From contig JAFPUC010000014.1 of assembly GCA_017413255.1 (NCBI GenBank), forward strand, positions 1 through 64,000: a stretch of DNA of 64,000 bases, given 5' to 3'. The notes beneath the pieces are model-generated. The model did not search any database. It saw only the letters and a program-made list of their open reading frames with translations, and had not been told where the DNA came from. This document shows positions 1-64,000 of this stretch, one piece after another (position 1 is the stretch's first letter; each line of letters starts with the position of its first letter). The DNA comes from Aeriscardovia sp. Lineage in GTDB: Bacteria; Actinomycetota; Actinomycetes; Actinomycetales; Bifidobacteriaceae. Made by a program: the position numbers and the translations under genes.

Positions 1-151
1 CAACACCGTTGAGAACGTAAAGAGCCTTACCGGCCTGCCCCTCACCGGCGGCGCCGGCATTCTTACCGGCGTTATCGCCGCCGTGATCCTCTTTGGAACC
101 GCGGGCATTGTGCTTGTAGTCTACAAGAGGCGTAAGCAGCAAAACGACTAA
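1..151 (+). CDS. C-terminal end of an LPxTG sortase-anchored surface protein (partial)
   Basis: Only the last 49 codons lie in the window (frame beginning at base 2, stop TAA at 149-151). They encode LPLTGG, then a hydrophobic stretch of about 25 residues, then the charged tail YKRRKQQND. This is the classic cell-wall sorting signal: sortase cleaves between T and G and links the protein to peptidoglycan. The body of the protein, which would tell whether it is a pilin, adhesin or enzyme, lies upstream of the window. A terminator follows at once, so this is the last gene of its unit. Confidence 0.9.
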   Translation, partial: NTVENVKSLTGLPLTGGAGILTGVIAAVILFGTAGIVLVVYKRRKQQND

Positions 152-173
152 CGCCTTATAGGGGTTAGCCCTT

Positions 174-204
174 AAAAGGCCTCCTCCGGGGACCTTTTTT
201 TATT
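174..204 (+). terminator. Rho-independent terminator after the LPxTG gene
   Basis: AAAAGG...CCTTTTTTT arms surround a GC-rich loop and run into seven T residues, 22 bases after the stop codon. The stem is imperfect. Confidence 0.65.
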
Positions 205-277
205 GGCCTTCCTTTCGGACCTTCTGGATTCTTTAGTTGCGGCCAAGTCCTCTGCCCATCCCGGGTTTAAAAAGCTT

Positions 278-1180
278 TCATCTTTTGGTGTTGTAAGAAG
301 AGCATGACTCCAGCTGCTTTCTTCTTGCCAGCTTCATCTGCTTTTTAAGCCACACCTGCTTTGCAGGGTTGACCTTCTTTTTTTCGAGCTGCTGCCTGTA
401 AACCGGATACCACAGGTGCATTATCGGGTAAAGCGAAGTGAAGACGTATTCGGGCCTGGTGGTGCGGATGTGGCCCGGATGGGACTCGAAGGTATTTTTA
501 AACCGGCGCATATAGGTGAGAAAGTCCGATCTGGAGTCTTCCATGCGCCTTGCGCTCATTCCCACAATCATTTTGGGGTTGTAGGCCGTCTTCAATCCGT
601 TGGCTATAAGGTGCAGGGAAATATCGATGTCTTCATGGATCTCATCTGCCAAATCCTCGCATACCTGCCCTTTGATTACGTTCCAGGCTTTCGCCCTCAC
701 GGCCATATTGGATCCGAACAGGAGCACCTTTCCGCCGTCCGCCTTGTAGACCCTCTTTCTTATTTGGTTGTCTCCAACCAGGCTAACCATCCTCGCGGGC
801 ATATCGTAGTAGGTGACGGGGCCGGTAAGGCCCATCACGGATTTGTCGTGGGCAAAAGAAGCTGTCACCACTTCCACCCAGTGCGGATCCATCATGCAGT
901 CGGCATCAATTCTTCCGAAAATATCCCCGCTGGCATGTGCAAAGCCAAAATTTCGTGTGGGAATAAGCCCCTGGCGCTGGGACTGGTTTAAGATTTTTAC
1001 GTTGCAGCGGGGGTTTTGGGCAATAAATTTTTTGACTATTTTTTCGGTATTGTCCGTGGAGTTGTTGTTTACGACCAGTATCTCTTTGGCGGCCACAGTC
1101 TGCCTCGTGGCGCATGTGAGGCATTCCGCTATTCTCTCTTCTTCGTTCCACGCGGGAATTATCACTGACACCGATAACAT
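278..1180 (-). CDS. Family 2 glycosyltransferase
   Basis: 300 residues with a GT-A fold start (SVIIPAWNEEE, residues 5-15), the NNNSTDNT nucleotide-binding stretch (about 38-45) and a metal-binding DAD (92-94). There is no transmembrane segment, so it is probably a cytosolic transferase acting at the membrane face in glycan, glycolipid or exopolysaccharide synthesis. The acceptor cannot be told. It is divergent from the membrane-protein gene starting at 1247, with about 65 bases between them holding both promoters. The second glycosyltransferase at 2700 is a different, membrane-bound type. Confidence 0.85.
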   Translation of the reverse strand: MLSVSVIIPAWNEEERIAECLTCATRQTVAAKEILVVNNNSTDNTEKIVKKFIAQNPRCNVKILNQSQRQGLIPTRNFGFAHASGDIFGRIDADCMMDPHWVEVVTASFAHDKSVMGLTGPVTYYDMPARMVSLVGDNQIRKRVYKADGGKVLLFGSNMAVRAKAWNVIKGQVCEDLADEIHEDIDISLHLIANGLKTAYNPKMIVGMSARRMEDSRSDFLTYMRRFKNTFESHPGHIRTTRPEYVFTSLYPIMHLWYPVYRQQLEKKKVNPAKQVWLKKQMKLARRKQLESCSSYNTKR

Positions 1181-1246
1181 ACTTATATGATAAGTTAAAT
1201 GGGTCTAAAGGGATATTTGGGGCCCCTTCCGATGTTTTTTGGATAG

Positions 1247-2698
1247 ATGGTGCAGGGAGAAAAGCCGAAAAAAGAAGAGAAGCGGGGCTCGGCCCCCGAA
1301 TTTGACAAGCGCATAAATCTAGGCGAGGGCATGCCCAAAGGAGATGCGCGCCATGCCCCCCCATGGCTCCCCAGGGCGCTGGTTATGACTATAGTATTCG
1401 TGTTTCTGGCGGTTTTCATATGGAAAATCTGGGGCAGCGTACGGGGGATAGTATGCGACCTGGTGATATGCCTGTTTTTGAGCCTCGCTATGGAGCCGGC
1501 GGTAAGGTGGCTTATAAAGCACGGATGGAAAAGGGCCATGGCTGCCTTTTGCGTGTGGCTGTGCGTCCTGCTTTTAGCCGGAGGCTTTGTGTGGATCTTT
1601 GGCAAACTTTTTATCACCCAGGTCACAGATCTGCTCTCTTCGGTCCCCAAGTTCTATCAGGATTTGCAAAGGTACGTCAATTCACACACTTCCTTCAAAC
1701 TGCCGCAGATTAAAAATCTGGGATCCTTTGTGCTGCAAAGGGCCCAAACTTCATGGATAGGCAATTTTGCCTCCACGGCGGCCAGCCTGGTAGGGATGGT
1801 AAGCCATTTTGCAATCTCTTTTATGATCATTCTTTTCGTCACCTACTACATACTCGCCTCCGGACCCAAGATGCAGAGAAGCATTTGTTCCTGCTTAAAG
1901 CCGTCAAGCCAGAAAAACTTCCTTATAGTCTGGACGGTGGTACAAAACCAGGTTTCCAGCTTCCTCTCTTCCCGCATCATTTTGGCGCTGATTTCCAGCA
2001 TCTGCATGGCCACTTACATGCTCATAATGCGCGTCCCCTACTGGCTCCCCCTTTGCCTTATGTACGCTTTGGTTTCCCAATTTATCCCCATGGTGGGGGC
2101 TTTTATAGGAGCCATACTACCTCTGGCGATAGTGTGGGGAGATCAGGGCTTTAAATGGGCGCTGTTTTTGGCAATCTATATTTTCATCTACCAACAGATA
2201 GAAAATATGATCCTGGCCCCCAAAATTCAGCAAAAGACCATGTCGGTGCACCCCGCCATAGGACTCATAGCCGTGTTCGTGTTTGGGGAAGTTTTCGGAG
2301 TGCTCGGATCTTTCCTCGCCCTCCCCGTAACGGCGAGCCTGGAAGTGGTGTTCAATGCCTACTTTATGCGCACGGGCCTGGTCGATTCGCCCCTCCTTTC
2401 GGATCCAAAGCCGAAGAAAAAGTCGAAAATGGCCAAGGCGGCGGAAGCTTTTGAAAAAAAGGTTTCCCCTTTTTCTTCGCGCTTTCCTAGGAGGGCTAAA
2501 GGATCTACCAGGCGCGCATATAGCATCCAAGAACAGCTGCGCGACGCCGGACGTGCCTACGAATCCTACAAACCTGACGAGGAGTTGGATTCCAGCCAGA
2601 CGGTTGCGATGGTAAAAAGGGATAAAGATAAGAAAAAGGAAGGGCTGGAGAACCTGAAAAAGGATTCGCCCAGAACCCATTGGGAGGACAAGGAGTGA
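1247..2698 (+). CDS. AI-2E family (PerM/UPF0118) membrane transporter
   Basis: 483 residues. A charged N-terminal tail of about 40 residues is followed by paired hydrophobic segments (about 45-65 and 70-110), a soluble region (about 125-175) and the family's C-terminal membrane core. The core includes SQFIPMVGAFIGAILPLAIV and VHPAIGLIAVFVFGEVFGVLGSFLALPV, strongly typical of the AI-2E/YdiK/PerM superfamily. Characterised members export autoinducer-2 or act in Na+/H+ exchange, so the substrate is open. The last 110 residues are a basic cytoplasmic tail. The RBS before the ATG is weak. The next gene starts one base after the stop, implying a shared transcript. Confidence 0.85.
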   Translation: MVQGEKPKKEEKRGSAPEFDKRINLGEGMPKGDARHAPPWLPRALVMTIVFVFLAVFIWKIWGSVRGIVCDLVICLFLSLAMEPAVRWLIKHGWKRAMAAFCVWLCVLLLAGGFVWIFGKLFITQVTDLLSSVPKFYQDLQRYVNSHTSFKLPQIKNLGSFVLQRAQTSWIGNFASTAASLVGMVSHFAISFMIILFVTYYILASGPKMQRSICSCLKPSSQKNFLIVWTVVQNQVSSFLSSRIILALISSICMATYMLIMRVPYWLPLCLMYALVSQFIPMVGAFIGAILPLAIVWGDQGFKWALFLAIYIFIYQQIENMILAPKIQQKTMSVHPAIGLIAVFVFGEVFGVLGSFLALPVTASLEVVFNAYFMRTGLVDSPLLSDPKPKKKSKMAKAAEAFEKKVSPFSSRFPRRAKGSTRRAYSIQEQLRDAGRAYESYKPDEELDSSQTVAMVKRDKDKKKEGLENLKKDSPRTHWEDKE

Positions 2699-2699
2699 A

Positions 2700-3944
2700 A
2701 TGCCTATTTTGACTTTTCTTGACTGGCTCCTTGCCCTGGTGGGCGGAGCTATGGTGGTCTACGAAGTCTTCTACCTTGTAATGGGGCTTTTTATAAAACC
2801 CATAGTCTTTCCCCCGGCCCCCCAAGACAAAAGGTACGCCATCCTAATTTCTGCAAGAAACGAAGCCGAAGTAATAGGGCAGCTGATAAATTCCATCAGA
2901 AAAAACGACTATCCCCAAGATCTTGTAGACATCTGGCTAGTTGCAGACAACTGCACGGATGACACGGCCAAAATAGCCACTTCCCTGGGGGCTCACGTAA
3001 TAGAGAGGCACAATACCGTCCAGGTGGGCAAGGGCTTTGCCCTAACCTACCTTCTAAACCGCATGGAAGACGAAAAAGTGGCCGACAACTACGACGCCTT
3101 TCTCGTGTTTGATGCAGACAACCTTTTAGATTCCCACTACCTTACAGAAATGAATAAGGCCTTTCACAAGGGATTTCAAATTCTTACAAGCTACCGAAAT
3201 TCCAAAAACCTCTCCGAAAACTGGGTTTCTGCGGGAGCCGCCCTCTGGTTTATAAGGGAGTCCAGATTTTTGAACAACACCAGGATGTTTCTGGGATCTA
3301 GCTGCCACGTAGGGGGCACCGGCTTTCTTTTTTCAAGGGAGGTCATGAAGAAAAACGGAGGGTGGAAATTCCACCTGCTCACCGAAGACATCGAGTTTAC
3401 CCTAAACTCCATTATTGAAGGCTATACCATAGGCTACTGCGGGACTGCCATCCTCTATGACGAGCAGCCGACCAGTTTTACCCAGAGCTGGAGGCAGAGG
3501 GTGAGGTGGAGCAAGGGGTTTTTGCAGGTCTTCAGATACTACACCATCCCCCTTCTTCGCAAAATGTTTACGGACGCCGAATTTGCCTCGGTGGATCTGA
3601 TGCTGATGGTGTGCCCCCTTACCGTGTTATGGTTTTTTCGGGAAATTTTGGGAGTCATTTTCATCTGCTGCGGGATTGTCACATGGCAAAGCCAGTTAAT
3701 TTCCCTTTACAACTGGCTTTACGGGGTGGGCTGGAGCATAGCGGGCATGATGGCTATAGCGGCACTCACCGCCATAGCCGAAAGAAAAAGGATTGGCGCC
3801 AGCAATAAAGAGCTTTTGGCCTTCGTCCTCTCCTTCCCCGTCTACGTTTTAAGTTATATCCCCATTTCCTTCCAGGCACTTTTTGCAAAGAGCCAGTGGA
3901 AGCCGATAGTACACCACAAAAAGCAAGGCGAGGAAAATGAGTAA
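2700..3944 (+). CDS. Membrane-bound processive-type family 2 glycosyltransferase
   Basis: 414 residues. An N-terminal transmembrane helix (about 8-32) is followed by a GT-A domain with SARNEAEVIG (51-60), DAD (138-140), TED (228-230) and QRVRW (266-270), then about four C-terminal membrane helices. The D, DxD, TED, QxxRW signature is that of processive or polyprenyl-linked GT2 enzymes such as cellulose/hyaluronan synthase-like and IcaA-like proteins. It probably builds or exports a cell-surface polysaccharide or glycolipid; the sugar is unknown. The end overlaps tilS by 8 bases, so the two are translationally coupled. Confidence 0.85.
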   Translation: MPILTFLDWLLALVGGAMVVYEVFYLVMGLFIKPIVFPPAPQDKRYAILISARNEAEVIGQLINSIRKNDYPQDLVDIWLVADNCTDDTAKIATSLGAHVIERHNTVQVGKGFALTYLLNRMEDEKVADNYDAFLVFDADNLLDSHYLTEMNKAFHKGFQILTSYRNSKNLSENWVSAGAALWFIRESRFLNNTRMFLGSSCHVGGTGFLFSREVMKKNGGWKFHLLTEDIEFTLNSIIEGYTIGYCGTAILYDEQPTSFTQSWRQRVRWSKGFLQVFRYYTIPLLRKMFTDAEFASVDLMLMVCPLTVLWFFREILGVIFICCGIVTWQSQLISLYNWLYGVGWSIAGMMAIAALTAIAERKRIGASNKELLAFVLSFPVYVLSYIPISFQALFAKSQWKPIVHHKKQGEENE

Positions 3945-4947
3945 AGAAATGAAAAAAGCTGTGGGGGCCGTGAGAAGCTGCTTTAAAAGGGCCGGCCTGC
4001 AGGAAGGAGACAGGCTGCTTTTAGCCTGCTCTGGGGGAAGAGACTCGCTGGCTTTGGCAAGGGCATCTCAAATCTGCTGCCGGGCCATGGGCCTTTTTCT
4101 CGCCGCAGCCGTAGTGGATCACGGCATCCAGGAGGGAAGCTTTAAAGTGGCAAAGGAGGCGCAAGAAAATCTCAAAAAACTTGGAATCCAAAATTCCCGC
4201 GTGCTTAAGACATCGCTGGATCGACAGCAGGTAAAGATCAACGGAGTTGAGGCGGCAGCCAGGAAGGCCCGCTACGAGGCACTTATAGGTGAAGCAAAAA
4301 GGGTTGGGGCGCAGGCCATTCTTCTGGCTCACACCAGAACCGATCAGGCCGAGAGCGTTTTGCTGGATGCCTGCAAAACCCCTTCCTCTTCTTCATGGAA
4401 GGGTATGGAGGAAGAAAGCAAGAGGGAGGGTCTTATCTTCCTTCGCCCCTTCCTCTCCCTTTCGCGCAGCGAAACTACACAAATCTGCAGGGAAAACAAA
4501 ATCCTCTGGTGGGATGATCCTACAAACGGGGGCGAAGGGGAAAAAGAGGATCTGCCGAGGCGCAGCCGAATCAGATCCCAGGTGCTTAACAAGCTGGAAG
4601 AAATTTCAGGGGGAGGGGCCGAGGCCCATCTGGCCGCTTTCGCCTCCATGCACAGGGAAGACGAGGAATTTTTAAACGCCCTTGCCCAAGACGCCCTAAA
4701 AGGTGCCGCATTCTCCCTCCCTTTCAGCTTTCCCTCTCTGCGCCTCTCTTCCCTCCCCCTTCCCATAAGGAGGAGATGCTGCAGAATTATTCTTAAAAAC
4801 TTTATAGATAAGAGGGGGGCAATTGAAAAACAGGTGGAAACTTTTATGAAAATTTTAGAAAGGAAGGGGGGGAAAGAAAACCTCTCCTCGGGCCTCCTTC
4901 TTCGCGTGAAAGGGGAGAGCGTAATAATAGATTTATGTAATAATTAA
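3937..4947 (+). CDS. tilS: tRNA(Ile)-lysidine synthase
   Basis: Converts C34 of the CAU anticodon of tRNA-Ile2 to lysidine, switching recognition from AUG to AUA. It is an N-type ATP pyrophosphatase: the PP-loop reads SGGRDS at residues 32-37, and LLAHTRTDQAESVLL (about 130-144) is the conserved HxxDDQAET-like element. The 336-residue length is usual for actinobacteria. It overlaps the upstream glycosyltransferase and is 4 bases from hpt; tilS-hpt-ftsH is a widely conserved order. Confidence 0.93.
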   Translation: MSKEMKKAVGAVRSCFKRAGLQEGDRLLLACSGGRDSLALARASQICCRAMGLFLAAAVVDHGIQEGSFKVAKEAQENLKKLGIQNSRVLKTSLDRQQVKINGVEAAARKARYEALIGEAKRVGAQAILLAHTRTDQAESVLLDACKTPSSSSWKGMEEESKREGLIFLRPFLSLSRSETTQICRENKILWWDDPTNGGEGEKEDLPRRSRIRSQVLNKLEEISGGGAEAHLAAFASMHREDEEFLNALAQDALKGAAFSLPFSFPSLRLSSLPLPIRRRCCRIILKNFIDKRGAIEKQVETFMKILERKGGKENLSSGLLLRVKGESVIIDLCNN

Positions 4948-4951
4948 TTTT

Positions 4952-5518
4952 ATGGACATAGAGGATGTCAGGGATGATATCAAAAAAGTTTTGCTGACCA
5001 AAGAACAGATTCAAAGAAAAATCAGGGAGACAGCCCGCAAAGTCGATGAAGATTACGGCGGAAATAATCTTGTGCTGATTGGAGTGCTGAAAGGCGCGGT
5101 AAACGTAATGACTGCCCTTATGGGCTACATGCACACCACCTGCCCCATAGGCTTTATGAGTCTTTCGAGCTACGGGGAAGGCTTTGAATCTACAGGTAGA
5201 ATCAGGGTCCGCTCGGACCTCAACGTAGATGTTGAGGGCAAGGACGTCCTCATAGTGGAAGACATAATAGATTCTGGAAACACCCTCCACTGGCTGGAGG
5301 GATACCTACTTGAAAATAAAAAGGCTAAAACTGTAAATGTCTTCCCACTTCTTAGCAAGCCGTCGCGCAGGAAGTGGGATATTTTTATTAAGTACCCCGG
5401 TTATGAAATTGAAGACGAGTTCGTCATAGGATTTGGTTTAGACTATAAAGAATGTTACCGCAATCTAGATTCCATTGCGGTTTTGAAGCCTTCCGTATAC
5501 CAGCAGGAAAGGATGTGA
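4952..5518 (+). CDS. hpt: Hypoxanthine phosphoribosyltransferase
   Basis: Purine salvage: hypoxanthine or guanine plus PRPP gives IMP or GMP. The PRPP-binding motif VLIVEDIIDSGNTL is at residues 99-112 and the LKGAV loop near 46-50. Length 188 residues, standard for the family. It sits between tilS and ftsH with only 3-4 base gaps, as in most Gram-positive bacteria. Confidence 0.95.
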   Translation: MDIEDVRDDIKKVLLTKEQIQRKIRETARKVDEDYGGNNLVLIGVLKGAVNVMTALMGYMHTTCPIGFMSLSSYGEGFESTGRIRVRSDLNVDVEGKDVLIVEDIIDSGNTLHWLEGYLLENKKAKTVNVFPLLSKPSRRKWDIFIKYPGYEIEDEFVIGFGLDYKECYRNLDSIAVLKPSVYQQERM

Positions 5519-5521
5519 AAT

Positions 5522-7552
5522 TTGCCCTCCCCAAATTCAAGCAATGGAGGCCATAAGCGGTCTTTTTGGAGTCAGCCGTGGGTGTGGATCGCCTGCATTT
5601 TAATTCTCGCCTTCCTGCTCTTCGAGTTTCTGGGCAACCGCGGAGCTAGAACCATAACCACTCAGCAGGGCCTGGATCTTTTAAAGCAGCAGGGTTCGGT
5701 ACAGGTGGATTCGGCCACGATAAACGGTCCCAAACAGATCGTCACTCTGCAACTTGACAACAACTTCAGTTCCACCATCGACGGGAAAACCGTAAATTAT
5801 GGAAAGGATGTGCAGTTCTACTACGTCCTTTCCCAAGGGGCCCAGGTGGCTCAAGCCGTGGAGAAGGCCACTACAAGGGCCGGGTACAAATACAATTCCA
5901 TAGTCCCTAATAACAGCGTGTGGAGCTCTTTGCTCACATCGCTTCTTCCCCTAGTCATCCTTTTCCTCCTCTTCTGGTGGGCCATGAGCAAACTCCAGAG
6001 CGGGGCCGGAGGAATTATGGGGATGGGAGGCAAAAAGAGCAACCGCCTTCCCAATTCCGAAATCCCGAAGACAAAGTTTGCAGACGTGGCAGGAGAGCCT
6101 GCGGCCGTGCAGGAAGTGGAAGAGATCAAGGACTTCCTCAAAGATCCTTTAAAGTACAGAAGGCTGGGAGCCAGAATCCCCAGGGGCGTCCTGCTTTACG
6201 GCCCCCCCGGAACCGGAAAGACCCTTTTGGCCAGGGCCATCGCAGGAGAAGCGGGAGTGCCCTTCTACGCCATGGCAGGCTCGGACTTTGTGGAAATGTT
6301 TGTAGGCCTTGGAGCTTCCAGGGTAAGGGATCTGTTTTACGAGGCAAAGAAGCATGCCCCCGCCATTATCTTCATAGATGAGATTGACGCCGTAGGACGC
6401 AAGAGGGGCTCGGGAATGACTGGAGGCCATGACGAACGGGAACAGACCTTAAACCAGCTCCTGGTGGAGATGGACGGCTTCAACAATGACACGGGCATAA
6501 TCGTAATCGCCGCCACCAACAGGCCCGACGTCCTGGACAAGGCCCTCTTGAGGCCGGGGCGTTTCGATAGGCAGGTCGCCGTAGAGGCCCCCGACCTTCA
6601 GGGCAGGGAGGCCATACTGAAAGTGCACGCCAAAGGCAAGCCCTTCGTTCCCAATATCGACCTTCACCTCATAGCCGTAAGGACCCCGGGCTTTACCGGA
6701 GCCGACCTTGCAAATGTGTTAAATGAGGCCGCCCTTCTTACCGCCCGCTCCAATGCTCAGCTGATAGACATGAGAGCTATAGACGAGGCTATAGACAGGG
6801 TGATGGCAGGACCCAGAAGGCAGTGGAAAGGCATGGCGTTAGACGAGCTGAGAAACACAGCCTATCACGAGAGCGGGCACGCCCTGGTGGCCGCATGCAT
6901 GCACCACACCGATCCCGTTACGAAAGTGACGATCCTGCCCAGAGGAAGAGCCCTGGGCTATACTGCGGTAATGCCTCAAACCGACAGGTATTCAGAGACC
7001 AGAGACGCCCTTCTCGACCAGATGGCCTACGCCATGGGGGGGAGGACGGCCGAGGAAATAGTCTTCCACGACCCCACCACCGGCGCATCCAACGACATAG
7101 AAAAGGCCACCAATATCGCCAGGGCCATGGTGCTCCAGTACGGCTTTAGCCAGAAGCTGGGGGCCATAAAGTGGGGAGACGAATCCGACAGCCAGGAGGC
7201 CATGGAAGATATCCGCCCCCACCCCTTCTCTGAAAAAACGCAGGAAATCATAGACCAGGAAGTGCTGGATTTGGTTGAAAACGCGCACACGGAAGCATGG
7301 AGGGTAATAAACCAGAACAGGGCCATACTCGACGAGATGGTAAAAGAGCTCATGGAAAAGGAAACCCTCGGCCCCGCCGACCTCAAGCGCCTCTTTGCAA
7401 ACGTCATAATGAGTCCCGAAAGGCCGCAGTGGCTCAGCAATCCTTCCAGGCCCGTATCCGACGTTCCTCCCGTGCCCATCCCTGAAAAGCTCGTTCAGTC
7501 CATAAAGACAATCGACACCCCCTCCCAGCCGAACGCCGAATCGAACAGATAA
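5522..7552 (+). CDS. ftsH: ATP-dependent zinc metalloprotease FtsH
   Basis: Membrane-anchored AAA+ protease of membrane-protein quality control. It has two transmembrane helices (about 19-37 and 135-154) flanking a small extracytoplasmic domain, Walker A GPPGTGKT (227-234), Walker B IIFIDEID (282-289), the SRH region around 330-350 and the zinc site HESGH (449-453). Length 676 residues. The start is TTG at 5522, fixed by the position 3 bases after the hpt stop. The gene directly downstream is DUF3180, although relatives carry folate genes in between. Confidence 0.97.
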   Translation: MPSPNSSNGGHKRSFWSQPWVWIACILILAFLLFEFLGNRGARTITTQQGLDLLKQQGSVQVDSATINGPKQIVTLQLDNNFSSTIDGKTVNYGKDVQFYYVLSQGAQVAQAVEKATTRAGYKYNSIVPNNSVWSSLLTSLLPLVILFLLFWWAMSKLQSGAGGIMGMGGKKSNRLPNSEIPKTKFADVAGEPAAVQEVEEIKDFLKDPLKYRRLGARIPRGVLLYGPPGTGKTLLARAIAGEAGVPFYAMAGSDFVEMFVGLGASRVRDLFYEAKKHAPAIIFIDEIDAVGRKRGSGMTGGHDEREQTLNQLLVEMDGFNNDTGIIVIAATNRPDVLDKALLRPGRFDRQVAVEAPDLQGREAILKVHAKGKPFVPNIDLHLIAVRTPGFTGADLANVLNEAALLTARSNAQLIDMRAIDEAIDRVMAGPRRQWKGMALDELRNTAYHESGHALVAACMHHTDPVTKVTILPRGRALGYTAVMPQTDRYSETRDALLDQMAYAMGGRTAEEIVFHDPTTGASNDIEKATNIARAMVLQYGFSQKLGAIKWGDESDSQEAMEDIRPHPFSEKTQEIIDQEVLDLVENAHTEAWRVINQNRAILDEMVKELMEKETLGPADLKRLFANVIMSPERPQWLSNPSRPVSDVPPVPIPEKLVQSIKTIDTPSQPNAESNR

Positions 7553-7556
7553 GAGT

Positions 7557-8063
7557 ATGAAAGCCAGAAGGACCTCATGGGTAGTGATGGTCTGCGCCTT
7601 GGGGGCGGGCGTGGCTTTGGGCTGGGCTTTTGCAAGATTTATAGGCCTGACTGACCTTCCCCTTCTCGGCACTACCTACGCGGCTTCCGGAATTATGTTT
7701 CTCTTGGGGCTGGGCCTGCTGATAATGGGCCTCGCGGTGAAAAGGTATGTAAAAGGCCACCTTAAATACCTGGATCCCGGCAGGGCCTTTTTTACCCTGG
7801 CCTACGCCAAGGCCTTATGCGTGGGAGGGTTCTTTCTTGCGGGCTGGTTTTGCGGCCAAATTATTAACATAGCCTCCAAATCCGAGGCTCCCTTTTTCAG
7901 GCACGCTTTGATTACGTGCGCCATAGCTGCCTTGGTAAGCCTTTTGGACGGGGTGTGTGGAATTATAGTCGAAAAATGGTGTCAGCTTCCGCCCAATGAC
8001 GGGAAAAAGAACGAAAAAAGCCCCTCCGGGCAGCCGGAAGGGGCAGGAGCGCAAACAGCCTAG
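7557..8063 (+). CDS. DUF3180 membrane protein
   Basis: 168 residues with four hydrophobic segments (about 8-28, 38-60, 80-103 and 118-140) and a charged, proline-rich C-terminal tail. The pattern fits the actinobacterial DUF3180 family, whose function is unknown and which normally follows the ftsH-folate cluster. Here it begins 4 bases after ftsH. The last codons overlap the convergent ettA gene by 4 bases and contain the ettA terminator hairpin. Confidence 0.75.
   Translation: MKARRTSWVVMVCALGAGVALGWAFARFIGLTDLPLLGTTYAASGIMFLLGLGLLIMGLAVKRYVKGHLKYLDPGRAFFTLAYAKALCVGGFFLAGWFCGQIINIASKSEAPFFRHALITCAIAALVSLLDGVCGIIVEKWCQLPPNDGKKNEKSPSGQPEGAGAQTA
8014..8043 (-). terminator. Terminator of ettA, inside the 3' end of the DUF3180 gene
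   Basis: On the minus strand GCCCCTTCCGG and its near-perfect complement form a GC-rich hairpin followed by six T residues, 17 bases after the ettA stop. The hairpin is coding sequence for the convergent DUF3180 tail. Confidence 0.8.
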
Positions 8064-9739
8064 CCTCTGGTAAGCTTCCTTCTTATCATGTGGGGGCGGC
8101 TCGCTTCCTCCCCCAGCCTTTCTATCCTGTTTTCCTGATATGCCTGGAAGTTTCCTTCAAACCAATACCAGCGGGAGGGATCCTCTTCCGTCCCCTCCCA
8201 TGCCAGGATGTGCGTGGCAAGGCGGTCAAGGAACCAGCGGTCATGGGAAATTACGACTGCGCAGCCCGGAAACTCCTCCAGGGCTTCCTCCAAACTTTCC
8301 AATGTCTCCACATCCAAATCATTTGTGGGCTCGTCTAAAAGCAGGAGGTTTCCGGCTTTCTTTAAAGTGAGGGCCAGGTTCAGGCGGTTTTTTTCTCCGC
8401 CCGAGAGCATCCCGGCCAGCTTTTGCTGGTCTGAGCCTTTGAATCCGAAACTGGCGGTATAGGCCCTGGAAGGAATTTGTTGCCCTCCCGCCTCTATGAA
8501 CTGCTCCCCATCCGAAACCACTTCCCAAAGCGTCTTTGCGGGGTCTATTTTTTCCCTGTTTTGATCCACGTAGCTGATTTCCACGGTAGATCCCAGCTTG
8601 ATTTCCCCTTCTGTGGGCTTTTCCAAACCTGCAATCATTTTAAAGAGGGTGCTCTTTCCAACTCCGTTGGGGCCTATCACGCCTACGATGCCGTTTCTGG
8701 GAAGGGTGAAGCTAAGGTCCTTCATCAGGGTTCTGTCTCCAAATTTCTTGGTGAGGTTCTTTACCTCCAAAACTTCGGATCCCAGGCGGGGGGGAACGGG
8801 GATGTGGATGTCTGTGAAATCAGACTTTTTAGAGGCGTTTTCCTCTGCCACCATCTGGTCGTAGCGCTCAAGCCTGGCCCTGTTTTTGGCCTGGCGGGCT
8901 TTGGGGGAAGATCTTACCCACTCCAGCTCGTTTTTTATCCTCTTTGCGAGCTTTGCATCCTTTTGCCCCTGTATCTCCATCCTCTTTTGCTTGGCTTCCA
9001 GGTAGGTGCTGTAGTTGCCTTCATAGCCGTAAAGGCTGCCTCTGTCTACCTCGCAGATCCACTGCGCCATGGAGTCCAAAAATGCCCTGTCGTGAGTGAT
9101 GGAAATAACCGATCCCTTGTAGTCCTTCAAAAACTTTTCCAGCCACAAAATGGACTCGGCGTCCAGGTGGTTTGTGGGCTCGTCTAAAAGCAGGAGGTCG
9201 GGAGCCTGCAAAAGCAGGCGGCAGAGGGCCACCCTTCTTCTCTCTCCTCCGGAAAGCACGCTTATTTTCGCGTCTTCCTCCGGACACTGTAGGGCGTTCA
9301 TGGCCTGTTGGAGCTTGCTGTCTATTTCCCATCCTTCGGCAGCATCGATTTCTTCCTGCAGCTTCCCCATCTCTTCCAAAAGGGAGTCATAATCTGCATC
9401 CGGGTTTGAAAGCTCCTCGCTTATCTTGTTGTAGCGGTTGAGCTTCTCTTTTATGGGCCCTATTCCCTCTTCCACCACTTCCCTTACGGTTTTATTGGGA
9501 TCCAACTCCGGATCCTGATCCAGCAGTCCGACCGTGGCTCCCGAAGCCACCTGAACGGAGCCGTTGGATGGTTCTTCCTTTCCGGCCATTATCTTTAAGA
9601 GGGTGCTCTTGCCCATTCCGTTGGGTCCCACTACCCCTATTTTTGCCCCCTTTAGGAAGTTGACGGACACGTCCTGAAGAATGACTTTGTCGCCAAAGGC
9701 TTTGCGCACGTGGTCCATCTGGAAAATAAATTCTGACAC
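8060..9739 (-). CDS. ettA: Energy-dependent translational throttle protein EttA (ABC-F)
   Basis: Cytosolic ABC-F ATPase that binds the ribosomal E site and gates early elongation according to energy state. It has two ABC domains without membrane segments: Walker A GPNGMGKST (about 39-47) and GPNGVGKST, signatures LSGGERRRVALCRLLL and LSGGEKNRLNL, and LLLDEPTNHLD and LLLDEPTNDLD. The charged linker between the domains is present. Length 559 residues and both sequence signatures are typical of EttA rather than of resistance ABC-Fs. It is a single gene, convergent with DUF3180. Confidence 0.93.
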   Translation of the reverse strand: MSEFIFQMDHVRKAFGDKVILQDVSVNFLKGAKIGVVGPNGMGKSTLLKIMAGKEEPSNGSVQVASGATVGLLDQDPELDPNKTVREVVEEGIGPIKEKLNRYNKISEELSNPDADYDSLLEEMGKLQEEIDAAEGWEIDSKLQQAMNALQCPEEDAKISVLSGGERRRVALCRLLLQAPDLLLLDEPTNHLDAESILWLEKFLKDYKGSVISITHDRAFLDSMAQWICEVDRGSLYGYEGNYSTYLEAKQKRMEIQGQKDAKLAKRIKNELEWVRSSPKARQAKNRARLERYDQMVAEENASKKSDFTDIHIPVPPRLGSEVLEVKNLTKKFGDRTLMKDLSFTLPRNGIVGVIGPNGVGKSTLFKMIAGLEKPTEGEIKLGSTVEISYVDQNREKIDPAKTLWEVVSDGEQFIEAGGQQIPSRAYTASFGFKGSDQQKLAGMLSGGEKNRLNLALTLKKAGNLLLLDEPTNDLDVETLESLEEALEEFPGCAVVISHDRWFLDRLATHILAWEGTEEDPSRWYWFEGNFQAYQENRIERLGEEASRPHMIRRKLTRG

Positions 9740-9833
9740 TGTAGAGCTTTCTTTAGAAACTTTCTTTTGCTATCGCAAGTCTTATCGAATTTTATCAACT
9801 GCCTTTAAGTTACTCCTTTGGCTTGCCGAAAAA

Positions 9834-9874
9834 TGGCGAAAAAAATGCCTTCCGCTTATTAAAAGCGGAAGGCC
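9834..9874 (-). terminator. Terminator of the restriction-like cassette
   Basis: GCCTTCCGCTT and AAGCGGAAGGC flank a small AT loop, followed on the minus strand by a run of T. It lies about 20 bases past the stop of the helicase fusion and separates the cassette from the ettA promoter region. Confidence 0.85.
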
Positions 9875-9891
9875 ATGGGCTTTAGGAGGGC

Positions 9892-12800
9892 TTAATCCCT
9901 ATAAGAATCCGGCAGGTAGTCCCCAAATCTTTGTTCTACGAAGGAAACCAGCTTTCCTTCTTTGGCGAGCTGGGCAGAATCTGCGATCTCGAAGTTGGGT
10001 CGATACTTGTCGGGGATGATCCCGCTTGCGCTGAAGCCGAAGATGAAGTTGGTCGCTATCCGGTAAATAATTTCGGATGGCGCAATTCCGAAGACCTGGG
10101 AAGAGAAAATGTGATCCAGCCTTTTCTCCCCATCCGGGAAGAGCCGCTTCATCTCGGGGTTCCTATATAGCCTTTTTGCAATTTCGGCTATGAAAAGCCC
10201 GCTCTTTATATACAGGTCGGCAAATGTGTGATCGGGATCTGCAAAGCAGCCGGGCTCCTCTTTTTCAAAGAGATCTACCATATGCTTCACCACGACTTTG
10301 GGGGTGAAAATCTGGTTGGTTTTTTGAGGCGGGATATAGTCGAAAATGTCTCTGTCATCCCCTTCTTCAAACCAGTTTGCCAGCTCTTTTCTTAAGCTCA
10401 TAAAGTCGGCTATAGCGGTATTAAAGACGGGAGCGTTAAACACATTTCCGTCAAAGTGCCTGCTTCCCCCGGTTAAAGGATCTGTATAATCTCCCCCATC
10501 CCTTAGAAGTTTGAACTGCTCTTTTGAAATCCCGGTAACTTCCCGGAAGACCTCTTCGGAAATATTTTCGTCCAGATTTTCAATCGTAGTCTTGCAGGAT
10601 CCGTCCTCATTGTAAGTTCCATAAGCCATAAGGAAGGTGGGGACTGCGCTGGCCAGGCTGCGCAAGTCAGCTTTTACCTTATCTATGAACGGCTCCGCCT
10701 CTGCCTTCTCCTCTTGCTGAGTAAGTTTTTCTGAGATAATCTCCATGGCTATTTGTTTGCCTTCGCTATCCAGATCGGAAAGGCGTTGCCGTTTTTCGTT
10801 TTCAGCTTCCTTTTGCTTATGATCATAGATTTTGTTAATTTCCACGCGCACTTCCGGGCTTTCTGCAGACCTCAAAGCTTCGGCCCTCTCATCTTCAATT
10901 CTGCTTCTTTCAAGGGCGTACAAAGCCTCTGACTCTTCAATCTTTGAAACGAGCGCGTTACTGATGGCGCGGGCGCATTCATTTTTTAAGCTCTTGCTCA
11001 TAGGGCAGCTTTCTTGCGCCGCCTCTATGACGGGCTTTATAAATACTTTGCTTACTAAGGAAGAAGCGTCCTCTTTTTTGGAATTTTCAACTGCCGACGG
11101 CAAATCCATCCCCCTGGAAAGGAATTCCAGACGGGCAGAAGAACATCCAAAGATTTTTTCTTCGGTTTCTTTTATCGAATCCTCTGAAGGAATTGCATTA
11201 CCCTGCGCATCGATGTCGCCAAAATCAGGTTCCTCTTCTTCTCCCTCTTCCGCCTCTTCCTCTTCCATGCGTTTGCTAGCCTGGGAGATAATGTCCATAA
11301 CTGCGGCATTTTGAAGCACAATTCCGATATTTTGGAAGAGGCCGTCATACCTAAAGCCTCTTCGCACAGCCTCCATGCCCTCAAACTTGACAGGATAGGA
11401 AAGAATTTGGGAGGCGTCCAACGCTTCCATATTTCCTTCTTCGTCTTCTCCGTAAACGGGGAAGAATTCCAAGAGCCTGGCGGAATTTTCCTGCCTCTGA
11501 CAGCTGTCAAGCACTTCTTCCGGCGCGTGAGAGTAAAGATCGTTGGCGAAGGCATCATACATTCTCAGCGCCCTGGCCGGATCAAAGTCAAAGACGTAGG
11601 CGTTTTCCTTAACGAAGTACTTTCTTTCTCCGTCTTCAATTTGTTGAAAATGCCAGGGGTTTTGAGCTCTAAAGATTGCCTGCACATATCTCTCCGGGCG
11701 CGCCTGCAGAGTGGAAGAAGCGAGGTTTGAAAGCATTAAAACCGCACTCCATTCAGGCACGGTGACCCCGGTAGTCAGCTGACCTACAGAGAGAGTTATA
11801 GTCATCGCCTTGTCCCGTATAGCTTTTCTGACTCTCACGAGGGATTTTTGAATGTTCTTCTCTTCGTCTTCTTTTTCAGCTTTTCCTGCGGCCCTGACTA
11901 TCCCGTAAGCCCCAAAAACCCTATGGGTTTTCAATTTTTCTTCCAGCGCCTTAGCAGACTCCACCCGCTCTAAGAGCCAGAGGGTATGCCTTATTTCTCC
12001 GCGCTTTTCAGGAGAAGAGAAAGGATACTTAGGGTCGGAGGAAAGAAGATCGAGGAATCGGTCCACGGCTGAATCGTGAATAAAGCGTCCGCCGGAAGTT
12101 TTGAAGAGTTCGTTAAGATCGAAGGCCCACTCAAATTCTTCTCCATTTACGGCGCCGTTTTGAAGTTTGGGGAGCACCATGGAGCTGGCGCTATAGGCAA
12201 ACATATTCAGCACCGGCATATCGGCGTAAGGGTTTTCGCAAGGCCCTGTCCACTCCTTCTTGGCTTCCTGCTCGTCGGCATAAGTCCAGTTGAAGATCGC
12301 ATCTTTAGCGAACCTATTGTTTGCCAGAGCCTTGAAGGGAGTGCCTGATAAGTAAAGGGTGTATTTGCGCGAGATCTGCTTGAAGGCTACCCTGGTCTTG
12401 AGGGTGTCAAAAGCCTCATGGGATTCATCTGCGATCAAAATATCGTAGTTAATTTTGGCCACGTCATAGAGCTTCTCGTATTGGCCACCAAATGCTTTAG
12501 AGCCTTTAAGGTCCTGAAGGCTTACAAACTCTATTACGCCCTTTTCTTTATCCTGCCGATATTCTTTTAAATTCCCGGTGAGGTTTTTAATTGTGTCCGT
12601 GTATTCCGCACGGGTCAAGCAGTAAGGATATTTGTTCTTGTCATGCAGCTCCTCTACATCGCTTACAAAGTAGTAGTTGTCTTTTCCAAGGAACTTTGCA
12701 TAGTCAGCATACCACGAGTCGGCAATGACCGGCCTGTTTGTGATAATCAGTATTCTCTTCGCGCCTAGTTTTTTACAAAGACTGTAGGCCGTTAAAGTTT

Positions 12801-13275
12801 TCCCAAAACGGGGCTTAGCATTCCAAAGAAACTCGCTTTCGGCTCCATGGCTCTCAAAGTACTTGAGAGTTTTATCCACGGCTTCTTTTTGTTCCTTGCG
12901 AAGAGTGTAGCTCTGTACTCCTCCTCTGTAGCCTCCGTGATTTTCCCTAAAGGCATTCAGGAGTTCCTTTGCCTTTTCGGGGCTTATCTTGAACCACTCG
13001 GTGCCAGGTCTTCTTTCATAGCCCAGTTTTTCCAGGTAAGCATGGAAATCACGATCGCTAAAAGTGTGAGAGTCGTCGTCAAAGACTGCGGGCTTTTGCC
13101 ACTCGAGTTTTTCTTCTGCTTGTGAAGTGTGGCTCTGCTCCCATATGCGCTTTTCTACCTCGTCACCCGTGTATCCGATTTTCGTCCAGCCCTGCAGGTG
13201 CGAATCGTTGGGACTGGTGTAGGCGTAAATTGTGGGATTGCAGGGTTTATATACATCAATTCGACTATCCTCCAT
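9892..13275 (-). CDS. GIY-YIG nuclease / SF2 helicase / pseudo-methylase fusion (restriction subunit-like)
   Basis: 1127 residues, read as three parts. Residues 14-60 (IYAYT...KIGYT, with later R and E) match the T5orf172/Mug113 branch of GIY-YIG nucleases. Residues about 125-560 are an SF2 helicase of ResIII type with PRFGKT (155-160), DESH (283-286) and SGTP (310-313). Near residue 1000 there is IFTPKVVVKHMVDLF, an adenine-methylase N-terminal motif, but the expected DPACGSG is replaced by DLYIKSG, so methyl transfer is doubtful. An acidic coiled-coil stretch (about 690-860) links the parts. The ATG is 3 bases after the methylase stop with GGAG inside that gene's end, so translation is probably coupled to the phase-variable methylase. 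Likely the DNA-cleaving, translocating partner of that methylase. Family and domains are read by eye; the target is unknown. Confidence 0.8.
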   Translation of the reverse strand: MEDSRIDVYKPCNPTIYAYTSPNDSHLQGWTKIGYTGDEVEKRIWEQSHTSQAEEKLEWQKPAVFDDDSHTFSDRDFHAYLEKLGYERRPGTEWFKISPEKAKELLNAFRENHGGYRGGVQSYTLRKEQKEAVDKTLKYFESHGAESEFLWNAKPRFGKTLTAYSLCKKLGAKRILIITNRPVIADSWYADYAKFLGKDNYYFVSDVEELHDKNKYPYCLTRAEYTDTIKNLTGNLKEYRQDKEKGVIEFVSLQDLKGSKAFGGQYEKLYDVAKINYDILIADESHEAFDTLKTRVAFKQISRKYTLYLSGTPFKALANNRFAKDAIFNWTYADEQEAKKEWTGPCENPYADMPVLNMFAYSASSMVLPKLQNGAVNGEEFEWAFDLNELFKTSGGRFIHDSAVDRFLDLLSSDPKYPFSSPEKRGEIRHTLWLLERVESAKALEEKLKTHRVFGAYGIVRAAGKAEKEDEEKNIQKSLVRVRKAIRDKAMTITLSVGQLTTGVTVPEWSAVLMLSNLASSTLQARPERYVQAIFRAQNPWHFQQIEDGERKYFVKENAYVFDFDPARALRMYDAFANDLYSHAPEEVLDSCQRQENSARLLEFFPVYGEDEEGNMEALDASQILSYPVKFEGMEAVRRGFRYDGLFQNIGIVLQNAAVMDIISQASKRMEEEEAEEGEEEEPDFGDIDAQGNAIPSEDSIKETEEKIFGCSSARLEFLSRGMDLPSAVENSKKEDASSLVSKVFIKPVIEAAQESCPMSKSLKNECARAISNALVSKIEESEALYALERSRIEDERAEALRSAESPEVRVEINKIYDHKQKEAENEKRQRLSDLDSEGKQIAMEIISEKLTQQEEKAEAEPFIDKVKADLRSLASAVPTFLMAYGTYNEDGSCKTTIENLDENISEEVFREVTGISKEQFKLLRDGGDYTDPLTGGSRHFDGNVFNAPVFNTAIADFMSLRKELANWFEEGDDRDIFDYIPPQKTNQIFTPKVVVKHMVDLFEKEEPGCFADPDHTFADLYIKSGLFIAEIAKRLYRNPEMKRLFPDGEKRLDHIFSSQVFGIAPSEIIYRIATNFIFGFSASGIIPDKYRPNFEIADSAQLAKEGKLVSFVEQRFGDYLPDSYRD

Positions 13276-13277
13276 TC

Positions 13278-15171
13278 TTACTCCATTTCCTTTACGTTGC
13301 TTTCAATAAATGCGATTTCTTCAGAAGACAGCCCATACTTTTTGTAGAGCTGTCGGTCGATATCGGGGATAGATCGGCTCCAGTCGATGTCTGAGGAAGG
13401 AGTGAAGTCCTGCCACGGTACGTACTCCCAAGTGTCTTTGGGGTTATGCTGCGTTACCTTTAAAATTCCCAACATTGCCCTGGCAAATTTACTCTTCACG
13501 TATTTCAGGCACGCTTCGGCTTCCCGCTCGGTATCAAAAGAGCCGATGCTCAGGAAAGTCCTTGTATGGCCGATGAGCGGCTGGCCGATGAGCGGAGTGG
13601 ATAACGTCTCTCCAAGGGCGCCCGAACCGTTAGATTTGGGGACGAATACTTTCCACTTTGCAAGATCGCCTTGATCAGCCCCCCGTATGTAGTCCCGGTT
13701 AATGTATTTATATACGCGCCTGTTTTTGTCATCCAGGCCCAGTATTTGCGCCCATTCGCCTGTACCTTCAGGTTTTGAATCGAAAAAGACAACGCCGTTT
13801 AACTTTTTTCTTTGGCTTTTAAAGCTGTTTGTCGTAATCCTTCGCTCTTGTCCGGAAGAGCTTATATAGGAAAAGACCCATGGGATTTCCTCACCCATTT
13901 TTTCCGAATAATGGTAATCGGGCCTCACAAAGTCCATAAGAGACCGGGCGGAGGATGGGCTTACCTTTTTCTCTACAGAATTTAATTCGGGAAAAGGCGT
14001 CAGAGATTTTTGGAGGTTGCTAACTTTTTCCCTATCCCAGAGGGAGATGCACACCCCCCCCCCTCAGATCGATATTGGGGAAAACTTTTTTAGAATCCTG
14101 TTCCCGGTAGAGTACGGAAAAATGAGGATCATTTAAAATCTTTTCGCTCCACTTCCTATTTACCCTTCCGGCTCCGCTCAAAAAACGCGCAGGGGTAATG
14201 AGCTCCACTTTATCTGCTACATGGTAAGCCTGCTCCATGAACTGCGGATAAATGGAGGCGTGAAAACTCGCCCCGCTTTCCTTTTCGGCACTTTGATACG
14301 GCGGATTGCCTATACAAGCGTAAAACCGCTTCATATCTCTCCTTTCTTCCAGCCTTATATGACTGAATAACGTCGATTTTGGCTGGTCCCAAAAGCGAAT
14401 CCTGCACGTCAGATTGTCATTGAAAAGATCATTTGTCACACTGCCTTTCCCTTTTACAGGCGAAGACTGGGTACGTCCATCCATCTGCCAGAAGTTCCAT
14501 GAAACTATGTTGGCCTCTTTGAGAAGGAGATCGCGATCGCATAACCTGTGAAAGCGCGCCACAAAGTTTTCAAGGAAGGCGTCTAACACATTGACGCGGG
14601 CTATAAAAAGGCTGTCGCCCTGGAACTCGTAACCGTAGACGGACTTAAGCGCCGCTTCGGCCTTTTCTATCCAGTCCTCATCGCCTTCCGCGGCCTTTTC
14701 GGTCTGTTGGAGCTTTCTGTCCAAAATCCCGACCCGTTTTTCCAATGGGATAGGGTTTCCGGTAGCAGTATCGTAGCGGGAAGTTATAAAGGGCGCCTCC
14801 CCGCAGGCAATCTCAAGGTAAGTCTTGTCTCGCCCTTCCGGCTCCTCCCAAAGAGTCTCTGTCATCTGTGAAACTACTTCAAAGGGGGTAAAGACCTCCG
14901 CATGGGTTTTAACCCTGGACTGCTTTTCCGCGTCCTCCTTGAAAGCCCGCGGACGAATTGCTGATACCGAGCTCTGGCAGACCGGGCTTTCCCAATCGCG
15001 CCCCTTATAGGCGTCAGTGGCCCAGATGATATTTCTTTTGCGTGATCTGTCGAGGAGCAGGATTTTCAAAAGCTCGGAATACAGGGAATCGTCTTCGTAC
15101 CGGATCTTGTCGAGGCTGAAAGAGAAGGGGAAAAGTTCATTTTCACCGTTTTTAAGTCCGGTTTTTTTCAT
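13278..15171 (-). pseudogene. Eco57I-type N6-adenine DNA methylase, frameshifted at a G10 tract (probably phase-variable, OFF)
   Basis: Two overlapping open frames form one gene: ATG 15171 to a stop at 14032, and a frame from 14054 to 13278. The N-terminal part has VFTP (93-96), motif I LEIACGEAPF (119-128) and catalytic NPPY (289-292); the C-terminal part resembles the target-recognition half of Eco57I-like enzymes. The junction is ten G residues on the coding strand (14054-14063). With nine, the product would be 630 residues and read IDLRGGVCISLWDRE, the usual conserved block after NPPY in this family. With ten, translation ends seven codons past the tract. The longer frame from TTG 15219 lacks an RBS, so ATG 15171 is preferred. 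I treat it as a switchable gene rather than a dead one, since both halves look intact. Confidence 0.85.
14054..14063 (-). repeat. G10 homopolymer: predicted phase-variation switch in the methylase
   Basis: Ten C on the plus strand, ten G in the coding direction. Tract lengths of 9 or 12 keep the methylase in frame; 10 does not. Flanks are TCTGA and TGT in coding direction, identical to the flanks of the tract at 52168-52177 read on the plus strand. Confidence 0.85.
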
Positions 15172-15323
15172 ACTTTCCCCCGCCTCTTTCTCTTTCCCGA
15201 AGGAGGGCGCTCCCTCCAATCCAGTATTGGAAACATTGATAATCGACCCTGAAACTATACTATCTCTAAAAATCTACTAATTACAGATTCATTTCCTCCT
15301 GTATCAGCGCAAAGGGGAAATAC

Positions 15324-15349
15324 AAAAATCCCCGCACGAAAGCGGGGAG
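15324..15349 (-). terminator. Terminator downstream of tRNA-Met
   Basis: On the minus strand CCCCGC-TTTCGT-GCGGGG followed by ATTTTT, 5 bases after the tRNA 3' end. Confidence 0.8.
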
Positions 15350-15353
15350 GAAG

Positions 15354-15427
15354 TGGGGATGCAGGGACTTGAACCCCGGACCAACGAATTATGGGTTCGC
15401 CGCTCTAACCGACTGAGCTACATCCCC
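15354..15427 (-). tRNA. tRNA with CAT anticodon (elongator Met, or Ile2)
   Basis: A full cloverleaf of 74 bases without encoded CCA: acceptor GGGGATG pairs with CATCCCC, the D arm is GCTC...GAGC, the anticodon stem GCGAA/TTCGT surrounds loop CCCATAA, and the T arm has GGTTCAAGT. Anticodon CAT fits elongator Met, or Ile2, the substrate of the TilS in this window. It is not an initiator type, as the three G-C pairs of the anticodon stem are absent. Its 3' end faces the restriction-like cassette. Confidence 0.9.
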
Positions 15428-15470
15428 TCCTTGAGAAAAATATACACAGGGGTGCGTACATTCTCAAGTC

Positions 15471-17489
15471 TTACCAGATTCTGACCCTGTCTTCGGGATC
15501 CAGCCACATTCCGTCGCCGGGCTGAACATCGTAAGTGGAGTAGAAGGCGTCCACGTTCTTCAGAATCTGGTTGGTCCTAAACTCTGCGGGAGAATGGGGA
15601 TCTATCGCCAAAAGCTGCTCTGCAAAAGCATCCCTTATCTTCATCCTCCAAATCAAAGCGTAAGTAGAGAAGAAGGACATTGCCTCGGCCTTTCCCATCT
15701 TCTTTAGGGAGGATGTGAGATCCTGCAAAGTGTCGACATTGAGGCCGTGGTGGAGGGCCAGAGCTTTAAGGGAAATGTCCACTCCGGAAAGGTCGCCTAT
15801 GTTTTCTCCCAGGGTCATGGCGCCGTTTACATGGGGAGCCTGATCGGCCCTTCCCTCCTTTGCGTACTCTTCTTCGAGCTGGAGGGGAACGAGCTTGTTG
15901 TACTGGTCGATTAACTTTTGGGTGAGGGCCTTAAAGTTCTTCCTGTCTTCGTCGGTCCACCAGTTTTCAAGGCGACCGTGCCCGTCATAGCAGCTTCCCT
16001 GATCGTCGAATCCGTGACCGATTTCGTGTCCTATTACGCAGCCTATGCCGCCAAAGTTCGCGCTCTTGGGCCTGTCGGGACTAAAGAAGGGATCTTGCAG
16101 GATGGCAGCCGGGAACACTATTTCGTTCAAAGTGGGCTCGTAGTAGGCGTTTACGGTCTGGGGGTTCATCTCCCACTCGCGCTTGTCTACTTTCTTTCTC
16201 GCCTTTTCAAATTCCTTGGCGCTCAGGAAAAGGTAGGAAGAGCGCATGTTGTCCATGAGATCTTTGTCTTCGCTTACTTCCAGGGCCGAGTAGTCTTTCC
16301 ACTCTTCAGGGTAGCCAATCATGGGGGTAAAGAGGGAGAGCTTGTCTAAAGCCCTGCCCTTGGTTTTTTCTCCCAGCCAGGTGCTGTTGGCAATGGAAAC
16401 CCTGTAGGCTTCGATGAGGTTATTTACGAGCTCTTGGACCTGCTCTTTGGAAGATGCCGGGAAATGAAGGCTGACGTAGATTTTTCCTACTTCTTCTCCG
16501 CTTATGGAGTTTACAAGGCCAACGGCCCTCTTCCATCTGTCTTTCTGGACGGGCTGGCCCTTGAGAACTTTGCCGTAGAAATCAAAGGAAGTCTTATCAA
16601 ACTCCTCAGTGAGGAAGGAGGCGGAATTGGTAAGCAGGCGCGCCATGCACCATGCCCTCCACGCCTCTACTCCTTCGCTTTCCCACAGGCCGTTAAGGCC
16701 GTCCAGGAAGGAGGGCTCGTGGACTATCACTTTTTCTATTGCGCTTTGGAAATTGATTGGAACGGACTTTGAGATGGGTTCAGATTCGTAAGAGCTCTGC
16801 ATATACCCAATCCAGTCGGGAACTTTGAAATTGGAGAGCTTCCCGGAGAACTCGTCTCGGGTCATGGGGTTATAAGTCTTAATGTCGTCTCTTACCTGGA
16901 CCGAATCCCAGTGGAAGTGAGCGATCTTGGTTTCAAGGTCCACCACTTTGTCGGCCAAATTTTCAAAGTCGTCTTCCCCTATGAGCCTGAAAAGGGAAGA
17001 AAGCATTTTGCGGTAAGCTTCCACGATCTTTTCATAACGGCTCTCGCGGTAATAAGACTCGTCGGGAAGGCCTATGCCCCCCTGCATGATATGCACCGCA
17101 TTCATCGCCGGATCTTTAGGATCGGCGAAAACCATTATCTCAAAAGGGAGATCCATGAGAGATTCCAGAGGGGACATGGCCTTAAGAAGATCGTCCATCG
17201 ACCGGGCTCCCTTTATCTCCTCTATGGACTTTGAAATCGGCTCGATTCCTTTCTTCTCAAGAGAATCCTTATCCATGAATTTCCTGTAGAGGATGGAGGA
17301 TTTAAGATCTTTGTTTGCCGGATCTTCGAGGATGGAATGAATATCTTCGTCACTTTGCTCGGCGAGCTTGTCGAAGGTGCCAAACCTGGATTTGTCGGGG
17401 GGAAGGACGTAGGTGTCAAGCCATTCGTGATTTATAAAGCGATAAAAGTCATCTTGCGGTCTGTAAGTTTTATCCGATTTTGTTCGCAT
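15471..17489 (-). CDS. pepO: M13 family zinc metallopeptidase (PepO/neprilysin type)
   Basis: 672 residues without a signal peptide or membrane anchor, so it is cytosolic like lactic-acid-bacterial PepO, which cleaves oligopeptides. The zinc motif HEIGH (in VIGHEIGHGFDDQG, near residue 490) and the downstream glutamate motif GENIGDLSGVD are present, as are NAYYEPTLNEIVFPA and the C-terminal VRIW ending of the family. With PepC at 22.4 kb it suggests an organism that lives on peptides. It is a single gene on the minus strand. Confidence 0.95.
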   Translation of the reverse strand: MRTKSDKTYRPQDDFYRFINHEWLDTYVLPPDKSRFGTFDKLAEQSDEDIHSILEDPANKDLKSSILYRKFMDKDSLEKKGIEPISKSIEEIKGARSMDDLLKAMSPLESLMDLPFEIMVFADPKDPAMNAVHIMQGGIGLPDESYYRESRYEKIVEAYRKMLSSLFRLIGEDDFENLADKVVDLETKIAHFHWDSVQVRDDIKTYNPMTRDEFSGKLSNFKVPDWIGYMQSSYESEPISKSVPINFQSAIEKVIVHEPSFLDGLNGLWESEGVEAWRAWCMARLLTNSASFLTEEFDKTSFDFYGKVLKGQPVQKDRWKRAVGLVNSISGEEVGKIYVSLHFPASSKEQVQELVNNLIEAYRVSIANSTWLGEKTKGRALDKLSLFTPMIGYPEEWKDYSALEVSEDKDLMDNMRSSYLFLSAKEFEKARKKVDKREWEMNPQTVNAYYEPTLNEIVFPAAILQDPFFSPDRPKSANFGGIGCVIGHEIGHGFDDQGSCYDGHGRLENWWTDEDRKNFKALTQKLIDQYNKLVPLQLEEEYAKEGRADQAPHVNGAMTLGENIGDLSGVDISLKALALHHGLNVDTLQDLTSSLKKMGKAEAMSFFSTYALIWRMKIRDAFAEQLLAIDPHSPAEFRTNQILKNVDAFYSTYDVQPGDGMWLDPEDRVRIW

Positions 17490-17699
17490 GCTACCATTTT
17501 ATTTTTATTACTGCCCGATCTTAATAAGGCTTGGATTTAAAGCGTATGAAACAAAAAAGAAAAGAATCCAGATCCTTTTTGTCCAATGCGTCCGCCTTTG
17601 CCCCTGTAAAGTACGGCCTTGTTTTCCGCCAACGCTTGGGGGAAATTGGCAATGGTTTTTAAACACTGAAAACAAGCTTCAAAATGGGGCTAACACGAA

Positions 17700-18960
17700 G
17701 GCAGAATGAAAATCGCCGCCACCCTCCATGTTGTTACAAACTTTCCTTCCAGCAATTTCGATCTCAGTTTTGAAATAGGGTCCCGGAGGATGGGATCTTG
17801 TCTCAGTTTCAGGGAAGCGGTTCCGATCCGCCCGCAAAACCGGGGTGAAAAGATCTCACGGAAGTTGTAGGCATACCTGCAGGCTCTATGCCGGAGCTTA
17901 AAATCTGCTTGAATGTGGAAACCCAATATTTGCCGGGGGAAGCGGAAAGGAATTTGAAGTCGGCTTAACAAAAGATTCTCAGACCGGCGTAGAAAAGGAC
18001 GGCTTTACGGCTGCAACTTCTTCCAAAAGCCATACTGCTTCAGGGCTTGCGTCCGTGATTTTCCAAGAGCTTCATGCACGGAAATTCATGGCCTCTCTTT
18101 GGCCGGCGCCGGGAGTGAGGCAGAAAAACCCGACTCCCCCTTTCCTGTAGATGACTTTGCAACCGCTTTCCATGCCTATGCCGGCTTCTAAATATCCCAG
18201 TTTAACTGCGCTTTGGCCGTCTACTCCGGAAGAAAATTCGGGCTTTTTCCGGGGTTTTGGTGCTTGTAATCATTGGAAGGAGGAGGGGCCTACAAAAAGA
18301 CGGCATGCAAAGAAAGGGCCGGCTTAGCGCGTTAGATTCTCCCGGCGCTTCATGGGCAAGAGGCAGTCTTCGGAAAGAAGGGGCAAATGCAGATTTCAGC
18401 CACAATGCCCGCTGAAGGGGAAATCCCGGCTTGAAAACGCATAATAATCGAAATTGAGCCTGAAAAAAGAGTGCGAGCGTTATAAGACAGGCCCCCTGCG
18501 CCCCGGGATGCGAACGCAATGTTGGCAACCGGAAGCTCTGCATTGCAGGCAGCAAGTTGCGATCCCGGCAAAATCATAGGGTTCTTACGCCATATACCCT
18601 TTGAAGAAAATTAGCGGATAACCGGAAGGGCTGCAAGGACGCTGAAACGCGCCTCAGGGAGGGGAGCAGTTAAACTTATCCAGCAGCCGGGCAAGACGCC
18701 TCCTCCCCAGGCCCCTGCCTGAGGTTTGGGGGTAAAACCGGGAGAGCGGTTTTACCTAAAGTTTTCCGCCTGTTTGAACTCGGATTTGACCGAGACCGAA
18801 AACCCTGTAAACTCACGGTACGCTGAAAAAACGCCTCCTCAATGCCTCTTGTGTGGAATTGTAAAGGGCGCGCGATTTGACCCCCCTTCCCTCCCGAAGG
18901 CGCATCGGAAGCAGGACCTGTAGCGATTTTGGCTCGCCGCCTACCGCCTTTTCCTTTACG
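17700..18960 (+). pseudogene. Decayed coding sequence of unknown origin
   Basis: About 1.3 kb between the pepO start and tRNA-Gly has no intact gene but keeps coding-like composition in changing forward frames. A frame from 17706 starts MKIAATLHVVTNFPSSNFD and breaks after about 60 codons. Further pieces are SMPELKICLNVETQYLPG near 17890, a hydrophobic GVLVLVIIGRRRG near 18255, and RIIIEIEPEKRVRAL near 18440, each closed by stops. The hydrophobic piece hints at a membrane protein. I cannot name the family; an FtsK- or secretion-like origin is possible but unproven. The short open frames on either strand here are likely chance. Confidence 0.45.
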
Positions 18961-18995
18961 GGGGTCATTTTCTACAGAAAAAGGAAAAGGGCAGG

Positions 18996-19025
18996 GTGCA
19001 AAAGTAAGGAAGTGTGTGGTACAAT
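18996..19025 (+). promoter_or_regulatory. Putative promoter of tRNA-Gly
   Basis: TACAAT at 19020-19025 is a near-consensus -10 box, 11 bases before the tRNA. A weak -35 (GTGCAA, 18996-19001) lies 18 bases upstream. Confidence 0.5.
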
Positions 19026-19035
19026 CTTACTTGCC

Positions 19036-19106
19036 GCGGATGTAGCTCAATGGTAGAGTCTCAGTCTTCCAAACTGATGACGCGGGTTCAATTCCCGTCA
19101 TCCGCT
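19036..19106 (+). tRNA. tRNA-Gly (anticodon TCC)
   Basis: 71 bases without CCA. Acceptor GCGGATG pairs with CATCCGC, the anticodon loop is CTTCCAA with TCC, and the T arm has GGTTCAATT. The whole cloverleaf folds without mismatches that matter. Confidence 0.95.
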
Positions 19107-19123
19107 CTAAGCTTTGGGTATGA

Positions 19124-20545
19124 TTAATTTCTCCCAGGTTTTTTCAAGCCGGTTTTTCCGGCTTTTCTTTTATTAGTCAGGAAGTAAAAGATTATGGCTA
19201 TGGCCACCATAGCCAAAGTCAGCCAAAATCCCAGTCCGAAGGAAACTTTGCCACCTTCAAAAACTGCCGCAAATCCCGTCCTTTTGCCTACGGTAAGCGA
19301 GAAAGATGAGAGCATAACCGCGCTTCCCACGGAAGCGGAGTAGTTGTTTATGACGCTAAACATGGCGTTGATATCGGGGGTTTTGGATTCGGGAAGCATG
19401 CTGCAGGCTCCCGCTATGGTGTTGGTAAACAAAAAGGCAAATCCCAGCCTTTGGAAAATGTAGAAAAAGCATGTAATACCGGCATTCAAAAAGGGTTGCA
19501 GGAAGTAAACCAGGGCCGTTCCAACACACATCATCACCGATCCTGCAAGAAGCGGAGCGCCATACCCTTTTTTGTCAGCCCATTTTCCGGATGCTATCGC
19601 TCCCACGGATCCCAGGAGGCTCCCGGGGGCTAAAATCAGGCCGGATATGAAAGGAGAGCTTTTCAGGGCGTACTGGGCATAGGTGGGGATCAGGGCCTGC
19701 ATTCCGATGTTTACCCCCTCCGACAAAAAGTAAATTGCAGCGCCGCAGGCTATGACGGGAAGAAGGAAGAGATCCAGCTCAAACAGGCGCCTTTTCTCAT
19801 TGCGGTTCGTCAGGACGAAAATGGCCATGATTACCACTCCCCCGACCAAAAGAAGCCAGAACTTCCAATTAAATCCGGATGAACCCGCAGAAGAAATTGC
19901 AAAATCCAATACTGCAAGCCCGAGAGCCATGAGGGCAAGCGAAAGGAAGCTAAATTTGCTGTCAGTGCCCTGAAGCTCATTTTTAACGAAGGGTACGGTC
20001 AAAATAAGGGAAATGACTACAAAAGGCACAAGGCTCCAAAAGATCCAGCGCCAGCTTGTGAAGTTTTCCAGCCACCCGGCCCACATGGGCCCCAATGCAA
20101 CCGCTACCCCGATAAGGCCGCCGAGTATTCCGGAAGCGGTAGCTCTCTTTCGGGGGGAAATTTGCGTGAGAATAAGAAAGAGCGTTGTGGGATATTCCAG
20201 GCCCACTGCCATCCCCTGGAAAATCCTGCCAACCACCAGGAGCGCAAAAGAAGGGGACAAAGCGCATAAAATCGTAGCCCCCAAATACAGCGAGCATCCG
20301 ACTATTTCCACTTTCTTTGCGTGTACCTTTTTAAGTATGTAGGCGGTGGAAGCCGCTACTACTGACTGGGCGAGCATATAGCCGGTCGTCATCCATTCCG
20401 TGGCGTTCACGCTTACGCTAAAGTCTGCCGCAATTTTCGGGTACATCACATTTATGCACTTATTTGCAAAAGTGGAAGTAACGGCCAAAATCGTACAGGC
20501 TATTATCCCCAGGTAGACCATCCACCTATCTTTGGAGGCATACAT
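19124..20545 (-). CDS. MFS drug-resistance-type exporter (DHA2-like)
   Basis: 473 residues with twelve to fourteen membrane segments. Motif C of drug exporters is recognisable in GGLIGVAVALGPMWAGWLE (about residue 140-160), and TEWMTTGYMLAQSVV matches the loop before helix 2 in EmrB/LmrB-like proteins. The probable role is proton-driven efflux of drugs or small metabolites; the substrate is unknown. It is a single gene on the minus strand, placed between two tRNA genes. Confidence 0.85.
   Translation of the reverse strand: MYASKDRWMVYLGIIACTILAVTSTFANKCINVMYPKIAADFSVSVNATEWMTTGYMLAQSVVAASTAYILKKVHAKKVEIVGCSLYLGATILCALSPSFALLVVGRIFQGMAVGLEYPTTLFLILTQISPRKRATASGILGGLIGVAVALGPMWAGWLENFTSWRWIFWSLVPFVVISLILTVPFVKNELQGTDSKFSFLSLALMALGLAVLDFAISSAGSSGFNWKFWLLLVGGVVIMAIFVLTNRNEKRRLFELDLFLLPVIACGAAIYFLSEGVNIGMQALIPTYAQYALKSSPFISGLILAPGSLLGSVGAIASGKWADKKGYGAPLLAGSVMMCVGTALVYFLQPFLNAGITCFFYIFQRLGFAFLFTNTIAGACSMLPESKTPDINAMFSVINNYSASVGSAVMLSSFSLTVGKRTGFAAVFEGGKVSFGLGFWLTLAMVAIAIIFYFLTNKRKAGKTGLKKPGRN
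19146..19174 (+). terminator. Terminator after tRNA-Gly, inside the 3' end of the MFS gene
   Basis: AAGCCGG-TTTTT-CCGGCTT followed by TTCTTTTATT on the plus strand. The hairpin is also coding sequence for the basic tail of the convergent MFS protein. Confidence 0.75.
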
Positions 20546-20577
20546 AGCTTCCCTCCCAATTAATTGCTTTTTACCCC

Positions 20578-20606
20578 TTGCATTGGTTGCAACCGTCTAG
20601 TAGAAT
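20578..20606 (+). promoter_or_regulatory. Promoter of tRNA-Glu
   Basis: TTGCAT (20578-20583) and TAGAAT (20601-20606) are spaced by 17 bases and end 13 bases before the tRNA. Confidence 0.7.
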
Positions 20607-20619
20607 AGCTCATGGTTTC

Positions 20620-20691
20620 GCCCCCGTCGTCTAATGGTCAGGACATCAGACTTTCACTCTGACAACAAGAGTTCGATTCTCTTCGGGGGTA
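20620..20691 (+). tRNA. tRNA-Glu (anticodon TTC)
   Basis: 72 bases without CCA. Acceptor GCCCCCG pairs with CGGGGGT (one G-T pair), the anticodon loop is CTTTCAC with TTC, and the T arm has AGTTCGATT. A T-rich stretch follows directly. Confidence 0.95.
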
Positions 20692-20846
20692 CTTTTTTAT
20701 GCCCTGTAATTTTCAGTAGATTTTTCTGCAATCGAAGCGACATTATATTTTGTGCTTATTGGTAAAGTATGTGAATTACAAGATCGGGGCGGTTTTAGAA
20801 TTTGTAAGTAGTTTCAGACAGCATGCCTAAAGAGGGAAGTTTTCAT

Positions 20847-22322
20847 ATGAATGCTGCAAAAAAACCAAAACAACTGGGGTTTTGGTCAATCTATCTTCTT
20901 GGCATAAACGGAGTTATAGGTTCCGGAGCCTTTCTTTTGCCACAGACCATCTACCAATACATGGATTTGATGAGCATTGCGGTTCTCATAGCAGCTGCCA
21001 TAACCGTAAGCCTGATAGCTTTGTGTTATGCAGATCTCGCCAGCAGGTTTTCCGGGGCCGGAGCCGCATGGCTCTATTCTTACCACGCCTTCGGGCCTTT
21101 TGTAGGCTATGAACTCGGAATCTTTGTATGGTTCCTTGGATGCTGCACAGTTGCAGCTGAAACCGTAGCTCTATTTACAACTCTTCGGGCTTTCATTCCC
21201 GCCTTTAATAACGCCCAAATCCGCGTCTGGTCCTGCATAGGCCTGGTTATAATTTTCGGAACTATCAATATTTTTGGGCGCACCATTGTAAAGTGGGTCG
21301 ACAACATCTCTTCGGGCGCCAAAATTGGGGTCATCATCCTCTTCATAGTGGTTGCCGCCTTCTTCATGCACGGAGCAAACTTCCATCCGGTTCTTCCCGT
21401 TGCCGCCTCTAAGGGGATTGGCGCCTTTTCTTCGCACTTTGGCAACGCCTTCAGCGTGGTCTTCTACATGTTTACCGGTTTTTCCTTCATACCTATCGCC
21501 GCAAGCCAGATGGTAGATCCCGAAAAGAACATCCCCAGGGTGCTTATAGGGGTCATGATAACCGTCACCATCCTTTACGGCCTTATGATGCTTTTTGCCA
21601 TAGGCGTTTTAGGCGCGAGCATGGTCAACTACTCCCTTCCCATAGCCGTGGCTTTTAGGAAGGCCGTCGGAACTTGGGGATACGTAGTGGTGATAATCGG
21701 AATGCTGATGTCAATCTTTGGAGTGGGCTTTGCCACAAGTTTCAACACCCCCGCCCTGATGTCTTCGCTTTCAAACGAGCACGCCATGCTTCCCAAATTC
21801 TTCGGAAAAACGAACCGGTTTGAAGCCCCGTGGGTAGCTGTAATAATTACAACCGTTGTCAGCTGCTTTCTTGTAACCCAGTCCTACCTGTTTTTGGTGG
21901 GAATGATTGTTTTCGCTTCCTTTGTTCAGTACGTCCCCAGCATTATGGCCGTAATGAAATTCAAGCACGACAAAAAATTCCCTAACCACGGCTTTAGCCT
22001 CAAGGGGGGATACACAATTCCCATAATCGCCCTCCTCATCGCTTTCTACATGGTTTTCCAATTCACCCTAAAGACGATAATTTTGGGAATATGCGTAGCG
22101 GCCGCAGCCGCCATACTCTTTGTGTTCCTGGACGACAGGAAGATGTTTAAGGGCTTCTCCCTTGAAGAGATAAAAAAGAATATCGAAACGAAGAGGGAGG
22201 CGGAGCTGAAAAGAAGGGAAAAGAGGATAGAGGAAAAGGAGCAAGACCTCCAACTTAAACTCTCTTCCTCAAAGGATGATTCAAAGCCAACTCCGTCCAC
22301 GCAGGCTCCCGCATCCAAATGA
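20847..22322 (+). CDS. APC superfamily amino-acid permease
   Basis: 491 residues with about twelve membrane helices and a charged, coiled-coil cytoplasmic tail of about 55 residues (EEIKKNIETKREAELKRREK and on). The first helix carries GVIGSGAFLLP, the unwound substrate-binding helix of APC transporters. The ATG at 20847 is chosen over the in-frame ATG at 20823 because GAGGGA lies at correct spacing before it. The amino acid carried cannot be told. It precedes pepC with a gap of about 110 bases, which may be co-regulation of uptake and peptide breakdown. Confidence 0.85.
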   Translation: MNAAKKPKQLGFWSIYLLGINGVIGSGAFLLPQTIYQYMDLMSIAVLIAAAITVSLIALCYADLASRFSGAGAAWLYSYHAFGPFVGYELGIFVWFLGCCTVAAETVALFTTLRAFIPAFNNAQIRVWSCIGLVIIFGTINIFGRTIVKWVDNISSGAKIGVIILFIVVAAFFMHGANFHPVLPVAASKGIGAFSSHFGNAFSVVFYMFTGFSFIPIAASQMVDPEKNIPRVLIGVMITVTILYGLMMLFAIGVLGASMVNYSLPIAVAFRKAVGTWGYVVVIIGMLMSIFGVGFATSFNTPALMSSLSNEHAMLPKFFGKTNRFEAPWVAVIITTVVSCFLVTQSYLFLVGMIVFASFVQYVPSIMAVMKFKHDKKFPNHGFSLKGGYTIPIIALLIAFYMVFQFTLKTIILGICVAAAAAILFVFLDDRKMFKGFSLEEIKKNIETKREAELKRREKRIEEKEQDLQLKLSSSKDDSKPTPSTQAPASK

Positions 22323-22433
22323 GGCAAGCTTTTTTCTTTGAGTAAAATTGCAACAGTCTCCAATTCTAAAGGGTAGGGTATAGGTGTTAGAGAAAAAGCG
22401 TCTCTTACAGTTGGGACAAAAAGGAAGTGTCCA

Positions 22434-23783
22434 ATGAAAGAACTAACGGCAGATGACATTAAGTCCTATGCGGACAAATACTGCTCCAGCAAGTTCAACA
22501 AGGTAGCCCAAAGGGCTGTAACCACCAATGGCATTTACAAGGCAGCCGAGGATATGAACGCCGTAGACAGAGACGGAAATTCCAACTTCTCCTTCTCTAT
22601 CGACAACGTCTCTATTGGGGCTTCCAACCAGAACAAGTCTGGAAGATGCTGGATCTACGCTTGCCTCAATACCCTCAGGCAGCACATGATTAAGACCTAT
22701 AAGATGGCCGACGACTTCGAGCTCTCCCAGAATTACCTTAATTTCTACGACAAGCTTGAGAAGAGCAACTACTTCTACGAGAACGTAATTCGTACCGCCA
22801 AGAAGCCCATGGATGACCGGGAAGTGTGGTACATCTTCGACACTCCTCAGCAGGATGGCGGTGACTGGTGCCTGGTATGTGCCCTTATCGACAAATACGG
22901 CGTCGTACCCAAGGATGCTATGGGCGAAACCAGCTGCTCTATAACTTCAGCTGAACTCAACACCATCCTTAACAGGAAGCTTCGCAAGGACGGCCTAAAG
23001 CTCAGGAGCATGGTTGCATCCGGCTCCAGCGATGACGAGATTTCCACCGTAAGAGCTGAAATGATGGAAGAGAACTACAGAATCCTCGCCATCGCCCTCG
23101 GCGTTCCGCCCTGCAAGGTGGAATTTGAATACAGGGACACCACCGATAAGAAGGAATTCCACCAGTGCGGGCCCCTCACTCCCCATGAGTTCTACAAGGA
23201 CTTCATAGGGGAAGACCTTAATGACTACGTCATTCTCATGAACGTGCCCGACGTAGACGGCATGCCTTTCGGAAAGCTCTACACCGTTGAAGATTCCGGA
23301 AACATGGTGGGCGGCCGCCCCAACCTTTACCTCAACGAGCCTATCTGCGAGCTGACCAAGGCCGCCCTGGCCCAGGTAAAGGATGGCATTCCGGTTTGGT
23401 ACGGATGCGACGTCCTTCAGCAGTTCGACAGGGAAAAGGGCATAATGGATCTCGATCTTTACGGCTTCAACGACCTGTTTGGAACTGACTTCAACTTCCG
23501 CAAGGGAGACATGTTCTCCACCAGAGAGTCCCTTCCCACCCACGCCATGGTTTTGGCCGGAGTGGATCTTCAAAACGGAGAGCCGGTAAGGTGGAAGGTT
23601 GAAAACTCCTGGGGCGACAAGATTGGCAAGAAGGGCTATATGGTCATGAGCCAGGCTTGGTTTGAGGAATACACCTACGAAGTAGTGGTGAACAAGAAGT
23701 ACCTCACCGACGAACAGAAGGCAGCCTTCCAGACCGAGCCCACCGTACTTCCGTTCTACAATGGAATGCAGCCTACCAAGTAA
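22434..23783 (+). CDS. pepC: Aminopeptidase C (bleomycin hydrolase family, peptidase C1B)
   Basis: Cytosolic papain-fold aminopeptidase, usually a hexamer with a self-compartmentalised active site. The catalytic triad is visible: Cys72 in NKSGRCWIYA, His near 370 in PTHAMVLAGV, and Asn near 390 in KVENSWGD. Length 449 residues, standard for PepC. The start is ATG 22434 behind AAGGAAG. The end (MQPTK) stops short of the C-terminal arm seen in some relatives, as usual for this branch. Confidence 0.96.
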   Translation: MKELTADDIKSYADKYCSSKFNKVAQRAVTTNGIYKAAEDMNAVDRDGNSNFSFSIDNVSIGASNQNKSGRCWIYACLNTLRQHMIKTYKMADDFELSQNYLNFYDKLEKSNYFYENVIRTAKKPMDDREVWYIFDTPQQDGGDWCLVCALIDKYGVVPKDAMGETSCSITSAELNTILNRKLRKDGLKLRSMVASGSSDDEISTVRAEMMEENYRILAIALGVPPCKVEFEYRDTTDKKEFHQCGPLTPHEFYKDFIGEDLNDYVILMNVPDVDGMPFGKLYTVEDSGNMVGGRPNLYLNEPICELTKAALAQVKDGIPVWYGCDVLQQFDREKGIMDLDLYGFNDLFGTDFNFRKGDMFSTRESLPTHAMVLAGVDLQNGEPVRWKVENSWGDKIGKKGYMVMSQAWFEEYTYEVVVNKKYLTDEQKAAFQTEPTVLPFYNGMQPTK

Positions 23784-23797
23784 GTTCTGGAGGTTTT

Positions 23798-23843
23798 TAT
23801 GGGATCTGAAGAGAGCGGGCAGAGCTTCTCTCCAGATCCCATA
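23798..23843 (+). promoter_or_regulatory. Inverted repeat spanning the start codon of the five-helix membrane protein
   Basis: ATGGGATCTG AAGAGAGC and GCTTCTCTCCAGATCCCAT pair almost completely around a loop of about six bases. The initiator ATG is in the base of the stem, so the fold should hide it. No T run follows, arguing against a plain terminator. Confidence 0.6.
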
Positions 23844-24419
23844 TCTTTGCCTGAAAAGGCCAACGGCAGGCATACAAAATTAAAAGTCATTTCCGCAATC
23901 GTCTTGCTGCTCGCAGCAACCATCCTTCCCTACTGGGTTGGCAGGAGGATGGCCATAATGCGCACCGAGCTGCTCATAGGGTTTTTCAAACAGATCTCCC
24001 CTATGGGCTGGGCCCTCATAGGATGGCTCATAGTCACGTCCATATTCATATGCATGGGCGGAGCTCTGGTATTTAAAAAGAAGATCTGGTGGCTCCTTCC
24101 CTCCTTAATCCTTTACTGCGCAGTGCAATTCTTATCGGGATCCTCGCTTTTAAAAAGCAATTTCTGGTACGCCACCTACGTCGTCTACAAGCGTTACAGC
24201 CTTTTTCCCAACGCCTTAAATGTGGGGATAATAACCGGCGTCTTGGGGATGTTTATTTTTGCCGTAGTTTTTATGGTGCTTTTAATTTTTGCCAAAAAAA
24301 ACTCGCGTTTTTCCCTGCTTTTAAAGGGATGGTCCGCGTGCGCGTTCTTTCTGGTCTGCGAACTTGTCCTCATCTGCCTGGTAGTGATTTTTGGGTTTGT
24401 TCCGCCTACAAACATCTGA
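23799..24419 (+). CDS. Unrecognised five-helix membrane protein
   Basis: 206 residues. A polar N-terminus of about 28 residues is followed by five hydrophobic segments (about 29-47, 65-84, 90-108, 136-160 and 172-200). I do not recognise the family. The RBS GGAGG sits 5 bases before ATG 23799, and the gene begins 15 bases after pepC, so co-transcription is likely. The first 45 bases of the gene form a strong inverted repeat that covers the start codon. Confidence 0.7.
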   Translation: MGSEESGQSFSPDPISLPEKANGRHTKLKVISAIVLLLAATILPYWVGRRMAIMRTELLIGFFKQISPMGWALIGWLIVTSIFICMGGALVFKKKIWWLLPSLILYCAVQFLSGSSLLKSNFWYATYVVYKRYSLFPNALNVGIITGVLGMFIFAVVFMVLLIFAKKNSRFSLLLKGWSACAFFLVCELVLICLVVIFGFVPPTNI

Positions 24420-24526
24420 TTGTTATTCTTAATTGATATTATGAAAATGACGTGTATCGTCTGCGAATAGAGAGAGCCGGCCATAACGGAGGCCGACATC
24501 GCATTACCAGATTTTAAGGAGACATT

Positions 24527-24796
24527 GTGGCACTCGTCGACAAATCAAAACAGGAAATTATCGCCGAATATGCAACTCATGAGGGTGACACAGGTTCGCC
24601 TGAAGTCCAAATAGCCCTATTGACCAAGAGGATTATCAATCTGACTGAGCACATGAAGGCCAACAAACATGATTATCACTCCCAGCGCGGTTTGCTACTG
24701 ATGATTGGAAAGCGTAGGCGCCTTCTGGCCTACCTGAAGAAGGAAGACATAGACCGTTACCGCACCCTTATAGGGAGCCTGGGGTTGCGCCACTAG
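24527..24796 (+). CDS. rpsO: 30S ribosomal protein S15 (uS15)
   Basis: 89 residues, GTG start behind [25 protein letters not shown] and [20 protein letters not shown] are the family hallmarks. S15 binds 16S rRNA at the central domain. The rpsO-pnp order is near universal, and in well-studied bacteria the S15 leader is a target of autoregulation. The leader here (24420-24526) was not folded in detail. Confidence 0.98.
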
Positions 24797-24844
24797 GCGC
24801 GTAGTTGCCCTTAAAGGTTTATAAGGGCAAGGTAAGGAGCAGTT

Positions 24845-27448
24845 GTGAAAGATAACGGCAAGGTTGTAGCCGTTGAAGCTGTAATAGACAATGGCAAATA
24901 CGGCAAGAGAGTCATGAGGCTGGAAACAGGCTCTCTGGCCCAGCAGGCCGATGGGTCGGTGGTGGCCTATTTGGACGACAAGTCCATGGTGCTTTCAACC
25001 ACTACCGTAGGAAACCTTCCAAAAGAGAGGTGCGATTTTCTGCCCCTCACAGTGGATGTGGTTGAGAAGATGTATGCCTGTGGCCAGATACCGGGCTCCG
25101 TCTTCAGAAGAGAAGGAAAGCCCACTGAAGAGGCAGTTTTGGTATGCAGGCTCATAGACCGATCTTTGCGCCCTCTCTTCCCCCACACACTTAGGAACGA
25201 ACTTCAGATTATAGACACAGTTTTGTCGGTGGACCCCGAAGACACCTACGACATCCTCTCCCTGAATGCCGCCTCGGCTTCAACATGCATAGCAGGCCTG
25301 CCTTTTAGAGGTCCGGTAGGAGCGGTGAGGCTGGCTCTAATCGATGGCGAATGGCTCGCCTTCCCGCGCCTTTCCGAAAGGAAGAGGGCTGTTTTCGAGC
25401 TGACTTTGGCTGGGAGGCTGACCGAAAAGGGGCAAGTGGCCGTAACTACCATAGAGGCCAGCGCAGGAAAAGATGCGTGGAATCTGATACACAATGAAAA
25501 CCAGCCCAAGCCTGACGAGGACCTTGTAGCCGAAGGCGTGGAATTGGCAAAGCCCTTCATACAGATGCTTTGCGAGGCGCAGATAGAACTTAAGCGAAAG
25601 GCCGGAAAGCCCAGAAAGGAAGTCGCGCTCTTCCCTGAATACGAAGAGCCGCTTTTCAAGCAGGTAAGCAAAATCTGCTCGAGGGATTTAGATGAGGCCC
25701 TCCTGATTCCCGGCAAGATGGAAAGGCGCGAAAAGCTCAATGAAATCGTGGAGCACGTTCACGTCGAAATGGCCGAAGCATTCAAGGACATGGATCCCGA
25801 AGAAAAAGAGAGGCAGATAGACGCTTCCATTAAGGAAATCCAAAAAGAAATCCTGAGGGACCATATTTTGAAGAGTGAAGAAAGGGTGGATGGAAGAGGC
25901 CTGGACGATTTGCGCTCCATAACGGCCGAAATCGACATCATCCCCAGGACCCACGGATCTTCCCTGTTCCAGAGAGGGGAAACCCAGGTTTTGGGGGTTA
26001 CCACCTTAGGCACCCTGCGCATGGCCCAACAGCTAGATTCCATTTCAGGTCCGGAATCCCGCCGCTATATTCACCAGTACAATATGCCCCCATTCTCCAC
26101 GGGAGAGACCGGGCATCTGGGATCTCCCAAGCGCAGGGAAATAGGGCATGGAGCTTTGGTGAGAAAAGCTCTCAGTCCGGTTCTTCCGGAAGAAGACGAG
26201 TTCCCGTATGCCATAAGGCAGGTATCTGAGGCCATAGGCTCAAATGGATCCACTTCCATGGGATCTGTCTGCGCCTCCACCCTGTCCCTGCTGGATGCAG
26301 GCGTTCCCCTCAAGGCTTCGGTGGCGGGGGTAGCCATGGGCCTTATATGCGGAAAAGTCGGAAACAAGACCATCTACAAAGTCCTCACCGACATTTTGGG
26401 CATTGAAGACGCCTTTGGAGACATGGACTTTAAAGTCGCAGGCACTTCAGAGTTTCTGACCGCCCTCCAGCTCGACACCAAGCTCGATGCCATTCCCGAA
26501 GACGTGCTCGCCTCCGCCCTTTATAAGGCCAAAAAGGCCAGGATGGAAATACTGTCCGTCATGGATGAGTGCATAGACGAGCCCGCTGAGATAAGCGATT
26601 TGGTGCCCGTAGTTCTCACCCTTCATGTTCCGGAAGACAAAATCGGAGAAATTATAGGGGCCAGAGGCAAAAACATAAACCAGTTCCAGTCTGACTACCA
26701 CTGTGAAATAACCGTGGAAAAGGACGGCACGGTTTACATAACGTCTCACAATGCCACCGATGCCAAGAAGGCCTACGAGGCCATAGAAGGCATCACTGCA
26801 TCCAGGATCCCGGAAGTCGGGGAAGTGATGGAAGGAGAGGTGGAGAGGATTACAAGCTTTGGCGTATTTGTAAGCCTCGCCCCCGGACTTGACGGCCTTC
26901 TGCACATTTCCCAGCTTTCCGACCGCCTTGTAACCTGCAAAGACGGGATAGAGGGCCTGTTCCACGAGGGGCAAAAAATCGAAGTCGTGGTAAAGAGCAT
27001 AGATTCGCACGGAAGGGTTACGCTTGCCCTCCCCAAGTCTTCTTCCCCGGCCCCTAGCCAGAGGTTTAAGCGCCAGGCAGTTCGCTACCAGGATTCTTAT
27101 GAATACCAGGAGCCTGCCAGAAGCTTCCGCAGGCAGCCCAGGTTCTCCGGAAACAGGGAAGAGTTCTCGCCTTACCGAGAGACCCGCGAACGCATCTACG
27201 ACAGGGGCGAGCAAAGAGGGGGCGGATACAGGTACTCGCAAGATTTTGACAGAGATTCTCAGGATCGCCGCTCCTCTTTCCCGCGCAGGGAAAGGTCTCA
27301 AGGACGCTACAGCGCAGGATCTTCTTCCCGTTTTGCCGACTTTTCCGAAGACAACAACATCTATTCGCAGTACAGGCAGGATAGAGACGAGAGGATGAGC
27401 CGCCCCCGTAGGCATATTTCCCGCGACCGTTATGATGACGAAAATTAG
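24845..27448 (+). CDS. pnp: Polyribonucleotide nucleotidyltransferase (PNPase) with a long Arg-rich tail
   Basis: Phosphorolytic 3'-5' exoribonuclease. It has two RNase PH domains (about 8-240 and 320-560), KH (about 590-650) and S1 (about 660-730, VMEGEVERITSFGVFVSLAPG). Catalytic-domain signatures GSNGSTSMGSVCAS and GDMDFKVAGT are present. After S1 about 135 residues of low complexity follow, rich in Arg, Ser, Tyr, Phe and Gln, like the disordered RNA-binding tails of RNase E/G rather than of PNPase. Start GTG 24845 behind AAGGAG. 867 residues, longer than a typical PNPase of 700-750. Confidence 0.96.
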   Translation: MKDNGKVVAVEAVIDNGKYGKRVMRLETGSLAQQADGSVVAYLDDKSMVLSTTTVGNLPKERCDFLPLTVDVVEKMYACGQIPGSVFRREGKPTEEAVLVCRLIDRSLRPLFPHTLRNELQIIDTVLSVDPEDTYDILSLNAASASTCIAGLPFRGPVGAVRLALIDGEWLAFPRLSERKRAVFELTLAGRLTEKGQVAVTTIEASAGKDAWNLIHNENQPKPDEDLVAEGVELAKPFIQMLCEAQIELKRKAGKPRKEVALFPEYEEPLFKQVSKICSRDLDEALLIPGKMERREKLNEIVEHVHVEMAEAFKDMDPEEKERQIDASIKEIQKEILRDHILKSEERVDGRGLDDLRSITAEIDIIPRTHGSSLFQRGETQVLGVTTLGTLRMAQQLDSISGPESRRYIHQYNMPPFSTGETGHLGSPKRREIGHGALVRKALSPVLPEEDEFPYAIRQVSEAIGSNGSTSMGSVCASTLSLLDAGVPLKASVAGVAMGLICGKVGNKTIYKVLTDILGIEDAFGDMDFKVAGTSEFLTALQLDTKLDAIPEDVLASALYKAKKARMEILSVMDECIDEPAEISDLVPVVLTLHVPEDKIGEIIGARGKNINQFQSDYHCEITVEKDGTVYITSHNATDAKKAYEAIEGITASRIPEVGEVMEGEVERITSFGVFVSLAPGLDGLLHISQLSDRLVTCKDGIEGLFHEGQKIEVVVKSIDSHGRVTLALPKSSSPAPSQRFKRQAVRYQDSYEYQEPARSFRRQPRFSGNREEFSPYRETRERIYDRGEQRGGGYRYSQDFDRDSQDRRSSFPRRERSQGRYSAGSSSRFADFSEDNNIYSQYRQDRDERMSRPRRHISRDRYDDEN

Positions 27449-27462
27449 TCTCTAAACGCTTT

Positions 27463-27497
27463 AAAAGGTGCGCATTTTTTGCGCGCCTTTTTTTTGC
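27463..27497 (+). terminator. Terminator of rpsO-pnp
   Basis: AAAAGGTGCGCA and TGCGCGCCTTTT pair around a T-rich loop and run into eight T residues. Confidence 0.85.
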
Positions 27498-27619
27498 TCC
27501 CTTTGAAACCCGTGGAATTTAGTACAATTATTTTGGTCAGATTTCGTCGTAGAAATCGGACTTGTTTATCTACCTTGTTAAATTTTCCAACTTAACAACG
27601 TTCTTGGAAGGAAATCGAT

Positions 27620-29377
27620 ATGGACAGTGGAGATGGTGGTGTAAGTAGTAACACTCCCACTGTGGCGCAGCCAGAAAGTTATTCGGTCCCCAATCACGGA
27701 TCGAATTATCCGGTTCTGCATTTGAATCCAAAAACGAAAAAGGCCTACGTTTCAATGCTGTCTTTGGCAATGATGAACGTTGCCATTATCGCAGGCATCG
27801 GCAACTCCGTTCAGATGGCTTTCTATGGATTCTCCTCTATCACGTTCTTCATAATCGGAGCCATAGTATTCTTCATCCCGACAGCTCTCGTAGCGGCAGA
27901 GCTCGCCAGCGGGTGGGCCGAAAACGGCGGAATTTTCCGATGGGTAAGTGAAGGAATCGGCAGGGGATGGGGATTTATGTGCGTCTTCATCCTTTGGATT
28001 CAGCAGGCCTTGGTATTGGCCCAGGTTCCTGCTTCCTACACTTCCACCATCCTGTTCTTCAGCCCGAACTTCAATAAGGCCATCGCCTTTGCCGAAAACC
28101 CCACCCAGTATCTTGGAGAAGGCGGCTTTATAGGCATAATGATTGCCTGGCTGGTATTTCTTTGGGGCCTGGCATGGCTCGCCAGCCGAGGAGTTAAAGC
28201 CTTCGACAGGATCGCTTCCTGGGGAGTTACCCTCGGAACCATCCTGCCTCTCATTTTCATGGTCGTTTTGATATTCGTCTGGCTTGGCGAAGGAAATAAG
28301 CCCGCCTGCTCCTTTGCAGGATCTGCCCTCCTTCCCCAGTGGCAGGGAATATCTACTATAGCCCTGGCCGCCAGCGTGTTCTTCAGCTACGCAGGCATCG
28401 ATATGAACGCCGCCTACGTAAAGCAGCTCAAGAATCCTGAAAAGCAGTATCCTAGGGCTCTGCTTCTTACCATCTTCATTTGCCTGTGCATATTCATCTT
28501 CAGCACCCTGGTGGTAGCCGCCATCATTCCCGAAAGCCAGATCAACGTTATTTACACCCTGAACGCTGTATTTAAGTATCTTGGCGCCACAATCGGCTTC
28601 CCAATGTTGTACCTGGTAGTCGTCTATCTGGGTATTTTCAACATGATTGCCGGAAACATCACCGCTTTCGCAGCCCCCTCCCTCATGCTTGGCCAGTCCG
28701 GCAGGGCGGGAATGCTTCCCAAGTGGCTTCAGCGCACCAACAAGCACGGAATGCCTTCCGGCCTTATGTTTCTTCAGTGCGTGATTTTGACAATTCTTTC
28801 GTTTGTAATAGAGCTGATACCAAATGTAGAGGGCTTTGTCATACTGCTGACGCAGGCTATGACGGTCCTCTACCTTGTCTACTACATACTGATGTTTGCC
28901 ACCTTCGTGCGCCTCAAGTACACCCAGCCCAACAGGCCCAGAGCCTTCAAGTGCCCCGGAGGAAAGACCGGCGCATGGATCGTGGCAATCATCGGCATTG
29001 CCGCTTCCTGCCTTGGAATTTTGATGTCTATATGGCCCCCTGCCCAGGTGGCTCAGGAAGTCGGATCCCCTGAGGTCTATGTGTGGACGATAATCGTCAT
29101 CTGTTGCATAATCCTTGCAATCCCGTTCCTCATCTATTGGGCGGCCCGCAAACACAACTGGGTAGATCCTGAAAACAAGTTCGCTCCCCTAACTTGGCAA
29201 ATTGAAGGCTTCAGCAAGCCAACCAAGTCTCTGTCTAATATTCCTACAACTATTCTTTCTTACGATCAGAACCCGATGGGAATGCCAATTAAGCACCCCT
29301 TCAGCCCTGATGATCGCTTGGATAACCTGCCCACTCAACTGGTGGACGATGTTAAGGCCGTAGGCAGCGCTGCCTAA
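27620..29377 (+). CDS. GadC-like glutamate:GABA antiporter family transporter (first copy)
   Basis: 585 residues of the APC superfamily with twelve membrane helices from about residue 43, and the GadC-branch marks IYVVG-equivalent SSITFFIIGAIVFFIPTALVAAELA, GIFRWVSEGIG, FSYAGIDMNA and PNRPRAFKCPGGKTG. The C-terminal cytoplasmic tail (LSYDQNPMGMPIKHP) corresponds in position to the pH-gating C-plug of GadC. It would exchange glutamate, GABA or a similar amino acid, for acid resistance or nitrogen supply. No glutamate decarboxylase gene is in the window. A possible promoter is TACAAT at 27523-27528. Confidence 0.85.
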   Translation: MDSGDGGVSSNTPTVAQPESYSVPNHGSNYPVLHLNPKTKKAYVSMLSLAMMNVAIIAGIGNSVQMAFYGFSSITFFIIGAIVFFIPTALVAAELASGWAENGGIFRWVSEGIGRGWGFMCVFILWIQQALVLAQVPASYTSTILFFSPNFNKAIAFAENPTQYLGEGGFIGIMIAWLVFLWGLAWLASRGVKAFDRIASWGVTLGTILPLIFMVVLIFVWLGEGNKPACSFAGSALLPQWQGISTIALAASVFFSYAGIDMNAAYVKQLKNPEKQYPRALLLTIFICLCIFIFSTLVVAAIIPESQINVIYTLNAVFKYLGATIGFPMLYLVVVYLGIFNMIAGNITAFAAPSLMLGQSGRAGMLPKWLQRTNKHGMPSGLMFLQCVILTILSFVIELIPNVEGFVILLTQAMTVLYLVYYILMFATFVRLKYTQPNRPRAFKCPGGKTGAWIVAIIGIAASCLGILMSIWPPAQVAQEVGSPEVYVWTIIVICCIILAIPFLIYWAARKHNWVDPENKFAPLTWQIEGFSKPTKSLSNIPTTILSYDQNPMGMPIKHPFSPDDRLDNLPTQLVDDVKAVGSAA

Positions 29378-29378
29378 T

Positions 29379-29414
29379 TTGAATTAAGCAAATTCAACTC
29401 CCCCCATGGGGGCG
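29379..29414 (+). repeat. Two consecutive inverted repeats between the antiporter genes
   Basis: TTGAATT-AAGCA-AATTCAA begins right after the stop codon, then CCCCC-AT-GGGGG. Neither is followed by a good T run. They may be mRNA-stabilising or weak termination elements, or operator-like palindromes. Confidence 0.45.
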
Positions 29415-29554
29415 TTGACGTATCTAATTTGGTAACGTTTTCATTTTTTTTATTTTAATATTTGGTTAAGGCTATCTATTCTTAAATAGAGTAGACAAGT
29501 GCACCAAAGACACTTTTTTTATCGAAGCGTCCCTCGTTTCAAGAAGGTAAACTT

Positions 29555-31270
29555 ATGACAGATACAGACAGTTCCTCGAGTGTTGCCGCTCAGAGGACAA
29601 ACGGAAGCGTGGGAGTGCCTGACGCCTCGAATTATCCTAAGATTTCAAAGGCTGCCAAGCGCCAGTACATGTCCATGTTCGCATTGGCCATGATGAACGT
29701 GGCTACCATTGCAGGCTTGGCAAACGACCCCCAGCAAGCTTTCTACGGTCTTTCCTCAATTACATTCTTCGCAATTGGGGCCATAGTATTCTTCATCCCT
29801 ACGGCTTTGGTAACGGCAGAGCTCGCTACCGGCTGGCCTCGAAGAGGAGGCATCTTTAGGTGGGTAGGAGAAGGAATCGGCAAGGGCTGGGCGTTTTGCT
29901 GCCTATTTATCCTTTGGATGGAGTGCTCCATCAACTTCGGCGTGGCCCCGGCTTCCGGCGCAGCCACCATTCTCTTCTATGGTCCTTACTTCGATAAGGC
30001 TGTCGCTTTTGCAGAAAACCCGCAGTTTGAAATTTGGATTGTAATAGGCTGGCTCTGCTTCTACTGGTTCCTAGCCTTCCTGGCTACTAAAGGACTTAAG
30101 ATCTTCGCCTCTGTAGCAAAGTACGGCGTGATGATAGGAAGCCTTATCCCGCTGGGATTGATGATTATCCTGGTCATAGTCTGGTTCTGCGAAGGACACC
30201 ACTCTGCCATGAGCTGGAATGGAGCTAACCTGATTCCTAAGTGGCAGGGGCTTTCAACGCTTTCGCTGGCTGCAGGCGTGCTTTTTAGCTATGCGGGCGT
30301 AGATATGAACGCCGCCCACATTAAGGAACTGAAGAAGCCTGAAAAGGAGTTCCCGCAGGCCATTATTATCGCTATGATTTTGGCCTTCCTCATCTTCGTT
30401 GTAGGTACTCTGATTATCGCCACCGTAATCCCCTACGGACAGCTCAACGTGCTTTACGCCCTCTTCGCCACCTTCAGGGTACTGGGCGCAACCTTTGGCT
30501 TCCCATGGCTTTACATGGTGCTCACCTGGGCGCTTTTGTGCAACACTATAGCCATGACCATTACCAACTTTGCAGGCCCCTCCTTCATGCTAGGCCAGGT
30601 TGGCAAAGCAGGCTTCCTTCCCAAGTGGAGCCAAAACTACAACAAGCACGGAATGCCTTCCAAGCTCATGTATATCCAATGCGTATTCATGACGATAATC
30701 GCATTCCTGGTGACGCTGCTGCCAAACGTCGAGGGCTTCGTGATTTTGATCACCCAGGCCATCACCATTCTTTACCTCTTCTACTACGTCTTGATGTTCA
30801 TAGCCTACCTGAGGCTAAAGTATGATCAGCCCAACAGGCCAAGGACCTTCAAGATTCCGGGAGGAAAAGTCGGAGGCTGGATAGTGTGCATAGTAGGCCT
30901 CATAGCTTGCGGATTTGGTATGGTTCTCGCCGTTTGGCCCCCTGCCCAGGTGTCTCAGGAGGTGGGTTCTCCTGTAACCTACATCGTGGTGATTTTGGCC
31001 ATTACGGCGTTTGTGATCATTTTGAGCTGGATTATTTACCTGATTTCCTGCAAGCGCAACTGGGCCGATCCCAGCAATGTATTTACCCCCTTCACCTGGC
31101 AGATTGAAGGCTTGAAGAAGCCGGGCAAGAGCCTTTCCGATATTCCCACGGAGGTGCTCAGCTACGACCAGAACCCCATGGGCATGGAAATAAAGCACGT
31201 CTGGGGCAAGGACACAAAGCTAAGCGAAGTGCCGGCTGAAATACTTGAAGGCGCAAAGAACGCTGAATAA
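29555..31270 (+). CDS. GadC-like glutamate:GABA antiporter family transporter (second copy)
   Basis: 571 residues, clearly paralogous to the gene just upstream over its whole length, including GIFRWVGEGIGKGW, FSYAGVDMNAAHIKELKKPEKEFP, NKHGMPS, PNRPRTFKIPGGKVGG and the tail LSYDQNPMGMEIKH. The first 40 residues are soluble and differ between copies. About 180 bases of AT-rich sequence with possible promoter elements separate the genes, so they may be expressed independently. Residue differences in the binding helices (MECSINFGVAP here, IQQALVLAQVP in the first) suggest different substrates. Confidence 0.85.
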   Translation: MTDTDSSSSVAAQRTNGSVGVPDASNYPKISKAAKRQYMSMFALAMMNVATIAGLANDPQQAFYGLSSITFFAIGAIVFFIPTALVTAELATGWPRRGGIFRWVGEGIGKGWAFCCLFILWMECSINFGVAPASGAATILFYGPYFDKAVAFAENPQFEIWIVIGWLCFYWFLAFLATKGLKIFASVAKYGVMIGSLIPLGLMIILVIVWFCEGHHSAMSWNGANLIPKWQGLSTLSLAAGVLFSYAGVDMNAAHIKELKKPEKEFPQAIIIAMILAFLIFVVGTLIIATVIPYGQLNVLYALFATFRVLGATFGFPWLYMVLTWALLCNTIAMTITNFAGPSFMLGQVGKAGFLPKWSQNYNKHGMPSKLMYIQCVFMTIIAFLVTLLPNVEGFVILITQAITILYLFYYVLMFIAYLRLKYDQPNRPRTFKIPGGKVGGWIVCIVGLIACGFGMVLAVWPPAQVSQEVGSPVTYIVVILAITAFVIILSWIIYLISCKRNWADPSNVFTPFTWQIEGLKKPGKSLSDIPTEVLSYDQNPMGMEIKHVWGKDTKLSEVPAEILEGAKNAE

Positions 31271-31288
31271 AAAGCGGATAAGTTGATT

Positions 31289-31328
31289 AAAAAAACCGCC
31301 TGCCGATTTATGGAGGCGGATTTTTTAT
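31289..31328 (+). terminator. Terminator after the second antiporter gene
   Basis: AAAAAACCGCC and GGCGGATTTTTT pair around a loop of about twelve bases, about 20 bases past the stop. Confidence 0.8.
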
Positions 31329-31470
31329 GCGCAAATTTCCAGATTTAAAAGGTGCTGAAAAACAGATCCGGGTTTCGCCAAAATAAAATTTTTTCCGAAT
31401 GCACTATATTTAAGCTAACTTAACTACACTTAATCGTAGGCGTCTTTTTCACATCCCTTGAAAGGCAGAG

Positions 31471-32892
31471 ATGGCAGAACGATTCAAATCAACCGCTTTC
31501 GGAGGCGGTTACAACAAAGAGCAAGTAGACCATGCCATGGAAGAAAATGAGCAGACTATCAGTCTGCTGCGCGAGCAAATCCGAAATTATGATGAAAGAA
31601 TACTAAATCTGGAAGCTGAACTGGCAAAGGAAAAGGCGAAAAAAGATACTAACAATAAGAACTCTTTTGCATCTCTGGGGGCCAACGCCCAGGCCCTTTT
31701 GGCTAGCGCAGAGCAGACAAGCGTGGAGCTTTTAAACAGGGCGAAGGCGGATGCCAATACCATTAAAGAGTCTGCCACCCACGAATCGGAAACACTTTTA
31801 AATAACGCGAAAAACGAATCCAACAGGCTACTTTCCGAAGCCAAGGCCCAGGCTTCTTCCATGCTTAACCAGGCCACCAAGCAGTCCCGGGATCTTATAG
31901 CGGAAGCCAAGGAAAAGGCCGCGCAGCTTTCAAGCCAAACTACCAGGGAATGCGACAATCAAAGGCAGAGTTTGGTGATAGAGCTGGAAAATTCCAGGCA
32001 GGAGCACGAAAAGAAGATGGCGAGCTGGAAAAGCTCTCAGGAGCAGGCTATAGCCAATAAACAGGCTCAGGCCGACAGCCAGATCGCCGACAAGCGCAAA
32101 AGCGCAGACGAAGAGATAATGAAGCAAAAAAGCGCCGCCCACGATCAAATTCAGCAGGATCTCGCCGCAGCGGCTCAGAAGCGCGCCCAAATTGAACAGG
32201 AAGCCAGCAATGTTCTTGCGGCAGCTCAAAGGCAGGCGGGCGAAATCATAGACCAGGCCAAAGTTAAGGCCGGACAAATTGAAGACGATGCCACCGTGCA
32301 AAGGTCTCAAACCCTCGCCAAAGCTGCAAAAGAATACGATGACACAAGAAAGCAAATCCAGACCCAGCAATCCGAAACTACCCAAAAGATAAATGATCTT
32401 TTGGCACAGTTGGAGCAGCATAGGCAAAAAACCCAAAAGGAAAGCGACGATCTGCTTTCAGCGGCCCAGAAGGCAAAGCAGGATGCCGAAGCCTATGCAG
32501 ATTCCAGGCGCAAAGATGCCGAGAGCCAGGCTTCCCAGATACTCGAAAAGGCGAGAAACGATGCCAAAAACGAGATAGATGCCCAAAGAAAAGCGGCCAA
32601 GAGCGAGATCGAAGGCCTGAAAGCCCAGATAAATCACCTTCACGCCGCCGAAACGGAGCTGACTTCAAGGGTAGAAGAGATAAGGACCATGTTCTCCCAG
32701 ACCTTTGGCAACTTCTCCCCCATGGCTACTCCAGCTCCCAATGAAGAAGAAAAAGACAAGAAGGCTCCTGCCGATAAGGCTGACGCTTCCGCCGAGAAAA
32801 GCCAAAGTCCCGCCCCTGCCCCCCAGCCCGCTTCCGGGGATAAAAAAGAGGGGGCCACATCCGCGCCTAAAGAGGATCAAAAGCAGCAGTGA
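31471..32892 (+). CDS. DivIVA-like long coiled-coil protein
   Basis: 473 residues. The N-terminus (FKSTAFGGGYNKEQVDHAMEE, residues 5-25) resembles the DivIVA/Wag31 membrane-binding segment (F...GYxxxEVD). Residues about 28-420 are nearly unbroken Ala/Gln/Lys-rich coiled coil, and the last 55 are a Pro/Ala/Lys-rich disordered tail. It probably forms polar or septal scaffolds in growth or division; a second function is possible, as true DivIVA is usually shorter. The stop overlaps the GTG of the nucleosidase gene by 4 bases. Confidence 0.75.
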   Translation: MAERFKSTAFGGGYNKEQVDHAMEENEQTISLLREQIRNYDERILNLEAELAKEKAKKDTNNKNSFASLGANAQALLASAEQTSVELLNRAKADANTIKESATHESETLLNNAKNESNRLLSEAKAQASSMLNQATKQSRDLIAEAKEKAAQLSSQTTRECDNQRQSLVIELENSRQEHEKKMASWKSSQEQAIANKQAQADSQIADKRKSADEEIMKQKSAAHDQIQQDLAAAAQKRAQIEQEASNVLAAAQRQAGEIIDQAKVKAGQIEDDATVQRSQTLAKAAKEYDDTRKQIQTQQSETTQKINDLLAQLEQHRQKTQKESDDLLSAAQKAKQDAEAYADSRRKDAESQASQILEKARNDAKNEIDAQRKAAKSEIEGLKAQINHLHAAETELTSRVEEIRTMFSQTFGNFSPMATPAPNEEEKDKKAPADKADASAEKSQSPAPAPQPASGDKKEGATSAPKEDQKQQ

Positions 32893-33590
32893 AAGTAGCA
32901 GTCTTAGGAGCTCTAGAGGAAGAAATAGAGCTTTTAAAGTCCTGCCTTGAAGGGGCTCGTTCTTTTGAAAAAGCCGGGATGGAAGTCTTTGAGGGGTCTT
33001 TTGACGGGATCAGAGTGGAGTGCGCCAAAAGCGGAATGGGGCTAGTGGCCGCCGCCGCCGCCACGCAGTTTTTGATAGATGCATTTTCCCCGGACGCCCT
33101 TATTTTTTCCGGAATTGCGGGGGCTTTGTCAAATGAATGCGGAATCGGGGAAGTGGTAATTGGAAACAGCGCCGTTTTCCTTGATGCCGATATGAATTTG
33201 ATAAGCCAAGATAAGCCCCATCTTGACCAATTTTCTTCAGATCCCCATCTGGCAGATCTCGCCTCCCTCGCCTTAAAAAGCCTGCATATCCCGCATATAA
33301 CCGGAAAATTGGCCAGCAGCAACCGCTTTATAGGATCTAAGGAAGCGAAAGAAAAAGCGAAAGGCCAGTCGGGGGCGGAGGCGGTAGAGATGGAGGGGGC
33401 GGCGTTTTTGCAGATTTGTTCTAAAAACGATCTGCCTGCCCTCGTACTGAGAACCATAAGCGACGGAGCCTGCACGCAGTATTCTTCCTTCCACCACTTC
33501 GACACTTCTTCCTACTCCCACCAGTCAAACAAAGTGGTGCTGAAGATACTCGAACTTTTATCTTCTGAAAAAGTTGGGGGAAAGTTATAG
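32889..33590 (+). CDS. mtnN: 5'-methylthioadenosine/S-adenosylhomocysteine nucleosidase
   Basis: Releases adenine from MTA and SAH and so clears methylation by-products and feeds AI-2 synthesis. MKVAVLGALEEEIELL at the start, FSGIAGAL (about 76-83), AVEMEGAAFLQI (about 165-176, with the nucleoside-binding Met-Glu) and LVLRTISDGA (the catalytic Asp region) are characteristic. 233 residues. GTG start overlapping the upstream stop, so translation is coupled to the DivIVA-like gene, an unusual partner. Confidence 0.92.
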   Translation: MKVAVLGALEEEIELLKSCLEGARSFEKAGMEVFEGSFDGIRVECAKSGMGLVAAAAATQFLIDAFSPDALIFSGIAGALSNECGIGEVVIGNSAVFLDADMNLISQDKPHLDQFSSDPHLADLASLALKSLHIPHITGKLASSNRFIGSKEAKEKAKGQSGAEAVEMEGAAFLQICSKNDLPALVLRTISDGACTQYSSFHHFDTSSYSHQSNKVVLKILELLSSEKVGGKL

Positions 33591-33594
33591 AATA

Positions 33595-33747
33595 AACTTG
33601 CGCATAAGCCGAAGACCGTTGGCAAAACACTTTGTTTTCCAAACTTCCTCGCCAAGGAACGCCATCACAGGCTCAATCGTTTTGTAAACAGGCGAATCTG
33701 TCAGTGTAAGTTTCCCGAGGATCGGATATATGCCAGGAAGGAAACTT
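33595..33747 (+). promoter_or_regulatory. rplJ leader, probable ribosomal-protein L10 regulatory region
   Basis: About 150 non-coding bases before rplJ. In most bacteria this position holds the L10 leader RNA, bound by L10-(L12)4 to repress rplJL. I see short stems (for example GCC...GGC around 33609-33624) but could not establish the kink-turn structure by eye. Confidence 0.4.
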
Positions 33748-34263
33748 GTGAAAAAGTCAGCAAAAGAAGAAGTAGTTAAAGATCTGGCAGAGAAATTTAA
33801 AGCTTCCCAAGCTGTGATATTCACTGAGTATCGCGGACTTTCCGTCGCACAGGTGACCCAACTGCGTTCCGAACTTAAAGACTGCGACTACATTGTGGCA
33901 AAGAACACTCTAGCCCGCATAGCAGCCAAAGAAGCCGGAATAGACGGGGTAGACGACCAACTCACCGGCCCTTCTGCAATAGCCATAATGGGGGAAAACT
34001 ACGTAGAAAACGCAAGAATTTTGCGCGATTTCTCCAAGTCCGAGCCTAAGTTAAAGGTTAAGGGCGGCTATGTAGACGGCAGCGTGATGAGCGTCGAGGA
34101 AGTAAAGCAGCTCGCAGATCTCAAGACAAGGCCTGAAGTTCTGTCTATGTTTGCCGGAGCCATGAAGGCCAGCATAGGAAAGCTTGCCAGAATGCTGGTA
34201 GCTGTTCCTACCAAAGCAGTCAGAACGGTAGATGCTTTGGGTGAAAAGAAATCAGAAAACTAG
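33748..34263 (+). CDS. rplJ: 50S ribosomal protein L10 (uL10)
   Basis: 171 residues from GTG 33748, chosen because AGGAAGG lies 6 bases before it and the protein then begins MKKSAKEEVVKDLAEKF, aligned with other L10s. An in-frame ATG at 33730 would add six residues. SQAVIFTEYRGLSVAQVTQLR and AKNTLARIAAKEAG are diagnostic. L10 anchors the L7/L12 stalk on 23S rRNA. It is followed by rplL after 27 bases. Confidence 0.97.
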   Translation: MKKSAKEEVVKDLAEKFKASQAVIFTEYRGLSVAQVTQLRSELKDCDYIVAKNTLARIAAKEAGIDGVDDQLTGPSAIAIMGENYVENARILRDFSKSEPKLKVKGGYVDGSVMSVEEVKQLADLKTRPEVLSMFAGAMKASIGKLARMLVAVPTKAVRTVDALGEKKSEN

Positions 34264-34290
34264 CTATAGGGATAATTGAAAGGATTTTTC

Positions 34291-34674
34291 ATGGCTAAGA
34301 TGACTACAGAAGAACTTCTTGATGTTTTCAAGGAAATGACCCTCGTGGAACTCAATGAGTTCGTAAAGGCATTTGAGGAAGAATTTGACGTTACCGCCGC
34401 CGCCCCCGTGGCCATGGCCGCAGCTCCTGCCGCCGCCGCCGAGGGCAACGCGGAAGATGAGAAGAGCGAATTTGATGTAGTTCTCACTTCTGCCGGAGAC
34501 AAGAAGATCCAGGTGATCAAGGCTATCCGCGAGCTGACCAAGAAGAGCCTGGGCGACTCCAAGGCCCTGGCCGACGGCGTTCCTTCCACCATTCTCGCCG
34601 GAGCTTCCAAGGAAGATGCTGAGAAGGCTAAGAAGGCCCTCGAAGATGTCGGCGGAACCGTAGAGCTTAAGTAA
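34291..34674 (+). CDS. rplL: 50S ribosomal protein L7/L12 (bL12)
   Basis: 127 residues from ATG 34291 (GAAAGGA at good distance; the in-frame TTG at 34276 lies in that RBS). The N-terminal dimerisation helix, an Ala-rich hinge ([14 protein letters not shown], about 42-55) and the C-terminal factor-binding domain ([24 protein letters not shown]) are all present. It recruits translational GTPases. Confidence 0.98.
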
Positions 34675-34697
34675 TTTCCTTCCTTTAAAGATTTTTT

Positions 34698-34728
34698 AGG
34701 CAACTACTTTAGGTAGTTGCCTATTTTC
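34698..34728 (+). terminator. Terminator of rplJL
   Basis: AGGCAACTAC-TTTA-GTAGTTGCCT is a perfect ten-base stem followed by ATTTTC, 24 bases past the stop. Confidence 0.9.
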
Positions 34729-34822
34729 TAATTAGATCCCTTAAAAGTAGGGAAACAATAAATAGATATACTGAAAATTGTTTTGACGGTAGCAAACATC
34801 CATCCTGAAATTTGGGGGTTGC

Positions 34823-35902
34823 ATGGAAAGCAGTGAGCATAATTGGCTCGTAACCGTTGTGGGCACAGGGCAAAAAGGGATATTTAAACCAGGAGACCTT
34901 GTAATCATAGGCCGGACGCCTAAGCATTTGCCCACTCCCGGATCTTCTTTTGTGCGCTTTAATATAGACAATCCCCAAAAGTCCATGAGCAAAAGGCATG
35001 TTTCGCTTCAAATAAACTCAAACGGCGCGACGATAAAGGATCTGGGATCTACAAACGGGACGTATTTGGTGAAAAAAAACGGGGCCCTGGTAAAGCTTCC
35101 CGTCGGAGAAGAATTCCTCTTGGACAAATCCCCCGTAAGGCTGCAGCTGGGAGATGTCGGAATCATTCTTGAAAAGACTGAAGATCAGTCGAAAGAAGAA
35201 AATGAAGGCAAAAAAAACGGGGATCTGTTTGCAAATTCCCCATCATCTCCGTCGGCTCCCAGAAGCGTCAAAGACATAAGGGAGGCCATGGAAGAAAGGG
35301 AGGGCGAGCCTACCTTCCTGATAGATGCAGACAGCGTCGCTGAGAAAGTCAAAGAAAAGCAGGAAAAAGAAAAAGAAGAAGAGGAGAAAAAGGAAGAAGA
35401 AAAATCCAAGGCCGTTTCGGAAGGGCAGGAAAGCGAACGGGAAAAAGAAGAAGCTGCCGAAGAAAGCGAAAAAGTAGAAAAAATCCAAGAAGAAAACAGG
35501 CAAAAGGCAAAACTTGTAGACAAAGCCATAGAAGAAAGGCTGAAAAAAGGCGACTCCCCCTTGTCCATTCCTTCGGCCACGGTTCCGCTCCCCAAGGCAA
35601 GGACGGCTGAAAGCTCCCTGTTTGAAAGGCTGACCCGCGCAAACAGGGGCCGCTCTGAAATCATAAGGCTGAGCAACGGCATGACCTCGGAAGAGGCGGA
35701 GAGGACGGAAAGTTTTGCCAGGCAGTTTGAACTTGCAAAGCATCGCGAAATGCTTCCCTTCCTGGCCTTAAATCCTTACCTTTACTCAGATCTGTACATG
35801 TGGCTGGAGGCCCTGGGAGACCCGGTGATAAAAGCTGCTTTGCAAACCAATAGGGGATACCAAACTTTTAAGAAGGACGGAGGGAACGATGGAAAAATCT
35901 GA
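34823..35902 (+). CDS. FHA-domain protein
   Basis: 359 residues. Residues about 8-115 form an FHA phosphothreonine-binding domain, with IIGRTP (28-33), SMSKRHVSL (residues about 54-62) and LGSTNGTYL (about 74-82) as its conserved loops. A highly acidic, Glu/Lys-rich charged region (about 120-235) follows, then a conserved-looking C-terminal part ending ALQTNRGYQTFKKDGG. It overlaps the helicase-like gene by 14 bases, so the two are probably made together and may act in one complex controlled by Ser/Thr phosphorylation. No kinase gene is nearby. Confidence 0.85.
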   Translation: MESSEHNWLVTVVGTGQKGIFKPGDLVIIGRTPKHLPTPGSSFVRFNIDNPQKSMSKRHVSLQINSNGATIKDLGSTNGTYLVKKNGALVKLPVGEEFLLDKSPVRLQLGDVGIILEKTEDQSKEENEGKKNGDLFANSPSSPSAPRSVKDIREAMEEREGEPTFLIDADSVAEKVKEKQEKEKEEEEKKEEEKSKAVSEGQESEREKEEAAEESEKVEKIQEENRQKAKLVDKAIEERLKKGDSPLSIPSATVPLPKARTAESSLFERLTRANRGRSEIIRLSNGMTSEEAERTESFARQFELAKHREMLPFLALNPYLYSDLYMWLEALGDPVIKAALQTNRGYQTFKKDGGNDGKI

Positions 35903-38900
35903 AAAGCTGCCATGGAAGCCTGAAGCTCTGGAGAAGTTGAAAGAGTGGGGCAGCTCAAATTTTGAAAAGAAAACTCCAGATCCCCTCAGCAATATAGCGA
36001 GTTTGAAAGCCGGTTTGGATCTGTCCAACGCCAGTCCCAGCGGAAAGTCGAGGCTGCTTTCAAATGTCAAAGTCACTCTCCCCATGCTTTTTCCCAACCC
36101 CACCCTCTTTACAATAGCCAAAAGGGAGTTTTCCCAGATTCTTAACCAATGCAGATCTGAAGTAAAGCAATGCGGATTTGGGAAAATCGACCTTGCGGCA
36201 GGCATAGCCAGATGGAATGGATCTAGCAGGCAAATGCCAATCCTGATTTATCCTCTTGAAATTGAAGAGGGAGAAGAAGACCTTTCAAAAGTCGCCATAA
36301 GGTTGGGAAAAAGACCCATGGTAAATCCCGCTTTCATCAGGGCTATGCGAGATGACTTTGGAATAGAATTCGATTTTTCTTCCCTCTCTTTAAATTTGGA
36401 TTCCGGGCGCGAGCAATTTATAAATCAGGTGGCAAAAGAAGTCGGAGAGATGGTATACGGCTTCAGCGCCGAACTTAGATTCATAATGGGCTGCTTCATA
36501 AATCCGGAAGTATTGATTCAGGATAGAACTTCGCGCCTCATAGAAGAAGTGAAACAGGGCAAATGCGAAATAAAGCTCCTTAAAGACTTCCTCGAGGGAA
36601 AGCAGGCCCTCCAAAGGCCCATAGAAAACGAAGATTTGGACCCGCATGACGAAAAGGAGGTAGGAGACGTGCCCAACAGCGCCAGAAGGGCCGCCAAATT
36701 GGCCTCCATGGGGCAGTGCGTCTTTTTGGACAGCCCCGCCTCTTCCGCTTCGGTTTCTCTGGCTCTAGCCATCGCTTCAAGATGCGCCTGCGAGGGAAAA
36801 AGCGTTATCTACTCATCTCCTTTGGGAGAGCAAAAAGAAGCTTTTCTAAAGTGCGCTAAGGATGAAGGGGTTTCAAACCTCGTCTTGGATGTAGACGATC
36901 GCAATTTTGCAAAAGAAATAGACGCCCAGCTTTCAAATTCTTTAAGTTTTCAAAGCGAAGAAGCCGTTACGAATTTCAATCGCATTGCAGACGAGTTGGT
37001 GGGCGTAAGGTCGCACCTTTCCAAGTATTTTGGAGATCTGCATAAAAAAGTTGAGCCGTGGGACTTGTCTGCCTACCAGGTTCTTGAAAAACTTCTTCTC
37101 CTCAGCTCGAAAAAAAGCAGGCCCAGCAACAGAGTGAGGCTGGATGAAGATGTGGCGAAGAATTTAAAAGATAGATTGAACGAAGCCTCGCAAAAGATTG
37201 AACGCTTTGGAGAGCTTGGAGGATTTTCCCTCACGCCTCAAGACACCCCTTGGTATAATGCCCTCATCTTTACGCCCCAAGAGGCTAAGGCGGCCAAGGA
37301 TAGGGTGGAAAGGATTTCTTCTACCCTTTTGCCCGAAATAAGAAAACAGGCGACCTTGGCGGTAAAGGAATGCGGATTTTCCGACGCTTCCACGGTAGAA
37401 GAGTGGGGAAAGCACGTCACCATGCTAAACAACCTTCGCAAGGCCCTTGATCTCTTTTCCCCCGCAGTTTTTGATTTGGATTTTCCTTCCGTCCTTGAGG
37501 CCACGAAAAGCAAAGAGGAAAGAAAAGATTCTCAGATGGGCTTTTGGGAGAGGAAAAAACTTGTAAAAGAGGTTAAAAGCTGCCTGAAACCGGGGGCAAA
37601 AGTCGACGATCTTCATGGAACGCTGCAGGCCGTTTCCTTCCAATATCAAAGATGGCGTTCTTACAGCTCCATTCCGAAAGTAACCGTGCCCGAAGATCTG
37701 CCGTCTATGGTATCTAACCTGGAAGCCTTAAATTCCGATTTGACTGCCCTAGACACCATCCTTACGGCCTCATCTCCCGACGGCGTCCTTTCAAGCGGAA
37801 ATTTTGATGCGATAGAGTCAAAAATTTCCAATTTAAAGAAGTCCGAAAAATCTTTGGAAACTCTTCCTGAAAGGGAAAGCCTTGAAAAAGAGCTCAAGAA
37901 TATGGGGCTCGAAGATCTTCTGAAAGATCTTAAGTCCAGAAAGCTCGATCCCGCCTTTGCGGGAGATGAGCTGGAATTGGCATGGTATGCGAGCGTATTC
38001 GATCTTATAGTGCAGTCTTCCCCCCTTATTGCCAGCCAGGATGGACATCTTTTGGGCGAAACCGCGCAAAGGTTTGTGGAATTAGACAGATCGCACGTCA
38101 AGTCCGCTTCTTCTCTGGTAGAAAGCTCATGCATGTCGAGGCTTTCTGAGTTTCTATATTCAAACACCGGCGAGGCTAATGACTGGCACTCCCGCCTCTC
38201 TTGCCCCTCTTTTGATTTTTCCCTTGCCCAATTTGAAGCGAGTGGCTCCAATCTTTTAAAGCTTGCAAAACCCATAATGGTTTCTACCCCGGCCTCCATA
38301 GCCACCACCCTTCCCAACAAACCTCTGGCCGATGTTTTGATAATAGACGCATGCCAAAATGCCAAAAGCGCCGATATACTCTCCCTTCTTCCTTTGGCAA
38401 AAAGCTGCGTTGTAGTTTCCGACCTCTCTCTTTCTTCTTCCCCAATCCTTTGCTCTTTGGCGCCGTTCATGCAAAGGGTGGAAGTTAAAAGATGGGCTAG
38501 ATGCGACGAAAGGCTGCAGGACTTTCTCTCCAACTGCGGAGTTGAAAGGATGCTTCTTCCCCCTTCTTTCAGAGACAGGCCGGAAGTGGCAGGGCACGCG
38601 CTTTCCGGATGGGGGGTTCCGGCCCGCTCCCAAGATCTTGTGGAAAGCACGAGCCAGGAAGCAGAGTATGTGGCAAAACTTGCGGCATTCAGGCTAAGCC
38701 AGGCCACTCTCCTGCCTTCCTACCACCTCACCGTTATAGCTTTAAATCCGGTTCATGCGGAGAATGTGGCAGAAGCTATAAAAAAGATAGGCATTAGGGA
38801 AAAATGCCCCGAACTTATAAGTTCATACATATCCGTTGAAGAAATCTCAAATGTGGCCGCCGCCAGGGAGGGGGATGTAATAGTTACGACGGGCTACGCA

Positions 38901-39497
38901 AAGATGGGAGACGGGAGGCTTGTGCAGCAATTTGGAAAAGTGCAGGAAGATGGGGGTGAGAAGCTCCTTCTTTCGGCGCTGTGCCTGGCAGAAAGAAGGT
39001 TGGATATCGTCTCTTCCTTTAAGGCTGAAGATCTAGATGAGTCCAGGCTAACCGAGGGCACCAGGCTTTTAAAGGATTTGGTTTCATGGTCACAAAATTC
39101 TCCTGATTTCGTTCCTCCCTCCAGCTGCGCCCCTTCAAATACCCTGATAAAAGATCTGAAAGAGAGGGTAAAACGCGAAGGATACGGGGCAAAAGACTAT
39201 TTAGGATACAGAGACGGGATAAAAATCCCCTTGGCCGTAGGCAAAAAGGAAGATCAGCCCGATCTGGCAGTTTTTACCGATGACGCTAGATTTATGTCTA
39301 TACCATCCATGCGCCTGCGCTATAGGGGCCTTGCCGATCTTATTAAACCAATGGGCTGGAGCTCTATATTCTCCTGGTCGGTGGGGATGTTTATAGATCC
39401 GGATAGGGAGGTAGAAAAAGTGACGAAGGCCCTCAATGCCGCAAATCCTGAAAATCGCTCGATGGGAATTGGAGACTTGGAAGATGATAAAGGGTAG
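35889..39497 (+). CDS. SF1 helicase-like protein with degenerate ATPase motifs
   Basis: 1202 residues. The layout is that of actinobacterial DNA2/UPF1-like helicases: N-terminal domain, ATPase core split by a helical insertion (about 360-720), and C-terminal core part (AEYVAKLAAFRLSQ; LLLSALCLAERRLDIVSS, like motif VI ALTRARRRLDVVSS). The end (DLAVFTDDARFM...MGWSSIFSWSVGMFIDP, last 110 residues) resembles the nuclease-fold domain often fused there. Walker A is replaced by DSPASSASVSL (near 285), Walker B DEAQ by DACQ (near 818), and motif VI arginines are reduced. ATP hydrolysis seems unlikely, though the frame is intact. Coupled to the FHA gene. Family placement rests on layout and remnants. 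Confidence 0.65.
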   Translation: MEKSEKLPWKPEALEKLKEWGSSNFEKKTPDPLSNIASLKAGLDLSNASPSGKSRLLSNVKVTLPMLFPNPTLFTIAKREFSQILNQCRSEVKQCGFGKIDLAAGIARWNGSSRQMPILIYPLEIEEGEEDLSKVAIRLGKRPMVNPAFIRAMRDDFGIEFDFSSLSLNLDSGREQFINQVAKEVGEMVYGFSAELRFIMGCFINPEVLIQDRTSRLIEEVKQGKCEIKLLKDFLEGKQALQRPIENEDLDPHDEKEVGDVPNSARRAAKLASMGQCVFLDSPASSASVSLALAIASRCACEGKSVIYSSPLGEQKEAFLKCAKDEGVSNLVLDVDDRNFAKEIDAQLSNSLSFQSEEAVTNFNRIADELVGVRSHLSKYFGDLHKKVEPWDLSAYQVLEKLLLLSSKKSRPSNRVRLDEDVAKNLKDRLNEASQKIERFGELGGFSLTPQDTPWYNALIFTPQEAKAAKDRVERISSTLLPEIRKQATLAVKECGFSDASTVEEWGKHVTMLNNLRKALDLFSPAVFDLDFPSVLEATKSKEERKDSQMGFWERKKLVKEVKSCLKPGAKVDDLHGTLQAVSFQYQRWRSYSSIPKVTVPEDLPSMVSNLEALNSDLTALDTILTASSPDGVLSSGNFDAIESKISNLKKSEKSLETLPERESLEKELKNMGLEDLLKDLKSRKLDPAFAGDELELAWYASVFDLIVQSSPLIASQDGHLLGETAQRFVELDRSHVKSASSLVESSCMSRLSEFLYSNTGEANDWHSRLSCPSFDFSLAQFEASGSNLLKLAKPIMVSTPASIATTLPNKPLADVLIIDACQNAKSADILSLLPLAKSCVVVSDLSLSSSPILCSLAPFMQRVEVKRWARCDERLQDFLSNCGVERMLLPPSFRDRPEVAGHALSGWGVPARSQDLVESTSQEAEYVAKLAAFRLSQATLLPSYHLTVIALNPVHAENVAEAIKKIGIREKCPELISSYISVEEISNVAAAREGDVIVTTGYAKMGDGRLVQQFGKVQEDGGEKLLLSALCLAERRLDIVSSFKAEDLDESRLTEGTRLLKDLVSWSQNSPDFVPPSSCAPSNTLIKDLKERVKREGYGAKDYLGYRDGIKIPLAVGKKEDQPDLAVFTDDARFMSIPSMRLRYRGLADLIKPMGWSSIFSWSVGMFIDPDREVEKVTKALNAANPENRSMGIGDLEDDKG

Positions 39498-39642
39498 GAA
39501 ATATAAAAAGAGCTTTAGAGAAGGAGGGGAAACAAAAAGCGAATTTTGCGTAAATTGCGGCTTTGAACCGGAAAGGCTCAAATATCTCGAGCTTCCTCCC
39601 CACTTTGACTCATTTGCTTGCCGGAAGGGTTCTTTTTCGTAA
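39485..39642 (+). CDS. Possible small CxxC protein (doubtful)
   Basis: 52 codons from an ATG that overlaps the end of the helicase-like gene. The product is basic and holds FCVNCGFEPERLKY, a single CxxC like half a zinc ribbon. It overlaps the 3' end of convergent mscL by 65 bases. An RBS-like AAGATG is not convincing. It could be a real coupled small protein or a chance frame. Confidence 0.25.
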
Positions 39643-40153
39643 ATCCCTTCTCCGCTAAATCCGTGATTGTGACGGGCTTTGCCTGTTTTTCCAGTTCCTC
39701 TTTTATCTGTGAAAGCAGGGTGATGATTCTTTCGTCAGTGTCGGTCCCCTGCGACTGGGCGGCCTGTTCTATGACATTTAATTCCTGACTGCGGTATTTG
39801 GACTTTGCCAGCTTTTTCGACACGTCGTACATCTTGTTGATGGGGACTATAACAAGAAAATAGATAGCCAGAGAAATAGTAAGAAATTGAATTATGGCAT
39901 TTAAAACTGCCCCAAAAGACACAGTAGCCCCGTTGTAGGTAAAGGTCAGAAGATCTTGCATGTTCTTCTTTCCGAAGAGCATGGAGATTAAGGGGTTGAC
40001 GATGCTGGAGACAAACGTGCTCACCACCGAAGAGATGGCCGTGCCCATGACCACGCCGATGGCCATGTCAACTATGCTTCCCCTTGTAATGAACTTTTTA
40101 AATCCGGAAAAAACGCCCAGATCGTGGAAGGAAGAAATTTGGTAAGAAGTCAT
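39578..40153 (-). CDS. mscL: Large-conductance mechanosensitive channel MscL
   Basis: 191 residues. The first helix with its gate reads FKKFITRGSIVDMAIGVVMGTAISSVVSTFV (residues about 18-48), the second helix is near 80-105, and a long cytoplasmic tail of about 80 charged residues follows, longer than in Escherichia coli MscL (136 residues). It forms a pentameric pore that opens under membrane tension in osmotic downshock. It is followed upstream by the FmdB-type gene 30 bases away on the same strand. Confidence 0.93.
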   Translation of the reverse strand: MTSYQISSFHDLGVFSGFKKFITRGSIVDMAIGVVMGTAISSVVSTFVSSIVNPLISMLFGKKNMQDLLTFTYNGATVSFGAVLNAIIQFLTISLAIYFLVIVPINKMYDVSKKLAKSKYRSQELNVIEQAAQSQGTDTDERIITLLSQIKEELEKQAKPVTITDLAEKGFTKKNPSGKQMSQSGEEARDI

Positions 40154-40182
40154 ACTTCAATTAAAGTATGGCCCTCATAAAA

Positions 40183-40386
40183 TCAGTCCCCTTTTTTGGA
40201 GGATTTGCTCTTAGAGCTGTCTGTCCTATAAAAGCCGTTTCCTTTAAATTGAATGGAGGCCGGAGAGTAGACCTTGTGGACCTTTCCTCCGCATTTGGGA
40301 CATACCGTTATCGGCTTATCGTCGAAACTCTGATACTGGCTAAACTCATATCCGCAGTCGCTGCATTTATACCTGTAAACTGGCAA
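40183..40386 (-). CDS. FmdB-type putative regulatory zinc-ribbon protein
   Basis: 67 residues with CSDCG (8-12) and CPKCGG (29-34), the four-cysteine zinc ribbon of the FmdB/CxxC_CxxC_SSSS family, and a Ser/Lys-rich C-terminus typical of it. The function of the family is not established. It is widely found next to mscL in actinobacteria, as here. Confidence 0.88.
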   Translation of the reverse strand: MPVYRYKCSDCGYEFSQYQSFDDKPITVCPKCGGKVHKVYSPASIQFKGNGFYRTDSSKSKSSKKGD

Positions 40387-40443
40387 ATTCTTCTCCCTTC
40401 CGTATTTCGAGCTTTTGGAATTACAACAAGATAAATTACGAAT

Positions 40444-41559
40444 TTATTCTATCAACCGCGGTTTGTCAGGGCATGCGGAAAAATAGAAACCTATTACCGT
40501 GGCCAGGTATCGGGAAAGAGTGGGGGAAGCGGAACAAAAGATTTCGTGCCTTGCCCCCTTAACTTTTCGCATCCGTACCGGCCTGCCTTCTCTTTTCGCC
40601 TTTCTTACAAATTCATTTTGCGCCCCTGGGTCTACCAGGCAGTCTTTTTCGGCCTGAAAGATTAGGGTCGGGGTCATAATTTTCCTTATCTGCCCTTCTC
40701 TTGAAATGTCCCAATCCATTCTCAAAGCTTCCCTGCTCCACCTGCAGCAAGGATCTGAAAGGTGAAAAAGAGGAGATTGGAGGCGCTTTGAAAAATACCA
40801 CTCATCCCTTGCCTTGTAAGAAGAAGGCCTGTCGGAAGAGGGTGGGATAAATCCCGTGCTTCCCGGAATCCTCATATTTTCTTTTCCTATAAGGCACATA
40901 AATTCAGCAGCCGCCCGCATGATAAAGGTAGGGAACTGCATTTTGGGAAGAAGCATGGGGGAAGAAAGCACGGCCCTGTCGAAAAGGAGGGGAAACTCTT
41001 CTTCCACTGCCGCCCCGATAGCTCCCCCCATGGAGTGGGTAAATAGAAAGAGAGGCCGGGAAAGGAAGCCCTTTTTCCTTGCATCTTCCACTACGGCTGC
41101 AAAGTCTCTTTTGTAGTCTCTCCAGTGCGATACTTTTACAACTTCAGGATCGGAAATTTCTCTGGAAGAGAGGCCGTGCCCCCTGTGCTCCATAATCAGC
41201 ACGTTAAGGCCGTACTTTAAAAAGTACCAAGCCAGCTCTGAAAATCTCATTTCAGACTGCGTAAAGCCTACAAAAATTACTACGGTCCCCAGGGGCAAAT
41301 CAAAAGACACTTCCCGCATAGACCTATCAAAAGAGGCGGCGCTGTAAAAGACCCAGTGCGCAAAACCCGTGCCCGGATTTCCGTCTTGTATGCCCTTTAC
41401 CCTGCAAAACTTTCCCCTTATAGCCGTCCACTCGTCGCTTCTGCATTTTTTTAACGAGGGGAGCACTTGCATTTCCATTTTTTCTTTAAATTTCGACGGC
41501 TCTATAACCTTCAAGGGAGAAATAGGAAAAATAGGTAAGGGAGATCTATTTGACATCAT
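40444..41559 (-). CDS. Alpha/beta hydrolase, monoacylglycerol-lipase/lysophospholipase type
   Basis: 371 residues. EHRGHGLSSR (near 145) is the oxyanion-loop block of serine aminopeptidase/MAG lipase (Hydrolase_4) proteins. The nucleophile elbow is THSMGGA (near 198; S in HSMGG), an aspartate lies in EKDCLVDPG and the histidine in GARHEIFC, giving a full triad. Likely hydrolyses an acyl ester; natural substrate unknown. No signal peptide. A single gene on the minus strand. Confidence 0.83.
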   Translation of the reverse strand: MMSNRSPLPIFPISPLKVIEPSKFKEKMEMQVLPSLKKCRSDEWTAIRGKFCRVKGIQDGNPGTGFAHWVFYSAASFDRSMREVSFDLPLGTVVIFVGFTQSEMRFSELAWYFLKYGLNVLIMEHRGHGLSSREISDPEVVKVSHWRDYKRDFAAVVEDARKKGFLSRPLFLFTHSMGGAIGAAVEEEFPLLFDRAVLSSPMLLPKMQFPTFIMRAAAEFMCLIGKENMRIPGSTGFIPPSSDRPSSYKARDEWYFSKRLQSPLFHLSDPCCRWSREALRMDWDISREGQIRKIMTPTLIFQAEKDCLVDPGAQNEFVRKAKREGRPVRMRKVKGARHEIFCSASPTLSRYLATVIGFYFSACPDKPRLIE

Positions 41560-41627
41560 ATGATCCTGTTATTTCATAGACAGATTTTAACAAGAGACTT
41601 TATACGTCTATCTGTAAGCTTAAATCC

Positions 41628-42863
41628 ATGGATAATTTTACGCCTGAAAAGGCTAAAGATACCACATTGGAGCATCCATGGCCTGTAGCATGGGCCGTAT
41701 CTAAATTTTCAGAAGCCGTAAAAAAATGGCCTTTCCTTTGGGTAGAGGGCCAGATTGCCCAAATAGACGCAAAAAGAACTGCCGTTTACATAACACTAAA
41801 AGACTTGCAGCAAAATGTCTCGATGCAGGTCACTGCTTTTTCCGCTGCCGCTGCACAGTGCAGAAAAGCGGAGCTCTCCCAGGGGGACAAAATTGCAGTT
41901 TACGGCCAGCCCGATCTGTGGGTGGCCCAGTGCCGGTTCTCCCTGCAGGCCTACGAAGTGGAAAAATCAGGCCAAGGGCCGCTGGTAAAAATAATAGAAG
42001 CCCTGAAGCAAAAGTTTGCCGAAGAGGGCCTTTTTGATTCATCCAGAAAGCTGCCCATCCCTTCCTTCCCAAGAAAAATAGGCCTCGTATGCGGGGCGGG
42101 CGCAAGAGCTGAGGGAGACATAGTCACCAACTCCCTTCTTCGCTGGCCGGATCTCGACTTTTACATAGAACACGCAGCCGTGCAGGGAAAAAACTGCCCC
42201 TCTGAAGTGGCGGCCGCAATTAAAAAACTGGATGCGATGGACCTTGACGTCATAATAGTGGCGAGAGGGGGAGGGTCGTATGAGGATCTTGTAGGCTTTT
42301 CAAGCGAACAGGTGGTAAGAGCTGCAGCCGACTGCAAAACCCCCCTGGTTTCAGCCATAGGCCACGAGGGGGACTGGACGCTTTTAGACCTTGTAGCCGA
42401 CAGGCGATGCTCTACTCCGACGGATGTGGCAAAGACAATCATCCCCGATTTCATTCAGGAAAAAGAAAGGGTAAAAAACGCCCGCTCCATGCTTACAACC
42501 GTAATGGAGAGGGTGGTGGCCTTGGAGGAAGGAAGGCTGTTTCGCCTCACTTCTTCCCCCTTTATGCAAGACCCCTACAGGCTTATAGAGGATCCCAAAA
42601 GGGCCCTAAAAGACGCCAGAAAAGATATGTCCATAGCGCTTTCTATGAAGTTGGACGAAGAGATGTCTAAAGTATTTGCCCTCTCTGCTTCCTTAAAGTC
42701 CCTTTCCCCCTTTTCCACCCTATCGAGGGGCTACGCCCTGGTGGAAAAGGGAGGGGGCATCCTCTCAGGAATTAAAAACCTAAAACAGGGAGATGAAGTG
42801 GAGATTGTGATGCAGGATGGCAGATTAAAGCTGAAGGTAGAAGAAATAGAGGCAAAAAGATGA
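41628..42863 (+). CDS. xseA: Exodeoxyribonuclease VII large subunit
   Basis: 411 residues. OB-fold N-terminus (PFLWVEGQIAQI, about 35-46), catalytic domain with KIGLVCGAGARAEGDI, DVIIVARGGGSYEDL (about 206-220) and AIGHEGDWTLLDLVADRR, then a coiled coil and the C-terminal LSRGYALVE segment. Degrades single-stranded DNA to oligonucleotides together with XseB. The stop overlaps xseB by 4 bases, so both subunits are made in concert. Confidence 0.96.
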   Translation: MDNFTPEKAKDTTLEHPWPVAWAVSKFSEAVKKWPFLWVEGQIAQIDAKRTAVYITLKDLQQNVSMQVTAFSAAAAQCRKAELSQGDKIAVYGQPDLWVAQCRFSLQAYEVEKSGQGPLVKIIEALKQKFAEEGLFDSSRKLPIPSFPRKIGLVCGAGARAEGDIVTNSLLRWPDLDFYIEHAAVQGKNCPSEVAAAIKKLDAMDLDVIIVARGGGSYEDLVGFSSEQVVRAAADCKTPLVSAIGHEGDWTLLDLVADRRCSTPTDVAKTIIPDFIQEKERVKNARSMLTTVMERVVALEEGRLFRLTSSPFMQDPYRLIEDPKRALKDARKDMSIALSMKLDEEMSKVFALSASLKSLSPFSTLSRGYALVEKGGGILSGIKNLKQGDEVEIVMQDGRLKLKVEEIEAKR

Positions 42864-43141
42864 AAGAAGAGCTGACAGAAGAAGAAAAAGAAGCTATGGA
42901 CTCTTTAAACTACGAAGAAACCAGGGGCGAGCTGGAACGAGTGGTCTCGACTCTCCAGACCGGGGGGCTGACCCTGGAAGAGAGCGTTCACGCGTGGGAA
43001 AAAGGGGAGTACCTGGCCAAAAGAGCGGAAAAGATGCTGGAAGGAGTGAAAGAAAAGATAGAGAAGGTACAAAAGGAACAACAGGCGGCAGGTCAGGCGG
43101 CCGGAACGCAACTCAACCTCGGAGGTAACAGGCAGTCTTAA
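42860..43141 (+). CDS. xseB: Exodeoxyribonuclease VII small subunit
   Basis: 93 residues with the family core LNYEETRGELERVVSTLQTGGLTLEESVHAWEKGEYLAKRAEKML (about residues 14-58), split over two helices. A charged C-terminal extension of about 30 residues is somewhat longer than usual. Overlaps xseA by 4 bases and abuts the permease gene by one base, so all three form an operon. Confidence 0.95.
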   Translation: MKEELTEEEKEAMDSLNYEETRGELERVVSTLQTGGLTLEESVHAWEKGEYLAKRAEKMLEGVKEKIEKVQKEQQAAGQAAGTQLNLGGNRQS

Positions 43142-44550
43142 TGAGCCAGGAAAAATCTCAAAAAATTGGAAAGACGGGGCTTTCGGCCCTAATAATCAGT
43201 TCGGCTATCGGCACGGGAATCTTTGGCCTTATGAGCCAGCTGGCCTCCGAAGCCAGCCCGGGATCTGCAATAGTGGCCTGGGTAATAGTTGACGTAGGGT
43301 TTGCGGCCTTGGTTTATTGTTTAAACCACCTGGCCCAGGCCAGGCCCGATCTGGACTCCGGGATCTTTTCCTATGCAGGTGCGGCTTTCGGGCCCCTGGG
43401 CGAGTTCATATCCGGGTGGGGCTACTGGCTGGCCAGCTGGGTGAGCAATATCGCCTTTTGCACGATGATTATGAGCGCTCTGGGAAATTTCCTTCCCGCC
43501 TTTAAAGGGGGGCAAAATCTGCCTTCCGTGCTCTTGTCCTGCGCCGTGGTGTGGCTGATAACGCTTCTGGTGACGCTGGGCCTTAAAAGTGCATCTTTTG
43601 TAAACGCTTTGGTCACCGTATGCAAACTCATCCCCCTTTTGGTTTTCCTCATAGTTATGTTTGCAGCCTTTAAGGCCGGAATGTTTACTTCCCATTTTTG
43701 GGAGAATGTGGCTTCATCAGGATCGCCTTTCACCGCAAAATCGCTTTTTACCCAAATTCAGGGCAGCCTCATATATCTCGTCTTCGTATTTGTAGGCATT
43801 GAGGGAGCTAGCGTGATGGGATCTAAAGCAAAAAAGAAGAGCGACGCCACCTTTGCCACCGTTGCGAGCCTTATAGCCCTGATCCTCATCTACGGGTTTA
43901 TTTCCCTTTTGCCCTATGGAGTCATGACCAGGGCCCAGTTAGCCGCCCTTCCCCAGCCCGCCATGAGCGGGATCTTGGCAAATACAGTGGGCGTATGGGG
44001 AGAAGGGCTGGTAGATGTAGGGCTCATAATTTCCTGCTTGGGAGGCCTTCTTTCATGGACTCTTCTTCCTGTGGAAACTACCACCCTATTGTCTCAAGAC
44101 AGCCTTCTTCCCAAAGTCTGGTCCAAATCAAACAAGCATGGCGCCCCCCTGTTTTCGCTAATAATTACGGCGCTTTTGGAAACCCTGTTTCTTTTCAGCT
44201 TCCTTATAACCTCCAACGCCTATAACTTTGCCAGCGCCATATGCTCTACTACGGCTTTGGCCTGCTATGCATTCGTGAGCATATACGAAATCATGTACTC
44301 TGCAAAAAATAAAAAGCCTCTGGGATTGGTTATGGGGATAATTTCCGGCCTGTTTGAAATTTTGGGCCTGGTGATTTCCGGCTGGCAGGAAGTTTTGCTT
44401 CTTTCGATTTGCTATGTGCCGGGATTTGCCCTTTTCATTTACAGAAGGCGAAAAGAACTTAAAAAAGGTCAAATTATAGCCATGCTCTGCATTTTCGCCC
44501 TGGCTATATTGGCCGTGATTTTAATCTGCCTGGGCATTATCTCATTCTAA
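43141..44550 (+). CDS. Basic amino acid/polyamine-type APC antiporter
   Basis: 469 residues with twelve membrane helices. ISSAIGTGIFGLMSQLASEASPGSAIVAWVI at the start, FVFVGIEGASVMG (about 218-230) and SKSNKHGAPLFSLI point to the arginine/ornithine or lysine exchangers of the ArcD/LysI branch of APC. Its first base is the last base of the xseB stop, an unusual partner for a nuclease operon. No arc catabolic genes are nearby, so the substrate remains open. Confidence 0.8.
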   Translation: MSQEKSQKIGKTGLSALIISSAIGTGIFGLMSQLASEASPGSAIVAWVIVDVGFAALVYCLNHLAQARPDLDSGIFSYAGAAFGPLGEFISGWGYWLASWVSNIAFCTMIMSALGNFLPAFKGGQNLPSVLLSCAVVWLITLLVTLGLKSASFVNALVTVCKLIPLLVFLIVMFAAFKAGMFTSHFWENVASSGSPFTAKSLFTQIQGSLIYLVFVFVGIEGASVMGSKAKKKSDATFATVASLIALILIYGFISLLPYGVMTRAQLAALPQPAMSGILANTVGVWGEGLVDVGLIISCLGGLLSWTLLPVETTTLLSQDSLLPKVWSKSNKHGAPLFSLIITALLETLFLFSFLITSNAYNFASAICSTTALACYAFVSIYEIMYSAKNKKPLGLVMGIISGLFEILGLVISGWQEVLLLSICYVPGFALFIYRRRKELKKGQIIAMLCIFALAILAVILICLGIISF

Positions 44551-44556
44551 AAATGC

Positions 44557-44562
44557 TATAAT
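44557..44562 (+). promoter_or_regulatory. -10 box of tRNA-Arg
   Basis: Perfect TATAAT with extended TGC just before it, 8 bases from the tRNA 5' end. No clear -35. Confidence 0.65.
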
Positions 44563-44570
44563 TTAGGGGC

Positions 44571-44643
44571 GCCCTGGTAGCTCAGGGGATAGAGCAGATG
44601 ACTTCTAATCTTCGTGTCGCCGGTTCGAATCCGGCTCAGGGCA
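44571..44643 (+). tRNA. tRNA-Arg (anticodon TCT)
   Basis: 73 bases without CCA. Acceptor GCCCTGG pairs with TCAGGGC (one G-T), the anticodon loop is CTTCTAA with TCT, and the T arm is GCCGGTTCGAATCCGGC. A T run follows directly and would end transcription. Confidence 0.95.
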
Positions 44644-44648
44644 CTTTT

Positions 44649-45304
44649 TTATTTTGTATTTTGTGAAAGCTTAAGGCTCCCGTCAAGGGCTAGCATTGCA
44701 TCCTTAATTCCCGAAAGAGAGGGAGTTTGGGAGTTTAACTCGTTTTGAAGATCTGAAATTCTGGACTCGACTTCCGCTTTAGATGAAGAAGAAAGAGAAG
44801 GAAGGGAGCTGTTTGCGCTCTTAATAGCTTCCTGGGCTAAAGACTTCTCTTCCTGCAAATTTGAAACGTTTTCCTGGGAGAGGAGGGAAACAGAAAGGTA
44901 GGAGAGGTTTTCCTGCTTGGATCCCAGAGTTTTTATGAGGGCTTCATTTGCCTCTATCGCTTCATGCGTTCCCGCGCTGCAAAGCGCGGGAGAAGAGTCG
45001 GTTTTTGTCGCCAGAGCTTTTTGCAGATCTGAATAAGCCTGAGACGACTTGGCAGATGAAGTGTTTAAGATGTTTGCAGCCGAAGTCCTTTCGTTTTCAA
45101 AAGACAGAGAGGCGCTTTGGGCCTGTGAATAGGCCTGTGAGCACTTTTCCTCCATTGCCTTTTTCCCGTGGAAGAAGGCAATGGCCCATATCCCCCCAAA
45201 ATAATGCAAAATCCAAGGGCTATTCCTGCAAGAAGGGCGGTTTTGGACTTTCTTTTTTCTCTTTCCCCCTCCCCTTTTGGCTCTTCCTTTTCTTTCCCGC
45301 TCAT
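44649..45304 (-). pseudogene. Membrane-anchored coiled-coil protein, split by a frameshift at a G6 tract
   Basis: The natural start is ATG 45304, overlapping the dnaG stop by 4 bases. It gives MSGKEKEEPKGEGEREKRKS and a membrane helix TALLAGIALGFCIILGG, then loses frame at six G residues (45192-45197). The next frame continues IWAIAFFHGKKAMEEKCSQAY and about 150 residues of Ser/Ala/Glu coiled coil to 44649. Seven G would join them into one 218-residue protein with a short cytoplasmic head, one helix and an external coiled-coil tail. The ATG at 45314 in the second frame lacks a sensible N-terminus. A sequencing error, a true mutation or slow phase variation are all possible. I do not recognise the family. 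Confidence 0.7.
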
Positions 45305-47277
45305 CTTTCTTCATTCTTTCCGGCCATGATTCTCCTCAAATCCTGCTTTTTTCCCTCTAGAGTCTGTATTTGGCTAAGAATTTCTTCTACGCTTCCCCTG
45401 CCTTCCGTAAGTTCCTTCTTGTAAAAGACCTCTTTTTCCATTATTGCCAGCTCTAAGATCTTTGCTATTAGGGAGGTGGAGAGAGCTGTGCCGTTTGAAG
45501 CAGGGGGAAGGGGAATGGATGCCAGAGCCGGCACGGTGGGGTAAAGGGCGGAAGGGACAGATTCCATCAGCCTCCTTACCCATTCTTTCGCTCCCGCTTC
45601 TTTTGCCGCCTCTATTCCCCCGGCGGCTTCCACCGCCAGGAAAAAGTCCTTAAAGACAGGAGCTTTAAAATTATCTTCTTCCAGATTTTTCCACAGGTCG
45701 GCATCTACGTCCTCCGGCCTCTGCACAACTTCTGCCATCAACTGCTGCTCGCAGGCAAAAACCGGATCCTGCACGCTTTCTTTGCGTTTTTCAGGCTCTT
45801 TAACATCCCGCTCTTTAAGGCGCCCGTCCTCCCTTTTGGATTCCAGGTTTTTTATGGATCTTTCCATCAAAATCCCGATGCGCTCTGAAAGCTCGGGAGA
45901 ATCTACAGACCTGTTTTTAAAAGCCAAAAGCATGCTCTTGGTCAGTTTGGAATCCAAATAGGGTAAAAGCAGAGAAGAGAGCTTACGCACAAGGTACTGG
46001 GTATAGAACTCCCGCAAAAACGCGTCCTTTATACTTGAAACCACGCTGGTTGCAGCCTCTATTTTTTCGGCTTTTTCCACATCCTCCTTTTTTTCAAAGT
46101 TATTTAAAATTCCATCGATTATGAATTCATATATGGGCTTGGCTCTTTCGACAAGCCCTTTTACCGCCTCCCCTCCTTCTTCCATGCGCAGATCGCAGGG
46201 ATCCATGCCGTTTTCCGTCCTGGCCACAAAGGTTTGAGAAAGGAAGGCAGAATCTAACTCCATGGCTTTAAGAGTTGCCTTTTTTCCTGCTTCATCTCCG
46301 TCGAAGGCGAAAACCACGCGGCTCTGTTTTTCAGACTTTAGCTGTATTTTTCCCACAGCGTCGTCTTGTATGAGCCTGCGCAGAATCTGGGCGTGTTCAT
46401 AGCCGAAGGCCGTCCCGCAGGCCGCCACGGCATTTTTTACTCCGGAAAAGCGCATGGCCATAACGTCTGTATACCCCTCAACCACTACTGCCGATCTTGA
46501 GCTCGCTATTTCTTCTTTAGCCAGGTTTAAACCAAAAAGGACCCTGGATTTTTTATAGAGGGGGGTTTCGGGGGTATTTATGTATTTGGCCTCTATCCTG
46601 TCTTCTTCAAGCACCCTTCTGGCTCCAAAACCTATAACCCTGCCTGCAGAGTCAAAAATGGGCCAGGTAACCCTCCCCCTAAAGTAGTCATAGGCGCCTC
46701 CGCCTTCTTTTTTTCTGGCCAGTCCCGCATCTATTGCTTCCTGGACTGTAAATCCCTTTAAAACCAAGTGCGAAAGAAGGGAATCGTAACTGTTGGGAGC
46801 CCATCCGCAGCCAAATTCCCCTCCCTGTTCCAGGGAAAATTGCCTTCCTGAAAGGAACTTTTCCAAGTGTCTTCCCGGATCCTCTTTTGCGCTTTGCTCA
46901 AAAAAGCTCTCAGCTTCGGCGCATGCTTCCAAAAGCCTGGAGCGGGTAGAAAACTTTGAGGGGCCTGTTCGCTGCTCTAAGTGGAGGGGGATGGAATAGC
47001 GGTCGGCGAGAATTTTTACCGCTTCCTGAAAATCTACGCCGTCCCTTTTCTCTATATAGTCAAATACATCCCCTCCTTCCCCGCAGCCAAAGCAGTGCCA
47101 TGTGCCCAGGGAGGGGCGCACGGAGAAGCTGGGGGTCTTTTCGTCATGAAAAGGGCACAGCCCCATATACATCTCCGAGCCGCTTCTTTTCAGAGTGACG
47201 GTTTCAGAGATCAAATCATAAAGGTCAGCAGCTTCCCTGACCTCCTCCACTTCTTCTTTTGGAATAGAATAAGCCAT
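45301..47277 (-). CDS. dnaG: DNA primase
   Basis: 658 residues. The N-terminal CHC2 zinc ribbon (CPFHDEKTPSF...WHCFGCGEGG, about 40-72), the primase core (IGFGARRVL), Toprim elements (VVVEGYTDVMAM near 265 and VFAFDGDEAG near 316) and a C-terminal DnaB-binding-like helical domain are present. Makes RNA primers at the replication fork. It starts next to the dgt stop (no gap) and its stop overlaps the following membrane coiled-coil gene. In many actinobacteria dgt and dnaG are likewise adjacent. Confidence 0.97.
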   Translation of the reverse strand: MAYSIPKEEVEEVREAADLYDLISETVTLKRSGSEMYMGLCPFHDEKTPSFSVRPSLGTWHCFGCGEGGDVFDYIEKRDGVDFQEAVKILADRYSIPLHLEQRTGPSKFSTRSRLLEACAEAESFFEQSAKEDPGRHLEKFLSGRQFSLEQGGEFGCGWAPNSYDSLLSHLVLKGFTVQEAIDAGLARKKEGGGAYDYFRGRVTWPIFDSAGRVIGFGARRVLEEDRIEAKYINTPETPLYKKSRVLFGLNLAKEEIASSRSAVVVEGYTDVMAMRFSGVKNAVAACGTAFGYEHAQILRRLIQDDAVGKIQLKSEKQSRVVFAFDGDEAGKKATLKAMELDSAFLSQTFVARTENGMDPCDLRMEEGGEAVKGLVERAKPIYEFIIDGILNNFEKKEDVEKAEKIEAATSVVSSIKDAFLREFYTQYLVRKLSSLLLPYLDSKLTKSMLLAFKNRSVDSPELSERIGILMERSIKNLESKREDGRLKERDVKEPEKRKESVQDPVFACEQQLMAEVVQRPEDVDADLWKNLEEDNFKAPVFKDFFLAVEAAGGIEAAKEAGAKEWVRRLMESVPSALYPTVPALASIPLPPASNGTALSTSLIAKILELAIMEKEVFYKKELTEGRGSVEEILSQIQTLEGKKQDLRRIMAGKNEER

Positions 47278-48558
47278 CTATCCCTTTATCTTTTCGTAAA
47301 GGCTCATGAGGGAGGCATCGGTCAGGCTGGCCGTCTGATCGCAGGCGCATCTCAACTTCCCGTTTTCGTAATCCACTTTTTCCAGATCGTCCAGGTACTG
47401 CTTTTCAAAGTACTTTTCGGGAGTTTTAGTTTCGGCCAGCGCCGTAATGACGGTTTTTATGATGTCTTGCTCCTCAATCTGCTTTTTTTTGTAGTTTTCA
47501 TCTGATGTGGCGGCGTAGGCTGCAAGGCTCTTTAAAAGTTCTATTTCCATTTTGGTGTCTTCCGGAACTTCAAGGCTCCCCCTGTACCTTGCCAAAGGCT
47601 CTACGCCCTCTTTTTCTCTGGTAGCTTTCACAATGGAATAGGCAAAGCGGCCTATAAGGGCGCTGGTCAAATTTTTAAGACGGGCTAAAGATTTCCTGCT
47701 TCCATCCACTTTTTTCCCAAAAAAGGAATTAAAAGAGGCGAGACGCAAAAACGCCTCCTTCAGGCCCTCAGGATCTTCCTCTTTTTCATACCATTCTTTC
47801 ATTCCTTCTTCCAAGGGAGCCATGTTGTCAGGCTTAAACTTTGAAAAATTCGTTCCGCATTCCAAGGCGTCTTCAAAGTCATGGACGCTGTAGGCTATGT
47901 CGTCGGAAATGTCCATAACCTGGCATTCCATGGGCCGGCTGTGTTCTTTTCCCTCCTGCTTTACCCAAAGAAAGGCCTCCATGTCTTCCGGGTATACGCA
48001 AAACTTCTTTCCTCCCTTTATGTACTCGGGAGCTTCGCTTTTGGTCCACGGATACTTCGTGCACGCATCCAAAGAAGCTCTTGTAAGGTTCAGGCCGTAG
48101 CTTCTTCCCCTCTCAAAAACTTTGGGTTCCAGCCTCGTCAAAATTCTGAAGGTCTGGGCGTTCGCTTCAAATCCGCCTATGTCTTCGCATACCTTGGCCA
48201 GAACTTTTTCACCGTTGTGGCCAAAAGGGGGATGGCCCAGGTCGTGAGCGAGGCAGGCGCAGTCCACCACATCCGGGTCGCACCCCAGCAGGCCCCCGAT
48301 CTGCCTTCCTATTTGGGCCACCTCCAAAGAGTGAGTGAGCCGGTTCCGCACAAAATCGTTATAGCCCGCCACTCGCACCTGAGTTTTTCCTCCCAGCCTT
48401 CTGAAAGCGGAAGAGTGGATAATTCGGGCCCTGTCCCTTTCAAATTCTGTGCGCAGCTGTGACTTTTCCTCCTCGGGATGCAGCCTTTCCAAATCATGGG
48501 CGCTGTACTTTGCAGGTACCGATCTTTTAAGAGGAACCTCTGAGTTTTGTTCTTCCAT
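47278..48558 (-). CDS. dgt: Deoxyguanosinetriphosphate triphosphohydrolase-like protein
   Basis: 426 residues from ATG 48558, preferred over an in-frame upstream start (48630) because AGGAG lies at good distance and the upstream part would overlap alr. HD-domain metal ligands are visible: H in NRLTHSLEVAQ, the HD pair in CLAHDLGHPPFGHNGE, and D in VMDISDDIAYSVHD. Hydrolyses dNTPs to nucleosides and triphosphate, controlling dNTP supply; some members defend against phages by depleting dNTPs. Its place between alr and dnaG points to the housekeeping form. Confidence 0.92.
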   Translation of the reverse strand: MEEQNSEVPLKRSVPAKYSAHDLERLHPEEEKSQLRTEFERDRARIIHSSAFRRLGGKTQVRVAGYNDFVRNRLTHSLEVAQIGRQIGGLLGCDPDVVDCACLAHDLGHPPFGHNGEKVLAKVCEDIGGFEANAQTFRILTRLEPKVFERGRSYGLNLTRASLDACTKYPWTKSEAPEYIKGGKKFCVYPEDMEAFLWVKQEGKEHSRPMECQVMDISDDIAYSVHDFEDALECGTNFSKFKPDNMAPLEEGMKEWYEKEEDPEGLKEAFLRLASFNSFFGKKVDGSRKSLARLKNLTSALIGRFAYSIVKATREKEGVEPLARYRGSLEVPEDTKMEIELLKSLAAYAATSDENYKKKQIEEQDIIKTVITALAETKTPEKYFEKQYLDDLEKVDYENGKLRCACDQTASLTDASLMSLYEKIKG

Positions 48559-48565
48559 ATCACTC

Positions 48566-49936
48566 CTAAGAAAGCACGCATTCGGGGCTGAGAAGGGAAA
48601 GCTCCTTTTCTTCCAGCTCCTTTTTGGCATTCAGGTAGAGCCTGGGGATCTTTAAAGAGAGATTAGTGTAGATCACGTAGCTTATATTTTCCGATCTTTT
48701 GGCCCAGTCATCGGCGGTAGGCTCTCCTTTTTCTTCCCCGGCCCCGGCCCCAAAGAGGCGCACGGTGTCCCCTTCCAAAATTCCAAGACTTTCTGCAGGG
48801 GATCCCAGATCTATCATGAACTGATCCATACATACTTTCCCGCAGGCCCTGGCTATTTTTGGGCCTGAGGAAGAAAGGATCCTTACGGGGGCGCCCATTT
48901 TTTCGCTTCCGCTGTTGCTTCCGCCGGCCGTGCGCAAAATGCCGTCAGCATACCCCATGGGAACTATGGCAAGAGATGTTTCACCCTTCGTCCTATAAGT
49001 CCTCCCGTAAGAAACGCTTCTTTCGCCCTCCACATCTTTTACTTTTGCCAGCTGCGCTTCTAAAGTGAGGGCCGGAGTTAGCCCGAAATCCTGCGGTGAA
49101 CCCAAAGAGTAATCTGCGGCATATCCATAAAAGCTGTTTCCGGGCCTGACCATGTCGAAGCGGGAAAGGGGCCTGGAGAAACTGGAAGCGCTGTTGGATA
49201 TATGCTTCAATAAGCCTTTAAAACCGAAAGACTCGGCTTTTTTTACAAACTCCGAAAAGTTTTTTAGCTGAAAATCGGTATACTTTTCGCTTTCGCTATC
49301 AAGAAGATCGGCTGAGGAAAAATGGCTCATAATGCCTACGATTTCCAGCCTGCCTTCTTCTGAAAGCCTCTTTAAAAGAAAAAGCGCATCCTCAAATTTT
49401 TCCGGCAAAAATCCGTTTCTGCTAAAACCTGTGTCGACCACAATGTGAACTCTGGCCCTCTTGCCTGCTTTCATTGCGGCTTGGGATACGGCTTCTATTT
49501 CATCTATGGACCCCAGAGCTATGTCTATGTCCTCTTCAATCATCTCTTCATAAGGTGACCAAACGCAGTTGGCAAGCCACGCCAGAACATGGCACATATC
49601 CTTGCTTATTCCCCCTTTTCGGATCGCAAGAGCTTCCTGGGCTTTGGCTACCCCTATCCAAGTGCAGCCTGCCTTTATGGCAGCCAGGCAGGAAGGAATG
49701 AGGCCATGCCCATATGCGTTGGCTTTGACTATCCCCATTACTTGGGCCGGTGCGAAACGGGAACGCATAAGGCGCATATTTTTAATAAGGGCGGAAAAGT
49801 CTATTATCGCCTGTCCCGGGAAAGATTCTAGGGCCCTTAAATAGTTATTTTGACCCTCGCTACTTAGATTTTTGAAGTCAACTACGCTTCCCGCCATGCT
49901 GTGTTTTTGGCGGGGGCTGATGACTGGAAAAGACAT
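48566..49936 (-). CDS. alr: Alanine racemase
   Basis: 456 residues. The PLP-lysine block is VMGIVKANAYGHG (about 65-77; Lys in VKANAYG), the second catalytic residue is Tyr in SVSYGRTYRTKGETSLAIVPMGYADG, and the C-terminal beta-domain carries CMDQFMIDLG. Supplies D-alanine for peptidoglycan. The N-terminus is about 35 residues longer than in many homologues, so a later start is possible. About 40 bases downstream of nnrD and 7 bases before dgt: a likely operon. Confidence 0.93.
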   Translation of the reverse strand: MSFPVISPRQKHSMAGSVVDFKNLSSEGQNNYLRALESFPGQAIIDFSALIKNMRLMRSRFAPAQVMGIVKANAYGHGLIPSCLAAIKAGCTWIGVAKAQEALAIRKGGISKDMCHVLAWLANCVWSPYEEMIEEDIDIALGSIDEIEAVSQAAMKAGKRARVHIVVDTGFSRNGFLPEKFEDALFLLKRLSEEGRLEIVGIMSHFSSADLLDSESEKYTDFQLKNFSEFVKKAESFGFKGLLKHISNSASSFSRPLSRFDMVRPGNSFYGYAADYSLGSPQDFGLTPALTLEAQLAKVKDVEGERSVSYGRTYRTKGETSLAIVPMGYADGILRTAGGSNSGSEKMGAPVRILSSSGPKIARACGKVCMDQFMIDLGSPAESLGILEGDTVRLFGAGAGEEKGEPTADDWAKRSENISYVIYTNLSLKIPRLYLNAKKELEEKELSLLSPECVLS

Positions 49937-49977
49937 TCTGACGCAATCCTTGTGGTCTTCATTTGTAATTTCGATTC

Positions 49978-50969
49978 TTACTCTAGTTTATCTTTTCGAG
50001 CTGCCCATAAATAAGCGTTTGGTAAGTTATCCGCAATATCGCTTGCAATAATGGGATGGCCAGGCCCTTCAAAGCTTTCGCTTGCGATCTTGGCCGACAG
50101 GTTGTGAAGATAGGCCGCGGCTGCGCAGGCTCTCACAAACTCCCTTTCGCTCTTTGGCTTAGTCAGAGCAAGAAAGCCCGTAAGAAAACCTGCCAGTACG
50201 TCCCCCGTCCCTGCACAGGCTAAATAATGGCAATCCGCCTTTACCTCTTCGCTAAATCCTTTGAAGGCTACGACAGTTGTAGCCCCCTTTAAAAGCACAG
50301 CGCATGAAAAAAGACGGGAGGCCAGGTTTGCAAAGTGAACAGGATTTTTGAGAATGCTTCCCGCCTCCGCCTCCACGCCTTTCTTTTTAAGAAGCTTCTG
50401 GAGCTCTCCGGAATGAGGGGTAATCACTGCAGGAACCGCGGGGGAAGAATCGAGAATGAGATCCATGCCTCCCGCATCCAAAACCAGCCACCCCCTTTCC
50501 TCGCGGTACATGGAAGAATCTACAAGCAAGCGCATGGCCAGATCGCTTCTGGAGTCGTGAAAGATGTCGGAAATGCCGGAACCTATAAGAAAGCTGTCGC
50601 ACTTTCCCACGCCCATAACCATTTCAGGGCAGCTGTTTAAAACTAAAGAATTGCAAAACTGGCTTTCCCCAATGTACCTGCAAAACCCTGCCCCGCTTCT
50701 CAGAGCTCCCTTAGAGGATAAGACGCCGGCTCCGGGGAAGCGATCAGATCCGGTCAAAAGGCCGGCCACGCCCCTTGAGTACTTATTGGAATCTTTATCA
50801 GGATAGGTAATTACTGAGGCTGCCTCTTGTCTGCTAATAACTATTTTCGCCTCATCTCCTCTGTCTACAGTCGATTTATGTGACCCTAGCTTTATTCGTG
50901 CTTTTACTCTAATTCCAACTATATAAACTGCATTGAAAACTGTAGCATTGTGACTTAATTTTTATCACT
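49978..50969 (-). CDS. nnrD: ADP-dependent NAD(P)H-hydrate dehydratase, with an unresolved start
   Basis: Repairs damaged NAD(P)HX in an ADP-dependent step. Ribokinase-like fold with VITPHSGELQKLLKK, LLKGATTVV and the active-site ACAGTGDVLAGFLTGFLAL. The first in-frame normal start is GTG 50769, but the frame stays open upstream to a stop near 50970 and encodes IVISRQEAASVITYP and NKYSRGVAGLLTGS, the conserved N-terminal block of the family. No ATG, GTG or TTG occurs in that upstream part, so the true start is either ATT/ATA or has been lost. The range given is the open frame, not a proven gene. The epimerase partner domain NnrE is not fused here. Confidence 0.8.
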
Positions 50970-51099
50970 AAAATGAGCAAAAATTTAAAATCAAAAGAAT
51001 AAGCTGTTTCGGTTAATTTCAGTATGTCAGTTTTTGTCAATCAGTTGGCCTGCATTAATCTGGCACTCATCGCCATTTTCAACTACTTTTTTGCTTGCC

Positions 51100-52273
51100 T
51101 TAGCGAAGGAAAAAAATAAGTTCAGATGGGCTAATTCCTACCGCTTCAAAGCATTTTTTCAGTTTGCTAATCTTGTAATTGTTGTTATCAGAAACCTTAA
51201 CCTCGCAATCATCTGTAACTTTAACCCATGTGCGAGAATCCTCCCCAGATGGCCTATCGCAGGTATGCCGGAGCCATGTCGACTCCCTGGGAATCTCCAA
51301 ATGACTGAGTAAGTCATATTTCTTGCAAAGGGCTGTAATGACTTTCCCCATCATATCCGACCAGTTCTTCACATCTTTAATGCCGGAACCTTCGAATGAA
51401 TACCCGGAAATTTTTAGATTCAGTGAGGATGTATCGCTCGGACAGTCTGCCAGGCTGATTTCCTGCTCAAGTTCCTCATCCTTTGTTTCTGTTTCCGAAT
51501 TTTTTTGCTCTACTTCAGGAGGATTCAAATTTTCCCTTATTTTGGTTGCCGGGAAGATTAGCGTCCAAATTTTTTTAGCATTCTTCATATCTTCGCCGCC
51601 GGATCTTCCTCCAGTTTTTATTTCTTTTGCGGTGGCTTTGTAGAGCCAATCCAGTTCTTCTTCATCCCTTTCAATCAGCCAGCGTTTGAGTCTTGAAGCA
51701 TATACTGTGGCCGGAAGATCGTCCAAGGTATTTTTTAGATTCGTGACGGTATAGTGCAACAAGGTTTCAACATCGCCGTCACTTAACTTTGACAGTTTAA
51801 ACATCCAATAGGGTTCCGGATCCATTACATTGGGATCCTTGCTGTCCGTGTAGAATCTGAATTCATCTCCATTGGATAAGATTCCGATTTTTACAGTATT
51901 TATTTGGCCACCGGGTGCGCGAAAATATTCGTCCAACTGATTTACATGCTTGTCCAGAGGTTCGCCAAGCTGTTTGCATTCAACAAGCATAACGGGTTGG
52001 GAATTTAAAAGAAGGGCATAATCCACGCGAGTAGCGGAGCTTCTAACGCCCCTGTCAAATTCCGGGATTGCCGCTTCGGGATTGTTGGGATCTTGAAGAT
52101 TAAATCCAAGATCCCGCATAAAAGGCTCTATTATATAGTTTTCAGTTTGTTTTTCATTCCATTCTGAGGGGGGGGGGTGTTGTTCTCGCGGATTGTGCCT
52201 CATACTGGGAACTAACCCTCTCTTTCAAAGCATCCAGCTTCGACTTCAGCTCAGAAAATTGTTCTTGCTCCAT
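51100..52273 (-). pseudogene. HsdR_N-domain protein with a C10 tract near its start (probably phase-variable, OFF)
   Basis: Residues about 30-190 match the N-terminal nuclease-like domain of type I restriction R subunits in its stand-alone form (ENYIIEPFMRDLGFN, VDYALLLNSQPVMLVECKQLG; the ECKQ is the PD-(D/E)xK core). No helicase follows; a variable Glu-rich linker (about 235-275) and a C-terminal domain (TWLRHTCDRPSGEDSRTWVKV) do. The coherent N-terminus begins at ATG 52273 (MEQEQFSELKSKLDALKERV, a helix usual in this family) but joins the rest only if the ten-C tract becomes nine: 390 residues. As sequenced, only ATG 52203 (MRHNPRE...) is in frame with the body and lacks a good RBS. Confidence 0.75.
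52168..52177 (-). repeat. C10 homopolymer: predicted phase-variation switch of the HsdR_N gene
   Basis: Ten G on the plus strand, ten C in coding direction. Lengths 9 or 12 put ATG 52273 in frame with the nuclease domain. On the plus strand the flanks are TCTGA and TGT, the same as the coding-strand flanks of the methylase tract. Confidence 0.8.
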
Positions 52274-52758
52274 GGTTTCAATTTTATATCTGTTTTATAT
52301 CTTTCCAACGTTATACCTCTTAGTTTCGCAAATATATTTACGTTGTGTCTAAACAAAAAAAGTCAGAACTTTTCAAGAGTATGGATTGGAGGAATTTTTT
52401 AAAAAGATTAATCTAGATAATTCAAACCTTATGAATATCAAGCATATCTAGCGATCCTTCTTTGTCGATTCCTTCAAACCTTTGGTGGAAGTAAGTAACA
52501 CCGGAAAATCTTCCAGATTATTGAGGCCAAAAAATCGGGATCATCATTGCAATTTAATCCCTATGTTCACTTTGTTGCTCTGAATCCGGTTAAATATTCT
52601 GCAATTTTTCAATGACGTTGAAAGATGCCACATTAAGTTCTATTCACTTGCACTTTTTTCCAAATGTTTTATGGGCCTATAAACGTATCCGATTTGTATA
52701 CTAATACAATTTTGATAAACTATAACAGCCTTAAAAATAAGCCAAGAGAGAAGAAGCA
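52274..52758. other. AT-rich intergenic stretch
   Basis: No gene, tRNA or clear hairpin terminator. It must hold divergent promoters for the HsdR_N gene and the acidic membrane protein; TATACTAATACAATTTTGATAAACT near 52696 is a promoter-like part. Strongly AT-rich compared with the rest of the window. Confidence 0.5.
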
Positions 52759-54480
52759 ATGAGTGCAGATGATGAAAATCCTCATGACGACAAACCGTTA
52801 GAGGATGAGGCAATGGATGTGACTGGCGATCGAGCAAATCAAACACAGGAACCTGCTCCTATAAATGAGGAGAAAAACTCGGAAAATGAAGAGGGACAAT
52901 TTGAAGCAGAAAACAATGAAGGAGATATCTCCGCTTCTGAAGTAAACAATGTGCAAATAGAAAATGCAGGCGAGGAGAATAGCGCTAAGGCTGTTAAAAA
53001 GTCCAGATTGAAATTAATTCTTCCCCTCTACCTCATAGGGCTTATAAGCCTTTCCATTACTGCTCTTGGATTTTGTTTTGCGCCCTTTACAGAATACGTT
53101 CATGCCAACTATAAATTCGTTCCTACGTCCAACTTTTTATGGGTTTGGATATGCGCGATAATTGCCGGGGCTATATTTCTCATAGATCTCATAGTTGTGC
53201 TCAGTTTAAAGGGCGCAAAACGCATAGGATCGCTGAAAAAGCTTTTTCTTGCAAGATTTTCTGTTCCACTGGCAGCATCGGTTATTGTTTGCATTATCAT
53301 AGGGCTAGTTGGAGGTACAAGCTACTATAACCGCTATAAAGCCGAAGAACTTGCAAGAAAAGAATATGGAGAAAATAACAAAACCTTGACCGCACCCATA
53401 ACTTCTCCTTCCACTATTCTTGGACAAGGCTACAATCAATGCTATCCGCCTACAGGAGTTACCGAATCGGGCTCTTACTACATAGACAGTTATGAGGCAA
53501 GTATAACTGGGGAGGCAGGAACGCTAACTGGAGGAGCCACCTCAGCAGAATTATTGCAAACTACAATCGAATTGGGATGCGTACTTAATGCATTAAATAT
53601 TCAATCACCCCAATCCGGCACGTCTGCCTTAAATTATTTATTAACGAATGCTGCCTCAAAAGCCACTGCCGGAAATGATGGTATTCTGTCTGGGCAAAAA
53701 AACTTAATTGAAGGCCCTTATGAAGTTAGTGTGATTACGCTTCTAACGACGAGCCTGTCTGCACCTTCACCGTTATCTGGAATAATATTTACCATTTATC
53801 CTCACCCTATGACCATAGATGGTTATAAATGGAACACTGGAATACTTCCCAATATTAATACCATTAATGCAAATTCCACCTTTGATAGCTCTTCCTCAAA
53901 CTCTATTTCAGTGTTAGGTCAATTAACTGATGAATTGGCTCAAATCGTCTATAATTCCACGGATGACGACGAAGATTTTTCCTCTTTAGCTTTAAATAAT
54001 TCTGACGAAAATGATAATTCTTCAGCGAATTCAAATAGCAGTAACGAGCCGGGAACTCAAGGCCCTTCTTCCATGAGTTCAACGACAAATAGTTCCAATA
54101 ATGCAGCTGCAGCTATAGCTTCCACAGCTTTATGCGCAAAATACGAAACAGAAAGTGAAATTTCAGAAGATTATCTAGATGTTGAAAGCAATCCAGAGAA
54201 TGGAGGTCCAGGGGTTAATGTTGGTGGTGCGAGTGGTAAATGGAGTCCAGTATTGGCGTGCGTTGCGCAAAAACTTCAGATGCCAACTTTGATTAAAACA
54301 GAATTAAAGGTACGGATAGCTCAGTCATCTGCTGCTGTCGCAAAGGGTCAAAATTCAAATTTGGGAGGCATTAATGCAAATTGGAATTTAAGCAATGGGG
54401 GCAAGATTTATCTTGTATTCTGGCCCGCAGATCTTATGCAGCCTTGGGAGGCTTCATTTACTCCCACAAATCAACAATAG
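52759..54480 (+). CDS. Unrecognised acidic membrane protein with a large external domain
   Basis: 573 residues. An acidic, Asn/Glu-rich N-terminal tail (about 1-75) is followed by three hydrophobic segments (about 86-107, 124-152 and 168-190), then about 380 residues rich in Ser, Asn and Thr, most likely outside the cell. An Asn/Ser-rich low-complexity stretch (about 400-455) and a C-terminal GKIYLVFWPADLMQPWEASF are present. I recognise no family. Codon use is AT-rich, unlike the flanking housekeeping genes, which suggests transfer. Its stop codon is directly abutted by the convergent HNH gene's stop. RBS GAGAGAAG before the ATG. Confidence 0.8.
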   Translation: MSADDENPHDDKPLEDEAMDVTGDRANQTQEPAPINEEKNSENEEGQFEAENNEGDISASEVNNVQIENAGEENSAKAVKKSRLKLILPLYLIGLISLSITALGFCFAPFTEYVHANYKFVPTSNFLWVWICAIIAGAIFLIDLIVVLSLKGAKRIGSLKKLFLARFSVPLAASVIVCIIIGLVGGTSYYNRYKAEELARKEYGENNKTLTAPITSPSTILGQGYNQCYPPTGVTESGSYYIDSYEASITGEAGTLTGGATSAELLQTTIELGCVLNALNIQSPQSGTSALNYLLTNAASKATAGNDGILSGQKNLIEGPYEVSVITLLTTSLSAPSPLSGIIFTIYPHPMTIDGYKWNTGILPNINTINANSTFDSSSSNSISVLGQLTDELAQIVYNSTDDDEDFSSLALNNSDENDNSSANSNSSNEPGTQGPSSMSSTTNSSNNAAAAIASTALCAKYETESEISEDYLDVESNPENGGPGVNVGGASGKWSPVLACVAQKLQMPTLIKTELKVRIAQSSAAVAKGQNSNLGGINANWNLSNGGKIYLVFWPADLMQPWEASFTPTNQQ

Positions 54481-55185
54481 CTAAATTTCCAACTTATCAT
54501 GCTTGCTCCCATTACAACGAGAGCACAAAACCTGAAGATTTGAGGGCACGGTTTTTCCGCCCTTTGCAATCGGAATTATGTGGTCTATTTGAAGCCCTAC
54601 TTTATCCGGCATGTACTTACCGCATATTTGGCAGGTATAGTTGTCCCTCTTCATGATTTCTTCTCTAAGTTTTGGAGTGAGAAGTTTCCTTTGGTTGGCG
54701 CTGTCCCACTTTTTCAGGGTGGTCTCGTAATTTATGGAGGCCAGCATTTCGTCCCTTTGCGCCAGGTATGTGTAATTGCAGGCAAAGCCCCCTACTCTGT
54801 TTTTGACCTTATAAGCCGTTCTCTGATAATTTCTTTGCTGGTACCTTGTCTGAAGGCGGAAGACTACAAAGCGATAAGCATGATCGTCATCTACAAGGGC
54901 TTTAAATTGTTTTTTCCGCCTTCCTTTTAAATGGCTGTTTTCTATCTGCCTTCTACACTCTTTCTTCCATTCCCTTATTCTGGCGTGTTCTTTTTCTATA
55001 TCCCTCATGCCGTGTTCAATAAGGTACTCGTCTACCAAATCTTGTGTGTCAGGCTTTTTTCTGCCGGAAATATCTATAGTGGCGGTAAAGTAGGGATAGC
55101 CCTCGAAGGGGGATTTAAGTACAAGGTAGAGGATGATGGGGGCTGCGATCGCGATCAGTATTATGCAACTTATTGCTATAAACAT
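54481..55185 (-). CDS. Membrane-anchored HNH endonuclease
   Basis: 234 residues. One N-terminal membrane helix (residues about 3-24) is followed by a basic, Arg/Tyr-rich cytosolic region and a C-terminal HNH domain (about 178-230). CQIC and CSRC bind zinc, LQIDHIIPIAKGG holds the catalytic His, and NLQVLC has the Asn. Nuclease domains tethered to the membrane are typical of antiviral or DNA-uptake functions; which applies here is unknown. Convergent and base-adjacent with the acidic membrane protein. AT-rich composition. Confidence 0.85.
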   Translation of the reverse strand: MFIAISCIILIAIAAPIILYLVLKSPFEGYPYFTATIDISGRKKPDTQDLVDEYLIEHGMRDIEKEHARIREWKKECRRQIENSHLKGRRKKQFKALVDDDHAYRFVVFRLQTRYQQRNYQRTAYKVKNRVGGFACNYTYLAQRDEMLASINYETTLKKWDSANQRKLLTPKLREEIMKRDNYTCQICGKYMPDKVGLQIDHIIPIAKGGKTVPSNLQVLCSRCNGSKHDKLEI

Positions 55186-55637
55186 ACCCCTCCCATTTTA
55201 TCTGCAAATGCCTGTTGCAAACTGCTTTTAATTGTAAAGTGGCTTGTATATCCGCGCTAATTGTGCCGATCTTCACCCTGTTTACCTAAAGAAATTCCTG
55301 TCTAAAACCCTGAATTCCTCACGATGAATACAATTTGCCATCAAAGTTGAATACGTTGCGCTTCTTACGGCGATCTCTTGCCGTACTCACTTCATGAGCG
55401 TTTTACATGGGAGCATCTGCAGACCCCCGTTTATATCTTTTGAAATTTACAGATTCTATTTGGATTCTTGCCAGTATTATCAACAGGAAATCTGTCCGCG
55501 TTGGGCATTTTGTGTGTACAGCGCCCACGGGTGCAAACGGCAAATTTTGTGACAAATAGCCTGCTTCCCTAGTCTCCCCTTTCTGCAAATTTGAGACCCC
55601 CTTGCCTCAAATCGTATCTGTACCACTCCTTGCCCGT
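55186..55637. other. Intergenic stretch without genes
   Basis: About 450 AT-rich bases. I see only short chance frames, no RNA gene and no terminator; it presumably holds the HNH promoter. Confidence 0.5.
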
Positions 55638-56024
55638 TTAATAAAAACCGATTGATTCAAACATATGTCTGCTTTGAGGGTTAAAGGAATAAATATTCGC
55701 CCTAACAAAATCCATGTCTTTTTCGCGGGCAAGTTTTAACATTTCCTTTGCGCAGCGCCGTCCGATATGCCGGTTTTGAAATTCCTTGCAGACTACAATG
55801 GCAATTTCCGCGCTATCTCTTAAAGAAACGTCTCCAACTAATTTTCCCCTGTATTCGATGAAATAACACTCTCCATGCGAACAAAGAAACTCATACATGC
55901 AGTGCAAAAGATTTAGATCATAGGGCCTGTCTCGGTTGTAGACCTGTTTGCATACGTCCACATCTTGGTACCGGGGTAAAGAAGCCTCATCATTTTTTGT
56001 AATAGGGAAGCAATTTGATTTCAC
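55638..56024 (-). CDS. GNAT-family N-acetyltransferase
   Basis: 128 residues. CYFIEYRGKLVGDVSLRDSAEIAIVVCKEFQNRHIGRRCAKEML contains beta-strands 2-4 and the acetyl-CoA loop (QNRHIGRR in place of Q/RxxGxG/A, residues about 84-91); NPQSRHMFESIGF near the end is motif B of the fold. It lacks about 20-30 residues compared with common GNAT proteins at the N-terminus. The substrate is unknown. It ends the AT-rich block. RBS not obvious. Confidence 0.75.
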   Translation of the reverse strand: MKSNCFPITKNDEASLPRYQDVDVCKQVYNRDRPYDLNLLHCMYEFLCSHGECYFIEYRGKLVGDVSLRDSAEIAIVVCKEFQNRHIGRRCAKEMLKLAREKDMDFVRANIYSFNPQSRHMFESIGFY

Positions 56025-56210
56025 TATCTACGATTCGTTTTTTCAACTTCATTTCTCCGCTGCAAAATGCTTTAGTGAAATCTCAGATTGTTTTTTCTGC
56101 CGGATGCGTATTTGCGCGCTCTAGGCAGCCCTGATCTAGAGTTTGTACCTTGGGGAGGCTGTCGCCTTTCCTCGGCTGCATTTGCGCAGGCCAAAATCTT
56201 TTGATGAATT
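56025..56210. other. Spacer between the GNAT gene and the tmRNA terminator
   Basis: No gene or RNA is recognised here. Chance frames only. Confidence 0.5.
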
Positions 56211-56245
56211 AAAAGAAAAAACCGGCCCTTGGGGTCGGCTTTTAT
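56211..56245 (-). terminator. Terminator of tmRNA
   Basis: On the minus strand GCCGACCCCAAGGGCCGGTTTTTTCTTTT: a GC stem and T run about 65 bases beyond the tmRNA 3' end. Confidence 0.75.
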
Positions 56246-56309
56246 CCTTGTTTCCTATTGCAGGTCAGAACCTGGCTTTGACGAAGTCAAGGCAACTGCG
56301 GTATTCAAG

Positions 56310-56677
56310 TGGAGTCGCCGGGAATTGAACCCGGGTCCGACGGTTCCCTATCCAGCCTTCTACATGCGTAGTCTATATACACAGTTTTTCAGCCTCTGTA
56401 TCTCTATAGACAATCTACAGACGGCTTAGCTTTCAAAAGTCCCGTCCGCGCCCGTAAGCTCCGGCGCGGAGGCAAGCCTTTAAATTATCATCCCCGCTTT
56501 TTCCAAGGCTTTGATGAGCGGAGGGAGTAAGGCGCCGCCTAACTAGGCAGCAAGCACAAACTCAGTGCGATTTGTATTCTTGGCACTTATAGTTTTGCAG
56601 AGGTCTTTTACGGGCTACTCTGCATTCCCGACATGCCAGCTGGATGAAGTAAACCGCCGTCGAAACCTGTCGGCCCC
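56310..56677 (-). ncRNA. ssrA: Transfer-messenger RNA (tmRNA)
   Basis: Rescues stalled ribosomes and tags the unfinished protein. The 5' end GGGGCCGACAGGTTTCGACGG and the 3' end with a tRNA-like T arm (GGGTTCAATTCCCG) and CGACTCCA are the usual tmRNA termini. About 368 bases. The tag frame, 56584 to 56543, reads AKNTNRTEFVLAA plus TAG; an NRTEF-LAA pattern is, from memory, that of bifidobacteria. CCA is not encoded. It lies downstream of murC, where ftsQ would be expected. Confidence 0.96.
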
Positions 56678-56691
56678 AATCTAGTGAGATT

Positions 56692-58176
56692 TTATAACTT
56701 TTCCTTAAGAAGTTTAAGTATCAGAGGGTTGGCCTTCACCACGTTCCCGGCTCCTATGGTGACTAAAACGTCTCCTTTACGGCTCCATGAGGCAAGTCTC
56801 TTCGCCCCGTCTTCAAGGCTTTCAGCCATTTCAAATTTTTCGCCTTCCCCTAAAGCTTCTGCGGATTCTTTTATTCGGTTGGCGGTTACCCCCGGGAAAT
56901 TTGCTGGATCTTCCCTGGCTCCGTAAATGGGTGACACCACCACTTTATCGGCCGTGCAAAGGGATTGGACGTATCCTTTGGCAAAATCTTCCACCCTTGA
57001 ATAGTCAAAGGGCTGAAAGAGCGCTCCGATTCGGGAGGACGGATAACTGGATTTAAGGGAAGAAAAAAGAGCCTTTAATTCCGTGGGGTGGTGCCCGTAG
57101 TCTGTAAAAAGCCTAATTCCGTTTTCGCACCCCAGCAATTCAAAACGCCTGGAGCATCCCAAAAAGAGGGAGGAGGCATGGGCGGCGGAACCAAAATCTA
57201 CGCCAACTTGCGTGCAGGCCAAAATGGCGGCAGAGGCGTTCAAGCAGTTATGCAGCCCCGGGATTCTAAGCTCGACTTCCGCCTTTTTTCCTGCAAGGTT
57301 CAAAGAGAAGGAAGAAGAAACGGGGGAAGATGCCGGGAAAAAGCGAATATTGTTTAGCATGGCGTACTTTTCTTCCCTGAAGCCTTCGAGGCCCAGCTCC
57401 TTAAACTCTTTTACGCCGTAACCTAAAATCTTTCCCTTTTCTACTTCGCCGAGCATTTCAAAAAGCTTCCTGTTTCCCTCATCGTCCATGCACATCATGC
57501 ATTTTTCGGAGTGCTTTATAAAACTAAGGAAGTCTTTCCTGTAATTTTCAAGGGTTCCAAAGTGGTCGAAGTGATCTCCGTCGCTGTTGGTAATTACTGA
57601 AATTTTTGGCCTGTACTTTAGAAGGCTGCTGTCAGACTCGTCAGCTTCAGCCACAAATACCGCTCCTTCCCCTTTCCTCCAGGCCTCTTCGTTTCCTTTC
57701 TTGGTTCTAAAGGAGCTGCCCAGAGCCCAGCTAGGATCTCTCCCCACGGCAAGGAGGATGGATGAAATGAGAGACGAAGTGGTAGTTTTCCCATGCGTTC
57801 CGGAAACCGCAATTCCCTCTTTTTCCCTCATCAAAATATCTAAGATGTCGCTTCTGTGGGCTAGGGCCATGCCGCTTTTTTGCGCGGAGAGGAGGTCAGG
57901 GTTGTCTTCTTTTATGGCGCTTGACCATACTAGGATATCGCTGCCCTCCATATGCGATCCATCCTGGGGGTAGACGGGGATTTGGGCGTCTTCTAGATCT
58001 TTTGTGATTTCGGTTTCTGCAATATCGCTTCCGGAAACTTTTACGCCCTCCGCATTCAGCAGCCTGGCCAAAACGCTCATGCCGTAACCGCCGATGCCGG
58101 AAAAGAAGACGGATTTCAGATCTTTTACGCTTTTCCCTTCAAGCGAAGGAAAAGCGGGAGAATGAAGACTACTCAT
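56692..58176 (-). CDS. murC: UDP-N-acetylmuramate-L-alanine ligase
   Basis: 494 residues from ATG 58176 (MSSLHSPAF), which overlaps murG by 8 bases; an in-frame start at 58233 would overlap it far more. SGIGGYGMSVLARLL (nucleotide-binding N-domain), VSGTHGKTTTSSL (ATP loop) and DYGHHPTELKALF (C-domain) identify MurC, the first amino-acid ligase of peptidoglycan. Last cell-wall gene in this run. Confidence 0.96.
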   Translation of the reverse strand: MSSLHSPAFPSLEGKSVKDLKSVFFSGIGGYGMSVLARLLNAEGVKVSGSDIAETEITKDLEDAQIPVYPQDGSHMEGSDILVWSSAIKEDNPDLLSAQKSGMALAHRSDILDILMREKEGIAVSGTHGKTTTSSLISSILLAVGRDPSWALGSSFRTKKGNEEAWRKGEGAVFVAEADESDSSLLKYRPKISVITNSDGDHFDHFGTLENYRKDFLSFIKHSEKCMMCMDDEGNRKLFEMLGEVEKGKILGYGVKEFKELGLEGFREEKYAMLNNIRFFPASSPVSSSFSLNLAGKKAEVELRIPGLHNCLNASAAILACTQVGVDFGSAAHASSLFLGCSRRFELLGCENGIRLFTDYGHHPTELKALFSSLKSSYPSSRIGALFQPFDYSRVEDFAKGYVQSLCTADKVVVSPIYGAREDPANFPGVTANRIKESAEALGEGEKFEMAESLEDGAKRLASWSRKGDVLVTIGAGNVVKANPLILKLLKEKL

Positions 58177-59371
58177 GGTACCTATGGTAGTTTGCGAGCT
58201 GTAAAATTTCCTCCGCCATGACGAGGGCGGCATTCTCTCCCGAAAGCTCCCTGGCCTTTTGCCCCATTTCTTCCAGTTTCTTTTTATTGGTGATGAGGGG
58301 AGGGATGTATTTCTTTACAAACCCTTCGGTAAACCTGCAGTCTTGCACCATTATGCCCCCTCCGTTGTCTACGACGGGCTTGGCGTTGAACTTTTGCTCG
58401 CCGTTGCCTATTGGGAGGGGGACGTAGACGGCAGGCATCCCCATAGCTTCCATCTCGTTTACCGTTCCGGCTCCGGAACGGCATATGGCAAGGGAGGCTG
58501 CTTTGTAAAGCAGGGCCATGTGAGGGAAATAATCTACAATCCTGTAATTTCCGTCCTGGGCAAAGTATTGGCCGGCTTGGGAGGGGAGGAGTTCTCCTAC
58601 GGCGTCTTTTCCTGCAAGTTTTGTAACCAGTTCGGAAACTATCTCGCTTTTGCCTTTTCCGCACAAATGCACTACCTGGCATACTTGCAAAAGCTCTCTG
58701 GATGCGCCTGCCACAGCCTTGTTGATGCTTAAGGCTCCCAAAGATCCCCCCGTCACGAGCAGCACGGGAAGTTCCGGCTTTAAACCCAACGCCTCTACGG
58801 CGTCCCGCCGGCATTCTTCAGGGTTTTCCCTCCTGGCCCTGGCCGCCTCTACAACTTCTGCCCTTAAGGGGAGGCCCACCCTCTCTACGGTCTTGCCGCG
58901 CCTGGGTTTAAGTTTCGCGCCGTCATAGGCCGTGCCTATATAATCGGCCCACCTGGCTCCCAGCTTATTGGCTATGCCGGCCAGGGCGTTTTGTTCATGG
59001 ATGGCGATGGGAATCTTAAGTTTTTTGGCCGCCCTGTAGCAGGGGGCCGACGCGTATCCCCCCACACCGGCAACGCAGTCTGCATCTACCGCCTTCAGTA
59101 TCTTTTCCGCATCCCTTACTTCCTTGGCCCATTTTGCAGGAAATAGGGCGGTGGAAGGAGAAATGGAACGGGGGAAGGCGAGCTTTGGAATGGTTTTAAG
59201 CGTCAGGCCGCTGGCAGGTACCAGGGTCTCTTCCATCCCGCCCGTGGCTCCTATGACCGTAATCTTGGCTTGCGGGGAAAGGATTTTTATCTGCTCGGCT
59301 ATCGAGATGAGGGTATTTATATGGCCTGCAGTCCCGGCGCCAGCCAGTACCACGGAGAGCTTATCTTTCAT
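58169..59371 (-). CDS. murG: UDP-GlcNAc:undecaprenyl-PP-MurNAc-pentapeptide GlcNAc transferase
   Basis: 400 residues. Makes lipid II from lipid I at the inner membrane face. AGAGTAGHINTLISIAEQI corresponds to the GGGTAGHxxP lipid-binding loop (the usual Pro is Thr). HEQNALAGIANKLGARWAD, LLVTGGSLGALSINKA and CRSGAGTVNEMEAMGMPAVYVPLPIG are family blocks. It overlaps murD by 4 bases and murC by 8; in most actinobacteria ftsW stands between murD and murG, but there is no room for it here. Confidence 0.96.
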   Translation of the reverse strand: MKDKLSVVLAGAGTAGHINTLISIAEQIKILSPQAKITVIGATGGMEETLVPASGLTLKTIPKLAFPRSISPSTALFPAKWAKEVRDAEKILKAVDADCVAGVGGYASAPCYRAAKKLKIPIAIHEQNALAGIANKLGARWADYIGTAYDGAKLKPRRGKTVERVGLPLRAEVVEAARARRENPEECRRDAVEALGLKPELPVLLVTGGSLGALSINKAVAGASRELLQVCQVVHLCGKGKSEIVSELVTKLAGKDAVGELLPSQAGQYFAQDGNYRIVDYFPHMALLYKAASLAICRSGAGTVNEMEAMGMPAVYVPLPIGNGEQKFNAKPVVDNGGGIMVQDCRFTEGFVKKYIPPLITNKKKLEEMGQKARELSGENAALVMAEEILQLANYHRYHE

Positions 59372-60774
59372 GCACGCAGTTCTCCCTTGAGGGCCTTTGC
59401 AAATTCCCTAAACTTGTCTCCGCGCTCCCCCATATCGCTGAACTGATCTCTGGAAGCGCAGGCAGGGGCCAGAAGCACTGTGTCTCCGGGTTCGGATGCT
59501 TTGTAGGCCTCATCTACCGCCTTTTTCATTGCGCCAGATCCGTCTTCTTCCTTTATTTCCGTAAAGGGAATTTGAGCCTCCGAGAGCGCTTTTTTAAATT
59601 CTTCTCTGTCTTTGCCTATAAGAATTGCTTTTTTTACCTTTCCATGGGCTTTTTCAAGAAGGGCGCGCATATCGCAGTTTTTGGCTTCCCCTCCCACTAT
59701 CCAGATTATTCCTTTGCCCTCCAAAGCCTTTAGGGCCGCCAGGGCAGAAGCTGGGTTAGTGGCTTTAGAATCGTCTATAAATTCCACTTTCCCCCCTTCC
59801 TTTTCCACCCTAGGGCCGTCTTCGAGCCTGTGGGACTCGGGCCTGAACTTGGAAAGGCCCACTCCGACGTCTTCAGGTTTTACCCCCATTGCCAGAGTTG
59901 CGGCGCAGGCAGCCAGGGCGTTTTCAAGCCTGTGCGCAGGTACGCCCCCTGCGAGCTTTAGGCCGGAAAGCGCATCTTCTTTGCACACCCTTCCGTAGGC
60001 AAAGGCGTTATCGAAGATCCAGCCGTCTTCTATTCCAACCTGTGCCGGGGCGGGTTTTTTAAGTGAAAAGCCCACTTCAATGCATCCCATATTTACATTT
60101 GCGCTTTTGGCAGCTGCCGCAGTGACGGGATCGGAAGCGTTGTAGATTACAGCCCTTTTCGCATTTTCAAATACCTTGGCCTTGTCCCTGCGGTATTCTT
60201 CCATGGATCTGTGCCAATCGAGGTGATCTTGGGCAAAGTTGGTCCAGACTGCAACTTCCAAAGCAAGAGATCGGGTAAAGTGAAGCTGACTGCTGGAAAG
60301 CTCTGCTACTACCACCTGGGCTCCGGGCTTTCTGCAGGCCAAAGTGAGAGGATAGCCGGTATTTCCCCCCTCGGCAACGCAGATTCCGCATTCCTCGAAA
60401 ATTTTGGTTATCATCTTCACCGTGGTCGTTTTGCCATTGGTGCCCGTAACGCCAATCCATGGAATGGAGCGGCCTTCTTTGTCGCGCGGGCGCGTTTTCC
60501 ACGCAAATTCCACTTCGCTCATTATGGGAACATGATTTTCTTCAATGGCCTTCACGAGCTTGGAAGCGGGGGCAAAGCCGGGGGAAACTACCACGGTCGT
60601 TATATTTTCCCAATCCACCTGGCCGGGACTGGAAAAATCAGCCTTCCCCTTCTCGTCAAAGGTTTCGCACTTCACCCCCTCCTTTTCCAAAAGATCCTTT
60701 ACAGCTAAGCCCGAAACTCCAAGCCCTGCCACAAGGACTGTGTCTAGAAATTCGCCTCTTCCTATAATTGCCAT
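59368..60774 (-). CDS. murD: UDP-N-acetylmuramoylalanine-D-glutamate ligase
   Basis: 468 residues. Adds D-Glu to UDP-MurNAc-Ala. GVTGTNGKTTTVKMI (about 130-144) binds ATP, and the C-domain has DDSKATNPASALAALKALEGKGIIWIVGG and LLAPACASRDQFSDMGERGDKFRE. Overlaps murG; 11 bases from mraY. Confidence 0.96.
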   Translation of the reverse strand: MAIIGRGEFLDTVLVAGLGVSGLAVKDLLEKEGVKCETFDEKGKADFSSPGQVDWENITTVVVSPGFAPASKLVKAIEENHVPIMSEVEFAWKTRPRDKEGRSIPWIGVTGTNGKTTTVKMITKIFEECGICVAEGGNTGYPLTLACRKPGAQVVVAELSSSQLHFTRSLALEVAVWTNFAQDHLDWHRSMEEYRRDKAKVFENAKRAVIYNASDPVTAAAAKSANVNMGCIEVGFSLKKPAPAQVGIEDGWIFDNAFAYGRVCKEDALSGLKLAGGVPAHRLENALAACAATLAMGVKPEDVGVGLSKFRPESHRLEDGPRVEKEGGKVEFIDDSKATNPASALAALKALEGKGIIWIVGGEAKNCDMRALLEKAHGKVKKAILIGKDREEFKKALSEAQIPFTEIKEEDGSGAMKKAVDEAYKASEPGDTVLLAPACASRDQFSDMGERGDKFREFAKALKGELRA

Positions 60775-60785
60775 TATTTGCCTCC

Positions 60786-61889
60786 TCAGTGTATGGGTCC
60801 GCTTTTAATGAGCCAGTCGGAATAAAAGATAATTAGGGCTATTATGACGTATCCGCACTCTATCATCCAAAACCTTGTAACGACTCGGGTTTCGGGCCAT
60901 CCCAGCAGCTCAAAGTGGTGGTGGAGGGGGGCCATTTTGAAAACCCTTTTGTGAAACATATGGAACGCTCCAATCTGTATCGCATCCGACATGGTTTCCA
61001 TTACAAACAGTCCCCCGAGAATGACGGACAAAATCTCTATGTGCAGGCTTACCGACATCGCCGCAAACAGTCCTCCGAGGGCAAGGGAGCCGGTGTCGCC
61101 CATAAAGATTTCAGCAGGGTGAACGTTGTACCACAAAAATCCCATGAGGGCGGCCACGCAGGAAAGGGCTATTATCACAAGATCTTGGGGATCGGATGCC
61201 ACATAACGAAAGCCTGGGGCTGAAGATCCGATAAGGTGGTAGCTCTCCCAGAAGGCTATGACGGCAAATCCTATGAAGGCGGAAATTCCCGAGCCTGCTG
61301 CAAGCCCATCCAAGCCGTCTGTAAGGTTGATGGCGTTCGTCCACGCAGCCATTAAAAAGTTCACCCAGATTATGAACAAAATTATTCCCAAGACATTTCC
61401 TGCGAAAGCCAGGTTAATGGAAGAATCGGCAATCCACGAGATGGAAGTTCGGCCCACTCTTACCGAAGCTTTCCTGGGAAAAAGCAGGGAAAGCACGGCA
61501 TAGCCCGAAGCTACAAGGACCTGGAGGATTAATTTGGCATGGATTGTCAGGCCCAGATTTCTTTTCTTCTTTACCTTCAAAAAGTCATCTATAAAGCCTA
61601 TGAGGCCAAACCCTACCAGACAAAACAGCGCCAGGAGGGCGGAGGGGGTGGGTGCCGTTTTGTGGACGGCGTAGCGGAAAATAGCCGCCGCCCCCCAGCC
61701 TATAAGGATGGAAAGGATTATGGCCACTCCCCCCAAAGTGGGGGTACCCCTTTTCACCTGGTGGCTTTGAGGGCCGTCCTGCCTGATGTACTGTCCGTAG
61801 TGAAGCTTGTTTACCAGAGCCATAACTGCGGGAGTCAGGCCAAAAGAGGCCGCCAGCGAACAGACGAATGCTATTATGTAGGCTACCAC
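60786..61889 (-). CDS. mraY: Phospho-MurNAc-pentapeptide transferase
   Basis: 367 residues with ten membrane helices. DGPQSHQVKRGTPTLGGV (about 39-56), FIDDFLKVKKKRNLGLT (catalytic Asp pair), NAINLTDGLDGLAAG and the PLHHHFELLGWPETRVV histidine loop are all intact. Makes lipid I. Its start abuts the murF stop with no gap. Confidence 0.97.
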   Translation of the reverse strand: MVAYIIAFVCSLAASFGLTPAVMALVNKLHYGQYIRQDGPQSHQVKRGTPTLGGVAIILSILIGWGAAAIFRYAVHKTAPTPSALLALFCLVGFGLIGFIDDFLKVKKKRNLGLTIHAKLILQVLVASGYAVLSLLFPRKASVRVGRTSISWIADSSINLAFAGNVLGIILFIIWVNFLMAAWTNAINLTDGLDGLAAGSGISAFIGFAVIAFWESYHLIGSSAPGFRYVASDPQDLVIIALSCVAALMGFLWYNVHPAEIFMGDTGSLALGGLFAAMSVSLHIEILSVILGGLFVMETMSDAIQIGAFHMFHKRVFKMAPLHHHFELLGWPETRVVTRFWMIECGYVIIALIIFYSDWLIKSGPIH

Positions 61890-63299
61890 TTAAATCCCCT
61901 TTTCGAGGTCCTGGGCCAAAGAATCGAGGTGGAAGGCATGCGATCCTTTGAGAACCACGAGGGTCTTTTCTTCTTCTTTCACTCTTCTTTCAGCTTCCGC
62001 TCTCGCCTCCTCCAGGCTTCTTACCAGTACAGATCCGGGCACTTCTTGGCTATAACCTCCGGCCAGAAAGTCTTTCGAGCCGTCTTGGCAAACCACTATC
62101 AAAGATCCCGACGCATCCCTGACCGCCTTTCCCACCTGCCTGTGGTATTCTTCCCCTTTCTCCCCCAACTCCAGCATAGGGGAAAGAATGAAGAGGGGCC
62201 TGAAGGATCCGGCCCTGGAAATCCTTTGCGCGATTTTTATGCAGTTAAGCATGGAATCAGGGTTGGCATTGAAAGTGTCGTCCAAAACAAGGCATTTTTT
62301 GCCAAGCTTTTTGCTTTCAAAAAGGCTAAGCCTGTGGGGGCTTATCCGCGAAAGGGATGACAAGGCCTCCCTGATTTCTTCATCGGGTATATTGCATATT
62401 TTCCCGCAGGCTGCGGCGGCGATGGCATTTGAGGCACTGTGCTCTCCCAGGAGGGGAAGGCGGACCGGACCGGCATTTTTCCCCTCAAGGAAAAGATCGA
62501 AACTGGGCCTTCCGAGGTTGTCTAACTTCAGATTTTTGGCGCACGCTTCCATTCCCGGCTCAAACTTTAAGGAAAAGTAGCGCACCTTTGCCCTCGTAAG
62601 GGATGCCATTTCGCGCACGCGCCTGTCTTGGGCATTTAAAACGGCAGTGTCGGAAGGCTTCAAGTTTTGCACGAGCTCGCTTTTGGCCCGGAAAATGTTT
62701 TCCCTCGATCCAAATTCGCCTTCATGGGCAAATCCCACCCTAAGCTCCAGCGCCACATTGCAGGGCGCTATCGAAAAGAGGTGGGCAATATCGCCTATTT
62801 TGTTGGCTCCCATCTCCGCTATAAGGAAGCTGGTATCGCTTTTTACTTTAAGGCAGGTTAAGGGAAGGCCGAGCTCATTGTTAAAAGATCCGGTATTGGA
62901 AACGGTGGGGGCGAAGGGAGAAAAGAGCTGGGAAAGTATGTCTTTTGTGGTGGTCTTGCCTACAGATCCCGTCAGGGCGATTTCCGTAAAGCCGGGCCTT
63001 TGCCTCCGTTTTTCAAGGTTTGCCTTGGCAAGGGATGAAAGGGCGTCTACCGAGTTTTCCACCAGGATTTGGGGGAGGGGGCAGGAAGAATCTAAAGAAT
63101 GGGTCAAAGCCGCTTTAAACCCCTTTCCGTAGGCTTCTTCTATGAAAAGGGCGCCATCCATCTTTTCGCCCTTGACGGCTACAAAAAGATCGGCGGGGCA
63201 AAGGGTGGAAATCGACACGCTTTCGATTTCCACCCTTCCCTCTCCTACCAGTTCTCCTCCCGCTTCACGGGCTACTTGCTCAAGACTTGTTTTTATCAT
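61890..63299 (-). CDS. murF: UDP-N-acetylmuramoyl-tripeptide-D-alanyl-D-alanine ligase
   Basis: 469 residues. ALTGSVGKTTTKDIL (about 109-123) is the ATP loop, TVSNTGSFNNELGLPLTCL and LIAEMGANKIGDIAHL the central-domain blocks, and LDDTFNANPDSML the C-domain start. Adds D-Ala-D-Ala to the tripeptide. Overlaps the upstream MurE-like frame by 20 bases. One long operon with mraY, murD, murG and murC is implied by zero or negative spacing. Confidence 0.96.
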   Translation of the reverse strand: MIKTSLEQVAREAGGELVGEGRVEIESVSISTLCPADLFVAVKGEKMDGALFIEEAYGKGFKAALTHSLDSSCPLPQILVENSVDALSSLAKANLEKRRQRPGFTEIALTGSVGKTTTKDILSQLFSPFAPTVSNTGSFNNELGLPLTCLKVKSDTSFLIAEMGANKIGDIAHLFSIAPCNVALELRVGFAHEGEFGSRENIFRAKSELVQNLKPSDTAVLNAQDRRVREMASLTRAKVRYFSLKFEPGMEACAKNLKLDNLGRPSFDLFLEGKNAGPVRLPLLGEHSASNAIAAAACGKICNIPDEEIREALSSLSRISPHRLSLFESKKLGKKCLVLDDTFNANPDSMLNCIKIAQRISRAGSFRPLFILSPMLELGEKGEEYHRQVGKAVRDASGSLIVVCQDGSKDFLAGGYSQEVPGSVLVRSLEEARAEAERRVKEEEKTLVVLKGSHAFHLDSLAQDLEKGI

Positions 63300-64000
63300 G
63301 GCTCTCCTCGGGGCGCTTTTTTTTCTCCGGCTCTGCCAAAGACCTTTGAAATTCTTCCGATATGCTCACGGCTTTCCTTATGGAAGCTGTGGTGATTCCC
63401 GCCGACAGGGCCATGGAAATGGCAGTCCTCACCGATGCTTTCCCCATGGGAACCACGTCGATTAGCTGATTGAATACATCTTCATCTAAAACTTCCAGAG
63501 GATCTAGGGTATGGGCCACAATCCGGGTGGAAGTGTCAAAGACTGCCCCGTAAAGCGGCTCTTCCTGGGGTTGGAGGGTTTTGGGGTTTCCCGGCTTTGA
63601 AACTAGGTTTAATACTTTGCTCCCTGTGCACACGTCTACATGGGTTCCCGTAAGAGCCAGGCGCGAAAGAGTGGAAGGATTGGCCGAAATCACCATGGCG
63701 CTGGCGCCCTCCTCTACAGCCTGGGCCTCGGTCTTTTGCAAATCTACCGCATCCAGCGGATAGCAAAGCTCGAGAGGCCGGTCGAGGATGGAGGAATTGT
63801 CGCGGTCTATGAGGCATACAGGGTTTCCGAGTATGTGCAGAAGGGACGCCAAAACGGGGGCGACCTCTTTGGCGTCCATGCTAAAACAGGCAAACATCGC
63901 CATTTTTAAAGAGGGGTCCCCCAGAAGGAAGGAAGCTATAAGGCCCAGGTTTTCTCTCCAGTTGTCCATGTAGATGATTGGGATGTCAAGGGAAGGGCCC
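63280..64000 (-). CDS. MurE-like Mur-ligase protein lacking the ATP loop (partial)
   Basis: The frame is open to the window edge, so the N-terminus is missing; at least 240 residues. Before the ATG at 63969 it reads GPSLDIPIIYMDNWREN, as MurE does before its ATP loop. Where GVTGTNGKTTT is expected, the protein has MFACFSMDAKEVAPVL, with all GKT residues lost. A trace of the central domain follows (TTP region as CYPLDAVDLQ; TGTHVDVCTGSKVLNLV). The C-terminal ligase domain is absent. It lies in the murE position of the cluster and overlaps murF. Presumably not an active ligase; it may be structural, or a degrading duplicate if a true murE exists elsewhere. Confidence 0.7.
   Translation of the reverse strand, partial: GPSLDIPIIYMDNWRENLGLIASFLLGDPSLKMAMFACFSMDAKEVAPVLASLLHILGNPVCLIDRDNSSILDRPLELCYPLDAVDLQKTEAQAVEEGASAMVISANPSTLSRLALTGTHVDVCTGSKVLNLVSKPGNPKTLQPQEEPLYGAVFDTSTRIVAHTLDPLEVLDEDVFNQLIDVVPMGKASVRTAISMALSAGITTASIRKAVSISEEFQRSLAEPEKKKRPEESHDKNKS

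Follow-up and report, generated by a model that had tools for sequence, protein, structure and literature searches.

The locus and its nuclease

The window, the whole stretch of 64,000 nucleotides analysed here, contains on its minus strand a gene for a putative HsdR-type nuclease, in which a short leader and the nuclease frame meet at a run of ten cytosines. Genomes of the genus are referred to by G numbers, G000 being that of the window, and the features of the locus are as follows.

51100–52167, minus strand: HSDR_N domain and C-terminal part, 355 amino acids in an open frame that is out of the leader frame at C10 (Pfam HSDR_N, 1.1e-12)
52154–52156, minus strand: TGA closing the leader frame at C10, with a 39-residue product (frame translation)
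52168–52177, minus strand: C10 tract (G10 on the plus strand), beginning at codon 33 of the HSDR_N gene
52178–52273, minus strand: leader of 32 codons that starts at ATG 52273 and runs up to the tract, MEQEQFSELKSKLDALKERVSSQYEAQSARTT, predicted to be helical and conserved in G001, G002, G005 and G006
52201–52203, minus strand: ATG that shares the nuclease frame at the current tract length only (frame translation) and is no start in relatives
52759–54480, plus strand: acidic membrane- or surface-type ORF of 573 residues between the HNH and HSDR_N genes, without Pfam match
54481–55185, minus strand: HNH nuclease gene whose product has a hydrophobic segment at its N-terminus; in G001, G002 and G006 the HSDR_N gene follows it directly

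The nuclease combines the HSDR_N profile match with the catalytic D, ExK and QxxxY of HsdR-type PD-(D/E)XK enzymes. Residues invariant across nine sequences include E17, D61, E75, K77, Q89 and Y93 (with D61, E75-x-K77 and Q89-x3-Y93 numbered from the ATG at 52203), which we take to fit a complete HsdR/RecB-like PD-(D/E)XK site. The protein matches HsdR of EcoR124I weakly in the PDB (E=0.003), PADLOC and NCBIfam return weak type I/IIG matches only, and a structure prediction from a two-row alignment reached a pLDDT of 36. The features of a type I HsdR are missing: HSDR_N is the sole domain found in 390 residues, with no SF2 helicase, and neither hsdM nor hsdS lies beside the gene. The protein is thus classed, from its sequence, as a stand-alone HsdR-type PD-(D/E)XK nuclease without methylase or helicase. 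We found no paper that gives such stand-alone HsdR_N proteins a role; a study of Campylobacter jejuni records one from a phage-resistant strain and describes its role as unclear (PMC8713573).

The gene order murC-GNAT-HNH-HSDR_N-nnrD-alr is common to the genomes wherever the available sequence shows it, and because of this shared order the HSDR_N gene appears to be resident rather than carried on a mobile island. The HNH gene with its hydrophobic N-terminus is the usual upstream partner, from which the HSDR_N gene of the window is parted by the 573-residue ORF; a related, shorter ORF pair occupies the same site in G005, and none is present in G001, G002 or G006. No Rfam family was found in 50600–56200, and promoter and terminator scans scored at chance level. 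In G002 a second HSDR_N paralogue adjoins a DNA-methylase-like ORF of 974 amino acids (L075 1349-5777), which suggests a possible association of such stand-alone nucleases with genes for modification.

The tract and its reading frame

The C10 tract lies at exactly the coordinates that the original prediction gave, and the frame arithmetic offered with it is right. At a length of nine, 32 leader codons (52273–52178), three proline codons and 355 further codons sum to 390; a length of 12 gives a leader–nuclease fusion of 391 residues, and at ten the two parts are out of frame, such that translation from ATG 52273 yields MEQEQFSELKSKLDALKERVSSQYEAQSARTTPPPLRME before the stop. The likening to contingency loci by 5' placement is fair, with only 32 codons ahead of the tract, and the gene is indeed OFF in the assembled sequence, as it is in all three tract-bearing relatives. 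The presence of a C10 is by itself only mildly unusual for this composition (0.62 expected per 64 kb, two found in the window); what exceeds chance is its position and its conservation.

Seven genomes of the genus were searched, one per species and at least two of them metagenome-assembled, and five hold the gene (the G001 copy being split over two contigs); a match in G004 was rejected as a different, long HsdR-like protein. In four of the five a C9 or C10 stands at the homologous place, C9 in the three besides the window's, among flanks that differ (ACAACA-C10-TCA, GTTA-C9-TTCG, GTAA-C9-TCG and GTAA-C9-TTTG), and tracts of this kind are scarce, at about 2–9 per genus genome of 0.6–0.93 Mb. 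An invariant tract, which had been named in advance as evidence against a switch, is not what the comparison between species reveals: length (C10, C9, C9, C9), flanks and required length all differ. The gene therefore has the anatomy of a phase-variable one, with a long simple repeat inside the ORF (C10, codon 33), frame translations that flip between full-length and truncated products on gain or loss of a unit, and a repeat kept across homologues of four genomes at differing lengths.

Since a comparable run has been retained in this position by relatives, the tract is very probably an on/off switch, and the conserved position, the shared leader and the changed flanks all support this part of the original prediction. 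We regard it as probable that the tract is a contingency (phase-variation) switch of a stand-alone HsdR-type nuclease which serves in defence or interference and is mostly kept off. The in-frame lengths are 9 or 12 in the window, 8 or 11 in G001, and 7 or 10 in G002 and G005, and the lengths observed are 10, 9, 9 and 9, which makes four of four OFF as assembled, in assemblies where short reads from metagenomes may miscall homopolymers by one; this count alone is not significant ((2/3)^4 = 0.2).

Further long tracts occur in the genomes, and those in restriction-type genes bear on how the count is to be read.

14054–14063 of the window, minus strand: C10 on the plus strand, G10 in the gene, of an Eco57I-type methyltransferase; a length of nine restores FPNIDLRGGVCISLWDR and ten splits it
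G000:C3:59628–59638 (L047): G11, longer than any other C/G tract of the genome, ending 15 nt before the ATG of an mcrB-like AAA gene
59984–59992 (L047): G9, about 350 nt further upstream of that gene's G11
L055 (G000:C13:134729–134737), L073 and L081: G9, G9 and G10, respectively, in a mod-type methylase gene (N6_N4_Mtase), some 85 codons from its start

Only three C/G tracts of at least ten occur in the 928-kb genome, all of them in or beside restriction-type genes. The sibling tract lies in the Eco57I-type methylase, a gene that belongs to a methylase plus helicase/T5orf172 operon, and codes there for the conserved GGV in FPNxDLxGGVCISLWDR. Four copies were found in the genus, each with one G in excess and all in the same phase. 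The AAA protein downstream of the G11 is assigned to Pfam AAA_5 and is, as we read its sequence, mcrB-like. The mod-type methylase is ON (G9) in G000 and G006 and OFF (G10) in G003, and is likely a phasevarion. Long tracts thus appear to cluster on restriction-type and surface-type genes, the pattern of contingency loci.

It is against these counts that recoding has to be weighed, by which slippage of the ribosome or of RNA polymerase on the tract would yield some full-length nuclease from an OFF gene, with no genetic switch. None of the four HSDR_N copies and none of the four sibling-methylase copies is in frame in the assemblies (eight of eight OFF, chance 0.039 at 2/3 each, which becomes nine of 11 and 0.23 when the mod gene is added), and the methylase copies share a single phase, a constancy that random drift gives only rarely; the eight of eight could also reflect something other than free switching. 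However, the tract is longer than the frame requires by one C in G000 and G001 and shorter by one in G002 and G005, so the shift needed is opposite in the two pairs and no single directional signal would serve all, nor do the homologues have the same frame relation that is expected of a programmed frameshift. The mod-type gene, moreover, reads through its tract in two species out of three. RNA polymerase that slips in both directions might account for the opposite shifts. The phase errors in both directions favour replication slippage with drift rather than a fixed signal for recoding, and we consider recoding unlikely.

The N-terminus, selection and the proposed switch

The helical, MEQEQFSELKS-type leader is common to all five genomes with the gene, and in the tract-less homologue of G006 the same leader runs without interruption into the nuclease (MEQIQFAELKRRLKVLKDNLTSEY...RPPEWQESQLEAYIIEPF). 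Because G006 reads from leader to nuclease unbroken, the leader from ATG 52273 is, on this comparison, taken as the genuine N-terminus, and the homologue alignment that had been proposed as a check on it bears it out. In more distant members from other Bifidobacteriaceae genera, too, about 20 residues precede the conserved Glu. It is very unlikely, then, that ATG 52203 or ATG 52119 provides a working nuclease with another N-terminus at C10, which would mean that the gene is not OFF. From ATG 52203 a frame of 367 codons is open at the current tract length, but the equivalent ATG in the tract-bearing relatives G005, G001 and G002 is out of frame and soon meets a stop, and homologues that start there, the counter-evidence named in the original prediction, were not found. 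In these three relatives Leu or Phe stands in place of the Met at 52119, a position after the invariant Glu17; a start at this point would lose the helix with that Glu.

Selection points the same way. When the leader of the window copy is compared with that of G005 or G001, 68–80% of synonymous and 5–10% of non-synonymous sites differ, with pN/pS of 0.07–0.14 and Fisher p of 5e-7 and 2e-10; the start of the nuclease domain has the same purifying pattern, and the nuclease frame is free of stops in four genomes. The leader is thus under purifying selection. As leader and domain are both kept though every tract-bearing copy is OFF, we infer that the joined, full-length protein has to be produced at times. 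Gene decay or assembly error, whether as a true frameshift in a dead gene or as a wrongly called tract length, is hardly credible, since for all the poor ribosome-binding site before ATG 52273 (TTGAAACC vs TTGGAGGC in G001/G002), the ORF inserted between HNH and HSDR_N and the MAG-quality sequence, it is opposed by the purifying selection on leader and domain, by the stop-free domain frame and by the presence of the tract in independent assemblies.

The tract and its frames, the conserved leader, the intact nuclease motif and the conserved tract position are direct observations, and from them the contingency switch can be pictured as follows. During replication, the tract would gain or lose single C's through slipped-strand mispairing, and its length would presumably vary within a population. 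At a length of 9 or 12, the ON state, leader helix and HsdR-type nuclease would be made as a single protein (390 amino acids at nine); other lengths would lead to an early stop, after 39 residues at C10, and to no complete nuclease, a state presumed inactive. Because no methyltransferase partner lies nearby, the nuclease is probably a costly DNA-degrading enzyme of defence or interference, off in most cells and ready in a minority, and by analogy defence seems its most likely role. One may speculate, with considerable doubt, that a resident, vertically inherited nuclease without a protecting methylase is silent in most cells and stochastically released, leaving a small fraction with an active DNA-degrading defence, and that several restriction-type genes of the genus stand under independent switches as a combinatorial, mostly-off repertoire.

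Known switches and further tracts

In phase-variable type III mod genes (phasevarions), stochastic frameshifts switch a methylase and hence the epigenome. The HSDR_N gene would share with them a stochastic frameshift in a restriction–modification gene, and a mod-type gene with a tract is also present in the G000 genome; unlike in phasevarions, the nuclease alone would be switched. The type IIG restriction–modification gene cj0031c of C. jejuni is ON at G9, when it restricts phage, and OFF at G10, and 75 of 88 isolates typed were G10 and 13 were G9 (PMC4889913). The HSDR_N gene resembles it in having a 9/10 tract in a restriction gene, but cj0031c has its own methylase where the HSDR_N nuclease has none, and the two are not homologous overall. 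Replication slippage has been demonstrated at intragenic G-tracts of sortase-pilus genes of Bifidobacterium breve UCC2003 (PMC9187656), a member of the same family, where slippage joins a leader ORF to the main ORF that the tract splits from it, just as it would here; the target in B. breve is a surface pilus and here a nuclease. In Gardnerella, of the same family too, homopolymer tracts vary between 9 and 10 among colonies, and methylases are among the genes; in the parts of that report drawn on here, the tracts lie mostly upstream of ORFs, with many surface proteins among the genes and no HSDR_N gene named (PMC11287997).

By its anatomy, the HSDR_N locus would work like the B. breve, Gardnerella and C. 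jejuni systems. The tract mechanism is already known, and the unusual part is the stand-alone nuclease as its target, of which no report was found in the literature searched. The locus would take homopolymer switching in the Bifidobacteriaceae beyond surface structures, to genes of restriction type in a ruminant-gut genus with small genomes, and provides a testable case of a nuclease alone, without methylase, as the switched gene. Annotation pipelines would mark such a gene as truncated or pick the wrong start.

Other tracts were seen in passing. Two large ORFs are preceded by C11 tracts, at distances of about 55 and 87 nt (L079 528-538; L082 2981-2991). One ORF, of secreted type with a signal-peptide-like start, has at least 1135 amino acids (G002) and the other at least 964 (G004); the tracts are possible promoter-spacing switches. 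Two C9 tracts stand in similar intergenic sequence, TTTATCCTAGATA-C9 (L053 3095-3103 and 13300-13308); the region around them has a large ORF of transporter/peptidase type and small ORFs, present in two copies, that resemble membrane proteins. In another Bifidobacteriaceae genus a C11 lies just ahead of the ATG of an HSDR_N homologue (L100 1373-1383), with C6 in a sister species (L102); it was rejected as a switch of the same kind, as in-frame stops come after the tract. Finally, an 18-mer, ACACCCCCCCCCCTCAGA, is common to both tracts of the window (14051–14068 and 52163–52180), with two exact matches where 0.08 are expected with up to three mismatches; an inserted element was rejected as its origin, since relatives have not kept the 18-mer and the tract is read from opposite strands in the two genes.
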